Source of the DNA: an uncultured Muribaculaceae bacterium | GTDB lineage: Bacteria > Bacteroidota > Bacteroidia > Bacteroidales > Muribaculaceae | NCBI GenBank assembly: GCA_947176745.1 | Contig: CAMWRV010000019.1 | Location: 1 to 46,501, forward strand | DNA: 46,501 bases | Direction of reading: 5' to 3' | Shown: positions 1 through 46,501 of the stretch, one piece after another | Numbering within the stretch: position 1 is the first letter of the stretch | Layout: every line of letters starts with the position of its first letter | Made by a program: the position numbers and the translations under genes | Notes under the pieces: generated by a model | Databases searched by the model: none | Told to the model about the DNA's origin: nothing | What the model saw: only the letters and a program-made list of their open reading frames with translations

Positions 1-662
1 CCCCCCCCCACACCCCCTCCCTCTCCCCCCGCCGCCCGCCCTCGCACCCCCCGCCCGGCCGCGCGCCCTATGTAGTATATGGGGGTGCCGGGGCGTACGC
101 ATTGTATCAGGCCGGCGGCGGGATAGACCACGAGCGAGGTGCCTATCACGACGAATATGTCTGCCTTGTGCACGAGCTCGACGGCTTTCTCAATATTGGG
201 CACCGGTTCCTGAAAGAAAACTATGTGGGGGCGCATGAGGTGACCGTTGCGGCCACGGGTGGCGGGAGTGGTCTCAAGATGGTCGATGTCGAGCGTCTCG
301 GTGTAGTCGGAATCGCTGACGGAGCGGATCTTCATCAGTTCGCCGTGGAGATGAAGCACATTTCCGGATCCGGCACGTTCGTGGAGGTCATCGACATTCT
401 GGGTTATGATGTAGACGTCGTAGTCTTTCTCCAGCTCGACAAGGGCGAGATGGGCTGCGTTGGGCATTGCGCCGACGAGCTGACGGCGGCGTTCGTTGTA
501 GAAACGGTGGATCAGAGCGGGATCGCGGCGGAAACCGTCGGCCGAGGCCACCTGCATTACGGGATAGTTCTCCCAGAGTCCGTCGGCGTCGCGGAATGTC
601 TTTATGCCTGATTCGGCACTGATTCCGGCGCCTGTCGAAACGACTAAAACCGGTTTGTCCAT
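1..662 (-). CDS. Sir2-family NAD-dependent protein deacylase (SIRT5/CobB-like), 3' end lost at window edge
   Basis: Removes acyl groups from lysine side chains using NAD+; cytosolic. Reading leftward from the ATG at 662 the protein opens MDKPVLVVSTGAGISAESG, with the Rossmann GAGIS motif, then TQNVDD and LHLHGEL, which carries the catalytic His. A YNERR segment matches the Tyr-x-x-Arg pair that marks SIRT5-type desuccinylases/demalonylases in known family members. The zinc-binding Cys tetrad of classical sirtuins is not visible, as I recall for Bacteroidetes relatives. The homologous sequence holds to about position 69 (PGTPIYYI); beyond it the frame stays open but becomes Gly/Arg low complexity from a poly-C/G stretch, probably not real protein. 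A plausible promoter lies at 713-744, overlapping the GAPDH terminator. Confidence 0.88.
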   Translation of the reverse strand, partial: MDKPVLVVSTGAGISAESGIKTFRDADGLWENYPVMQVASADGFRRDPALIHRFYNERRRQLVGAMPNAAHLALVELEKDYDVYIITQNVDDLHERAGSGNVLHLHGELMKIRSVSDSDYTETLDIDHLETTPATRGRNGHLMRPHIVFFQEPVPNIEKAVELVHKADIFVVIGTSLVVYPAAGLIQCVRPGTPIYYIGRAAGRGVRGRAAGGEGGGVGG

Positions 663-712
663 AAGTAAGTGTTCAGATTTAAACGATAGTAAGTGATGAT
701 GTTTTTGATCTT

Positions 713-744
713 CAAAGATATAAAAATTCCGGTAAAAAAAGAAA
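713..744 (-). promoter_or_regulatory. Putative Bacteroidetes-type promoter of the Sir2 gene
   Basis: Reading leftward, TATCTTTG (positions 720-713) is an exact match to the Bacteroidetes -7 element TAnnTTTG. A TTTC stands 20 nt upstream at 744-741, one base off the TTTG -33 element. Predicted leader of about 45 nt before the ATG at 662. The promoter shares DNA with the terminator of the preceding GAPDH gene. Motif match only. Confidence 0.5.
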
Positions 745-770
745 CCTCCGCGATCAAGAGGTCGCGGAGG
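733..770 (-). terminator. Rho-independent terminator of the GAPDH gene
   Basis: Perfect 9-bp stem CCTCCGCGA/TCGCGGAGG (745-753 with 762-770) around an 8-nt loop. Read leftward it is followed by TTTC and a run of seven T (about 744-734). It lies about 60 nt past the GAPDH stop codon, in the right orientation. Confidence 0.85.
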
Positions 771-831
771 CCTTTGCCTGACTGACGGATCTTCCGCAAG
801 GGAAGAGATCCGTATCATATCACGGATGATA

Positions 832-1950
<1,119 letters not shown>

Positions 1951-1963
1951 CTAAACATTAGAA

Positions 1964-1980
1964 GCAACCTATGAGGTTGC
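1964..1980. promoter_or_regulatory. 17-bp palindrome between the divergent gap and mscL promoters
   Basis: Perfect 7-bp inverted repeat GCAACCT-ATG-AGGTTGC. On the leftward strand it sits between a TTTTG (1984-1980) and TAATGTTT (1960-1953), a possible but imperfect gap promoter. On the rightward strand its TTG (1977-1979) is the -33 candidate for mscL. The position fits an operator serving both genes; no regulator can be named. Confidence 0.4.
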
Positions 1981-2007
1981 AAAATTAAGAAAAAAATCGC
2001 ATATTTG
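1977..2007 (+). promoter_or_regulatory. Putative mscL promoter
   Basis: GTTG (ending 1979) is followed after 20 nt by CATATTTG (2000-2007), one mismatch from TAnnTTTG. The predicted start near 2013 leaves a leader of about 30 nt before the mscL ATG. Motif evidence only. Confidence 0.45.
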
Positions 2008-2044
2008 CACAGCGATTAACAAAATTTAGACAAATAGAGCAGTA

Positions 2045-2476
2045 ATGGGAAAATTTATCGAAGACTTCAAGGCTTTCGCCCTTAAGGGCAACATCGTCGA
2101 CATGGCTGTCGGCGTGATCATCGGCGGCGCGTTCGGCAAGATCGTGACCTCGCTTGTCAATGACATCATCATGCCGGTTGTGTCGATCATCACAGGCGGT
2201 GACGGCTACAAGAATCTCAAGTATGTCATCACTCCGGGCAGACCTGCGATGGGCGATGTGGCGGCAGTGGAGGAAGTGGCCATCAACTACGGTCTTTTCA
2301 TCCAGAACATAGTAGATTTCCTCATCATCGCGCTGTGCATCTTCATCGCGCTGCGCTACACGGTGAAATTCATGAAGAAGGAGAAAGCAGCCGAGGAGGC
2401 GGCTCCGGCTCCGGAGCCCACGGCGGAGGAGAAACTTCTGACAGAGATACGCGACATTCTGAAGAGCGAGAAATAA
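2045..2476 (+). CDS. mscL: Large-conductance mechanosensitive channel MscL
   Basis: Inner-membrane channel that opens under high membrane tension and releases solutes during hypo-osmotic shock. The 143-residue protein has the family N-terminus MGKFIEDFKAFALKGN and the pore-lining first helix VDMAVGVIIGGAFGKIV. A periplasmic loop follows, then the second helix IVDFLIIALCIFIALR, and a charged cytoplasmic C-terminal helix ending EKLLTEIRDILK. Length is normal for the family. It is divergent from gap and convergent with mfd; a hairpin overlaps its stop codon. Confidence 0.97.
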   Translation: MGKFIEDFKAFALKGNIVDMAVGVIIGGAFGKIVTSLVNDIIMPVVSIITGGDGYKNLKYVITPGRPAMGDVAAVEEVAINYGLFIQNIVDFLIIALCIFIALRYTVKFMKKEKAAEEAAPAPEPTAEEKLLTEIRDILKSEK

Positions 2477-2499
2477 GAGCTTGTTTAATAACAAGCTCT
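2476..2499. terminator. Hairpin between convergent mscL and mfd
   Basis: Perfect 10-bp stem AGAGCTTGTT/AACAAGCTCT with a TAAT loop, beginning at the last base of the mscL stop codon and 8 nt from the mfd stop. Flanking A/T tracts are short on both sides. It probably serves as a bidirectional terminator, though neither U-tract is strong. Confidence 0.55.
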
Positions 2500-2507
2500 A
2501 AAATAAA

Positions 2508-5500
2508 TCATATTGCGGCCGTGTCGCACATGGCCGTGAGAACCGCGAGTGCGTCTGACACGGACTTCACTCCGGAGACGATCAGGGAATGTTTCGGAGG
2601 CTGCGAGGAATCGCGCGCCGGAATGTCCCTGAGCGTGCATATACGGGGATTGGCCTGCAGGTATCCGAGCACACGCCCGAACGCGGGAGAGCGGTAGTAT
2701 GCCTTGTTGTCGTCGTCGACGAAATAGAGGCGCATCACGCCCCCTTTGAGCACGATCCGCTCGATTCCGAGTCGCTTCGCCGCCATTCGGAGCGGCACGA
2801 CCTTTATCAGTTCGTCGGTCACCACGGGTATGGCGCCGAACCTGTCGGCGAGGGCTGCGCGGAACTCCTCGATCTGTTCGGGACGCTCCATGTTGTCGAG
2901 TCGCCGATAAAGCGATATGCGCTCGCTTTCCTGCGGCACGTATTCGGGGGGAAGACGCAGCTCAAGGTCGGACTCGACGGTGACGTCGGTCACGAATTCC
3001 TCAGCCGCTCCGGCGCTGACGTCGGTGAATGTGTCGGCGAATTCCTCGGTCTTCAGCTCGGTGACAGCCTCGCGGAGAATCTGCTGGTATGCCTCATAGC
3101 CGAGGTCGGCAATGAATCCGGACTGTTCGGACCCGAGCAGGTTGCCGGCACCGCGTATGTCGAGATCCTGCATGGCGATGTGGATTCCCGATCCGAGGTC
3201 GGAGAAGTTCTCGATTGCCTGCAGTCGGCGCCTCGCCACGGGGGTGAGCGGTTTGCCCGGGGGCACGAGCAGATAACAGAACGCCTTGCGGTCGGAACGG
3301 CCGACGCGCCCCCGGAGCTGGTGAAGCTCGCTGAGGCCGAAGCGGTCGGCGTTGTTGACGATTATCGTATTGACATTGGGCATGTCTATGCCGTTCTCGA
3401 CGATGGTCGTGGAGAGGAGCACGTCGTAATCATGGCTGCTGAAGTCGATTATCGCCTTCTCAAGCTGCTCGGGAGGCATCTGCCCGTGGGCGGTGACGAT
3501 GCGCACGCCCGGCACAAGGCGGCGGAGGCGAGTCTCCAGCTCGACAAGATTCTCGATGCGGTTGGAGACAAAAAAGACCTGACCGTTGCGCGAGAGTTCG
3601 AACTCCACGGCCTCGCGCACCACCTCGTCGTCGAATGTCGAGACGTTGGTCATGATGGGCTGGCGGTTGGCCGGGGGAGTATTGAGCGAGCTGAGGTCGC
3701 GCGCGCCCATCAGCGAGAACTGCAGCGTGCGCGGAATCGGCGTCGCGCTCATGGTGAGCGTGTCGACACTCGTCTTCATCTGCTTGAGGCGCTCCTTGAC
3801 GGCCACGCCGAATTTCTGTTCCTCGTCGATGATGAGAAGTCCGAGATCCTTGAACTTCACCGATTTGCCGATAATCTTGTGGGTGCCTATGAGAATGTCG
3901 ATCCTGCCGTCGGCGAGATCGGCGAGGATCTGTTTTATCTCCTTCGGCTTGCGGGCGCGCGATATGAACTCCACCCTGACGGGCAGGTCGGCGAGACGCG
4001 ACGAGAACGTGTTGTAGTGCTGCATGGCAAGCACCGTCGTAGGCACGAGCACCGCCACCTGCTTGCTGTCGGCGGCGGCCTTGAAGGCGGCGCGGACCGC
4101 GATCTCCGTCTTTCCGAAACCGACGTCGCCGCATATGAGACGGTCCATCGGGCGGTCAAGCTCCATGTCGGCCTTTACGGCCTGTATGGCGCGGAGCTGG
4201 TCGGGGGTATCCTCGTAGATGAAGCTTGCCTCCAGCTCATGCTGCAGATATGAGTCGGGGGCGAAAGCGTGGCCTTTCTCGGTGCGGCGGCGGGCATAGA
4301 GGGCGATCAGCTCGCGGGCCATGTCTTTCATCTTCGTCTTGGCCTTCTCCTTCATGCGTGCCCACGCGCCACCGCCGAGCTTGCTTATCTTCGGGGGCAC
4401 GCCATCCTTGCCACGGTATTTCGACAGCTTGTGCAGGGCATGGATCGAGACGAGCACGAGGGCGTTGTTCTGGAAATAGACCTTGATCATCTCCTGCGGA
4501 CGCCCGTTTATGTCGGTCTTGACGAGTCCGCCGAAGCGTCCTATGCCGTGATCGATGTGGACAATGTAGTCATCGACCTCGATCTGGTTGAGTTCCTTTA
4601 GCGAGAGGGCGAGCTTTCCGGCCCGCGCCTTGTCGGAACGGAGACTGTATTTGTGAAAGCGGTCGAAGATCTGATGGTCGGTAAAGAAGCAGACATGCGT
4701 CTCGTGGTCGACAAACCCCTCGTGGAGCGTGGCGTCGACTGCTGTGAACGTTATCCTGTCGCCACGGTCGGCGAATATGGACCGGAGACGTTCGGACTGA
4801 TGCTGAGAGTCGGAGAGGATAAGGATCCGGTAGCCTTCGTCGAGAAAGCGGGTGAACGATTCCGAAATCAGCTCGAAATTCTTGTGATAGAGGGTCTGGA
4901 GCGAGCATCCGAAACTCACGTGGCTGTCGGCGCCAAACGAGGCCGGAGCCTCCTGGACGCCGAAGCAGATCTGACGCAATGCGCTGAATTCGGAGGTAAA
5001 CGTGTCGGGATCGACCACTTTCTCCATGGCCGAGCGGTCGCCCTCGTCGGCAATGACGGCCGATTCTGAAAACTCCTGCGACGCGACAGTCCTGACGCGC
5101 TCCGTCACATAGCCGGGCTTCATGGCCGCCACAACAGTATCGGGGCCCATGAAGCGGAGCAGCGAGACGCCGTCGCCGGCATCGCTTGCCGACGGAGGCA
5201 CAAGGGAGACGGCGTCGACCTTGCGCTCGGAGAGCTGGGTCTCGACGTTGAACGTACGTATGGAGTCTATCTCGGTATCGAAAAAATCGATGCGGTATGG
5301 CAGTTCGCCGGCAAAGGAATAGACGTCGAGAATCGAGCCACGGCGGGCGAACTGCCCGGGCTCATAGACATATTCGACCGAATTGAAACCGAGCTTGACG
5401 AGGCGCGCCACGACATCCGACATAGGAATCTTCGCGCCGACCTTCAGCTGGATCGTGTTCTCATCGAGAGCCTCACGCGCGGCCACCTTCTCGGCAAGAG

Positions 5501-5879
5501 CCTCGGGGCAAGTCACGACACAGCGCAGGCTGCGCGACGAGGCGAGTCTGTCGAGCACATCGGTGCGGAGTATCTGCGAGGGGGGATCGACCTGACCATA
5601 CTTTATGTCGCGTTTGTAGCCCGAAGGGAAAACGGCCACGGCCTCCTCGCCGGCAATGGCCCGCAGGTCGTTGTAGAGATATCCGGCATCTGTCATGTCG
5701 TCGGCCACGATGAGCATGGGCGACTTCAGACAGTCTACTGCGGCAAAGAGCAGGGCGGGGGAGCTTCCGGCAAGTCCGGAGAGCGAGATGCGACGCGCCT
5801 TCCTGTCTTTGAGCAGAGCGCGCACTGCCTCCATCCTTGATGGAGTCGCGAACAGAGAACCGGCTTCACTCAGAGTCAT
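2508..5879 (-). CDS. mfd: Transcription-repair coupling factor Mfd
   Basis: ATP-driven translocase that removes RNA polymerase stalled at DNA damage and recruits the UvrABC excision machinery. The 1123-residue protein shows the expected order: UvrB-like N-terminal region (to ~400), CarD-type RNA polymerase interaction domain (~430-495, DDYIVHIDHGIGRF), RecG-like helicase core with Walker A GDVGFGKTE (~585-592), DEEQ box (~686-689) and motif VI GRVGRSDRKAFCYLL, then the C-terminal TRCF domain. The ATG at 5879 overlaps the upstream protease stop by one base (TGATG), so translational coupling is likely. A GTG one codon earlier is a less likely alternative. Confidence 0.97.
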   Translation of the reverse strand: MTLSEAGSLFATPSRMEAVRALLKDRKARRISLSGLAGSSPALLFAAVDCLKSPMLIVADDMTDAGYLYNDLRAIAGEEAVAVFPSGYKRDIKYGQVDPPSQILRTDVLDRLASSRSLRCVVTCPEALAEKVAAREALDENTIQLKVGAKIPMSDVVARLVKLGFNSVEYVYEPGQFARRGSILDVYSFAGELPYRIDFFDTEIDSIRTFNVETQLSERKVDAVSLVPPSASDAGDGVSLLRFMGPDTVVAAMKPGYVTERVRTVASQEFSESAVIADEGDRSAMEKVVDPDTFTSEFSALRQICFGVQEAPASFGADSHVSFGCSLQTLYHKNFELISESFTRFLDEGYRILILSDSQHQSERLRSIFADRGDRITFTAVDATLHEGFVDHETHVCFFTDHQIFDRFHKYSLRSDKARAGKLALSLKELNQIEVDDYIVHIDHGIGRFGGLVKTDINGRPQEMIKVYFQNNALVLVSIHALHKLSKYRGKDGVPPKISKLGGGAWARMKEKAKTKMKDMARELIALYARRRTEKGHAFAPDSYLQHELEASFIYEDTPDQLRAIQAVKADMELDRPMDRLICGDVGFGKTEIAVRAAFKAAADSKQVAVLVPTTVLAMQHYNTFSSRLADLPVRVEFISRARKPKEIKQILADLADGRIDILIGTHKIIGKSVKFKDLGLLIIDEEQKFGVAVKERLKQMKTSVDTLTMSATPIPRTLQFSLMGARDLSSLNTPPANRQPIMTNVSTFDDEVVREAVEFELSRNGQVFFVSNRIENLVELETRLRRLVPGVRIVTAHGQMPPEQLEKAIIDFSSHDYDVLLSTTIVENGIDMPNVNTIIVNNADRFGLSELHQLRGRVGRSDRKAFCYLLVPPGKPLTPVARRRLQAIENFSDLGSGIHIAMQDLDIRGAGNLLGSEQSGFIADLGYEAYQQILREAVTELKTEEFADTFTDVSAGAAEEFVTDVTVESDLELRLPPEYVPQESERISLYRRLDNMERPEQIEEFRAALADRFGAIPVVTDELIKVVPLRMAAKRLGIERIVLKGGVMRLYFVDDDNKAYYRSPAFGRVLGYLQANPRICTLRDIPARDSSQPPKHSLIVSGVKSVSDALAVLTAMCDTAAI

Positions 5880-7528
5880 CACTTGCCGAGAATGCTGTTA
5901 TAACGTCCGGAATCGAGAATCTCGCGTGCGGCACGGAAAGCCTTGTCGTTACGGAGCATATATGCGGTCTTGCCACGGTCGTAATAGTAGCGTCCCATGA
6001 TCTCCGAACCGAGGTATTCCTCGATTTCGGGGCGGTGAGTGTCGAGATCGCGGTCGAGATCGTGGATCAGGAGCTTCTGCAGCGAATCGAAGGCCGCTGT
6101 GGTCTCGTCGCCCATGTATCCCTCTTCGGTGGCTATGTCGCGGAGCTGCTTCATCGCCTCCTCCATGACGCGGTCGTATTTGAAACGCGCCGGGTCGATG
6201 CTCTTCTTGAAATCGGCATACATGCTGTCGGTGATGACAAATTGCTCCGGAGCCGCCACCTCAGGATGCGAGGCCGTGAAGCGGGTGGCGTAATCGAAGC
6301 TCCAATTGTCGCGCACCACATTATAGACCAGACGGTTGACCTTGCCCCAGTCGATCACGGTGTCGGGCACGAGGCCGCCGCCGTCGCGGATGGTGCGGCC
6401 ATGAAGCGTCTTGTATTCATGGGTAAGGCTGTCGGGAATGCGCGACACCGATCCGTCTTCGTTGCGGTGGGCATAGTCGAGAGCCTGGATAAGGCGTCCG
6501 GAGGGGGTGTAGTATTTCGCGACGGTCACTTTTAGCACGCCCGAGAAGGGTAGAGGGCGTGTGGTCTGCACAAGCCCTTTGCCGAAACTTCTCGACCCGA
6601 CAAGCACGCCGCGGTCGAGATCCTGAAGCGCGCCGGCGAGAATCTCGGAGGCCGACGCCGTGGCTCCGTCGATAAGCACGGCCACCGGAATGTCGGGGAA
6701 GAGCGGCGAACGGGTTGTCTTGTAGACGCGTTCAGCCGCGCCGTCGCGCCCGCGTGTGCGCACCACTTCCGTGCCTTTGGGGAGGAAATAGCTGAGGATG
6801 TCGACGGCACTCTCAACAAGTCCGCCGCCGTTGCCGCGAAGGTCGAGAACGATATTTTTGACACGCGGATCACCCTTGAACTCCTCGAGGGCGGCCTTGA
6901 CCTCGGCGGGCGACTTGTTGATGAACGAAGTCAGGAGAATATAGCCTGTGTTGCCGACAACTGTGTAATAAGGCACAGAGGGCTGCTGAAGCATCTCGCG
7001 GACGAGAGAGACCGTGATTATTGAGTCTTCCGCATAAGGCCTGAGCAGGGTCATGGTGACCGGTGTGTTGGGGCGTCCGCGGAGCACCTTTGTGACGTCG
7101 GCACTCAGTTTGCGCGACACATCAATGGAATCTACCTTGAGAATCCTGTCGCCGGCCTTGATTCCGGCGCGCGCCGCCGGACTGTTCTCCATCGGAGCCG
7201 AGATATAGGTTGAGCTGTCGCGGTCCATCAGATATGAACCGATGCCGCCATATTCTCCCGTGGTCATCTTCTGAAGCGCGTCCTGCTCTTCGGCGGGATA
7301 ATACTCCGTATACGGGTCGATTGTGGCGAGCAGGGCGTCGATCGCAGCGTCAAACGCCCGGTCGGGAGCGATCGAATCGACATAATTGTCCTGCAGCTCC
7401 TTGACAATGGCGTTGAAGGTGGTCAGATTGCGGGCGAGAGCCGCGTCCGCGCTTTTCTGCGGGGCGGCATAAGCCGTTATGATGGCGGCCAGAATGGCGG
7501 CCGCGGCGGTGAGTGCGAATTTCTTCAT
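5879..7528 (-). CDS. S41-family C-terminal processing peptidase (CtpA-like)
   Basis: Secreted serine protease with a Ser-Lys dyad; family members trim or degrade periplasmic proteins. The 549-residue protein starts with a signal peptide (MKKFALTAAAAILAAIITAYA). A PDZ domain follows (GIGSYL ... APMENSPAARAGIKAGDRI), then the S41 core, with the nucleophile in DGATASASEILAGAL and the general-base Lys in GSRSFGKGLVQ. The C-terminal extension of about 170 residues is typical of Bacteroidetes members. It is 87 nt downstream of nadB and overlaps mfd by one base, so nadB, this gene and mfd may be co-transcribed. Confidence 0.93.
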   Translation of the reverse strand: MKKFALTAAAAILAAIITAYAAPQKSADAALARNLTTFNAIVKELQDNYVDSIAPDRAFDAAIDALLATIDPYTEYYPAEEQDALQKMTTGEYGGIGSYLMDRDSSTYISAPMENSPAARAGIKAGDRILKVDSIDVSRKLSADVTKVLRGRPNTPVTMTLLRPYAEDSIITVSLVREMLQQPSVPYYTVVGNTGYILLTSFINKSPAEVKAALEEFKGDPRVKNIVLDLRGNGGGLVESAVDILSYFLPKGTEVVRTRGRDGAAERVYKTTRSPLFPDIPVAVLIDGATASASEILAGALQDLDRGVLVGSRSFGKGLVQTTRPLPFSGVLKVTVAKYYTPSGRLIQALDYAHRNEDGSVSRIPDSLTHEYKTLHGRTIRDGGGLVPDTVIDWGKVNRLVYNVVRDNWSFDYATRFTASHPEVAAPEQFVITDSMYADFKKSIDPARFKYDRVMEEAMKQLRDIATEEGYMGDETTAAFDSLQKLLIHDLDRDLDTHRPEIEEYLGSEIMGRYYYDRGKTAYMLRNDKAFRAAREILDSGRYNSILGK

Positions 7529-7615
7529 CTTATTTTAACACGGATTTGAGAAGAGAGATTATGCCACATGCCACAAAAAATGTTAACACGCGAGCCGTCA
7601 CGAGGTGACCGGGAT

Positions 7616-9205
7616 TCAGTTTCCGTAAGCGGGAACAGGGGGGTGCGGATAGTCCACGGTATAGTGCAGTCCGCGCGACTCCTTGCGTTCGAGAGCCTGT
7701 CGCATCACGAGATACGCGACATTGATTATGTTGCGCAACTCGCAGAGCTGACGTGTCGGCTTCGAGCGGCGGAAGAGATCTTCGGTCTCGCGGTAGAGGA
7801 TGTCGAGGCGGTTCCAGGCCCGCTTGAGGCGCAGGTCGCTGCGGACAATTCCTACATATGTGCCCATGATGGCGTTGACCTCGCGCTCGCTCTGCGTAAT
7901 GAGCACAAGCTCGTCGGGGTGCTCGGTGCCCTCGTCGTTCCAGTCGGGCACATCGTCGCGGAGCTCATAACCGCCGACAAGCGATTCGGCGTGACGCTCG
8001 GCGGCGTCGGCATATACCACCGCCTCGATCAGCGAGTTTGACGCAAGGCGGTTACCGCCGTGAAGGCCAGTGCAGCTGCATTCGCCGACGGCATAAAGCC
8101 TCTTGATCGAGCTTTCGCCGTCGAGGTTGACCTTTATTCCGCCGCAGAGGTAATGGGCGGCGGGGGCGACGGGTATCATATCGCGGGTTATGTCGATGCC
8201 GAGCGAGAGGCATTTCTCGTAGATGTTGGGGAAATGACGCCGGGTCTCGTCGGGATCCTTGTGGGTGACGTCGAGGAAGACATGGTCGGAACCCGAGAGC
8301 TTCATCTCGGAGTCGATGGCGCGGGCCACGATGTCGCGGGGCGCGAGCGAGAGGCGCGGGTCATACTTCTGCATGAATTCCTCGCCGTCGATGTTGCGGA
8401 GCACGGCGCCATAACCGCGCATCGCCTCGGTTATGAGAAAAGAGGGGCGGTCGCCAGGATGATAGAGCGCGGTGGGGTGGAACTGTATGAACTCCATGTC
8501 GCTGACTGTGCCCTTGGCGCGGTAGACCATAGCGATGCCGTCGCCGGTCGACACGAGAGGGTTGGTCGTGGTGCCGTAGACGGCACCGATGCCCCCTGTG
8601 GCCATTACGGTGACGCGGGCGAGGAATGTATCGACCTTGCCTGTGGCCTCGTCGAGTATGTAGGCGCCGTAGCAGGTTATGTCGGGAGTACGGCGGGTCA
8701 CGATCACGCCGAGGTGGTGCTGGGTGATGATCTCGACGGCGAAGCGGTGGGCGAACACATCGATGTTGCTGTCTGCGAGCACGGCCTTCACGAGACTCTG
8801 CTGGATCTCCGCGCCGGTGTTGTCGGCATGGTGCAGGATTCGGAACTCGGAGTGACCACCCTCGCGGTGGAGGTCGAACGATCCGTCATCCTTCTTGTCG
8901 AAGTCTACTCCCCAGGAGATCAGCTCGCGGATCTGTGCGGGAGCGTTGCGCACCACCTGCTCGACGGCAGCGGGGTCGGAGAGCCAGTCGCCGGCCACCA
9001 TTGTGTCGTGGATATGCTTGTCGAAGTCGTCGACCTCGAGGTTTGTCACAGACGCCACACCGCCCTGCGCGAAATTAGTATTTGCCTCGTCGAGTGTGGA
9101 TTTGCAGATTATCGCGACTTTATGGCCGCGGCGTGCGGCCTTGAGTGCGAACGACATTCCGGCGATGCCGGAACCGATGACCAAATAGTCGTATCTGAAT
9201 GTCAT
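7616..9205 (-). CDS. nadB: L-aspartate oxidase
   Basis: FAD enzyme that oxidises L-aspartate to iminoaspartate, the first step of de novo NAD synthesis. The 529-residue protein has the N-terminal dinucleotide motif VIGSGIAGMSFALKAA, TNFAQGGVASV, the HREGGHSEFRILHHAD substrate region, and HPTALYHPG plus GGIKVNLDGESS with GECSCTGLHGGNRLASNSL in the FAD/capping domains. All are characteristic of NadB rather than succinate dehydrogenase. The C-terminal helical domain is intact. No nadA or nadC lies beside it. A TATATTTG box precedes the gene by about 25 nt. Confidence 0.95.
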   Translation of the reverse strand: MTFRYDYLVIGSGIAGMSFALKAARRGHKVAIICKSTLDEANTNFAQGGVASVTNLEVDDFDKHIHDTMVAGDWLSDPAAVEQVVRNAPAQIRELISWGVDFDKKDDGSFDLHREGGHSEFRILHHADNTGAEIQQSLVKAVLADSNIDVFAHRFAVEIITQHHLGVIVTRRTPDITCYGAYILDEATGKVDTFLARVTVMATGGIGAVYGTTTNPLVSTGDGIAMVYRAKGTVSDMEFIQFHPTALYHPGDRPSFLITEAMRGYGAVLRNIDGEEFMQKYDPRLSLAPRDIVARAIDSEMKLSGSDHVFLDVTHKDPDETRRHFPNIYEKCLSLGIDITRDMIPVAPAAHYLCGGIKVNLDGESSIKRLYAVGECSCTGLHGGNRLASNSLIEAVVYADAAERHAESLVGGYELRDDVPDWNDEGTEHPDELVLITQSEREVNAIMGTYVGIVRSDLRLKRAWNRLDILYRETEDLFRRSKPTRQLCELRNIINVAYLVMRQALERKESRGLHYTVDYPHPPVPAYGN

Positions 9206-9229
9206 TTCCTAATAATTACAATCAACCTG

Positions 9230-9237
9230 CAAATATA
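9230..9237 (-). promoter_or_regulatory. -7 element upstream of nadB
   Basis: Read leftward, TATATTTG matches TAnnTTTG exactly, 24 nt before the nadB ATG. The DNA just upstream is a run of nine T; no good TTTG sits at the usual 19-21 nt, so the -33 half is unsupported. Confidence 0.5.
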
Positions 9238-9304
9238 ATTAAAAAAAAAGAAACTCGGCGATCAACTCCGAAAAATAAACGAAAACTGCTATGATACGGC
9301 TAAA

Positions 9305-9394
9305 ATAAGTCTTATAAGTCTTATAAGTCTTATAAATCTTATAAATCTTATAAATCTTATAAGTCTTATAAGTCTTATAAATTTTATAAATCTT
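9305..9394. repeat. Ten-copy 9-bp tandem repeat
   Basis: Ten head-to-tail copies of ATAAGTCTT or its variant ATAAATCTT, with no gaps. In order the variable base is G,G,G,A,A,A,G,G, then two A copies, the first of which also has ATAAATTTT. The unit contains the self-complementary CTTATAAG at each junction. The array ends on the first base of the metH stop triplet, so it fills the metH 3' untranslated region between metH and the nadB promoter. Repeat number is a likely strain-variable character. Confidence 0.95.
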
Positions 9395-12300
9395 TATAGT
9401 CTGTCGGGGCGGGAGGGGCTGACCATGAAATAGCGGGCGCGGGGAGAGGCGAGATAGAAACCGGCCACGCTTGCCGAGGGGGAGAGAGCGCCGTTGACTG
9501 TAACCGACACGCCGGCATCGTCCGGCCTGAGCAGACGCATGAGCGTGTGCATGAGCCTCTGGTCGGGGAGCGAGGGGTAACCGACGGCAGGGCGTATTCC
9601 CCGGTATTCCCCCCTGCGTATCGCCTGATAATCGAGAGGTTCGTCAGGACTGTATCCCCAGAGGCTGACGCGGGTCTGCCGGTGCAGCCATTCGGAAGCG
9701 GCCTCCGCGAGTCTGTCGGCAAGCGACTGCAGCAGCAGCCGGGAATAGCTGTCGTCAGAGCCGGCATACTCTTCGAGCCGAGTTCTTATAGTTTCTCCGA
9801 CTGTCACCAGAAAGCAGCCTATATGGTCGCCGGCGCCTTCGGGCGCGATATAATCGCTCAGTGCCTTTCCGGGAGTGCCGTCGGCGGCAGGATTCTGACG
9901 CGGCGTATATATCGATTCACCGCCGGCCTTTATGAAGTCTCCTTCAGAGTGTGCTCCGTAAAAGGCCACCTGCGCCGTCATCGAGGCTCCCTGCGCCTCA
10001 AGAGAATCGAGCATATCCTCCGCATCGGCAAGAAGAGCGTCGGCCTCGCGCGAACCGGGTCTGACTTTCCAGCATTTGTAGAAATACGTGTAGTTGATAA
10101 AAGGTCTGATCTCTGACAACGACACCGGAGGGAGCGTTCTCACACCTGTAAAAGAGGGCACGGGGAGATCATCGGAAACACTCGCCGCCACGGCGTCCCG
10201 CCCAGGCATAGCCGACCGGGTAGAGGGGGCGGCCCGGTCAGCGTCGCCACGGCCGGATTGATACTCCTCGACCAGTTTCCTCTGGCGGGCGCGTATGCGG
10301 GTCGCCTCATCATCATAATCGCGCATAAGCCGGAGAGCCGCCACAGGGTTGGCCGACGCATCGCCGACTCTCACCACCACACCGCCGTAGGCAGGAGCGA
10401 TCCTGAGGGCAGTATGCAGCTCGCTTGTAGCCGCCCCTCCGACAAAGAGAGGAACATCGATACCCGCCTCTTTGAGAGCCGCCGCAACGACAGCCATCTC
10501 TTCGAGCGAGGGGGTGATCAGGCCGCTGAGACCGATAAAGCGGGGACGCAGACGAAGAGCCTCCTCCACGATTCTCGCGGCATCGACCTGCACTCCGAGA
10601 TCGACAACCTCGAAATTATTGCATCTCAGCACAACTCCGGCTATATTCTTGCCGATATCATGCACATCGCCACGGACTGTTGCCAGAAGAAAGAGGCCGT
10701 TGCCGGCATCCTTATTCCTGCCCTGTTCGAGCATGGGGCGCAGATATGCCACAGCCGACTGCATGGCGGCCGCACTTTTGACCACCTGCGGCAGAAACAT
10801 CTTTCCGGCCTCGAACCGGCGGCCAACCTCCTCCATAGCATCCATCAGCGGGCCGTCGACTACAGCCGACGCGCTACCGGCCTCGGCCACAGCCTCGTCG
10901 AGGCCGCCGACGAGAGTGGTGGTGTCGCCCGCAATCAGCGCGGCCGATATCCTTTCGGAAGGAGTGCGCGCCACCGTGGCAACCACCTGCGCATCCGTCA
11001 CTTTTCTGTCGGAATAGCGCGAGGCGATGTCGATCAGCCGTGACGCAGCGTCGGGACGTCGGCAAAGAATGACATCCTCGATACGGTCAAGCAGTTCCGG
11101 CTCTATGTCGGAATACGTGAGACGCATTCCGGGATCCATGATCGCCATGTCGAGACCCGCCCTTACAGCGTAAAAAAGGAAAACGGCGTGCATGGCCTGA
11201 CGAATGTAATTGTTTCCACGGAACGAGAAAGAGAGATTGCTGAGACCACCGCTTGTGCGGACACCGGGGAGATTGCCGCGTATCCATTCCACGGCCTTCA
11301 GGAAATCGAGCGCATGGCGGTCATGCTCAGGCATGCCGGTGGCCACAGTGAGCACATTGGCATCGATTATGATGTCTCTCGGATCGAAACCGCACTTGCC
11401 GGTGAGGATCGCGACAGCCCGCCGCGCGATCTCGATCTTGCGGTCGAAATCGGCTGCCTGTCCGCGCTCGTCGGTGAGCATGACCACCACAGCCGCGCCG
11501 AAGCGTCTGACAATTGAAGCCTTTCGGATGAAATCTTCCTCACCGTCGCGCAGAGATATCGAATTGACAATGCCTCGGCCCGCCATGTTCTCAAGAGCCC
11601 TCTCCATAACCTTGAAATCTGAAGAATCTATCATCCAGGGCACCGAGGAGGCCGTCGGGTCGGATCCGAGCAGCCGCAGGAATCGCTGCATCTCCTCAGG
11701 CGCGTCGAGCATCGGGTCGTCCATGTTGATGTCGAGGATCATGGCCCCGGCCTCGACCTGCCGGCGCGCCACGTCGAGTGCGCCCGCAGCGTCTCCACCC
11801 GCTACAAGACGCAGGAACTTCCGGCTTCCCGCCACATTGCAGCGTTCGCCGACATTGATGAAGCCCGCATCTCCTCCGAAAGCCTCAAGACCCGAGAGCC
11901 AGGCGGGCAGATGACGTGCACCGGCCGGCCGCGGCTTCAGGCCGGAAGCAGACAGAAACTCCGACAGACGCGCGATATGCTCCGGCGTCGTGCCGCAGCA
12001 TCCGCCGACGATGCTGGTAAGCCCCTTGTCGAGAAGCGGACGGAGTTCGGCGACGAATTTGTCGGGGTCAACGTCATAAGCGCCGTCGGGACCGGGAAGC
12101 CCGGCATTAGGATAGAATATAACCGGGAAAGGGCTCGCGTCAGCAAGACGCCTCACAGCAGATGCCAGACCGGCAGGACCCGCCGAACAGTTGAAACCGA
12201 GGGCAACCGGCGAATACGGGGCCACGGCAGCGAGAACCGCCTCGGGCGTATGCCCCGACAGAATGCGCCCCGACGTGTCGGATATGGTGAGCGAGACCGC

Positions 12301-12912
12301 CACCGGGACAATTCTTCCGGCACGCTCCATGCCTCGCGAAGCCCCGTGGAGCGCGCCTCTGATATTGAGCAGATCATAGGCAGTCTCGATCAGCAGCATG
12401 TCGACGCCCCCCTCGACGAGAGCCTCGGCCTGGTCGGCATATATGTCGGCGAGGGTGGCGAAATCGACCGCACGCTTCCACTGACAGGAGGAATCGCATG
12501 GGAAAGAGGCGGAGAAAGCCGTCGGCCCCATGGAACCGGCCACAAAGCGGGGGCGCGCCGGATCGAGAGCGGAATAATGGCGTGCGCGGCGCACCGCGAT
12601 ACGCGCACCGGCGAGATTGAGATCGCGGACAAGCCGGTCAGTGCCATACTCCCGTTGCGAAAGCGCGTTGGAGTTGAAAGTATTTGTCTCGATTATGTCG
12701 GCACCCGCTTCAAGGTAAGAATCATGCACAGAAGCCACCACCTCAGGGCGCGACAGGTTGAGAATGTCGAGATTGGAGAGGAGCGGGCGCGGATGAGTCA
12801 TAAACCTTCTGCCCCTGGCTGAATTTTCGTCGGGCACATGCTTTCTGAGCTCGACACCCGTCGCGCCGTCAAGCAGCAATATCCTCTTACCGATCAAATC
12901 TTTCAGTTCCAT
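9394..12912 (-). CDS. metH: Cobalamin-dependent methionine synthase
   Basis: Transfers the methyl group of 5-methyltetrahydrofolate via cobalamin to homocysteine, giving methionine. The 1172-residue protein has all four modules. The homocysteine domain starts ILLLDGATG and has zinc Cys in GFNCSAG and GGCCGTTPEHI. The pterin domain has FINVGERCNVAGSRKF. The B12 domain has the cobalt-ligand motif DVHDIGKNIAG. The C-terminal S-adenosylmethionine activation domain has RPAVGYPSLPDQRL. The ATG at 12912 gives the family start; a GTG 45 nt upstream is unlikely. It is the last gene of metY-metF-metH, 60 nt after metF. Confidence 0.96.
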   Translation of the reverse strand: MELKDLIGKRILLLDGATGVELRKHVPDENSARGRRFMTHPRPLLSNLDILNLSRPEVVASVHDSYLEAGADIIETNTFNSNALSQREYGTDRLVRDLNLAGARIAVRRARHYSALDPARPRFVAGSMGPTAFSASFPCDSSCQWKRAVDFATLADIYADQAEALVEGGVDMLLIETAYDLLNIRGALHGASRGMERAGRIVPVAVSLTISDTSGRILSGHTPEAVLAAVAPYSPVALGFNCSAGPAGLASAVRRLADASPFPVIFYPNAGLPGPDGAYDVDPDKFVAELRPLLDKGLTSIVGGCCGTTPEHIARLSEFLSASGLKPRPAGARHLPAWLSGLEAFGGDAGFINVGERCNVAGSRKFLRLVAGGDAAGALDVARRQVEAGAMILDINMDDPMLDAPEEMQRFLRLLGSDPTASSVPWMIDSSDFKVMERALENMAGRGIVNSISLRDGEEDFIRKASIVRRFGAAVVVMLTDERGQAADFDRKIEIARRAVAILTGKCGFDPRDIIIDANVLTVATGMPEHDRHALDFLKAVEWIRGNLPGVRTSGGLSNLSFSFRGNNYIRQAMHAVFLFYAVRAGLDMAIMDPGMRLTYSDIEPELLDRIEDVILCRRPDAASRLIDIASRYSDRKVTDAQVVATVARTPSERISAALIAGDTTTLVGGLDEAVAEAGSASAVVDGPLMDAMEEVGRRFEAGKMFLPQVVKSAAAMQSAVAYLRPMLEQGRNKDAGNGLFLLATVRGDVHDIGKNIAGVVLRCNNFEVVDLGVQVDAARIVEEALRLRPRFIGLSGLITPSLEEMAVVAAALKEAGIDVPLFVGGAATSELHTALRIAPAYGGVVVRVGDASANPVAALRLMRDYDDEATRIRARQRKLVEEYQSGRGDADRAAPSTRSAMPGRDAVAASVSDDLPVPSFTGVRTLPPVSLSEIRPFINYTYFYKCWKVRPGSREADALLADAEDMLDSLEAQGASMTAQVAFYGAHSEGDFIKAGGESIYTPRQNPAADGTPGKALSDYIAPEGAGDHIGCFLVTVGETIRTRLEEYAGSDDSYSRLLLQSLADRLAEAASEWLHRQTRVSLWGYSPDEPLDYQAIRRGEYRGIRPAVGYPSLPDQRLMHTLMRLLRPDDAGVSVTVNGALSPSASVAGFYLASPRARYFMVSPSRPDRL

Positions 12913-12972
12913 AACAATAACAGTTTGAATAACGACAGTCTGATGTTTATCCGGCACAAGGGCCGTCGTGTA

Positions 12973-13932
12973 TCAATAGACCCTGCGGGCGATTTCGGCC
13001 ACACTCGCCACAGAGTGCATGGCATAGAAATGAATGCTCGGCACACCTGCCTCCTTCAGCCGCGCAGCCTGCGACGCGGCCCATTCCACCCCGACGCTTC
13101 TGACATCGTCGTCACATCGGCATCGCAGCAGCTCGTCAGAAAGCTCGCGCGGAAAGTCTATATGAAAGACCCTCGGAATGAGCGAGAGCTGCCTGAGCGA
13201 TGTCAGCGGCTTGAGACCGGGCACGACCGGCACCGTCACGCCCGCCTCCCGTGCCCGGCGCACAAAATCGAAATAGCGGTCATTGTCGAAAAACATCTGC
13301 GTGACCACGTAAGATGCTCCTGCGTCGACCTTCTCCTTGAGTCTCATCAGATCGACATCGGCGTTCATCGCCTCCTCATGCTTTTCAGGGTATCCCGCCA
13401 CGCCGAACGAGAATGGAGACGCCACGGGATCAGTCTGGCTTCCGTCGGCCATGATTCCGGCGTTGAACTCCGCGACCTGACCGGCGAGCGATACGGCATG
13501 CTCATGGCCGTCGTCGGCCGGAGTGAATGCTGACGCCGACTTCTCACGGTCGCCACGTAGCACAAGAATGTCGTTGATGCCGAGATATGAAAGGTCGATG
13601 AGCTGATCCTCGATCTCGCGGCGGCTGTATTCCCCGCATATGATATGGGGCACAGGGCGCACGCCGAAGCGTTCGCGGAGCACGGCGGCGATAGCGACAG
13701 TGCCGGGACGTCTCTGCGACGACGACTCCCTGTATGTTCCGTCGCCGACATGCCTGTAGCTCTTCTCGACACGGTGGGTGGTGATGTTGACATAGGCCGG
13801 AGAGAACTCCATCAGACGCTCCACATCTTTGAAAGTCGCGTCAATGCTCTTCCCCCTGACCGGGGGAAGAATCTCGAACGAGAACGCTGTGGGATGCTCC
13901 GAGGCGAGAAAATCAGCTACAGTCTTGCTCAT
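12973..13932 (-). CDS. metF: Methylenetetrahydrofolate reductase
   Basis: Flavin enzyme reducing 5,10-methylenetetrahydrofolate to 5-methyltetrahydrofolate, the methyl donor for MetH next door. The 319-residue protein has the family start FSFEILPPVRG, VNITTHRVEK, ILVLRGD, VAGYPEKHEEA and the loop YVVTQMFFDNDRYFDFV. The ATG at 13932 is chosen because the open upstream extension of 27 residues has no family similarity. It lies between metY (49 nt upstream) and metH (60 nt downstream) in a methionine operon. Confidence 0.96.
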   Translation of the reverse strand: MSKTVADFLASEHPTAFSFEILPPVRGKSIDATFKDVERLMEFSPAYVNITTHRVEKSYRHVGDGTYRESSSQRRPGTVAIAAVLRERFGVRPVPHIICGEYSRREIEDQLIDLSYLGINDILVLRGDREKSASAFTPADDGHEHAVSLAGQVAEFNAGIMADGSQTDPVASPFSFGVAGYPEKHEEAMNADVDLMRLKEKVDAGASYVVTQMFFDNDRYFDFVRRAREAGVTVPVVPGLKPLTSLRQLSLIPRVFHIDFPRELSDELLRCRCDDDVRSVGVEWAASQAARLKEAGVPSIHFYAMHSVASVAEIARRVY

Positions 13933-13981
13933 ATGTATTTTGCGTGAAAATATCGTATTATCGCGGACGGAACGGATGCGG

Positions 13982-15298
13982 TCAGACAGCCGCGAATCCG
14001 CGTTCAAGATCATCTATGATATCGTCGGCATTCTCAATGCCTATGCTCAGACGTATTGTCGAGGGAGTGATGTGCGCCACCCTGAGTTCAGCCTCGCTCA
14101 TCTGCGAATGCGTCGTGCTGGCCGGATGTATCACGAGGCTCTTGGCGTCGGCCACGTTGGCAAGGAGAGAGAAGAGTCTGAGACTGTCGATAAACCTCCA
14201 TGCCTCCTCGCGGCCACCATCTATCTCGAAGGTGAATATGCTTCCGCCTCCGTTCGGAAAATAACGCTTGTAAAGATCATGGTCGCGGTGTGATGGGAGC
14301 GACGGATGACTGACCTTCCTGACTTTGGGATGACCGTCAAGATATCTGACCACCCTGAGGGCATTCTCCACATGTCTGTCGACCCTGAGAGCGAGAGTCT
14401 CCAGACCCTGCAGGAGCAGAAACGCGTTGAAAGGGGAGATGCAAGCGCCCTCGTCGCGGAGCACCACGGCGCGTACACGCGTCACAAAAGGAGCGTCGGG
14501 AGCCGCGTCGGCAAATACGGCGCCGTGGTAACTCGGATCCGGGCCTGCGAGTGTCGGAAACTTTTCAGCCGCCGACTTGAAATCGAACTTTCCGGCGTCG
14601 ACTATGATGCCGCCGAGAGCCGCCCCGTGTCCGCCGATGAATTTGGTGGCCGAGTGGATCACCACGTCGGCGCCATGTTCGATGGGTCTGACGAGACGCG
14701 GAGTCGCAAACGTATTGTCGACAATGAAGAGCGCGTCATGGCGGTGGGCGGTGTCGGCCACTCTCCTGAGATCAGTCACATCGCTGTTGGGATTACCGAA
14801 AGTCTCGCCATAGACAACCTTCGTCTCGGGGCGGAAAGCACGTTCGAGAGCCTCCTGATCGCTGAAATCGACAATCGTGTAAGATATGCCCCTTGCGGAG
14901 AGATTATTGGCGATAAGATTGTAAGAACCGCCGTAGAGGTTGTCGGCCGCGATAAGATGGTCGCCCGGACGGAGCACATTCTCCAGTGCATACGTCACGG
15001 CAGCCGCACCTGACGCGAGGGCCAGAGCGGCCGTGCCCCCTTCGAGAGCCGCCAGGCGCTGTTCGAGCACATCCTGTGTCGGGTTGGTGAGGCGCCCGTA
15101 TATATTGCCGGGATCGCTGAGCGCGAACCTGTCGGCCGCATGTGCTGAATCCCTGAAGAGATATGCCGCCGTCTGATATACCGGCACCGCCCGCGCGCCG
15201 GTAGGATTGAGTTGCGGATCGCGGTCATTCTCCTGTCCGGCGTGAACTGCGAGGGTCTCGAATCTCGCTCCGGAAATTGCTTCATTATCTTTGCTCAT
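13982..15298 (-). CDS. metY: O-acetylhomoserine sulfhydrylase (PLP-dependent Cys/Met metabolism enzyme)
   Basis: Makes homocysteine from O-acetylhomoserine and sulfide, supplying MetH; cytosolic PLP enzyme. The 438-residue protein has the family start FETLAVHAGQENDRDP, YGRLTNPTQDVLEQRLAALEGG, the cofactor-stacking region, DNTFATP and the PLP lysine in HSATKFIGGHGAALGG. Its length of about 430 residues and the HAGQ motif favour MetY over cystathionine gamma-synthase or lyase (about 380-390 residues). The ATG at 15298 is preferred over a TTG at 15328. It is the first gene of the operon; its promoter (15326-15356) is divergent from an Lrp-type regulator. Confidence 0.92.
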   Translation of the reverse strand: MSKDNEAISGARFETLAVHAGQENDRDPQLNPTGARAVPVYQTAAYLFRDSAHAADRFALSDPGNIYGRLTNPTQDVLEQRLAALEGGTAALALASGAAAVTYALENVLRPGDHLIAADNLYGGSYNLIANNLSARGISYTIVDFSDQEALERAFRPETKVVYGETFGNPNSDVTDLRRVADTAHRHDALFIVDNTFATPRLVRPIEHGADVVIHSATKFIGGHGAALGGIIVDAGKFDFKSAAEKFPTLAGPDPSYHGAVFADAAPDAPFVTRVRAVVLRDEGACISPFNAFLLLQGLETLALRVDRHVENALRVVRYLDGHPKVRKVSHPSLPSHRDHDLYKRYFPNGGGSIFTFEIDGGREEAWRFIDSLRLFSLLANVADAKSLVIHPASTTHSQMSEAELRVAHITPSTIRLSIGIENADDIIDDLERGFAAV

Positions 15299-15325
15299 GA
15301 TCTGTCGTTTTGATTTTGTTTGCCG

Positions 15326-15356
15326 CAAAGTTAGGTATAATACTATTTTTCGCCAA
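15326..15356 (-). promoter_or_regulatory. Promoter of the metY-metF-metH operon
   Basis: Read leftward, TTG (15356-15354), a 20-nt spacer, then TAACTTTG (15333-15326), an exact TAnnTTTG. The -7 box is 27 nt from the metY ATG. I saw no SAM-riboswitch-like fold in the short leader. Confidence 0.65.
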
Positions 15357-15405
15357 GAAAAGGCATTATTTCAGACCAAATCAGTATTTTTGAAGCAAAA
15401 GACAG

Positions 15406-15435
15406 TTTGTTTGTTCTGAATTATGACTATATTTG
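15406..15435 (+). promoter_or_regulatory. Promoter of the Lrp/AsnC-type regulator gene
   Basis: TTTG (15406-15409), 18-nt spacer, TATATTTG (15428-15435), an exact TAnnTTTG. The leader to the ATG at 15528 is about 85 nt. Confidence 0.65.
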
Positions 15436-15453
15436 CATTACATACAGAACAAA
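15410..15453. promoter_or_regulatory. Inverted-repeat operator straddling the regulator's own promoter
   Basis: TTTGTTCTG (15410-15418) and CAGAACAAA (15445-15453) are perfect 9-bp inverted copies, 35 bp apart start to start, with the -7 element between them. The two half-sites lie just over three helical turns apart, which suits an oligomeric Lrp-type protein and suggests autoregulation. Which protein binds is inference. Confidence 0.5.
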
Positions 15454-15527
15454 GAGAAGCCGACAGAGCATCGACAAAACTTAGACCCCATCCCACAGGG
15501 GCAACGTAACTTGAATAACTTGAATAT

Positions 15528-16004
15528 ATGGAGAAGAAGAATCAGATCTATGAACCCGACAGCGTTGATCTCGACATAATCCGGGAGCTTCAGAAAGATT
15601 CGCGGCAGTCGATCAGGGAGATCGCGTCGAAAGTGCACCGATCGCCCACACCGGTCTTCGAGCGGGTGCGACGTCTGGAATCGCATGGGATAATCAGGCG
15701 CTACACTCTCGACCTCGACATGGAGAAGATAGGAAAGGGCTTCACGGTATTCTGCAATGTAAGTCTGCGCCATATAAGCACGGATATACATGAAGACTTT
15801 GCCGCCGAGATGTTGAAGATACCGGAAGTGACCGAGTGCTACAACGTCTCCGGCGACTACGACTACATGCTTAAGGTCCAGACTCCCGACATGAAATCAT
15901 ACCGTAAGTTTGTGACCGACTGTCTGGGGCGCATACCGGTGCTCGACTCTGTCCACAGCGTCTTCGTGATGGAATCGATCAAAGACACCCCGCCGGTGCT
16001 CTGA
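15528..16004 (+). CDS. Lrp/AsnC-family transcriptional regulator
   Basis: DNA-binding regulator that senses small molecules, usually amino acids, through a C-terminal RAM domain and acts as dimers or higher oligomers. The 158-residue protein has an N-terminal winged HTH (residues ~10-60; DSRQSIREIASKVHRSPTPVFERVRRLESHGII). The RAM domain follows, with EVTECYNVSGDYDYMLKVQ, a typical ligand-loop segment. It is divergent from metY, so methionine/sulfur genes are the natural target, and an inverted repeat sits around its own promoter. It converges with the barrel gene, the two stops being 8 nt apart. Confidence 0.93.
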   Translation: MEKKNQIYEPDSVDLDIIRELQKDSRQSIREIASKVHRSPTPVFERVRRLESHGIIRRYTLDLDMEKIGKGFTVFCNVSLRHISTDIHEDFAAEMLKIPEVTECYNVSGDYDYMLKVQTPDMKSYRKFVTDCLGRIPVLDSVHSVFVMESIKDTPPVL

Positions 16005-16012
16005 CCGTACTG

Positions 16013-16777
16013 TCAGTTTCCGAACCAGTAGACTAACGAGACCGACCCATAACTTTCGTTCATGTCGTGTGTGTGGAAGACATCCCGGCGGGCGAGGTTG
16101 AGAAGTCCGAGGCCACCGTTGATCTCTATGCTGAACACTTCGAGTTCCAGACCGAGTCCGATGGTGTACATAAGATTCCACCGACGCCAGACGCCGTTTG
16201 TGCCGAACATGGAATATTCAGAGCCTTGTCCACCTACTTTACCGGCAAATGTGTAAGAACACTCGAAACCGGTGTTGACGTTCATTTCAAGCATGTCGGA
16301 TAGAGAAAAACCATGACCGGCAAAGACCGGGAGGCTTATTCGGCCTCTTCTGAAACTGCGCGTCTGCCACACGGGAGAACTATAGCCGGACGAACGCTCT
16401 TTCATCTGCAGTTGCGAACTTACATATCCCACCGACAATCCGGTCTCGACAAACCATCCCGACTTATGGTCAAACCTGACAGCGCCGCCCAACGCGCCGC
16501 CGTAACCGATATCCTGCCCCGGCGTCTTTTCCGAAGAGAATAACGGTCCGACCATGTCTATGATAAACGACGCTTTTATTCCGGTCCTGACTTTCCAGTT
16601 CGCGGGCAACGCATCAGTCTCATTCACATCCGGTTTAGCCACCGCCGTCTCTACAGACTTCATTTGCCCGATTTCGGGCAAAGCATCAGGCATCGGACGG
16701 TCAACTGCGTTGACCGCACCCGACAAAAAGAACAGGGCATAACTCAGAAGTAAGATTCTTGTCATTTTCATAATCAT
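16013..16777 (-). CDS. Small outer-membrane beta-barrel protein (hypothetical)
   Basis: A 254-residue protein with a signal peptide (MIMKMTRILLLSYALFFLSGAVNA), a ~40-residue linker, then alternating amphipathic strands such as GYGGALGGAVRFDHKSGWFVETGLSVGY. It ends YGSVSLVYWFGN, with the terminal aromatic pattern of outer-membrane barrels. It resembles the PorT/OmpW-like eight-strand barrels common in Bacteroidetes; substrate or partner cannot be told. I chose the ATG at 16777; two more ATGs follow within 12 nt. It lies 41 nt after the Sel1-repeat gene and is probably the last gene of that transcript. Confidence 0.72.
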   Translation of the reverse strand: MIMKMTRILLLSYALFFLSGAVNAVDRPMPDALPEIGQMKSVETAVAKPDVNETDALPANWKVRTGIKASFIIDMVGPLFSSEKTPGQDIGYGGALGGAVRFDHKSGWFVETGLSVGYVSSQLQMKERSSGYSSPVWQTRSFRRGRISLPVFAGHGFSLSDMLEMNVNTGFECSYTFAGKVGGQGSEYSMFGTNGVWRRWNLMYTIGLGLELEVFSIEINGGLGLLNLARRDVFHTHDMNESYGSVSLVYWFGN

Positions 16778-16818
16778 TCTGATATCTTTATTGTTATGAT
16801 GTATCACACAATATGCGT

Positions 16819-17862
16819 TCAGATTGTGGCACCGGCTGAGACGGGGAGGAGGAGGGCTGCGACGGCGGCTTCGGCGGAGGTTATTCCGGCGCGGGCTGCG
16901 GAGGCGCGGAGCGCGGAGGGGGTCAGCGAGTCGGGGAGTTCGGGAAAGAGGCCTTCGAGAGCGTCGGGGAAGATCTCGAGAGTTTCGGCAAGGATGAACT
17001 GCGCCGAGGGGTTGCCCAGAATAGCGGCACGGGCGAAGTATTCGTTGGCGAGCCGGTGGTCGTAGGGCATTCCGAGACCGCGCGATGCCGCGTGACCGAG
17101 CAGGGCATATGCACGCGCGGTCTGCGGTTCGGAGGGGCCTATCTGCCTGAGCAGCGAGACTGCGGCTGCGTAAGCTCCGAGATTCCAGTATCGCAGTGCC
17201 TCGCTGAGCGAAACGGATGAGGCGTAGCGACTCCAGCGCAAGGCCATCATGTTGACCAGACGCGTCTCGGCGTCGGGAAATCCTCGCGATATGGCCTTTT
17301 CGTATAGCGCGACGGCCCGGGCGGTGTCGCAAGGCACAGCCCTTCCACGAGCGTAAAGATCGGCAAGGAGCGTCATTGACTGCGGAAGTCCGGCATCGGC
17401 CGCTCTGCCGAGGTAATCGGCCGCCAGAGAGTCTTGCGCTGCGGAACAGGAATTATTACCGTCGGAAGCTGAAAGGATAAGATAAGCGAGGTTATGGGCG
17501 GCCTTTGCATCGCCGAGATCGGCGGCTCCACGCATCCATATGAGCGCGGAATCGCGGTTTTCGGCGAGAAAGCGCCCCGAATTCGCGGGGAAACCGGTCT
17601 GATACAGGAAGCCTAGATAATTCATGGCCGGAGCGTAACCGGCACGCGCCGATCGCTTCAGCAGAGACACCGACCGCGCCGTGTCGGCGGGAATCGTGTC
17701 GAAACCCCGTTCGAGAAGGGCGGAGAGACGATACATGGCCTCGGGATCCCCGCTTTCTGCCTTGCGCTCGAAAGCCTCGTATGACCTGCGCGCCTCGGGA
17801 GTCATGGCCCGGAGAGCCATGACGGAGAGGAAGATGAAGAGGACGTAAGAGAGATACTTCAT
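16819..17862 (-). CDS. Sel1-repeat (TPR-like) exported protein
   Basis: A 347-residue protein with a signal peptide (MKYLSYVLFIFLSVMALRA) followed by several Sel1-like repeats, for example GDPEAMYRLSALLERG, GYAPAMNYLGFLYQTG, GDAKAAHNLAYLIL and GLPQSMTLLADLYARG. Such solenoids bind other proteins; no enzymatic motif is present. The ATG at 17862 is chosen because it begins the signal peptide (a TTG 24 nt earlier is in frame). Between it and the porX stop lies one copy of a GC-rich palindromic repeat. Role unknown; its place after porX suggests an envelope function. Confidence 0.8.
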   Translation of the reverse strand: MKYLSYVLFIFLSVMALRAMTPEARRSYEAFERKAESGDPEAMYRLSALLERGFDTIPADTARSVSLLKRSARAGYAPAMNYLGFLYQTGFPANSGRFLAENRDSALIWMRGAADLGDAKAAHNLAYLILSASDGNNSCSAAQDSLAADYLGRAADAGLPQSMTLLADLYARGRAVPCDTARAVALYEKAISRGFPDAETRLVNMMALRWSRYASSVSLSEALRYWNLGAYAAAVSLLRQIGPSEPQTARAYALLGHAASRGLGMPYDHRLANEYFARAAILGNPSAQFILAETLEIFPDALEGLFPELPDSLTPSALRASAARAGITSAEAAVAALLLPVSAGATI

Positions 17863-17882
17863 GGGCGTGGCTTGAGGGTTAT

Positions 17883-17912
17883 TCAACGCCTCGGAGAGGC
17901 GCTGCTCCCGGT
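17883..17912. repeat. Palindromic (REP-like) repeat, copy 1
   Basis: The 30 bases are identical to 36887-36916. They contain a 15-nt mini-hairpin, CGCCTC-GGA-GAGGCG, followed by CTGCTCCCGG. It sits exactly between porX and the Sel1-repeat gene, abutting the porX stop codon. Confidence 0.85.
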
Positions 17913-19451
17913 TCAGACGCGGGGGGTGAGGGTGACGAGCGGGACAAGCATCTCCTGGAGAGAGATGCCGCCGTGCTGGAAGGTGCCTGTATAGTACTGC
18001 ACGTAATAGTTATAATTGTTGGGGTAGGAGAAGAAATCCTCGTTGAGCGCGAAGATGAACGTGCTCGACAGGTTCGGGGCCGGAAGGCCGAACTTGCGCG
18101 GATTGTGCATCTCGTAGACCTGACGCGGGTTGTAGTTCAGGTTCTTGCCGCACTTGTAGCGCAGATTGGTGTTGGTGTTGCGGTCGCCCACGACCTTGAC
18201 CGGGTTGTCGACACGGATCGTGCCATGGTCGGTGGTGACGATCACCTTGTAGCCAAGTTCGGCGAGGCGTCGGAAAATGTCGATCGAAGATGAATGCCTG
18301 AACCAGGATTCGGTGATCGACCTGTAGGCCGCGTCATTGCTTGCCAGCTCGCGTATCATCTTCGATTCGGTGCGGGCATGCGAGAGCATGTCGATGAAGT
18401 TGAGCACCACCACCTGCAGGGGCAGGTCTTTCGACGAGTTGAGACGCTGCATGAACTTCTCGCCCGCCGAAGAGTCATTGAGCTTCGCGTAAGAGAACTT
18501 CTCCTTGCGGCGGAAACGGTCGAGCTGTGTCTGGATCAGTTCCTGCTCATGGATGTTTAGTCCTTCATCTTCATCCTCCTCGACCCAGAGGCCGGGATAC
18601 ATCTTCGCGATGTCATAGGGCATAAGGCCGGCGAAGATGGCATTGCGGGCATACTGAGTGGAGGTTGGGAGGATCGTGGTGTACATCTCCTCGGAGACAT
18701 TGAAGAACTCCGACAGGAGGGGCTGGAGCACCCGCCACTGGTCGAGCCTGAAATTGTCGATAAGGAAGAAGCACACCTTCTCGCCGTTGTCGAGAAGCGG
18801 GAATACACGGCGGCGGAACACCTCATGACTCATGAGAGGATGGTCGTCGGTAGTGACCCACGACTCATAATTTCGCTTCACAAACTTGCAGAAATTGGAA
18901 TTAGCGTCACGCTTCTGCATGAGCAGCATCTCCTCCATCGGATTCCCGGTCTCCGACAGTTTCAGTTCCCAGCGCACAAGCTGACGGTAAACATCCATCC
19001 AGTCATCGACCGAGCCGGCGGAATTGATAAGTTGCGATATCTTGCTGAAATCCTGCTGATAGTCAGACGAAGCCTGCTCGTTTACGATCTCGCGGCTGTG
19101 GAGATTCTTCTTGATCGACAGCAGGATCTGGTTCGGGTTGACAGGTTTGATCAGATAATCGGCGATACGGTTGCCTATGGCCTGGTCCATGATATTCTCC
19201 TCCTCCGACTTGGTGACCATGACGACAGGCACCTCGGGATGCCGCTCATTGATCAGATCAAGAGTCTCCAGACCAGATATGCCGGGCATATTCTCGTCGA
19301 GAAGCACAAGCGAGAAAGAATCGTTGTCGAGCGCGTCGAGCGCGTCACGTCCATTCGAGACAGTGGTCAGATCATAGCCTTTGGCCTTTAAAAAAAGAAT
19401 ATGGGGCTTGAGGAGATCGATCTCGTCGTCGGCCCAGAGAATTTTATCCAT
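17913..19451 (-). CDS. porX: PorX: response-regulator receiver fused to a PglZ (alkaline-phosphatase-superfamily) domain
   Basis: Cytoplasmic protein that in Porphyromonas and relatives regulates type IX secretion; family structures show a zinc PglZ-type phosphodiesterase joined to a CheY-like receiver. The 512-residue protein begins MDKILWADDEIDLL. The phosphoacceptor Asp is in LLDENMPG (D52), with Thr/Lys switch residues in MVTKS and DYLIKP. A helical linker (~125-200) is followed by the PglZ domain, with FFLIDNFRLDQW (metal/nucleophile region), PTSTQYARNAIFAGL, NFIDMLSHARTE and VTTDHGTIRV. The ATG at 19451 is preferred to an in-frame GTG at 19463. It directly follows porW, so the two are likely one transcript. 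Confidence 0.94.
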   Translation of the reverse strand: MDKILWADDEIDLLKPHILFLKAKGYDLTTVSNGRDALDALDNDSFSLVLLDENMPGISGLETLDLINERHPEVPVVMVTKSEEENIMDQAIGNRIADYLIKPVNPNQILLSIKKNLHSREIVNEQASSDYQQDFSKISQLINSAGSVDDWMDVYRQLVRWELKLSETGNPMEEMLLMQKRDANSNFCKFVKRNYESWVTTDDHPLMSHEVFRRRVFPLLDNGEKVCFFLIDNFRLDQWRVLQPLLSEFFNVSEEMYTTILPTSTQYARNAIFAGLMPYDIAKMYPGLWVEEDEDEGLNIHEQELIQTQLDRFRRKEKFSYAKLNDSSAGEKFMQRLNSSKDLPLQVVVLNFIDMLSHARTESKMIRELASNDAAYRSITESWFRHSSSIDIFRRLAELGYKVIVTTDHGTIRVDNPVKVVGDRNTNTNLRYKCGKNLNYNPRQVYEMHNPRKFGLPAPNLSSTFIFALNEDFFSYPNNYNYYVQYYTGTFQHGGISLQEMLVPLVTLTPRV

Positions 19452-19485
19452 ATCGTCAGTCACTTATTTCGGTTCGACGGTTCAA

Positions 19486-19559
19486 ATTCCGGTTCAAATT
19501 CGGGTTCAAATCACGGTTCAAATCACGGTTCAAATCACGGTTCAAATCACGGTTCAAAT
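19486..19559. repeat. 12-bp tandem repeats at and beyond the porW stop codon
   Basis: On the plus strand GGTTCAAATCAC recurs in four consecutive 12-bp units, flanked by related units GGTTCAAATTCC and GGTTCAAATTCG. Read leftward, the coding form is CCGGAATTTGAA (Pro-Glu-Phe-Glu). The four CCGTGATTTGAA units carry in-frame TGA codons at 19547, 19535, 19523 and 19511 (lowest base of each). The frame past them stays open to a TGA at 19460-19462. Confidence 0.9.
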
Positions 19560-22528
19560 TTGGGTTCTGGTTCCGGTTCTGATTCCGGCTCTGGCTGCGG
19601 CTCTGATCCGGATTCTGATCCAGGCTCCGGTTCAAATTCCGGTTCAAATTCCGGTTCGGCCAGCGGTTCTGAATCCGGCTCTTCCACTGAACCGGGAGGA
19701 GCCTCGTCTTCGGCTTCGTCCTCGTCTTCAATCTCGGCGTCAAGCACCTCCAGTTCGGTCTTCTCCACCAGATCATCCTCCTCGAAGCGGAAGTACTCTT
19801 CAAATGAACGTCCCTCGCGAAGCAGAAGTTCAAAATTGTTCTTGCTGATCATGATCGGCCGCACGCCCTCAGGGAGGTCGAAACCTTTCTCCGCCATCAC
19901 CGAGCGGTAATGCTCAAGCTGCCTGAGATTGGCGAAGCCCTTCACGATAAGAAGGCCGACATTGCCGAAACTCATCGGTTCGAGGTCAAAATCACGCACC
20001 ACAAACGACGAGAAGTTAAAGCGGGCCACATCATAAAGCAACTGGTTGGCGCTGACAGAATCTCGCGGGAAGGCGAGGACAAGATACTGCGGAGCCTCCG
20101 GGTCGCGCTCGAAATTGGCCGGCTGGCCGTCGGCGCCGATCTGCACCGAGTCATTAGACAGCCTCATGGTCCAGATCATGCCCCGCGAGTTCGAGAGTCC
20201 GGCACGCGGGGTGCGTCCGGCACGCAGACCCTTCATGATGCCACCGGCCATGTCGGTCATGTCGGTGTCGGGATAACGTTCAAGAAGAGCCGTGAGCTGT
20301 TCCTTGAACTTGTCGGTGTTGTCTTCGGTCAGATAAGAGAGCGCGTCGATGAAGATGAACTTAGGAAGGATCTTCGACAGCGGGAAATCGCGCTCCATAT
20401 CAGCCGTAAGACTATGAACTACGGCGTTGTTGTCTTCAAGATAAGCGTCGTAGGCACGGGCGTACATCTCCTCCTGCACCTCGTTCATGCGCCTCAGGTT
20501 GTCGAAATAGGCGGGATCGCGCATCGCCTTGCCATAGGGAGAGTCGGGGAAGTCAGAAAGTATAAGCTGCCTCCACCTTTCGGCCTCTGCCGTCTCGCCC
20601 CGGCGCACGGCCATGAGATACATGTTGTAATATACGTCGAGACGGTAGATATTGTCGGGATAACGGTCAAGAAGCCTGTTGAACTCCCGGCGCGACGCCG
20701 TGTAATCCTCCAGTTTGTCTTTCAGAATGAGACCCATGTTGTACAGACCCTCCTGAATCACATCGTTGGCCGTCTGGATCTCCTCTTCAGTCTTCGGAAT
20801 CTGCTTAAGATAATATTCCGGCTGATGCGGATCATTCTCGGCGTCGAGACGGCGGCGGTTCTCCTGCTGCTGTTCGGGTGTGAGCGTTGAGTCATTCTCA
20901 AGAGCGGACCCGTCGTCATCGGAATCGTCTTCGTCGTCATCGCCAAACGAGAATGTCGACTTGTTGCGGCGGCGCCAGTCATCCTCAAGCTTGCGGGCGC
21001 CCCAGCGACGCTGGAACTCATTCTTGCCCTGATTCTTGGTCATGGCGTTATAGAAATACCAGGACTTGTCGGAATTCATCATGAAATTACTGGTCGATCC
21101 CTCGTCCTTCTTTATGTTTTCCTGCCCCTTGGCCTCCTGCTCAGCGAGATACTCGGCCCTCTTGGCCTCCTCGGCCTCCTTCTTCTCCTTCTCGATCAGC
21201 TCCTTTGCCAGACGCTCGGCCACCTTGCGCTGCTCCTCGGGCGACATTTTCGAAAGAGTCAGAAGAGAATCCTGAAGCTCGACATTGCCGGCATAAAGGG
21301 CAAGTTCGTCGAGAACGTCGCTGCGGCGTTTCAGCACCTTATAATCGGGATATGACTCCGGCAACTGGGGCACAGCCTCCGAATAGCAGGGCTGGGCCTT
21401 GACATACTCTCCCTGGTTGAAGTAGATATTTCCGAGAGCGAGCTGGGCGAGAGCCTTGTCGATGCCGTTGCGCGTGGACTTCTCGACGGCGAACCTGTAG
21501 TTTTCGAGAGCCTGAGTGGTGTCGCGGCGCGAGAGATAGAGATTGCCGATGGCGTAATATATCTGGTCGAGAAACTCCGAGTTGCGCGCATATCGGGTCA
21601 TCGCCTTGAGCGAGCGCACCTCACCCTTGATATTCGAGCCTTCGAACACCTCCGAGCGTTTGATACGCGCATTGAACTTCGCCCTGTAGTCGGTCGAGAC
21701 TCCGGAGCCGGCCTTGTTGAAAGCCTCATACGCCTTCTTCTTCTGCCCGAGCGTGGAATAAACCTGTCCGAGCAGGAACCAGAGCCTGTTCTTCTGGCTG
21801 CCGTGAGCATACTTCACCGCAGAGGCGAGAAACGGCTCCGCCTTCTCAAACATGCCCGAGCGCACGTAATAGTCACCCCATGCGAGGTTGTAGAGATTCT
21901 TCAGATTTCGGTTTACGAGATCCTTCTCCTTGACGAGATGCATGGCGTTCTCGGCCTCATAGGTCCAGTCGAGCGCGCAGTATGAGAGCGCCATCCAGAG
22001 TCGTGCCTCGGTTATGACCTCGGGCAACCACTTGAAATGCTTCGAGATATAGAAGAACGTGGCGGCCGCACCCGAGAAATCGCCGTTGAAATACTGCGCC
22101 TTTCCCATAGTGAGCCATGAATTGTGGAGGAACGGGTTGAACTCGTCGCGTGCGCGGAACGCCTTCTCCTTGTCAGACGATCCCTTTTTAGGCGGCTTTT
22201 TCTTTATGGAATGCAGCTGGATCGACTTCTGCATCTTCTCGATGGTCCGCTTGAAGTCGCCCGACGGCTGCGGCCGCTTCTGGTCGGCGCGCGCCTCGGC
22301 CGGATGGATTAGCATGGTGCGTGTGTAGTCATCCTGATACCCCGCCTCCATGGCCTTCAGCTGCTCGTCATAATGCGTCTTTCCGTTGAAATAGACGTTA
22401 TAGCGCGTGTTGAAAGCGTGCCACTGGCGCGACAGCGGCGTATTCTTCTTCGTGCTGCAGGAGGCGACCAGAAAAATGATCGCCACGAGCATCAGAAACT
22501 TCAGCAGATATTTTGTAAAAACACGCAT
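19547..22528 (-). CDS. porW: PorW/SprE-type TPR lipoprotein of the type IX secretion system
   Basis: Lipoprotein required in relatives for type IX secretion (SprE in gliding bacteria). The 993-residue protein has a lipoprotein signal with lipobox VASC (Cys24), a long TPR region (~100-450; FNGDFSGAAATFFYISKHF, YFNQGEYVKAQPCYSEAV), and a charged coiled-coil stretch (~440-470). Further TPR/outer-membrane-lipoprotein-like repeats and a C-terminal domain (PQYLVLAFPRDSVSANQLLYDVARFNFSSF, split here) follow. It ends in ~60 residues of Glu/Pro/Ser repeats (EPEFEPEFEPEPG). The tail is encoded by a tandem repeat that runs on past the stop codon. A promoter is plausible at 22546-22575. It lies immediately upstream of porX. 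Confidence 0.88.
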   Translation of the reverse strand: MRVFTKYLLKFLMLVAIIFLVASCSTKKNTPLSRQWHAFNTRYNVYFNGKTHYDEQLKAMEAGYQDDYTRTMLIHPAEARADQKRPQPSGDFKRTIEKMQKSIQLHSIKKKPPKKGSSDKEKAFRARDEFNPFLHNSWLTMGKAQYFNGDFSGAAATFFYISKHFKWLPEVITEARLWMALSYCALDWTYEAENAMHLVKEKDLVNRNLKNLYNLAWGDYYVRSGMFEKAEPFLASAVKYAHGSQKNRLWFLLGQVYSTLGQKKKAYEAFNKAGSGVSTDYRAKFNARIKRSEVFEGSNIKGEVRSLKAMTRYARNSEFLDQIYYAIGNLYLSRRDTTQALENYRFAVEKSTRNGIDKALAQLALGNIYFNQGEYVKAQPCYSEAVPQLPESYPDYKVLKRRSDVLDELALYAGNVELQDSLLTLSKMSPEEQRKVAERLAKELIEKEKKEAEEAKRAEYLAEQEAKGQENIKKDEGSTSNFMMNSDKSWYFYNAMTKNQGKNEFQRRWGARKLEDDWRRRNKSTFSFGDDDEDDSDDDGSALENDSTLTPEQQQENRRRLDAENDPHQPEYYLKQIPKTEEEIQTANDVIQEGLYNMGLILKDKLEDYTASRREFNRLLDRYPDNIYRLDVYYNMYLMAVRRGETAEAERWRQLILSDFPDSPYGKAMRDPAYFDNLRRMNEVQEEMYARAYDAYLEDNNAVVHSLTADMERDFPLSKILPKFIFIDALSYLTEDNTDKFKEQLTALLERYPDTDMTDMAGGIMKGLRAGRTPRAGLSNSRGMIWTMRLSNDSVQIGADGQPANFERDPEAPQYLVLAFPRDSVSANQLLYDVARFNFSSFVVRDFDLEPMSFGNVGLLIVKGFANLRQLEHYRSVMAEKGFDLPEGVRPIMISKNNFELLLREGRSFEEYFRFEEDDLVEKTELEVLDAEIEDEDEAEDEAPPGSVEEPDSEPLAEPEFEPEFEPEPGSESGSEPQPEPESEPEPEPKFEP

Positions 22529-22545
22529 AGATTTAAAACGACTGA

Positions 22546-22575
22546 CAAGTATATCTTATTAGACCCCATCCCAAA
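22546..22575 (-). promoter_or_regulatory. Putative porW promoter
   Basis: Read leftward, TTTG (22575-22572), 18-nt spacer, TATACTTG (22553-22546), one mismatch from TAnnTTTG. The box ends 17 nt before the porW ATG. The spacer contains the AGACCCC arm of the neighbouring hairpin. Confidence 0.45.
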
Positions 22576-22601
22576 AAAATATTGATACAAGGGCGGGGTC
22601 T
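22561..22601. other. Hairpin between divergent porW and the glutaminyl-cyclase gene
   Basis: AGACCCC (22561-22567) pairs perfectly with GGGGTCT (22595-22601). Three further C-G pairs form after a small bulge, leaving an A/T-rich loop of about 18 nt. Plus-strand DNA after it is T-rich (TTATTGC then about ten T), which looks like a terminator, yet no gene reads into it from the left. It may insulate the divergent genes or act in porW regulation. Confidence 0.45.
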
Positions 22602-22630
22602 TATTGCATTTTTTTTTGTAATTTTGCGAT

Positions 22631-23593
22631 ATGCGAAAGATAATGTGCATAATGGGCGGTATACTGATGCTTGCAGGCTGCTCGGCAAGCGGCAAGCAGG
22701 GGGAAGCGGCGACCCGCGACAGCGACAGTGCGGCTGCCGTGGAGGTTCCTGCGTTCGACGCCGACAGCGCCTACAGCTACGTGGAGCGTCAGGTCGGGTT
22801 CGGCCCGCGCGTGCCCAACACTGCGGCACACGACGCCGCCGCGGCATGGCTTGCCTCCGAGCTGCGGAGGCACGGAGCAGAAGTCACCGAACAGAAAGCC
22901 GATCTCCGCGCCTTCGACGGCACAGTGCTCAGATCGACCAACATAATGGGGAGCTACAACCCCGGCGAGACCAACCGTCTGCTGCTTCTCGCACACTACG
23001 ACACACGCCCCTGGGCCGACGCCGATCCCGACAAGGATAACCACGGCAAAGCCATCGACGGCGCCAACGACGGCGCGAGCGGTGCCGGAGTGCTTTTAGA
23101 GGCGGCGCGAGCCTTCGGCCGCAGCAACCCCGGACTCGGCATCGACATACTCTTCGTCGACTCCGAAGACTACGGCACCGAGGGCGACGACACAAGCTGG
23201 GCTCTCGGAGCAAGATACTTCGCCGAGAACCCGATCAAGCCCGGCTACCGCGCCACACAGGCCATACTGCTCGACATGGTGGGAGGGAAAGGGGCCGTCT
23301 TCCCCGCCGAATACTTCTCACGCCAGGCAGCCCCCGGACTTGACGACGCATTCCGTGCCGCCGCCGAGAGAGCCGGCCACGGAGAGAGATTCCCGAAGAT
23401 CTACGGCGGAGCCGTGACAGACGACCATGTCGAGCTGATCAGACAGGGCATCCCCGCGATAGACATAATCGACTACCGTGTCAACGAGGGTTTCTGCCCG
23501 ACGTGGCACACCATGTCGGACAACATGGAGAACATCGACCGCGAGACCCTGCGTGCCGTCGGCGAGACACTTCTCCGCTTCATCTACGAATAA
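22631..23593 (+). CDS. Glutaminyl-peptide cyclotransferase / M28-family zinc lipoprotein
   Basis: Probably cyclises N-terminal Gln of exported proteins to pyroglutamate, a modification reported for many periplasmic proteins of Bacteroidetes. The 320-residue protein has a lipoprotein signal with lipobox LAGC (Cys17), then the M28/QC fold with zinc ligands in GANDGASG (Asp), VDSEDYG (Glu) and TDDHVEL (His), and HYDTRPWAD. The single-zinc pattern and the WALGARYFA/PKIYGG segments favour cyclase over aminopeptidase. The start is MRKIMCIMGG at 22631; an ATG at 22643 is possible. A TAATTTTG box (22619-22626) only 5 nt upstream hints at a leaderless mRNA or chance. Separated from tyrS by a small hairpin (23600-23633). 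Confidence 0.85.
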   Translation: MRKIMCIMGGILMLAGCSASGKQGEAATRDSDSAAAVEVPAFDADSAYSYVERQVGFGPRVPNTAAHDAAAAWLASELRRHGAEVTEQKADLRAFDGTVLRSTNIMGSYNPGETNRLLLLAHYDTRPWADADPDKDNHGKAIDGANDGASGAGVLLEAARAFGRSNPGLGIDILFVDSEDYGTEGDDTSWALGARYFAENPIKPGYRATQAILLDMVGGKGAVFPAEYFSRQAAPGLDDAFRAAAERAGHGERFPKIYGGAVTDDHVELIRQGIPAIDIIDYRVNEGFCPTWHTMSDNMENIDRETLRAVGETLLRFIYE

Positions 23594-23599
23594 CCTGAC

Positions 23600-23633
23600 G
23601 GGGAGACGGGCCGGATCACGGCATTCTCTCCCC
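23600..23633 (+). other. Hairpin between the cyclase gene and tyrS
   Basis: GGGGAGA (23600-23606) pairs with TCTCCCC (23627-23633), and GCCG/CGGC pairs inside the loop. No T-run follows, so it is a weak terminator candidate or a leader structure of tyrS. Confidence 0.3.
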
Positions 23634-23653
23634 CCGCAAGAAAAACAAAAGAT

Positions 23654-24946
23654 ATGGATTTCATACAGGAACTTACATGGCGCGGCATGGTTCACACCGT
23701 CATGCCCGGCACCGACGAACAGCTCAAGAAAGAGATGACAACCGCCTACCTCGGCATCGACCCGACGGCAGACTCACTTCATATCGGCCACCTCTGCGGA
23801 GTTATGATGCTCCGCCACTTCCAGCGCTGCGGCCACAAGCCACTGGCGCTTGTGGGGGGCGCGACCGGCATGATCGGCGACCCTTCGGGCAAATCGGCCG
23901 AGCGCAACCTGCTCGACGAGGAGACACTGCGCCACAACCAGGAGGCGATCAAGAAACAGCTTGCCAAATTCCTCGACTTCGAGAGCGACGCACCCAACCG
24001 CGCCGAGCTTGTCAACAACTACGACTGGACGAAAGACGTGACATTTCTCGACTTCGCCCGCGAGATCGGCAAGCACATCACCGTCAACTACATGATGGCC
24101 AAAGACTCCGTGCAGAAGCGCCTCAACGGCGAGGCACGCGACGGACTGAGCTTCACCGAGTTCACCTACCAGCTTCTCCAGGGCTTCGACTACTATACGC
24201 TCTACAAGGACCGCAACTGCCGTCTGCAGCTCGGCGGTTCCGACCAGTGGGGCAACATCACGACAGGCACCGAGCTGATCCGCCGCAAACTCGGCGGAGA
24301 GGCATACGCGCTGACCTGCCCTCTGATCACCAAGGCCGACGGCGGCAAATTCGGCAAGACCGAAAGCGGCAACATCTGGCTTGACCCTGCCCGCACATCG
24401 CCCTACAGGTTCTATCAGTTCTGGCTCAACGTCTCCGACAGCGACGCCGAGAAATATCTCAAGATCTTCACCTCGCTGACCAAGGAGGAGATCGAGGCAC
24501 TGGCCACCGAGCACGCCGCCGATCCGGGCCGCCGCCCGATGCAGAAGCGTCTGGCCAAAGAGCTGACGGTCATGGTACACAGCGAGAAAGACTACGAGGC
24601 CGCCGTCGAGGCATCGGCTATACTCTTCAGCAACCAGGCCGCCGAGGCACTGCGCAACCTTGACGAGCGCACGCTCCTCGACGTGTTCGAGGGAGTGCCG
24701 ACATTCCAGATCAGCCGGAGCGAGCTTGAGGCCGGCATACCCGCACTCGACCTTCTGGCCGTGAAGTCGGGAGTGTTCCCCTCCAAGGGAGAGGCCCGCA
24801 AGATGGTTCAGGCCGGCGCGGTGAGCGTCAACAAAGAGAAACTCACCGACCCTGCGGCGACAATCGACGCCACATCGCTGCTCGGCGGCAAATACATACA
24901 CATCCAGAAGGGTAAAAAGAACCATTTCCTTCTGATCGCGGAGTAA
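23654..24946 (+). CDS. tyrS: Tyrosyl-tRNA synthetase
   Basis: Charges tRNA-Tyr with tyrosine in the cytosol. The 430-residue protein has the class I signature HIGHLCGVM (~36-44), [14 protein letters not shown], the tyrosine pocket [24 protein letters not shown], and the KMSKS-equivalent KFGKTESGN (~230). A C-terminal S4 RNA-binding domain ends the protein ([19 protein letters not shown]). Length and motif order are typical of bacterial TyrRS. The stop at 24946 is followed within 30 nt by the SusR-like gene. Confidence 0.97.
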
Positions 24947-24974
24947 CGGCAAACCGGAATTGACAGCAAGCCAT

Positions 24975-26639
24975 ATGCACGCACGCAGGATCATAAAGAC
25001 ACTCGCACTGACGCTCGCCGCCGCGACCGGACTCGCCGCCGCGTCGTGCGGCGGCCGTCACGGCAGTGACGGACTCGACAGCCTCTACAGGGAGGTCGAC
25101 GCCGAGATCACGCGCAGCGGACAATACATGGCCGAAAAAGAGAGACGCATCGCCGACCTTCGCCGCGAATATGCCGGAGAGACCGACGATCAGCGCAGAC
25201 TGAGGACACTCGACCGACTGATAGGGGAGTACGAGTCGTATATCAGCGACTCGGCCCTCTTCTATGTGTCGGAAGCCGAGAGCGTGGCCTCGCGGCTCGG
25301 CGACACGCGCGAAAGAACGCGACTTCAGATCAAGAAAGCCGACATAGCCTCGCACGCGGGCCTCTTCGCCGAGGCCCACCAGATGCTCGCCGAGGTGCCC
25401 CGCGCGGCACTCGACAGCTCGCTGCTGGCAAAATACTACGCCACCTACAGCAGCCTCTATCAGTATGAATGCGAGTATCTGCCCGAAGGAGAATACTCGC
25501 GCCGCAGCCAGGAGCTGCGCAACATCTACACCGACTCGCTCATGCGCGTGTCGAGTCCCGAGTCGTTCGACTACCTCGTAAACTGGGCCGCGCTCGAGAT
25601 CGGACGCGGCAACAACGAAGACGTGCGCTGCCGCCTTGAGGCCGACATCAGGAAACATGAGCCGGGCACGCGACAGTACTCCATTCTGGCCTCGATCCTG
25701 GCGTTCATGTACCACACGATGGAACGCGACGACGAATACAAGCGCTACCTGTCGCAGACCGTCATCTCCGACATAAAGGGAGCGGTCAAGGAGAACATGG
25801 CCATCCGCGAACTTGCCACACAGGTGTTCGAAGACGGCGACATCGACCGTGCCAACCGCTATCTCAAAGTCAGTTTCGACGACGCCAACTTCTTCGCGGC
25901 GCGCATGCGCAACGCGCAGTCGAGCCGCATGCTGCCCGTGATCGACAACGCCTACGACACGCGCCAGAAGAAACTCCAGTCGCGCCAGCGAGTGCTGATC
26001 TATATCACCATCGGGCTTCTGCTGCTCGTGACCGGAGCGGTGTTCTACATCCTCAAGCAGATCAGACGCGTGCAGGAAGCCAACCGCCGCGTCAGCAAGA
26101 GCAACGGCGAGCTGCAGGCCATGTCGGCCCGCCTGCAGGAGATGAACTCCACCCTTGAGAAGACCAACGAAGAGCTGAAACTCTCAAACCGCGTCACCGA
26201 GGGATACGCCGGACTCTTCATGGAGTTCAGCTCGATCAACATTTCGGCACTCCAGAAATACCACCTCGCCCTCCGTAACCTCGCCGTGCAGGGAAACGTG
26301 AAGGGGATACTCAAGAAACTCGACTCAGGCGATGTGGCGATCGACACACTTAAAGACTTCTATGCCAAATTCGACGAAGCGATCCTGCACATCTATCCGC
26401 AATTTATCGAGAAGGTCAACCAGCTGATGACCGACGACAACCCCATAGTGCTCAAAGGGGGTGAAAAACTAAACACCGAACTGCGCATCCTCGCCCTGAT
26501 ACGCATAGGCATCACCGACAGCGAGAAGATCTCGCAGTTCCTCCGCTGCTCGATCTCGACCATCTACACCTACCGCTCCAAGCTGAAGAAGAGAGCGAAA
26601 AATCCTGACACGTTCGAAGCCGAACTGATGGTGGTCTGA
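24975..26639 (+). CDS. susR: SusR-like membrane-tethered transcriptional activator of the starch locus
   Basis: In Bacteroides thetaiotaomicron SusR is a membrane-spanning activator that responds to maltose/starch and turns on the sus genes; this gene has the same layout and position. The 554-residue protein has a lipoprotein-like signal (AAASC, Cys25) and a helical/TPR-like periplasmic region (~40-320). One TM helix follows (~340-360, VLIYITIGLLLLVTGAVFYIL), then a coiled coil (~363-405), and a cytoplasmic domain ending in an HTH-like segment (~503-545, ELRILALIRIGITDSEKISQFL). The architecture matches the DUF6377 family as I recall it. The ATG at 24975 begins the signal; an upstream TTG is unlikely. 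susC follows after 303 nt. Confidence 0.82.
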   Translation: MHARRIIKTLALTLAAATGLAAASCGGRHGSDGLDSLYREVDAEITRSGQYMAEKERRIADLRREYAGETDDQRRLRTLDRLIGEYESYISDSALFYVSEAESVASRLGDTRERTRLQIKKADIASHAGLFAEAHQMLAEVPRAALDSSLLAKYYATYSSLYQYECEYLPEGEYSRRSQELRNIYTDSLMRVSSPESFDYLVNWAALEIGRGNNEDVRCRLEADIRKHEPGTRQYSILASILAFMYHTMERDDEYKRYLSQTVISDIKGAVKENMAIRELATQVFEDGDIDRANRYLKVSFDDANFFAARMRNAQSSRMLPVIDNAYDTRQKKLQSRQRVLIYITIGLLLLVTGAVFYILKQIRRVQEANRRVSKSNGELQAMSARLQEMNSTLEKTNEELKLSNRVTEGYAGLFMEFSSINISALQKYHLALRNLAVQGNVKGILKKLDSGDVAIDTLKDFYAKFDEAILHIYPQFIEKVNQLMTDDNPIVLKGGEKLNTELRILALIRIGITDSEKISQFLRCSISTIYTYRSKLKKRAKNPDTFEAELMVV

Positions 26640-26701
26640 CACGAGACGACCCTGCCGGAACGCATAAATGCCCTGGCAGACAGCATGGCGGGGCTAAAAA
26701 A

Positions 26702-26717
26702 GCGTTTTGATAAACGC
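26702..26717. promoter_or_regulatory. Perfect 16-nt palindromic hairpin upstream of susC
   Basis: GCGTTT-TGAT-AAACGC, preceded by a run of six A, about 76 nt upstream of the susC -33 element. It could be the SusR-like activator's site or part of a terminator for susR; the sequence alone does not decide. Confidence 0.4.
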
Positions 26718-26792
26718 ACACGCAACAAAACGATATATAACTATAATTCAACACATTAGCAAAGAAAGCCATTTAGATTTTCCTTTGATGCA

Positions 26793-26824
26793 TTTGACAG
26801 AGTCAATGATAATATGGAATTTTG
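26793..26824 (+). promoter_or_regulatory. Promoter of the sus operon
   Basis: TTTG (26793-26796), 20-nt spacer, GAATTTTG (26817-26824), one mismatch from TAnnTTTG. The predicted leader is about 110 nt. The remaining DNA between susR and susC holds the palindrome at 26702-26717 and the leader repeats at 26837-26879. Confidence 0.55.
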
Positions 26825-26836
26825 CAACTGATAAGA

Positions 26837-26879
26837 GCGCGGCATAAACGACGACGCGCAAGCAAGGCGCGGCATAAAC
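26837..26879 (+). repeat. 13-bp direct repeat in the susC leader
   Basis: GCGCGGCATAAAC occurs twice (26837-26849 and 26867-26879), 30 bp apart, inside the predicted 5' untranslated region. Nothing else in the leader is recognisable; the function is unknown. Confidence 0.75.
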
Positions 26880-26942
26880 CACTGCTCGCAAGAGTGAGGT
26901 CCGCCTTCCGGGAAAGGAAACAACAAAACAACAATAACAATC

Positions 26943-29906
26943 ATGAGAACTCAGACGAGAAGAATCCGCGCGATGGCAACCGGGCTGCTGGCTGTCGTCG
27001 CCATGCTGCTGTCGCCACTTGCGGCAGCTGCACAACTCACAGTCAAAGGGCGCGTGACCGACACGACCGGCGAACCCCTGATCGGGGTCACCGTGCTCGT
27101 GAAAGGCACGGCAAAAGGCACTTCGACCGACATCGACGGCAACTATGCCATCGGCGACGTGCCCGACAGATCGACACTTGTCTTCACCTATGTAGGCTAC
27201 AAGGATGCGAGCGAGAACGTCGACGGACGCACCACAATCGATGTGGTGATGCAGGAAGACAGCGAGATCCTCAACGAAGTGGTGGTAGTGGGCTACGGCT
27301 CGCTCAGCCGCAAAGAGGTGTCGAGCTCGATCGTACAGGTAGACCGCAAGGACTTCAACCAGGGAGCGATGAACAACGCCATGGAGATGCTTTCGGGCAA
27401 GGTGGCCGGTCTCAACGTATCGACCACAGCAGCCGCCAACCCCAACGGATCGTCCGACCTGCAGGTTCGCGGCGCGACATCGATCAGCGCCGGCAACGGT
27501 CCGCTCATCGTGATCGACGGTGTGGCCGGGGGCGACATCCGCACCCTCGCGCCGCAGGACATCGAGTCGATGACCGTGCTCAAGGATGCCGCCTCGGCAG
27601 CCATTTACGGAACACGCGGCGCCAACGGCGTGATACTCGTCACCACCAAGAAAGGGACCGGCGAGGCCGGAGCGCCCGTCGTGACCTACGACAGCTACGT
27701 GTCGATGGGCATAGCCAAAGACCGTCCGGAAGTGCTGAGCGCAAGCGAATGGCGCCGTGCGCGCCGTGGCAACGACTACGGTGCCTCGACCGACTGGTAT
27801 GACGAGATCACACGCAAATACTCCTACGACACCAACCAGTATGTCTCGATCGACGGCTCCATGCCCTCGGGAGGCTACTACAGCGCATCGGTCAACTACA
27901 AGCAGGCCAACGGACTCGACATAGTCAGCAAGCGCCAGGAATTCGGCGGACGCGCCGCCGTGAGCGCCAACACCATCAACAACCACCTGCGCGTGACCAC
28001 CACTCTCAACGCCCGCCGCGTCAACGAGACATGGGGCAACGACGGCATGTTCGACACCGCGCTCGGCATGAACCCGACAATGCCCGTCTTCAACGCCGAC
28101 GGCACATACTACCAGCCCTCCTCACCGACCGACGCCCGCAACCCGGTGCAGGAGCTGCTCGTCAACACCTCGAAAGGAAACCGCACCTACATACTCGGCA
28201 CCGCCGAAGCCAGATACAACATCTGGAGCAACGAGAACCACAACCTATCGACCACGCTGTCATATTCGTTCAACTACAACGATCTCCGCAGCGACTACTA
28301 CACGCCTTCGACATCGGGCGAGTCGTTCTGGAACGGCTACGCCGGACGCGCCTCGATCGAATACGACAAGTGGTATACCAACCGTCTCGAATGGCTCGGC
28401 AACTACGGTTTCACCAACGACGACCATGACGTGAAAGTAGTGCTCGGCTACTCGTGGGAGCGCACCAACTGGGAGGCGATGTTCGAGCAGAACAACGACT
28501 TCACCTTCGACAATCCCCTCTGGTGGGGCATCGGCAGCGGGTCATACCTCGCCGAAGGAAAGGCAAGCATGTGGGCAGGCAAGAGCGAATCGACCCTTAT
28601 CGGTTTCTTCGGCCGCGTCAACTACAACTGGCGGAGCATCCTTATGGCCGCCGTGTCGATGCGCTACGAAGGCTCGACCAAATTCGGCAAAGACAACAAA
28701 TGGGGATCCTTCCCGTCGGTATCGCTGGCATGGGAAATCGCGCGCATGCCATTCATGGAGCAGTACAACGACGTGGTGCAGAGCCTCAAGCCCCGCGTGT
28801 CGTATGGTGTGACCGGCCGCAGCGACTTCGACGCCTACCAGTCGATCTCGACCTACACCAGCAACGGCAAATATCTGATCGACGGCTCCTGGGTGACAGG
28901 CTACCGCCCGTCGAACAACGCCAACCCGCAGCTCGCATGGGAGAAATCGACCAGCTTCAACGCAGGCGTCGACTTCATGCTCTGGAACCGTCTGAACGGA
29001 TCGATCGAATTCTTCGACCGCCGATCCAACGACCTTCTCTACAACTACACCGCCCCGCAGCCACCCTACGTCTACTCGACCATCCTCGTCAACGTAGGCT
29101 CGACCCGCAACCTCGGCATGGAGCTCAGCCTCAACGGCGACATCATAGTCGGTCAGCCCGTGACATGGAGCAGCGGCATCAACTACACATACGGCACGAC
29201 GAAACTCTCCAAACTGTCGAACGACATCTATCAGGCGTCATATCTCGACCTCTACCAGAAACCGGGCGTCGGCACGAGCGAATACTTCTTCCGCGTCGAG
29301 GAGGGGGGCAGGATCGGCCAGTTCTACGGCTATGAATACGCCGGCACAGACGCCGACCACAACATGCTTGTCTACAACAAAGAGGGAGAGAAAGTGCCCG
29401 CCTCGGCAGCCGACCCGACCGACAAGCGCTACATCGGCAACGGCGCCCCGCAGCACTTCCTGAACTGGAGCAACACACTGCGCTGGAAAGACTGGGACCT
29501 GAGCGTGATGTTCAGCGGCGCGTTCGGCTTCGACATCTTCAACATGCGCAAATACGGCATGGGACTCCAGGGATGCGGCACCGACAACGTGCTCCGCGAC
29601 GCCTATCTTGACAACAGCGACGTGTGGACCGGCGGCGGCGTCATATCGAGCTACTTCCTCGAAAGAGGCGACTACTTCAAGCTCGACAACGTGACCCTGG
29701 GCTACAACATTCCGCTCAAGAGCCGCAAGACCGTAGAGTCGCTCCGCGTGTACGTGTCGGCCAAGAACATCTTCACCCTCACCGGCTACAGCGGCAACGA
29801 CCCGTCGATCGTGACCTCGACCGGCATCACCCCCGGCGTGGACGTGTCGAGCGCATACCCCACCGCGACACAGCTCGCACTCGGCGTGACCCTCAAATTC
29901 CGCTAA
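26943..29906 (+). CDS. susC: SusC-family TonB-dependent outer-membrane receptor
   Basis: Imports starch oligosaccharides across the outer membrane with SusD as lid, driven by TonB. The 987-residue protein has a signal peptide (to ~31), the carboxypeptidase-regulatory-like domain (~33-110; VKGRVTDTTGEPLIGVTVLVKGT, split here), the conserved LNEVVVVGYG segment, and a plug domain with LQVRGATSISAGNGPLIVIDG. A 22-strand-type barrel ends VTLKFR. It is slightly shorter than the usual ~1000-1050 residues but complete. First gene of susC-susD-susE-GH13-GH97. Starch as substrate is inferred from the downstream CBM26, GH13 and GH97 genes. Confidence 0.93.
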   Translation: MRTQTRRIRAMATGLLAVVAMLLSPLAAAAQLTVKGRVTDTTGEPLIGVTVLVKGTAKGTSTDIDGNYAIGDVPDRSTLVFTYVGYKDASENVDGRTTIDVVMQEDSEILNEVVVVGYGSLSRKEVSSSIVQVDRKDFNQGAMNNAMEMLSGKVAGLNVSTTAAANPNGSSDLQVRGATSISAGNGPLIVIDGVAGGDIRTLAPQDIESMTVLKDAASAAIYGTRGANGVILVTTKKGTGEAGAPVVTYDSYVSMGIAKDRPEVLSASEWRRARRGNDYGASTDWYDEITRKYSYDTNQYVSIDGSMPSGGYYSASVNYKQANGLDIVSKRQEFGGRAAVSANTINNHLRVTTTLNARRVNETWGNDGMFDTALGMNPTMPVFNADGTYYQPSSPTDARNPVQELLVNTSKGNRTYILGTAEARYNIWSNENHNLSTTLSYSFNYNDLRSDYYTPSTSGESFWNGYAGRASIEYDKWYTNRLEWLGNYGFTNDDHDVKVVLGYSWERTNWEAMFEQNNDFTFDNPLWWGIGSGSYLAEGKASMWAGKSESTLIGFFGRVNYNWRSILMAAVSMRYEGSTKFGKDNKWGSFPSVSLAWEIARMPFMEQYNDVVQSLKPRVSYGVTGRSDFDAYQSISTYTSNGKYLIDGSWVTGYRPSNNANPQLAWEKSTSFNAGVDFMLWNRLNGSIEFFDRRSNDLLYNYTAPQPPYVYSTILVNVGSTRNLGMELSLNGDIIVGQPVTWSSGINYTYGTTKLSKLSNDIYQASYLDLYQKPGVGTSEYFFRVEEGGRIGQFYGYEYAGTDADHNMLVYNKEGEKVPASAADPTDKRYIGNGAPQHFLNWSNTLRWKDWDLSVMFSGAFGFDIFNMRKYGMGLQGCGTDNVLRDAYLDNSDVWTGGGVISSYFLERGDYFKLDNVTLGYNIPLKSRKTVESLRVYVSAKNIFTLTGYSGNDPSIVTSTGITPGVDVSSAYPTATQLALGVTLKFR

Positions 29907-29927
29907 CCACAAACACAGGCAAACCAA

Positions 29928-31697
29928 ATGAAAACAACAAGATATATCGGCGGCCTGCTTGCGGCAGCCGCCATGACAGCCGGCATGACCTCGTGCACGG
30001 ACCTCGACGAAGTGTCGTACGACCGCATCGACGCCTCAGTCTACTATCAGGATGAAAACAGCGTCAAGGGAGCTGTAGCGTCGATCTACGCGAGCGGCAC
30101 CGCCGGATTCCTCGAATACTTCTGGTATCTGAACGAATTTTCAGCCGACCAGGTGGCATGGCGCACATGGAACGGCGGCCAGTGGGGCTATGACGAGGCC
30201 GAGAAATTCGTGCTCTCCTCCCACACATGGAACTCCGAGTCGAAGATCATCCGCTCGGCATGGGAGAACGCATGGACCACGATCGGACTCTGCAACACGC
30301 TCATAGCCGACCTTGAGTCGCTCGACCCGTCGGCACTCCGCATGACCCGCGAGGGACTCGACAGCTACATAGCCGAAGTGCGCACCATGCGCGCATGGGC
30401 CTACTACAACAACTTCGAACTGTGGGGCGGCGCACTTCCGCTCAATATCGCCAACGACGGCAACATACCCGGCTCGGCCGATGCCGACTTCGACACCGGC
30501 TGCCGCGTGATCTGGCAGTTCATAGCCGACGAACTCGACGGCTGCTGGGAGAGCCTGCCTGCCGAAGACGGCTCCGGCCAGACCCGCAACCGCCTCAACC
30601 GCATGACCAACCGCATGCTCAAGATGCGTCTGCTTCTGAACTCCGCCCTGTGGACCGGCACCGACCGCTACGCCGAATGCGCCGAACTCTGCGAGGAGAT
30701 GCTCGACGGCCGCTACGGCGTCTACAGCCTCGCCGCCGACTACCGCGACATATTCGGCATCAACAACACCGCCTGCGGTGAAGTGGTGTTCGCCTTCGCC
30801 ATGGAAGAGGGACAGATGACCAACAACAACCGCAACACACCTTTCCTGCCCTACAACTACGGCGACATACTCGGCGGCTCCTGGAGCCAGGCCGGCTGGA
30901 ACTGCACCTGCCTCGTGCCCTCGAAAGACAACAGCGGCACCGTGCTTGCCGACGGAGGCACCGACAATCCGCGCAGCTTCCTGTATGACTACGGCGACAA
31001 ACTCGGCGCCGTCTACGACCGCTTCAACGACAAGGATGTCCGCAAACAGCCCTTCAGCTGCGACGCCTCGGGCAACTGGCAGGGAATATTCCTCATGGGC
31101 TCGCAGAACGTGACCGCCGACGCCGACCGCGACGGCCGTAACCTCGTCTATGTCGACCAGGTCGGAACATTCCTCAACCTCGGCCGTCAGCTTGAGACCG
31201 TGATGAGTCCCCGGTGGGGAGAGACCAGCTCTGGCTACCGCCTGCTGAAATATCCCATATATCCCGAGTCGAACGGCATAGACTGGCGCGACATCGACGA
31301 GGTGGAGTTCCGTCTTGCCGAGGTATATTACACACTCGCCGAATGCCGTCTGAGAGCCGGCAATCCTTCGGAAGCCAAACGCCTTGTCAACCAGGTGCGC
31401 AGCCGCTACTTCACTGACAAGAACGAGATCGAGGAGCCCGGACCCGGCTTCACAAGCTTCGACGCTGACTGGATGCTCAGCGAATGGGGCCTTGAATTCC
31501 TCAACGAAGGACGCCGCCGCCGCACAGACCTGCGCCGCTTCGACAAGTTCACACAGGGCCAGTGGTGGTTCTTCGGCCGCGCCACAGAGACCGACCGCCA
31601 GCTCCCCGCGCAGCGCGACCGCCGCTACGAGTGGTTTCCGCTCCCGCAGTCAGCTCTCATGGTCAACCCCGGCTTAGTTCAAAATCCCAACTACTAA
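29928..31697 (+). CDS. susD: SusD/RagB-family surface glycan-binding lipoprotein
   Basis: Surface lipoprotein that binds the glycan and caps the SusC barrel. The 589-residue protein has a lipobox (GMTSC, Cys24) and then the SusD alpha-helical fold with TPR helices: YIAEVRTMRAWAYYNNFELWG (one residue over a line, typical RAxxY motif) and RNRLNRMTNRMLKMRLLL. The C-terminal DEVEFRLAEVYYTLAECRLRAGNPSEAKRLVNQVR region is followed by WMLSEWGLEFLNEGRRRRTDLRRFDKF, all hallmarks of the family. It follows susC by 21 nt and is almost certainly in the same transcript. Confidence 0.94.
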   Translation: MKTTRYIGGLLAAAAMTAGMTSCTDLDEVSYDRIDASVYYQDENSVKGAVASIYASGTAGFLEYFWYLNEFSADQVAWRTWNGGQWGYDEAEKFVLSSHTWNSESKIIRSAWENAWTTIGLCNTLIADLESLDPSALRMTREGLDSYIAEVRTMRAWAYYNNFELWGGALPLNIANDGNIPGSADADFDTGCRVIWQFIADELDGCWESLPAEDGSGQTRNRLNRMTNRMLKMRLLLNSALWTGTDRYAECAELCEEMLDGRYGVYSLAADYRDIFGINNTACGEVVFAFAMEEGQMTNNNRNTPFLPYNYGDILGGSWSQAGWNCTCLVPSKDNSGTVLADGGTDNPRSFLYDYGDKLGAVYDRFNDKDVRKQPFSCDASGNWQGIFLMGSQNVTADADRDGRNLVYVDQVGTFLNLGRQLETVMSPRWGETSSGYRLLKYPIYPESNGIDWRDIDEVEFRLAEVYYTLAECRLRAGNPSEAKRLVNQVRSRYFTDKNEIEEPGPGFTSFDADWMLSEWGLEFLNEGRRRRTDLRRFDKFTQGQWWFFGRATETDRQLPAQRDRRYEWFPLPQSALMVNPGLVQNPNY

Positions 31698-31709
31698 GAT
31701 AGAAACACA

Positions 31710-33176
31710 ATGAAAAAGATAAATATATCATATATCCTGATGCTGGCCCTTCTGCCCATGCTGTGGGCCTGCAGCAAGGAAGAGATAATCTTCGACTCGG
31801 AACTTCCGCAGTTCGAGACCCGCGCCGGTTATCAGCTTCTTGAGGTGATCGTGCCTCAGAACACCTCCGCCACCGACAAGATCTACATAGCAGGCGCGTT
31901 CAACGGGGGCGCGGAGGCTGCCGCCGGCGACCCTCGCTGGGAGCTGGAGAAAGCTCCGAAGACAGACGCCAAATGGGGCATATACCTCAATCCCGCCGAC
32001 TTCGCCGAGGGCACGTCGCTGGCCGACGGCTACCGCTTCATCTCCGTGGAGCAGGGGGAAGAGCGCACACTTGCCAACAGCGAGGCCCTGCACACCGAAG
32101 CACCCGCAGCAGGCTCGCGCCTCAACGTGACCGTGGAGCGCTGGGCGGCATACTTCGACACACCGCAGAACCCCGACGAGATCGAACATGACGGATATGT
32201 GATCTACGTGGTCGACAACTCCGGATTCTCCGACCTCGCCATGTACGCCTGGGGTGACGCCGAGGCATTCGGCGGATGGCCCGGCATTAAGATGACAGGC
32301 ACAGTAGCCATCGACGGCACTACCTACAAATACTTCGACACAGGAGAAGCCAACAAAGGACTCAGCGTCAACCTGATCTTCAACGACAACGGCGGCGGTC
32401 AGCAGCTCGGCGACTACAGCGTCACCCTCGACCGCGACTACTACCTTGAGCTCACGCCCGGCGGCGTGCTCGAATACGATCCCTCGGCATCGGTGACACA
32501 TGACGGATTCGCGGTGTTTGTCTATGACCAGAGCGGATGGAGCGACCTCTACCTCTACATGTGGGGCGACACCAACGACCTCAACGGCGCGTGGCCCGGC
32601 ATGTCGCCGACCGGCACGCAGACCATCAACGGCGTGACCTACAAATACTTCGACCTCGGCGAAGCCAACATCGGCCAGAACGAACACGTCATACTCAACG
32701 ACGGCGACGCCACACAGATCGACGATGTGGTGGTGTTCGCATGCGACCGCGACGTCTATATCGAGCTGAAGGGAGGAAAAGCCACCGAGATCGACCCGGA
32801 GACCTACCAACCGTCGGGCGACACCCCCGTAACCCCCGATCCGGACCCGACGCCCGATCCCGACGCCACATACTACTCGATCTATGTGGAGGACAACACC
32901 GGCTGGGACAACCTCTACATCTACGCATGGGGCGACAAAGAGACCTTCGGCGGCTGGCCCGGCAAGGAATGCGACAGAACGACCACCATCGCCGGCGTGA
33001 CATACAAGGTATGGACCGTGGCCGGAGCAGGCGAGACCGAGAACCTCATCTTCAACGACAACGCCGGACTCCAGTATGACGCCGCCACCGTCACGCTCGA
33101 CCGCGACTATACGTTCAGCGCCGGATCCGAATCGGCGATTTCAAAGAAACCAGTCAAAATTGTAAGGAAAAGATGA
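31710..33176 (+). CDS. SusE/F-position surface lipoprotein with three CBM26-type starch-binding modules
   Basis: Likely holds starch at the cell surface for the GH13 enzyme. The 488-residue protein has a lipoprotein signal (lipobox LWAC, Cys21) and an N-terminal beta-domain (~40-150) resembling SusE/F-type domains. Three tandem modules follow at ~163-250, 266-354 and 388-471. Each repeats the pattern V-D-NSG-W-D-LYLYAWGD ... GGWPG ... Y-YF-D ... LIFND ... LDRDYY, the aromatic pattern of starch-binding module 26. A Pro/Asp-rich linker (TPDPDPTPDPDA) precedes module 3. No catalytic motif. It replaces both SusE and SusF of the classical locus. Its stop overlaps the next start (ATGA). Confidence 0.87.
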   Translation: MKKINISYILMLALLPMLWACSKEEIIFDSELPQFETRAGYQLLEVIVPQNTSATDKIYIAGAFNGGAEAAAGDPRWELEKAPKTDAKWGIYLNPADFAEGTSLADGYRFISVEQGEERTLANSEALHTEAPAAGSRLNVTVERWAAYFDTPQNPDEIEHDGYVIYVVDNSGFSDLAMYAWGDAEAFGGWPGIKMTGTVAIDGTTYKYFDTGEANKGLSVNLIFNDNGGGQQLGDYSVTLDRDYYLELTPGGVLEYDPSASVTHDGFAVFVYDQSGWSDLYLYMWGDTNDLNGAWPGMSPTGTQTINGVTYKYFDLGEANIGQNEHVILNDGDATQIDDVVVFACDRDVYIELKGGKATEIDPETYQPSGDTPVTPDPDPTPDPDATYYSIYVEDNTGWDNLYIYAWGDKETFGGWPGKECDRTTTIAGVTYKVWTVAGAGETENLIFNDNAGLQYDAATVTLDRDYTFSAGSESAISKKPVKIVRKR

Positions 33177-34510
33177 ATACAAGAGATATAAGCAAAGCGT
33201 TCATACTGGCCATGTCGGCGGCAGCGCTGACCGGCTGCGGCTCAGACGACATGGATATGCCCTCGAACCCCGCGCTCCCCGAAACGGGAGCCGAGGTCTC
33301 GACGAGCGTGATCTATCAGGCCAATCCCCGCTTCTTCGCCAAGAACGGATGCCTCGGCGCCCTGACAGCGCATGTGGAGGAGATAGCCTCCATGGGCTGC
33401 GACATACTCTGGGTGATGCCCGTAATGGAACAGGGTGAGAAAGATGCGTTCGGCTCACCCTACTGCATACGCGACTTCAAGGCTGTCAATCCGGACTACG
33501 GCACGATGGCCGACTTCAGGCGTCTCGTCGAGACCGCCCACGGCGCGGGCATGAAAGTCATGCTCGACTGGGTGGCCAACCACACAGCCTGGGATCACAG
33601 CTGGACAGTGACCCACCCCGAATACTACGTGCGCGACGCGGCCGGCAACATACAGCAGGCATCGACATGGACCGACGTGGCGCAGCTCGACTTCAGCAAC
33701 CCCGACACTGCCGGGGCAATGGCCGACGCCATGCTCTACTGGGTAGAGCAAAGTGACATCGACGGTTTCCGTTGCGACTACGCCGACGGCGTCCCCCACT
33801 CGTTCTGGGAGGAGACCATCGCGAAGCTGCGAGAGGCGAAACCGGGACTTCTCATGCTGGCCGAGAGCCGCGACGCCGGCTTCTATGCCGACGGCTTCGA
33901 CATGATCTACGACTGGGACTTCGCGCCCGCCATGTCGGCAGTATTCAACGGCGGCAAACCCTCCGACCTCTTCGCCAAGGCGGCCTCGACATGGAGCGCG
34001 GTGCCCGAGGGGAAAGAACTGCTCCGCTACGCGTTCAACCATGACTTCGCAGCCGAGAACGCGACCGGCACCACCTACGGCACACCCGAAGGAGCCGAGG
34101 CGGCCTACGTGCTGACAGCGATGCTCGGCGGCACGCCGATGATCTACTCGTCGATGGATGCCGACACCGACGGAGGCACACTGTCGTTCTTCAGCTACAC
34201 GCCGCTTGACTGGTCGTCGGCAAAACGCGGGCGGCTCGGCGCGATCAACCGCGCATACAAGGCCACAGCCGAGGCACGCCGAGGCGAACTGACCACCTAT
34301 GCCAACAGCAAGGCCGTGATGTTCACCCGCGCCACACCCGAACAGAAAATGCTCGTGATAGTCAACCCGACCGGCGGCCAGCTGACAGTCAAGACACCGA
34401 TCACACTCGCAGGCGAGACCATGACCGACCTTATCGGCGAAGGCGAGGTGACACTCCCCGCGGCAGTGACACTCGACGCCTACGGATATACCATCTACCT
34501 GAAACGCTGA
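33173..34510 (+). CDS. GH13 alpha-amylase family surface lipoprotein (SusG-like)
   Basis: Cuts alpha-1,4-glucan at the cell surface, in the role of SusG. The 445-residue protein has a lipobox (LTGC, Cys22), then the GH13 barrel with conserved regions DWVANHTAWDH (I), GFRCDYADG with the Asp nucleophile (II), LMLAESRDAG with the Glu acid/base (III) and FNHDFAAE with the transition-state Asp (IV). It is much shorter than SusG (about 690 residues) and has no inserted CBM, so binding is presumably supplied by the neighbouring CBM26 lipoprotein. Region II has DYADG instead of the common DxxKH, a deviation worth noting. Translationally coupled to the upstream gene through ATGA. Confidence 0.93.
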   Translation: MNTRDISKAFILAMSAAALTGCGSDDMDMPSNPALPETGAEVSTSVIYQANPRFFAKNGCLGALTAHVEEIASMGCDILWVMPVMEQGEKDAFGSPYCIRDFKAVNPDYGTMADFRRLVETAHGAGMKVMLDWVANHTAWDHSWTVTHPEYYVRDAAGNIQQASTWTDVAQLDFSNPDTAGAMADAMLYWVEQSDIDGFRCDYADGVPHSFWEETIAKLREAKPGLLMLAESRDAGFYADGFDMIYDWDFAPAMSAVFNGGKPSDLFAKAASTWSAVPEGKELLRYAFNHDFAAENATGTTYGTPEGAEAAYVLTAMLGGTPMIYSSMDADTDGGTLSFFSYTPLDWSSAKRGRLGAINRAYKATAEARRGELTTYANSKAVMFTRATPEQKMLVIVNPTGGQLTVKTPITLAGETMTDLIGEGEVTLPAAVTLDAYGYTIYLKR

Positions 34511-34516
34511 ACCGCC

Positions 34517-36637
34517 ATGAGACAACAGCTCATACATATCCTTCTGCTCGCGGGCGCGCTCGGCGCGTCTGCGGCAGAGATCAAATCGCCTTCGGGCGAG
34601 TTCACCCTCAATGTCGGCACCGACGGCTCCGGCAGAGCGGTCTATTCACTCAGTTACAAAGGGAAAACTGTAGTGACCGACAGCCGGCTCGGACTCAAGG
34701 CCGACGAGGCGGACTTCAGCGACGGGTTCACGATAACCGGCACGCGCACATCGTCGGCCGACGAGACATGGCAGCCCGTATGGGGAGAATATGCCGAAAT
34801 ACGCGACCGCTACAACGAACTCGCCGTCGATCTGCGCGGCGGGAGTCAGGATCTTGAGATGACCCTGCGGTTCCGGCTCAGCGACGACGGACTGGGCTTC
34901 CGCTACGAGCTTCCCCTGCAGGACAACGCCAACTACCTGACCCTGCGCGACGAACTGACCGAGTTCAATTTCACCGGCGACCACACCATGTGGTGCATAC
35001 CGGGCGATTACGACACCGACGAATACCTATGGGCCGAGACCACGTTCACAGGGCTGCCCGAAGCACTTGCCGGCTACGGCCGCCACTCCGAGGCGCAGCG
35101 CACCGGGGGCACCGTGATCCAGACACCGATGCTTCTGAAGACAGACACCCCGGTCTACGTCAACATACATGAGGCGGCCCTTGTGGGATATCCGGCCATG
35201 CTGCTCGACGTCGATACCGCGAAACGTTCGATGCGCGCCCATCTGGTGCCCGACCGCCACGGCGTGCGGGCCTATCTTCAGTTGCCGTTCCAGACTCCGT
35301 GGCGTACGCTGATCGTAAGCGACGACGCACGCGACATACTCGCCTCGCAGATGATACTCAATCTCAACGAGCCGTGCCGCATAGAAGACACAAGCTGGAT
35401 CAAGCCGATGAAGTTCGTCGGCGTGTGGTGGGAGATGTTCACCGGCACGCAGAAGACATGGGCCTACTCCGACGACTACCGGGCCAAGCCCGGCGTGACC
35501 GACTACAGCACACTCACGCCCAACGGCCGGCACCCGGCCAACACCGCCAACGTGAAGCGATATATCGACTTCGCGGCCGCCCACGGCATAGACGGCGTGC
35601 TTGTGGAGGGGTGGAACGAAGGCTGGGAGGACTGGTGCAGCTACCGGAAAAACCGGCAGTTTCTGTTCGACAAGCCGTATCCCGACTTCGATCTTGAGCA
35701 TCTGCGCGACTACGCCGCCTCGAAAGGGGTGAAGATGATCATGCACCATGAGACGGCAGCCAACGCCGCCGACTACGAGCGTCAGCTCGACCGCGCCTTC
35801 CAATTCATGAAAGAGAACAACTACGACGCCGTCAAGACGGGCTACGTCGGCGCGATTATACCGCGTTCGGAGCACCACACGTCGCAGTGGATGGTAGACC
35901 ATGCCAACCACGTGATCGACCGCGCCGCCGACTACCGGATAATGATCGACAGCCACGAGGCTCCGCGCCCCACCGGGCTTTGCCGCACCTACCCGAACTG
36001 GCTGGCACAGGAATCGGCCCGAGGCGGCGAGTTCGAGTCGATGGGAGGCAATCCCCCCTCGCACACGTGCATACTTCCGTTCACCCGCCTGAAGGGAGGC
36101 CCGATGGACTATACGCCCGGACTTTTCGAGACGCGCCTGAGCACATATGGCGAAGGAAAGACCGGACAGGCCATGACCACGCTTGCCCGCCAGCTTGCCC
36201 TTTACCTCACGATGCCCTCGCCGATGCAGATGGCGTGCGATCTTCCGGAGAACTACGAGCGGTTTGCCGACGCGTTCCGTTTTATCGAGGATGTGCCCGT
36301 AGACTGGAAAGACACCCGTTATCTTGAGGCAGAACCGGCCCGCTATATCACAGTGGCGCGTCAGGACAAGCACTCCGACGACTGGTATCTCGGCGCGATC
36401 ACCGACGAGACTCCGCGGGCCACCACGGTGCGCCTCGACTTCCTACCCGAAGGAGTGAAATATGAGGCGACCATCTACGAAGACGCTCCCGGCGCCAACT
36501 GGAAAGATAATCCTCAGGCCTACCGTATCCGCAAGGTGAAGGTTGATTCGCGCAGCCGGCTTAAGCTGAGCCTTGCCTCGGGAGGCGGGACAGCCGTCAG
36601 CATAAAGCGGATAAAGCAGCCGGGCTCCGTTAAATGA
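34517..36637 (+). CDS. GH97 alpha-glucosidase (SusB-like)
   Basis: Periplasmic calcium-dependent enzyme releasing glucose from maltooligosaccharides. The 706-residue protein has a signal peptide (MRQQLIHILLLAGALGASA) with no lipobox, an N-terminal beta-super-sandwich (~20-280), a TIM barrel (~285-600) and a C-terminal beta domain. Family landmarks are FVGVWWEM, GVLVEGWNEGWEDW, HHETA, and DSHEAPRPTGLCRTYPNW followed by ARGGEFE. By analogy with SusB the Glu in HEAP (base) and in GGEFE (acid) mark the inverting, alpha-glucosidase type rather than the retaining alpha-galactosidase type. It starts 6 nt after the GH13 stop and is the last gene of the starch operon. Confidence 0.93.
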   Translation: MRQQLIHILLLAGALGASAAEIKSPSGEFTLNVGTDGSGRAVYSLSYKGKTVVTDSRLGLKADEADFSDGFTITGTRTSSADETWQPVWGEYAEIRDRYNELAVDLRGGSQDLEMTLRFRLSDDGLGFRYELPLQDNANYLTLRDELTEFNFTGDHTMWCIPGDYDTDEYLWAETTFTGLPEALAGYGRHSEAQRTGGTVIQTPMLLKTDTPVYVNIHEAALVGYPAMLLDVDTAKRSMRAHLVPDRHGVRAYLQLPFQTPWRTLIVSDDARDILASQMILNLNEPCRIEDTSWIKPMKFVGVWWEMFTGTQKTWAYSDDYRAKPGVTDYSTLTPNGRHPANTANVKRYIDFAAAHGIDGVLVEGWNEGWEDWCSYRKNRQFLFDKPYPDFDLEHLRDYAASKGVKMIMHHETAANAADYERQLDRAFQFMKENNYDAVKTGYVGAIIPRSEHHTSQWMVDHANHVIDRAADYRIMIDSHEAPRPTGLCRTYPNWLAQESARGGEFESMGGNPPSHTCILPFTRLKGGPMDYTPGLFETRLSTYGEGKTGQAMTTLARQLALYLTMPSPMQMACDLPENYERFADAFRFIEDVPVDWKDTRYLEAEPARYITVARQDKHSDDWYLGAITDETPRATTVRLDFLPEGVKYEATIYEDAPGANWKDNPQAYRIRKVKVDSRSRLKLSLASGGGTAVSIKRIKQPGSVK

Positions 36638-36645
36638 GATAAAAC

Positions 36646-36684
36646 GACATTGTGATTAAAAATGAATAGACATTGTGATTAAAA
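36646..36684. repeat. 16-bp direct repeat after the GH97 gene
   Basis: GACATTGTGATTAAAA occurs at 36646-36661 and 36669-36684 (23-bp period), immediately downstream of the GH97 stop. Function unknown; it begins a 349-nt gene-free spacer that otherwise holds a hairpin and a large inverted repeat. Confidence 0.85.
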
Positions 36685-36765
36685 GCTGAAGCAGGAATTG
36701 ATTCGATAAACATAAGTGATGTAGGTAGACAAATACAATTCCAACAATTAATTCAATGCAAGAGC

Positions 36766-36801
36766 GACAGGCCGCCAAGTTGTGAAACTCGGCGGCCTGT
36801 C
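36766..36801 (+). terminator. Strong hairpin downstream of the starch operon
   Basis: GACAGGCCGCCAAGTT and its near-perfect inverted copy form a 16-bp stem with one mismatch (36766-36781 with 36786-36801) and a loop of only four bases. The position fits an operon terminator, although only ATTGTCTG follows rather than a T-run. Confidence 0.55.
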
Positions 36802-36820
36802 ATTGTCTGTGGCTGAGGGC

Positions 36821-36924
36821 GCGACCGGACCGGGAGCAGCGGCTCTCCGAGCCGTTGAAAACTGTGAGAGCGTAGAGGGCTTTTTGTCAACGCCTCGGAG
36901 AGGCGCTGCTCCCGGTCCGGTCGC
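36821..36924. repeat. 104-bp inverted-repeat element (REP-like copies 2 and 3)
   Basis: Arms 36821-36858 and 36887-36924 are 38-bp inverted copies differing at two positions only; a 28-bp spacer separates them. Each arm contains its own mini-hairpin: CGGCTC-TCC-GAGCCG on the left, CGCCTC-GGA-GAGGCG on the right. The two differences are exactly the two bases of one pair in the mini-hairpin (G-C swapped to C-G). Bases 36887-36916 are identical to 17883-17912. The right arm ends 5 nt from the promoter of the next gene. Confidence 0.9.
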
Positions 36925-36928
36925 AGCG

Positions 36929-36960
36929 GTTGGCGGTTTGCGGAATTTGTGTTATATTTG
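36929..36960 (+). promoter_or_regulatory. Promoter of the TPR-HTH regulator gene
   Basis: GTTG (36929-36932), 20-nt spacer, TATATTTG (36953-36960), an exact TAnnTTTG. The predicted leader is about 20 nt to the ATG at 36987. Confidence 0.6.
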
Positions 36961-36986
36961 CGGTGCGAATATCTGAAACGAACACA

Positions 36987-38789
36987 ATGAGGCCACATCA
37001 TATACTCCCGCTGATCGCCATGCTCCTTGTCGTCCTTGCATTCTCCTGCGGCTCAAGGGGTGGCTACGGTGATGTTTTCGCCGAAGCAGAGAAGCGGATC
37101 TCCGAACATCCCGACTCCACGACAGTGGCATACCTCGAAAGCCTCGCCGCCGACACCACATGGACGAAAGATATGCGGGAATCCGACCGTGCGCGATTCT
37201 CCCTTCTCCGCGTCAAAGCCGCCGACAAGGCATACGTACGCCACACATCCGACTCGCTGATCCGCACCACACTCGCATATTACGAAAACCACACCGGTTC
37301 GGATCACTACCCCGAGGCACTCTATTATGGCGGCCGCGTCTACTCCGACCTCGGCGACTCGCCCACGGCACTGCGCTATTTCCAGACAGCCCTCGACGCT
37401 GTTCCTAAAAAAGGCGCGGAAACACAGAGGGCGAAGGTGTTGAGTCAGACGGGGCGCCTGATGAACAGGATGCGTATGTATGACGAGGCCATCAGATATC
37501 TGGATGAGGCGATCCGGATCGAGTCTATGCTGAAAGACTCCGTCAGTGTTGCCTATGACTATGAGTTGTCAGGGGCAATCTTTCTGCATGTCGACAGTCT
37601 GGACCGGGCAAAAGAAAGATTCCATAAAGCCCTCGCCCTATGTAGGCCGGAATCCTCTCTTTGGGCAAGGCAATATACATATCTGGCCGCTGCGGAACTT
37701 AATGGAGGAGATCCTGCAGAGGCCGCCAGGCTGATACGCGGTATGCCTGCAAGAATCTCCGGCACATACCGATCGACATCGATGGGATACGCTGCGATGA
37801 TATATCTTGAGGCAGGACAGTATGATTCCGCCAGGTTTTACGCAGAGAGGATTCTCGGTGAGCGAGACCCGCGTAACCGAAGGATCGCCTACAGTGTGCT
37901 GCTCTCTCCGCATGTCAAAGAAACGCTTCATCCAGACAGCGTGGAGAAATATTATGTAAGGTATGGGGAAGAGGTGTCGGAATTCGCGGAAAACAACAAC
38001 CGGGAGGCATGTGCGGTCAGCAACGCCATATACAACTACGGACTACATGACCGCAGACGACAACAGGCGGAAGATGAGAAAATGACATATGCGATAGCCG
38101 GTCTGTGTCTTCTGCTGGCCCTGTTTGTCATGAGTCTTGTGACTGTTGTCATCAGACACCGGCATAACCGCAACAGACTCGAACTATACGAGGCTCTGGA
38201 TAACATAAGGACTCTGAGAGGTCTGCTGGAGTCGGCACATCCGGAACGGGAAGAAAAGGAGAAGGATGCGGAAACGGATAATAAGGCTGACGTTGACACG
38301 GAATCTTGTCATGACAAGACATCCGGACTGACCGATGCCGAGACCGAAGAAGAAAGACTGCGCACGACATTGAGAAAGGAACTGCTTGGATTGATAGCCG
38401 TATCGTCAAAATATTCGAGACCGTCGAAAAACTGCGTTGTTCCGGACAGTATTGCAAAGTCTGATGCGTACAAGTACGTTTGCCGGTGTCTTGAAACCGG
38501 AACCGCTCTTCCTCCTGACGGGGCAGTATGGCATGATCTGAAGATGCTGGCCCGAGAAGTATGGCCCAGTCTTCAAGACAGACTTGACATGCTTGCGGGG
38601 TCACACATAAAAGAGAAGGACTATCGTTTGTGTCTTCTGATAAAACTCGGATTCTCGCCGACCGATATCACCGTTCTGACGGGCAGGACAAAGGGCACGA
38701 TATCTTCGCGGAGAGCCAGATTATGCAGGGAAATTCTCGGGGAGAACGCTGGAGCCGGTGGATTTGACATAGTGATATTGTCGTTATAG
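36987..38789 (+). CDS. Membrane-tethered regulator: lipoprotein signal, TPRs, one TM helix, cytoplasmic HTH
   Basis: Probable one-protein sensor/transcription factor for the peptide cluster that follows. The 600-residue protein (from the ATG at 36987) has a lipoprotein-like signal (AFSC, Cys21) and periplasmic TPR repeats (~100-330; YPEALYYGGRVYSDLGDSPTALRYF split here, MYDEAIRYLDEAIRIE). One TM helix follows (~367-389), then a coiled and highly charged linker (~395-460), and a C-terminal HTH-like segment (~545-585; KLGFSPTDITVLTGRTKGTI). It parallels the SusR-like protein 12 kb away but is not a close copy. By eye its first ~450 bp look as GC-rich as the starch locus and the rest more AT-rich. 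The operator at 38830-38879 starts 40 nt after its stop. Confidence 0.75.
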   Translation: MRPHHILPLIAMLLVVLAFSCGSRGGYGDVFAEAEKRISEHPDSTTVAYLESLAADTTWTKDMRESDRARFSLLRVKAADKAYVRHTSDSLIRTTLAYYENHTGSDHYPEALYYGGRVYSDLGDSPTALRYFQTALDAVPKKGAETQRAKVLSQTGRLMNRMRMYDEAIRYLDEAIRIESMLKDSVSVAYDYELSGAIFLHVDSLDRAKERFHKALALCRPESSLWARQYTYLAAAELNGGDPAEAARLIRGMPARISGTYRSTSMGYAAMIYLEAGQYDSARFYAERILGERDPRNRRIAYSVLLSPHVKETLHPDSVEKYYVRYGEEVSEFAENNNREACAVSNAIYNYGLHDRRRQQAEDEKMTYAIAGLCLLLALFVMSLVTVVIRHRHNRNRLELYEALDNIRTLRGLLESAHPEREEKEKDAETDNKADVDTESCHDKTSGLTDAETEEERLRTTLRKELLGLIAVSSKYSRPSKNCVVPDSIAKSDAYKYVCRCLETGTALPPDGAVWHDLKMLAREVWPSLQDRLDMLAGSHIKEKDYRLCLLIKLGFSPTDITVLTGRTKGTISSRRARLCREILGENAGAGGFDIVILSL

Positions 38790-38829
38790 GCATGCTTGTA
38801 TAACACATATACGCATCAGCAGGTGTGTT

Positions 38830-38879
38830 TTTGTGCGATTTTTGTGCGATTTTTCATTTTCGCACAAAAATCGCACAAA
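38830..38879. promoter_or_regulatory. Four-box operator: 20-bp perfect inverted repeat built of 9-bp boxes
   Basis: The box TTTGTGCGA occurs at 38830 and 38841 on the plus strand, and its complement TCGCACAAA at 38860 and 38871. The arms 38830-38849 and 38860-38879 are therefore perfect 20-bp inverted copies, spaced by 10 bp. Box period within each arm is 11 bp, about one helical turn. The last box ends 5 bp before the TTTG -33 element of the next promoter, the usual place for an activator site. The product of the preceding gene is the obvious candidate binder (inference). Confidence 0.8.
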
Positions 38880-38884
38880 TTAAT

Positions 38885-38915
38885 TTTGAAAACAGGGTGT
38901 TTTGCCATACATTTG
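38885..38915 (+). promoter_or_regulatory. Promoter of the peptide (RiPP) operon
   Basis: TTTG (38885-38888), 19-nt spacer, TACATTTG (38908-38915): an exact Bacteroidetes consensus with ideal spacing. The -7 box ends 24 nt before the ATG at 38940. Confidence 0.8.
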
Positions 38916-38939
38916 CCGCCGTAACCAACATCATAAACC

Positions 38940-39323
38940 ATGTCAAAAACAAAAATTCTTGCTTGTATGGCAATGGCCTGCCTGTCATTCGGAAGTATGG
39001 CAATTACGCCCGGAACAACCTGTTCGGTCCAGTTGTTTCCTGCCGGACTGACAATGCACCCCGAGGAAGGGGAAGAAGGCAACCGCAAACCCTCGCGCCC
39101 ATTGGCGTGTACGATCGATCCGGATTCGGGAATCAGTTTCATCGGTCAGGAGACACCGGATTTCATACTGTATGAGATCTACGACAGCGGAAACATGTGT
39201 GTGTGCGCGTATGGAAACGAGCCGGCGTTTATCGACGCGCTTTTCTCTCTGACCGGCGAATACCGCATCAGCCTCAGCACGGAGGAAGCCTCGTATACTG
39301 GATACATAATTCTGAGAAAATAA
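38940..39323 (+). CDS. Small secreted DUF3244-like protein
   Basis: A 127-residue protein with a signal peptide (MSKTKILACMAMACLSFGSMA) and a single predicted beta-sandwich domain. Its last third (LFSLTGEYRISLSTEEASYTGYIILRK, one domain end) has the look of DUF3244, a small Bacteroidetes secreted domain. Four Cys are present (positions 9 and 14 in the signal, others in TTCSV, LACTI, MCVCAY). It is the first gene of the peptide operon, 37 nt before the radical SAM gene. The function is not known; an accessory periplasmic or surface factor for the mature peptide is a guess. Confidence 0.6.
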   Translation: MSKTKILACMAMACLSFGSMAITPGTTCSVQLFPAGLTMHPEEGEEGNRKPSRPLACTIDPDSGISFIGQETPDFILYEIYDSGNMCVCAYGNEPAFIDALFSLTGEYRISLSTEEASYTGYIILRK

Positions 39324-39360
39324 TTATCCGGATGTAACACTCACATAACAAAATCTGCAT

Positions 39361-40668
39361 ATGAAAGCAAGCGAGTACAACTATATGATTCCTTTCGGAG
39401 AAAATGTGCTTTTTGTCAATGGGATAACAGAGGCATTTTTCAAAGTTTCGCGATCCAATGCTGATGCTTATAAAAAAATAATAGACAATCCGGATACCAA
39501 CCGGAAAATCTACGGCGCGTTCATAAGCAGAATGATGTCACAGGGCTTCATTATCGACGATGCGGTCAATGAAGCAGATGTAATACGCCGCAAGTTTGAG
39601 AGCAAACGAGTGGGGCACCAATATTATCTGATGGTTCTTCCGACATATCAGTGTAATCTCAGATGCTGGTATTGCACTCAGAATCATGAGAATCTTTTCA
39701 TGGACGACCTGACATTCGAGAAGATCAAGAGTCTTGTCAAACGAAAACTTGACAATGACAAAATAAAGGATTTTCATCTTGCATGGTTCGGCGGCGAACC
39801 TCTTCTTGCATATGACAAGCTCCTTGAACTGACAGTCTTCGCACGGGATCTTACCAAGGAACTCGGAAAATCTTTTTCCTCATCCATCACAACAAACGGA
39901 ACTTTGCTCAATCCTGAACGCATAGAGTCTCTTCGAGAGGCCGGAATCGGACACTACCAGATCACCCTCGACGGCGACAGAAAAATGCACAATTCCATCA
40001 AGGAACTTGGCAGAATATCCGCCTATGACAGAACCCTTGACAACATCAACCTGATAGCGCGTCACACATCTGTCAGTCTGAGATTCAATTATACAAAAGA
40101 CAATCTTCGACCCGGAATGATATTCCGCGATCTTGAAAACAAACTCAACCCGGAGGTAAGAAAAAATATTGCTTTCACAATCTTCAAGGTCTGGCAGGAA
40201 GACACATCGCTTTCCGATAGTAAAGATGTAGACGAGCTTTTCAGAAAAGGTGTGGCATCAGGAATGTATTCGACGCTCTACACATCGGGTGTATGTTATG
40301 CCGACTACGAGCATTTTGATTGCATATTCCCGCAAGGATATGTAGGCAAATGCGACAATCATTCTCCGGAGGAGGCACCCGGAGTTCTTCAGGATGACGG
40401 AACGATTGTATGGCGCGAGGATATGTCGGAGTATTACTCTCCCGGTCTGTTCAGCGAGAAGCAGAAAGAGTGCAACAGCTGCCGCTATCTTCCTCTGTGC
40501 TTCGGACCATGCGTATCCAAGAGAGAGAACATGCTGAGAAATAAAGGCGTCATATCGTGCGTATATCAGAATCGTGAAAGAGACATGACCCGCAATATAG
40601 TGAATATGGTAAAGACTGTATTGCAGAAGACTTCTTTGGACAACAAACAGCAGAATATCAGTTCATGA
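39361..40668 (+). CDS. Radical SAM/SPASM peptide maturase
   Basis: Probably modifies the Cys-rich precursor encoded 2.2 kb downstream. The 435-residue protein has an N-terminal ~85-residue domain of the kind that recognises leader peptides. The radical SAM motif CNLRCWYC follows (C98, C102, C105, binding the first 4Fe-4S cluster), with FGGEPLL and TTNGTLL. The C-terminal SPASM domain has canonical Cys spacing: C321-x4-G-x4-C331, then C371-x2-C374-x5-C380-x3-C384 and C400, enough for two auxiliary clusters. Relatives install thioether or C-C crosslinks, or mature sulfatases; no sulfatase is nearby, so a peptide role is favoured. Visibly more AT-rich than the starch genes. Confidence 0.9.
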   Translation: MKASEYNYMIPFGENVLFVNGITEAFFKVSRSNADAYKKIIDNPDTNRKIYGAFISRMMSQGFIIDDAVNEADVIRRKFESKRVGHQYYLMVLPTYQCNLRCWYCTQNHENLFMDDLTFEKIKSLVKRKLDNDKIKDFHLAWFGGEPLLAYDKLLELTVFARDLTKELGKSFSSSITTNGTLLNPERIESLREAGIGHYQITLDGDRKMHNSIKELGRISAYDRTLDNINLIARHTSVSLRFNYTKDNLRPGMIFRDLENKLNPEVRKNIAFTIFKVWQEDTSLSDSKDVDELFRKGVASGMYSTLYTSGVCYADYEHFDCIFPQGYVGKCDNHSPEEAPGVLQDDGTIVWREDMSEYYSPGLFSEKQKECNSCRYLPLCFGPCVSKRENMLRNKGVISCVYQNRERDMTRNIVNMVKTVLQKTSLDNKQQNISS

Positions 40669-40733
40669 TGACATTCAAGCTGTCTGATCATGATAAAAGC
40701 ACCATAATACATTAACACCAAACCGGTATATCT

Positions 40734-42848
40734 ATGAAAAGATCGAGAATAATATTGACTGTTTCACTCATTGCAGCCGTTTTCAGCGGACGGGCGCAGG
40801 AGAATTCTGTCAACACGTCAGTTCCGGAGGCGGAGACAGACACAGTCGGTCGTCAGCTTCAGGAAATTGTGGTGGAGGGACGCATGCAGCGCAACATAGA
40901 GGGAGGCGTAGAATACATTCCTGACAAGAAAGCCAAGAAATTTGCGATGGACGCCATAAGTCTGCTGTCCATCATGATGATACCACAGCTTAACGTCACC
41001 CCCGACAACACGGTAAAGAGCGCGAGCGGAGAAAATGTGAAGATATTCATAGACTACGTGGAAGCCACCGAAACCGATACCAGCGGACTGCGTCCTGAAG
41101 ACGTGCTGCGAGTAGAGGTGCTCGACTATCCGGAAGACCCCAGATTCAAACATTCGGAACACGTGGTCAATTTCATAATGCGCAAGTATGAGTGGGGAGG
41201 ATATACGAAGCTCATGGCGAGCGGACGGCTGCTGTTCGATGAAAATATATGGGGCGGCCTCTATCAGAAATTCTCCTACAAAAACTGGATGTACGACTTC
41301 TCGGCCTCTGGCGACGGCACATGGAACAGATATGTAGACAAACGCACAAGCGAGACATTTCGTGATTTCTTTTTTGACGGTACGCATTACGACGACGTGT
41401 CAAGAATAACCTCGACAGAACGCAAAAGAGGACGCGACAACAACCAAAACGCCTCGATGCGCGTCAGATATAACACTGACAGAATGAACATCGGCCATAC
41501 CGTTTCTTTCGCGCGGTACGCTCAGCCCGCGTCCGACATATATTCCCGAGTGGAATACACCGGCATTCCGCTTGCCGACACATACACCACGGAAAGCAAA
41601 AATTCCGGGAGCACTGGAGGATGGATTACCGGCAACTACTGGTTCTCTCTGCCGGAGAACAACAGTCTGCAGGCAGACTGGACACTGGGATTCGACGACA
41701 TAAGGCAAAACAGATCATACCGGACAGGCGATCTCGGATCAATAGACAACGACAACCGTATGAAATTCTATTACCCGCATCTGAACGTCACACACTCGAA
41801 GAATCTCGGACATGGCAACAGTATAGGAGCAATGATATATTCATCCTATTACATACATGACACCCGGTACTGCTATCTGGAGGACAGCCGCATCAGATCG
41901 GTAAATTCCGAGAATCTGTTGGCTGTCAACTATTCTCAGAGATGGGAATTCGGTCTTTCTGTCAATGCCCGTGTCGGGGCCAACTATATCTTCACTCGTC
42001 AGAATGGAGTGGATCACACGCATCACTGGACTCCTTACGGAACAGTTTCGCTCACCTACTCGCCAGATTCCAGAAACAGCTTCCGCCTTACGGGAGCATG
42101 GTTTGAAAATCAGGCATATGCGGCTGAAGCCGACAACGTAATTCTCCGTCAGGATGAACTCATATGGTATAAAGGAAATCCGGAACTGAGAAATCCAGAC
42201 AAGAAGTGGATGATGTTGACTTACTCTCTCATACCCTCCAACAGACTGTCGATGTATGCCTATGCCCTGTATACGAATATACGTCACGGATCTGTCTATG
42301 ACTTCACGACTGTCAAAGGATATGACGGAGTTGTGAGGACATACGGCGATATCAATACCGAGCATAACATAGACGGAGGAGTGAACCTTTCCCTCAATCT
42401 TTTCAACCGATCCTTGTCACTGATGGGCACAGGAATAATCCGAAGGGATATCAGCAGCGGCATGCATCCGATGACCAATACGGATTTTTTGGGCAGATTC
42501 ATTCTCTCGTGGACTTACCGGAACTTTTTTATCATGGCATGGTATAATACACCCGAAACGTCAGTTTTCAGCAAAATGGGTTATCGAATAAGCAATCCCG
42601 AGGAATACGGAATAAGGACATTTTACTCATTCGGTAATTGGAAGCTGCAGCTAATATTCTCAAACTGGTTCTCGGCCAGAAAAATCCACAAAAACTATAG
42701 TTCGCCACATTATGATTATTCGGGATGGGAATCAAAGACGAGATTTGCGATTCTTTCTGTTAACTATACCATTCCTTACGGCAAGCCGGTGAACCGGAAC
42801 GACGAGATCCAGTCTCAGTCTGCCGCAAGCGGAGGATTCTTAGAATAA
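40734..42848 (+). CDS. Outer-membrane beta-barrel receptor-like protein (plug plus barrel)
   Basis: A 704-residue protein with a signal peptide (MKRSRIILTVSLIAAVFSGRA) and LQEIVVEGRMQ in the TonB-box/plug-start position. A short plug-like region follows (~50-140, LLSIMMIPQLNVTPDN, VKIFIDYVEA), then a long barrel of alternating aromatic strands. It matches the outer-membrane barrel family that usually follows a plug in TonB-dependent receptors. The CarboxypepD-like N-terminal domain of SusC proteins is absent. Set between the maturase and the precursor, it may export, import or confer self-protection to the peptide; which cannot be told. Total length is near the ~700-900 of its relatives. Confidence 0.78.
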   Translation: MKRSRIILTVSLIAAVFSGRAQENSVNTSVPEAETDTVGRQLQEIVVEGRMQRNIEGGVEYIPDKKAKKFAMDAISLLSIMMIPQLNVTPDNTVKSASGENVKIFIDYVEATETDTSGLRPEDVLRVEVLDYPEDPRFKHSEHVVNFIMRKYEWGGYTKLMASGRLLFDENIWGGLYQKFSYKNWMYDFSASGDGTWNRYVDKRTSETFRDFFFDGTHYDDVSRITSTERKRGRDNNQNASMRVRYNTDRMNIGHTVSFARYAQPASDIYSRVEYTGIPLADTYTTESKNSGSTGGWITGNYWFSLPENNSLQADWTLGFDDIRQNRSYRTGDLGSIDNDNRMKFYYPHLNVTHSKNLGHGNSIGAMIYSSYYIHDTRYCYLEDSRIRSVNSENLLAVNYSQRWEFGLSVNARVGANYIFTRQNGVDHTHHWTPYGTVSLTYSPDSRNSFRLTGAWFENQAYAAEADNVILRQDELIWYKGNPELRNPDKKWMMLTYSLIPSNRLSMYAYALYTNIRHGSVYDFTTVKGYDGVVRTYGDINTEHNIDGGVNLSLNLFNRSLSLMGTGIIRRDISSGMHPMTNTDFLGRFILSWTYRNFFIMAWYNTPETSVFSKMGYRISNPEEYGIRTFYSFGNWKLQLIFSNWFSARKIHKNYSSPHYDYSGWESKTRFAILSVNYTIPYGKPVNRNDEIQSQSAASGGFLE

Positions 42849-42852
42849 GAAA

Positions 42853-42866
42853 CCGTCTTACGACGG
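42853..42866 (+). other. Short hairpin in front of the precursor gene
   Basis: CCGTC-TTAC-GACGG, four nt past the barrel gene stop and 28 nt before the precursor ATG. Such an element can separate mRNA segments so that the small precursor gene is more abundant; this is inference. Confidence 0.35.
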
Positions 42867-42894
42867 AAATAAAAATAATCTAAACATCAAAGTC

Positions 42895-43128
42895 ATGGAG
42901 AAATCAAAAAAAGAAGTTATTCCGACAATGGAATTACTGAATGAAATGGAATCTCTTGAGATCTACGGCGGCATCGGAGGAGATGTGTATGGCACGGACG
43001 ACATCAACACAAATTGTGGCGGAGCAAACTGCGGTTGCACTCCTCCTCCGCCTGATCCCGAGATTCATCCAAATGGTGTACAGACATGCAATTCTAATTG
43101 CGGAGGCGGGACAAATTGCCCCGTATAA
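42895..43128 (+). CDS. Cys-rich RiPP precursor peptide with double-glycine leader
   Basis: Likely substrate of the radical SAM maturase and the C39 exporter. The 77-residue peptide has a charged leader with no signal peptide (MEKSKKEVIPTMELLNEMES) and a GG site at 25-26. Hydrophobic residues stand at -4 (I23), -12 (L15) and -15 (M12) relative to the cut, the classic double-glycine pattern. The predicted core is residues 27-77, with Cys at 41, 46, 48, 65, 69 and 75 around a Pro-rich hinge (PPPPDPE). Two copies of an NCGG(A/GT)NC motif (40-46 and 68-75) flank the hinge. Placed directly before the exporter, as in known systems. Confidence 0.82.
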   Translation: MEKSKKEVIPTMELLNEMESLEIYGGIGGDVYGTDDINTNCGGANCGCTPPPPDPEIHPNGVQTCNSNCGGGTNCPV

Positions 43129-43186
43129 CGGCAAATATGAGATGTTGTGATCTGATTATTTAATTCTTAAGATGAGGCATCCATAA

Positions 43187-45400
43187 ATGTTGAATCTGAG
43201 ATTCAGATCCATGCGATTCAAAACGGTGAGACAACGCGACGCCATGCAATGTGGTGCCGCGTGTCTCACCGGTGTGTGTAGATTCTACGGCGGGAGACAT
43301 ACGCTCGACGAAGTGTCGGATCTATGTCAAACTTCGACAGAAGGTGTATCGCTCAAAGCTATTTCCAATACAGCACAAAAGCTCGGTTTTGAAACGATAT
43401 GCGCGCGTGCATCAGTCGATTCCCTTCTTGAAAATATTGCTCCTGCGATTCTGCATTGGAATCAGAATCATTTTGTGGTTCTCTACAAAATATCCCGTAA
43501 AGGGCAAAGGTTTCATCTGTCTGATCCGGCAAAAGGGAATATCACTCTCTCCCGTAATGAATTCGAACAGCACTGGTTAAGTCATACTGTCAATGACTGT
43601 CCGAGAGGGATAGTCCTTTTTTTGTCGCCATCCGAACAATTCAAGACAAATTCAACAGCATCGGATTCTCGCTCGAAAAAGACCGGAATGCTGATTGGAT
43701 ATATAAAACAATACAAAACACATTTTTTACATGTATTCGCCGGTATTGTTTTGGGATGTGTGCTGCAACTTATCATGCCGTTTCTTACTCAGGCAGTAGT
43801 CGACAAGGGTATTCACGACAAAAACATCGGTTTCATATGGCTTGTATTGCTTGGCCAGTTCATGATAGTGACCGGGCGGACTGCTACCGATTTCATCAGG
43901 CGTTGGCTGCTGTTGCATATCTCGATGCGCGTAAATCTGTCGTTGGTCAGCTGCTTTTTAATAAAGCTTCTGAAACTTCCGATGAACTTTTTTGACACTC
44001 GACTTATGGGAGATATCCTGCAGCGTATAGGAGATCATTCACGCGTTCAGTCGTTCCTTACAGGACAACTCCTCGGCACTGCGTTCTCTATGATAAGTCT
44101 TGTTGTGTTTGGAATTGTACTGTTCATTTACAGTTTACCGGTATTTGCTGTTTTTATCACAGGAAGCCTGTTGTATTCGATATGGATCAGTGTATTTTTG
44201 CGTCGGCGCAAGATACTTGACTATGAACTCTTCGACTGCGAGGCACGCAACCGGAATCTCACATACCGCTTTGTTACCTCGATGCAGGAGATCAAACTGC
44301 AGGACTGTGAACATCGGCGCAGAATGGAATGGGAGGATACTCAGGCCAATCTCTTTTCCATACAAATGAAAGTGCTGCGTCTTCAGCAACTACAGGAAGC
44401 AGGTTCAATCTTTATCAACGAAGTAAAGAACATACTTATAACCATCATTGCCGCATCGTCGGTAATAGACGGAGGCATGACATTAGGCGGAATGCTTGCG
44501 GTACAGTATGTGATCGGTCAGCTTAATTCACCCCTTGATCAGATGATGAGATTTATCTATTCATTACAGGATGTGCGGATCTCACTCGAACGTATTGACG
44601 AGGTGCATCACCGGAGCGATGAGGAGGCAGCTTACAGAGGAACGCCATTACCGGAAAACTCAGGAGAAATAAAGATTTCAAACTTAACTTTCAAATACAA
44701 TCCGCACTCTCCGGTCAACGCTCTTGACGGAATATCATTCGCTATACCCTCAGGGCGTATCACGGCTATTGTAGGTGCGTCCGGAAGCGGAAAGACAACC
44801 CTGATAAAACTTCTGCTCGGATATTATGAACCGACAGAAGGCAATATAACTCTGGGCGATCGTGATCTCAGGGAATATTCAATAAGAAACTGGCGGCGGA
44901 GATGCGGTGTGGTCATGCAGGACGGGGTCATCTTCTCCGAATCGATAGCGCGTAACATCGCCATAAATGATGATGAGATAGACAGCATACGTCTGATACA
45001 GGCGTCGAAACTTGCATGCATACATGATTATATAAAGAGTCTCCCGTTAGGATATGACACGAAGGTCGGGCCGGATGGCACAGGACTCAGCCAGGGACAG
45101 AAACAACGGATTCTGATTGCGAGAGCAGTTTACAAAAATCCTGATTATATTTTTTTAGACGAGGCGACTAACTCGCTTGACGCCCTTAATGAACATGACA
45201 TTACAAAAAATCTGGAAGAGTTTTTTGACGGCCGTACGGTAATTATCGTGGCTCATCGACTATCTACTGTAAGAAATGCTGATAATATCATTGTGCTTGA
45301 TCGAGGCCGTATTGTTGAGACAGGAACTCACGAAAAGCTTGTGGCAACGAAAGGCGCGTATTTCGAACTTATTCGTAATCAGATGGAGCTGGGAGATTGA
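43187..45400 (+). CDS. C39-peptidase-containing ABC exporter (PCAT) for a double-glycine peptide
   Basis: Inner-membrane transporter that cuts the leader after GG and exports the peptide with ATP. The 737-residue protein has an N-terminal C39 papain-like domain (~10-130), with the oxyanion Gln16, catalytic Cys22 in QCGAACL, His in NHFVVLY and Asp in LSDPAKG. The six-helix ABC membrane domain (~160-440) follows, then the nucleotide-binding domain with Walker A GASGSGKTT, signature LSQGQKQR, Walker B YIFLDEATN and switch VAHRLS. All active residues are intact. It starts 58 nt after the precursor gene; an ATG at 43211 is an alternative start. Normally paired with a HlyD adaptor, here only a stub. 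Confidence 0.95.
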   Translation: MLNLRFRSMRFKTVRQRDAMQCGAACLTGVCRFYGGRHTLDEVSDLCQTSTEGVSLKAISNTAQKLGFETICARASVDSLLENIAPAILHWNQNHFVVLYKISRKGQRFHLSDPAKGNITLSRNEFEQHWLSHTVNDCPRGIVLFLSPSEQFKTNSTASDSRSKKTGMLIGYIKQYKTHFLHVFAGIVLGCVLQLIMPFLTQAVVDKGIHDKNIGFIWLVLLGQFMIVTGRTATDFIRRWLLLHISMRVNLSLVSCFLIKLLKLPMNFFDTRLMGDILQRIGDHSRVQSFLTGQLLGTAFSMISLVVFGIVLFIYSLPVFAVFITGSLLYSIWISVFLRRRKILDYELFDCEARNRNLTYRFVTSMQEIKLQDCEHRRRMEWEDTQANLFSIQMKVLRLQQLQEAGSIFINEVKNILITIIAASSVIDGGMTLGGMLAVQYVIGQLNSPLDQMMRFIYSLQDVRISLERIDEVHHRSDEEAAYRGTPLPENSGEIKISNLTFKYNPHSPVNALDGISFAIPSGRITAIVGASGSGKTTLIKLLLGYYEPTEGNITLGDRDLREYSIRNWRRRCGVVMQDGVIFSESIARNIAINDDEIDSIRLIQASKLACIHDYIKSLPLGYDTKVGPDGTGLSQGQKQRILIARAVYKNPDYIFLDEATNSLDALNEHDITKNLEEFFDGRTVIIVAHRLSTVRNADNIIVLDRGRIVETGTHEKLVATKGAYFELIRNQMELGD

Positions 45401-45426
45401 CGTTACAGAGATAGATTTTCAGAGAA

Positions 45427-45627
45427 ATGGGAATACAGAAAAATATAACGGGGTTGAACGGAAAGGGTGACAATCGAGAAAAAAACAGTGTCAAAGCCCC
45501 TCATTCCGAAAAGGTCAGGCATATTTTAGACACGATGCCTGCATCATTACTGTTTTGGAACGCCATAGTAATTACAATAATTTCAGTGTCTCTTGCTCTG
45601 GCCTTTATTTATCTGTCATCGGATTAG
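45427..45627 (+). pseudogene. HlyD-like adaptor stub: N-terminal region and one TM helix only
   Basis: A 66-residue frame that opens 26 nt after the exporter stop, the place expected for the HlyD membrane-fusion partner. Residues 26-62 (HSEKVRHILDTMPASLLFWN, then a hydrophobic helix IVITIISVSLALAFIYL) resemble the start of Bacteroidetes HlyD proteins: SEEV-x-DI, Pro, W, then the TM helix. The frame then ends at TAG, where a true HlyD would continue for about 350 residues. I take it as a 3'-truncated gene; a genuine small membrane protein is the alternative. Sequence after it belongs to a different gene. Confidence 0.5.
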
Positions 45628-45641
45628 TTGCTATTGACAAG

Positions 45642-46289
45642 ATGACTCAACAGGCAAGAAGGGGGCGCGACCGGACGGGGACGGTCAGCGGAGGTGGGTC
45701 TGGATGTGGTAGCGGGGGCGGTGCTTGCAGCGGCGGCAGCTGGCTGCTGTGTGAGGAGGGCGGCAAGGTTAGCGTCCGCTATGTCGATCCGGATGATAAT
45801 GTCAGCTGGCTTCCGCTGTACGATTTCTCGATGACAACAGGAGAAGAGCATCAGATAAGTATAGTCAATGAAAGTGGCTTGTACGATCCACAGCCCGACA
45901 ACAGATGGAAAGTCACCGGCGAGACGAACGTACATGTCAGCGGGGTTACGAGACGCATGATGAGTCTTTCCACGACAGAATCCCATCCCAAGACTGTATG
46001 GGTAGAGGGAGTCGGGGCTCCATATCTTGACGGACAGCTCACATGGTTCTGGTTTCCGCAACCTGACAACGGTATATATCTTGGAGGATTCAAGGAATGT
46101 ATTGAAGACGGAGAGGTCATTTTCAGTTTTGCAGACTTCGGCGATCCAGCCTCAGTGCGCGGAACGGGCGATGACAGCTCTGCCGGTCTGAATGAAGATA
46201 CTATTTATGATGTTATGGGCCGTCGTGTAGACACGACGGTTCCGGGCAGCGTCTACATACGCGGCGGAAAGAAGTTCGTGGCCCGCTGA
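45642..46289 (+). pseudogene. 5'-truncated secreted protein with type IX-like C-terminal tail
   Basis: From about 45744 the frame reads like the second half of a Bacteroidales secreted-protein family: LLCEEGGKVSVRYVDPDDN, LYDFSMTTGE, WVEGVGAPYL, FKECIEDGEVIFSFADF. It ends with IYDVMGRRVDTTVPGSVYI-RGGKKFVAR, a short sorting-domain-like tail common in these bacteria. The expected signal peptide and first ~100 residues are missing. Upstream in frame lies only a basic segment and a Gly/Ser/Cys-rich tract (SGGGSGCGSGGGACSGGSW, 45687-45743). The ATG at 45642 is in frame, as is one at 45555 that overlaps the HlyD stub. Probably non-functional because it has no export signal. Confidence 0.55.
45664..45677. 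repeat. Fragment related to the REP-like element at the truncation junction
   Basis: GGGCGCGACCGGAC (within about 45662-45677) is shared exactly with about 36817-36830, the outer end of the large inverted repeat. It lies between the HlyD stub and the truncated secreted-protein gene. A 14-base match in GC-rich DNA could be chance. Confidence 0.4.
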
Positions 46290-46501
46290 GGGCGGGATGC
46301 TGACACGCTGACGCGAAGCCCTCTGCGGCTCGGCATCGCTCTGCGAAAGGCTATGGAGTGCTTTGACACTTTCGCCTCACGCGGAGGGCGCGGAGGCTTG
46401 CGCCGTAAGTGGGTCCTTTCTTAGATTTAATTTCGGATATAAAGTAAGTAGGGTGTTCAGTTTGATGTTCCGAAAAACGTCATTCAAAACACCTGAAAAT
46501 T
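46290..46501. other. Gene-free right end with two imperfect inverted repeats
   Basis: After the last stop codon, GCCCTCTGCG (46318-46327) and CGCGGAGGGC (46380-46389) can pair over 10 bp with one G-U wobble, enclosing GC-rich sequence: a possible terminator. Further on, GGTGTT (46452-46457) and AACACC (46488-46493) are inverted, together with TTTGATG and CATTCAAA inside them, in AT-richer DNA. No open frame of note is seen. Confidence 0.45.

Follow-up and report, generated by a model that had tools for sequence, protein, structure and literature searches.

The locus described here raises two questions: what is produced by a set of seven neighboring genes in the window (the whole stretch of 46,501 nt that was analysed), and what switches them on. 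The genes lie on one strand and encode, in order, a regulator, a small secreted protein, a maturase, a barrel, a GG-type precursor with six Cys, a C39 exporter and a membrane protein of 66 aa. When the window genes were read by sequence, the set claimed in the first-pass annotation proved to be real and co-directional, and its identity as a radical SAM/C39 RiPP system was supported. The set looks suited to the production and export of a small, chemically stapled, Cys-rich peptide. As an explanation of the whole, we consider it probable, though far from assured, that these genes form a RiPP operon and that a membrane-tethered activator controls it from an operator of its own.

Gene content and boundaries

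The features of the cassette, and the basis of each where one applies, are as follows.

36810..36926, no strand: two inverted copies of a REP-like intergenic repeat that bound the cassette on its 5' side (core copies in the genome)
36984..38789, + strand: regulator (NF053779 match; hydropathy and sequence)
38830..38879, no strand: predicted operator, a perfect inverted repeat (repeat pattern and family statistics)
38885..38888, + strand: -33 box TTTG (sequence)
38908..38915, + strand: -7 box TACATTTG (sequence; consensus given in PMC7366714)
38940..39323, + strand: small secreted protein encoded first in the operon, DUF3244-like, predicted Ig-like sandwich
39361..40668, + strand: radical SAM/SPASM peptide maturase (model scores, Cys motifs, PDB relatives)
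40734..42848, + strand: outer-membrane beta-barrel, OMP_b-brl_3-like via its relatives
42895..43128, + strand: precursor peptide; leader 42895-42972 (26 aa, GG end), core 42973-43125 (51 aa, 6 Cys)
43187..45400, + strand: C39-peptidase ABC exporter, PCAT (domain matches, 4ry2)
45427..45627, + strand: mini-adaptor, an HlyD-type N-terminal tail and TM helix without the soluble part (profile homology)
45678..46397, + strand: mosaic 3' edge (similarity to C80 and C13 sequences)

The core of the REP-like repeat occurs in 31 genome copies at no more than 2 mismatches, three of them inside the window, while the backward control gave none. This repeat also adjoins the C13 and C16 regulators. At the other end, nt 45678-45727 are 98% like C80, and nt 45728-46397 are a 5'-truncated copy, 97% alike, of a gene for a 277-aa protein in the C13 cassette, matching its 3' part.

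Maturase and precursor

The complete set of cluster-binding Cys that had been claimed for the maturase was borne out (CX3CX2C plus SPASM, 3 + 8 Cys), and these Cys are invariant in 30/30 sequences. Its top NCBIfam score was to TIGR04463 (rSAM_vs_C_rich), at 120.4 bits against a curated cut-off of 525, and the best-scoring models describe enzymes that mature Cys-rich peptides. The maturase falls far under the cut-offs in the best 25 of 77 models, and its chemistry is therefore assigned by analogy. The sulfatase maturase model TIGR03942 gave only 58.6 bits (cut-off 349.45), and among solved structures CteB was the best relative (2.5e-21, compared with 3.9e-10 for anSME), so that identity as a sulfatase maturase was rejected. 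Nor is the small ORF unconserved: a GG precursor with at least four Cys stands beside the maturase in 29/44 loci. The 77-aa peptide matched none of the NCBIfam precursor families, GG-Bacteroidales included, at E <= 10. Cluster-binding Cys and a Cys-rich core in a linked precursor are traits of thioether RiPPs (sactipeptides/ranthipeptides), and the pair probably belongs among them. The analysis adds Cys-rich GG precursors outside the coverage of NCBIfam, in which the three that were scanned matched 0 families.

Recurrence and transfer

A neighborhood search showed that the set recurs, with the barrel in 38/40 and the exporter in 21/30 loci with enough flank, in addition to the precursor as given above. 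A regulator lies upstream in 16/36 RiPP loci and the small protein in 15/36, and many do without them. The genome itself carries a second full RiPP module on contig C1, the maturase of which is 26% identical. Acquisition by transfer, as first suggested, is plausible: a close maturase (E <= 1e-60) was found in 22/397 genomes of the family, the source genome included, and the G+C content of the maturase gene is below that of its flanks in 29/32 loci.

Exporter, barrel and mini-adaptor

The exporter has C39, TM and ATPase domains (PCAT) and matched 4ry2 over its full length. Cys22, His95 and Asp113, which we take to be the catalytic residues, are present. The barrel did not itself match OMP_b-brl_3 (PF14905), a TonB-receptor-like family, whereas 16 of 30 aligned members did; a profile of the barrels gave an unrelated best match among PDB sequences (E 0.26), and PHROGs returned nothing for barrel, precursor or small protein. 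The pairing of barrel and exporter, in a set that the first-pass annotation could match to no characterised product, turned out to be common across loci and is partly published, as exporter plus barrel without an adaptor were already described in PMC10352776; the RiPP part is therefore known in kind.

The 66-aa protein is, by profile homology, a truncated HlyD adaptor. Outside the genus, its profile matched the N-termini of ORFs of 338-459 aa in 9/10 matches, while inside the genus all 20/20 matches were to ORFs of 57-209 aa. Three of the long adaptor ORFs lie directly behind a homologous exporter, and both of those scanned are HlyD. The N-terminal tail and TM segment of HlyD are present, and the gene adjoins the exporter; the protein ends at the TM segment, and the periplasmic hairpin and the lipoyl and barrel domains are absent.

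It is rather unlikely that this ORF is a decaying HlyD remnant without a role. Just two residues are invariant in 13 sequences, the mini-adaptor occurs in only 11/30 loci with enough flank, and in 9/20 same-genus matches the match crosses a stop codon, as in decay. Against this, many loci have, directly behind the exporter, a short form made up of the tail (consensus RSEKVRxIIGxxPPxLVRWG) and a TM helix, and a second copy is found in the C1 module of the same genome. A partial type-I-adaptor match elsewhere in the genome (370-aa ORF, C1:92758-93345) means that an adaptor may exist in trans.

Regulator, small protein and sister cassettes

Hydropathy and sequence indicate that the regulator has a lipoprotein signal (Cys22), periplasmic TPRs, a TM segment (nt 38076-38162) and a cytoplasmic HTH (nt 38649-38723). 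It scored 37.2 bits to NF053779 (BT3442 family), under the cut-off of 940, and its HTH found no match among PDB sequences. In ToxR, the DNA-binding domain is N-terminal.

The small protein was the first gene in 31/44 by a profile search in which the profile had been rebuilt from its own matches. Among those listed, its best fold matches are Ig-like (predicted), which may be compared with the lipocalin-like partner of the ToxR/ToxS, VtrA/VtrC type. Membership of DUF3244 (PF11589), whose Ig-like fold is seen in 3d33, was rejected by score, the window protein having no match at the Pfam gathering cut-off and precomputed annotation showing none in 79 homologs. Fold matches pointed to a link with T9SS sorting domains, and sequence, compared with a single CTD, did not. 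In tables of PMC10434189, DUF3244 and TPR genes are among the iron-responsive genes. A predicted membrane-tethered HTH next to a small-protein gene is the layout of a co-component system, with HTH and topology read from sequence and the partnership putative.

Two paralogous cassettes in the genome share the N-terminus of the regulator and the C-terminus of the small protein, and differ in operator and cargo. One carries a C25 protease, the other a C10 protease and a serpin. A regulator type dedicated to RiPPs, as had been proposed, was rejected because these same-genome paralogs head protease and serpin operons.

Proposed function

From the genes, their conservation, the operator statistics and the mini-adaptor homology, we infer the following course. 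The periplasmic TPR half of the regulator would sense a signal, with the Ig-like secreted protein as its possible periplasmic partner or feedback ligand. The SPASM enzyme would add thioether links from core Cys to backbone carbons in the precursor, and the C39 exporter would cleave behind the GG and carry the core over the inner membrane, the 66-aa protein remaining with it as a reduced adaptor. Since this adaptor appears too short to span the periplasm, exit would follow in a second step via the dedicated barrel. The peptide would have an extracellular role, of which competition is the likeliest.

Two other roles are unlikely, and about equally so. The first is that of a metal-binding peptide with the barrel as TonB-type receptor, in an uptake operon like that of methanobactin, and both the Cys-rich cores and the barrel relatives in OMP_b-brl_3 would suit it; however, scans annotate none of the seven genes as metal uptake or regulation, and the cargo of the sister cassettes consists of proteases and a serpin. 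The second would make the peptide an autoinducer sensed by the TPR domain and not a weapon. A periplasmic TPR regulator is indeed linked, and TPR proteins answer peptide pheromones in other bacteria (cited in PMC10352776), but this family of regulators also stands at the front of operons whose listed genes include no precursor, and their shared N-terminal part speaks for a common signal.

Predicted operator and promoter

In the favored explanation, a RiPP operon with its own activator, the cytoplasmic HTH would bind four half-sites at nt 38830-38879 and recruit RNA polymerase to the -33/-7 promoter that adjoins them. This stretch contains a 20-bp perfect inverted repeat, in each arm of which TTTGTGCGA occurs twice at a spacing of 11 bp, and is very probably the operator of the regulator gene that precedes it. 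A genome-wide scan with a looser pattern found the window site and one on C8, and no others.

Direct repeats at a lag of exactly 11 bp follow 28/57 regulators (next-commonest lag 4/57), and are absent behind the remaining 29/57; no operator was seen behind the C1 regulator of the second RiPP module. Two shuffle sets of the regulator downstream regions were made, one keeping single-base composition only and one keeping dinucleotides (100 shuffles for direct and 10 for inverted repeats). The 100 dinucleotide shuffles gave a mean of 0.61 lag-11 repeats and a maximum of 4, against the 28 observed. Such repeats were rare 3' of other genes (maturases 2/51, barrels 2/53, exporters 1/32, precursors 0/34). 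The distance from repeat end to -7 box is 27-35 bp in 16/19, disregarding -7-like boxes closer than 15 nt. Recognition helix and site covary (n=28; Mantel r 0.405 and partial r 0.346, with p 2e-4 for each), relatedness being controlled solely via the remainder of the protein, which correlates more weakly with the site (r 0.245, p 0.014); relatedness therefore accounts for part of the covariation.

That the inverted repeat serves solely to end transcription of the regulator gene, as an intrinsic terminator, is very unlikely: the hairpins are long and perfect, often with T runs behind them, and inverted repeats of at least 10 bp also occur 3' of 20/34 precursors and 10/53 barrels, yet a terminator does not require 11-bp direct repeats within its arms, 10/28 lag-11 regions lack such an inverted repeat, the spacing to the -7 box is fixed, the site covaries with the helix, and the T runs may in part be the -33 box. 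The repeats could nevertheless double as a terminator of the regulator transcript.

Many family members appear to own a matching DNA site, and within one genome related regulators may control distinct secreted products. A reusable head could be made up of the regulator, its operator and the small Ig-like protein, with regulator residues 1-120 and the small-protein C-terminus kept alike by recombination while the DNA-binding domains diverged. With a common input and private, 11-bp phased operators, one signal would therefore turn on separate secreted products; we hold this tentatively, at somewhat less than an even chance. If true, the stapled peptide, the C25 protease and the C10 protease with its serpin would stand under one signal, which would connect peptides and proteases made by a single commensal through one switch family, and a helix-to-half-site code would make the target of each regulator predictable from sequence. 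An uncharacterised family of gut regulators gains a testable DNA target and possibly a recognition code.

Comparison with known systems

PhoB-type operators consist of tandem 11-bp boxes. The operator here has the same half-site period and likewise abuts an upstream promoter box, but its pairs are inverted, the HTH is apparently of another kind, and the sequence varies by regulator. The maturase shares rSAM and SPASM domains and a Cys-rich substrate with the TIGR04463, Clo7bot, CefB, PapB and CteB enzymes, and differs in scoring below curated cut-offs, in the GG leader and C39 export, and in its occurrence in Bacteroidales. The locus resembles type I secretion systems (ABC exporter, HlyD, TolC) in its C39-ABC exporter and in the gene immediately 3', whose product is homologous to the N-terminus of HlyD, whereas here the periplasmic part of HlyD is missing, the barrel is related to OMP_b-brl_3, and no TolC-like gene is among the seven.

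BGC6-9 of PMC10352776 share GG-type precursors, a C39 exporter and an outer-membrane protein, and in them too no adaptor was found; BGC6-8 carry rSAM, as here, BGC2 and BGC9 carry TPR genes where this locus has a TPR regulator, and unlike BGC6-9 the locus has no YcaO or LanM. In the available part of that paper no description was found of a truncated adaptor, of the operator or of the head formed by regulator and small protein, and the mini-adaptor could explain, on sequence grounds, why an adaptor is missing beside Bacteroidales RiPP exporters, as noted there. ToxR/ToxS and VtrA/VtrC (PMC9214523) resemble the regulator in having a DNA-binding domain, one TM helix, a periplasmic sensor and a neighboring gene for a small periplasmic protein. 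Unlike these, the system described here has a TPR sensor, a lipoprotein N-terminus and a partner predicted to be Ig-like, together with a C-terminal DNA-binding domain and an 11-bp phased operator beside the regulator gene.

The seven-gene operon and its predicted product

Gene calls in the window, which is a complete contig (C19), place seven genes in the same direction between 36984 and 45627, with a predicted operator between the first two.

36984–38789, +, first gene: regulator (lipoprotein-TPR-TM-HTH)
38830–38879, no strand: predicted operator, a perfect inverted repeat directly after the regulator stop codon
38940–39323, +, second gene: small secreted protein, 127 aa
third gene, +: radical SAM/SPASM enzyme (maturase), 435 aa
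fourth gene, +: outer-membrane barrel, 704 aa
fifth gene, +: GG precursor, 77 aa, six Cys in the core
sixth gene, +: C39-ABC exporter, 737 aa
45427–45627, +, seventh gene: mini-adaptor, a single-pass membrane protein of 66 aa

The maturase matched 77 NCBIfam models, of which the 25 listed are considered here; it scored below the cut-off of every one of these 25. Among them, the top-scoring models describe enzymes that mature Cys-rich and related peptides, led by TIGR04463 (120 bits) and followed by the geopeptide, CefB, Clo7bot, FlmE/OhkG and PapB models, while the sulfatase maturase model gave 58.6 bits. Compared with solved structures, the maturase alignment profile matched CteB best (5wgg, 2.5e-21), followed by ChlB (1.4e-11) and anSME (3.9e-10), and the CX3CX2C motif plus eight more Cys are invariant across the 30 aligned sequences. 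Taken together, the model ranking, the CteB match and the invariant Cys lead us, by analogy, to expect a product with thioether links, similar to ranthipeptides or sactipeptides.

Six homologs of the precursor were found. By eye, LLNEMESLEIxGG is kept in all seven peptides, C-x-G-A-x-C in six (P0125 is the exception) and C-G-x-G-T-x-C in five (the last Cys is absent in P0124, and P0126 is short). In 29 of 44 nonredundant maturase loci the maturase has a neighbouring GG ORF that carries four or more Cys. The cores differ greatly, the richest having 13 Cys; some carry tandem Cys repeats, and those in loci L037, L038 and L040 have the appearance of expanded substrates.

Recurrence and spread of the module

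Across the same 44 loci, counting only those with sufficient flanking sequence, a barrel lies downstream of the maturase in 38/40 (at least 2 kb available), and an exporter in 21/30 and a mini-adaptor in 11/30 (at least 7 kb). Upstream (at least 3.5 kb), a regulator on the maturase strand is present in 16/36 and the small protein in 15/36. Three fetched stretches (L081, L086, L092) each hold two maturase/barrel modules. The window genome itself has a second RiPP module on contig C1.

L123 (C1, 14000–33900), 7267–16515, −: second RiPP module

Its maturase, 26% identical to that of the window, is closer to Clo7bot/TIGR04463 (200 and 192 bits, both still below cut-off), and it is accompanied by two CxC-rich precursors with NSVRGG leaders, a barrel, an exporter, an 81-aa mini-adaptor, a regulator and a small protein.

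The first-pass annotation had proposed acquisition by transfer from the AT-richness of the region, and the wider survey agrees with this. In the window, G+C is 45.4% over 38790–45640 versus 58.2% over 1–36983; the maturase gene has a lower G+C than the flanking sequence in 29 of 32 loci, and a close maturase (E ≤ 1e-60) occurs in just 22 of 397 family genomes, the window genome counted. Such patchy occurrence and AT-richness are the pattern expected under transfer.

Contigs C82, C3 and C31 have ends similar to that of the window contig (46438–46501), a likeness suggesting that the assembly was interrupted by a repeat just beyond the operon. A REP-like palindromic intergenic repeat with the core CCTCGGAGAGGCGCTGCTCCC has window copies at 17870–17932 and 36810–36926, and the core occurs 31 times in the genome (≤2 mismatches) versus 0 for the backward control. 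Several copies lie on contigs C42, C38, C79 and C80 and at cassette edges.

The predicted operator

In each arm of the inverted repeat at 38830–38879, TTTGTGCGA occurs twice with a spacing of 11 bp, and the repeat ends 5 bp ahead of the promoter TTTG-N19-TACATTTG. A looser form of the pattern had one further match only, 29 bp on contig C8, in which tandem copies are absent. A survey covered the 140 nt that follow each of 57 nonredundant regulators (out of 84 matches); in 28 of these stretches a 7-mer recurs exactly, as a direct repeat, at spacing 11 (next best spacing, 4), versus an average of 0.61 and a maximum of 4 in 100 dinucleotide shuffles. Counted in the same way, such repeats follow 2/51 maturases, 2/53 barrels, 1/32 exporters and 0/34 precursors. 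Inverted repeats of at least 10 bp are less telling, since they lie behind 31 of 57 regulators yet also downstream of 20 of 34 precursors. TAnnTTTG follows the spacing-11 repeats in 19 of the 28 regions, starting 27–35 nt past the last repeat in 16 of them and at 18, 75 and 77 nt in the remaining three.

The repeated site varies by regulator (GTGCGG, TTACGG, ATAACGG, AGTACGG and GTTC types). Site similarity correlates with that of the 12 recognition-helix columns (Mantel r 0.405, p 2e-4, n=28), also when the remainder of the protein is controlled for (r 0.346, p 2e-4, n=28). Its correlation with that remainder is weaker (r 0.245, p 0.014), as is that with the other HTH columns (r 0.233). Fixed phase, fixed promoter distance and co-variation with the helix together speak for the repeat region as a predicted activator site of the regulator, which may also serve as a terminator. 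As far as our searches of the literature on regulators and operators reach, no description of this regulator with its operator was found.

Paralogous regulator cassettes head protease operons on contigs C13 and C16 (L156, L157), with a C25 peptidase, and a C10 peptidase plus serpin, as cargo. At L160 and L164 the same head, regulator plus small protein, is followed by putative lipoproteins and a radical SAM protein of 358 aa. As a guess prompted by that model's short name, these might be the rSAM/lipoprotein pair of TIGR04133. The TPR regulator is absent from Parabacteroides and Bacteroides loci L045 and L050, where, judged from sequence starts, response-regulator-like and histidine-kinase-like genes lie upstream of the maturase on the opposite strand; these two loci have a mini-adaptor of about 160 aa.

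A truncated adaptor and the export route

A profile built from 13 mini-adaptors gave 30 matches in 61 genomes. All 20 in the same genus are ORFs of 57–209 aa, whereas nine of the ten from other families fall at the N-terminus of ORFs of 338–459 aa (the tenth ORF has 230 aa). Of the long ORFs that were read completely, three immediately follow a homologous exporter gene; both of two scanned match TIGR01843 under its cut-off (1.3e-26, 2e-22), and one matches HlyD_3 above cut-off. TIGR01843 matches over at least 350 of 422 positions occur in seven genomes (G042, G043, G048, G050, G058, G059, G060); the 37 genomes searched from the genus itself yielded none. Judged from this comparison of short same-genus ORFs with long exporter-linked HlyD-type ORFs elsewhere, the exporter-adjacent adaptor is reduced to its tail and membrane helix. 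The adaptor function could instead be supplied in trans from elsewhere in the genome; same-genus genomes, the window genome with one, have shorter TIGR01843 matches only, apparently in other adaptors. Alternatively the mini-adaptor has no role, and 9 of the 20 same-genus matches do span a stop codon. With an adaptor cut down to tail and helix, the outer-membrane route comes into question, and the barrel is the obvious candidate for it. Within the reach of our searches on exporters and adaptors, no description of this truncated adaptor was found.

The RiPP operon of the window varies a type that is already known. Bacteroidales clusters with an exporter and an outer-membrane protein but no adaptor have been described in a paper that asks whether the adaptor was overlooked (PMC10352776), a question to which the 66-aa ORF may give a partial answer.
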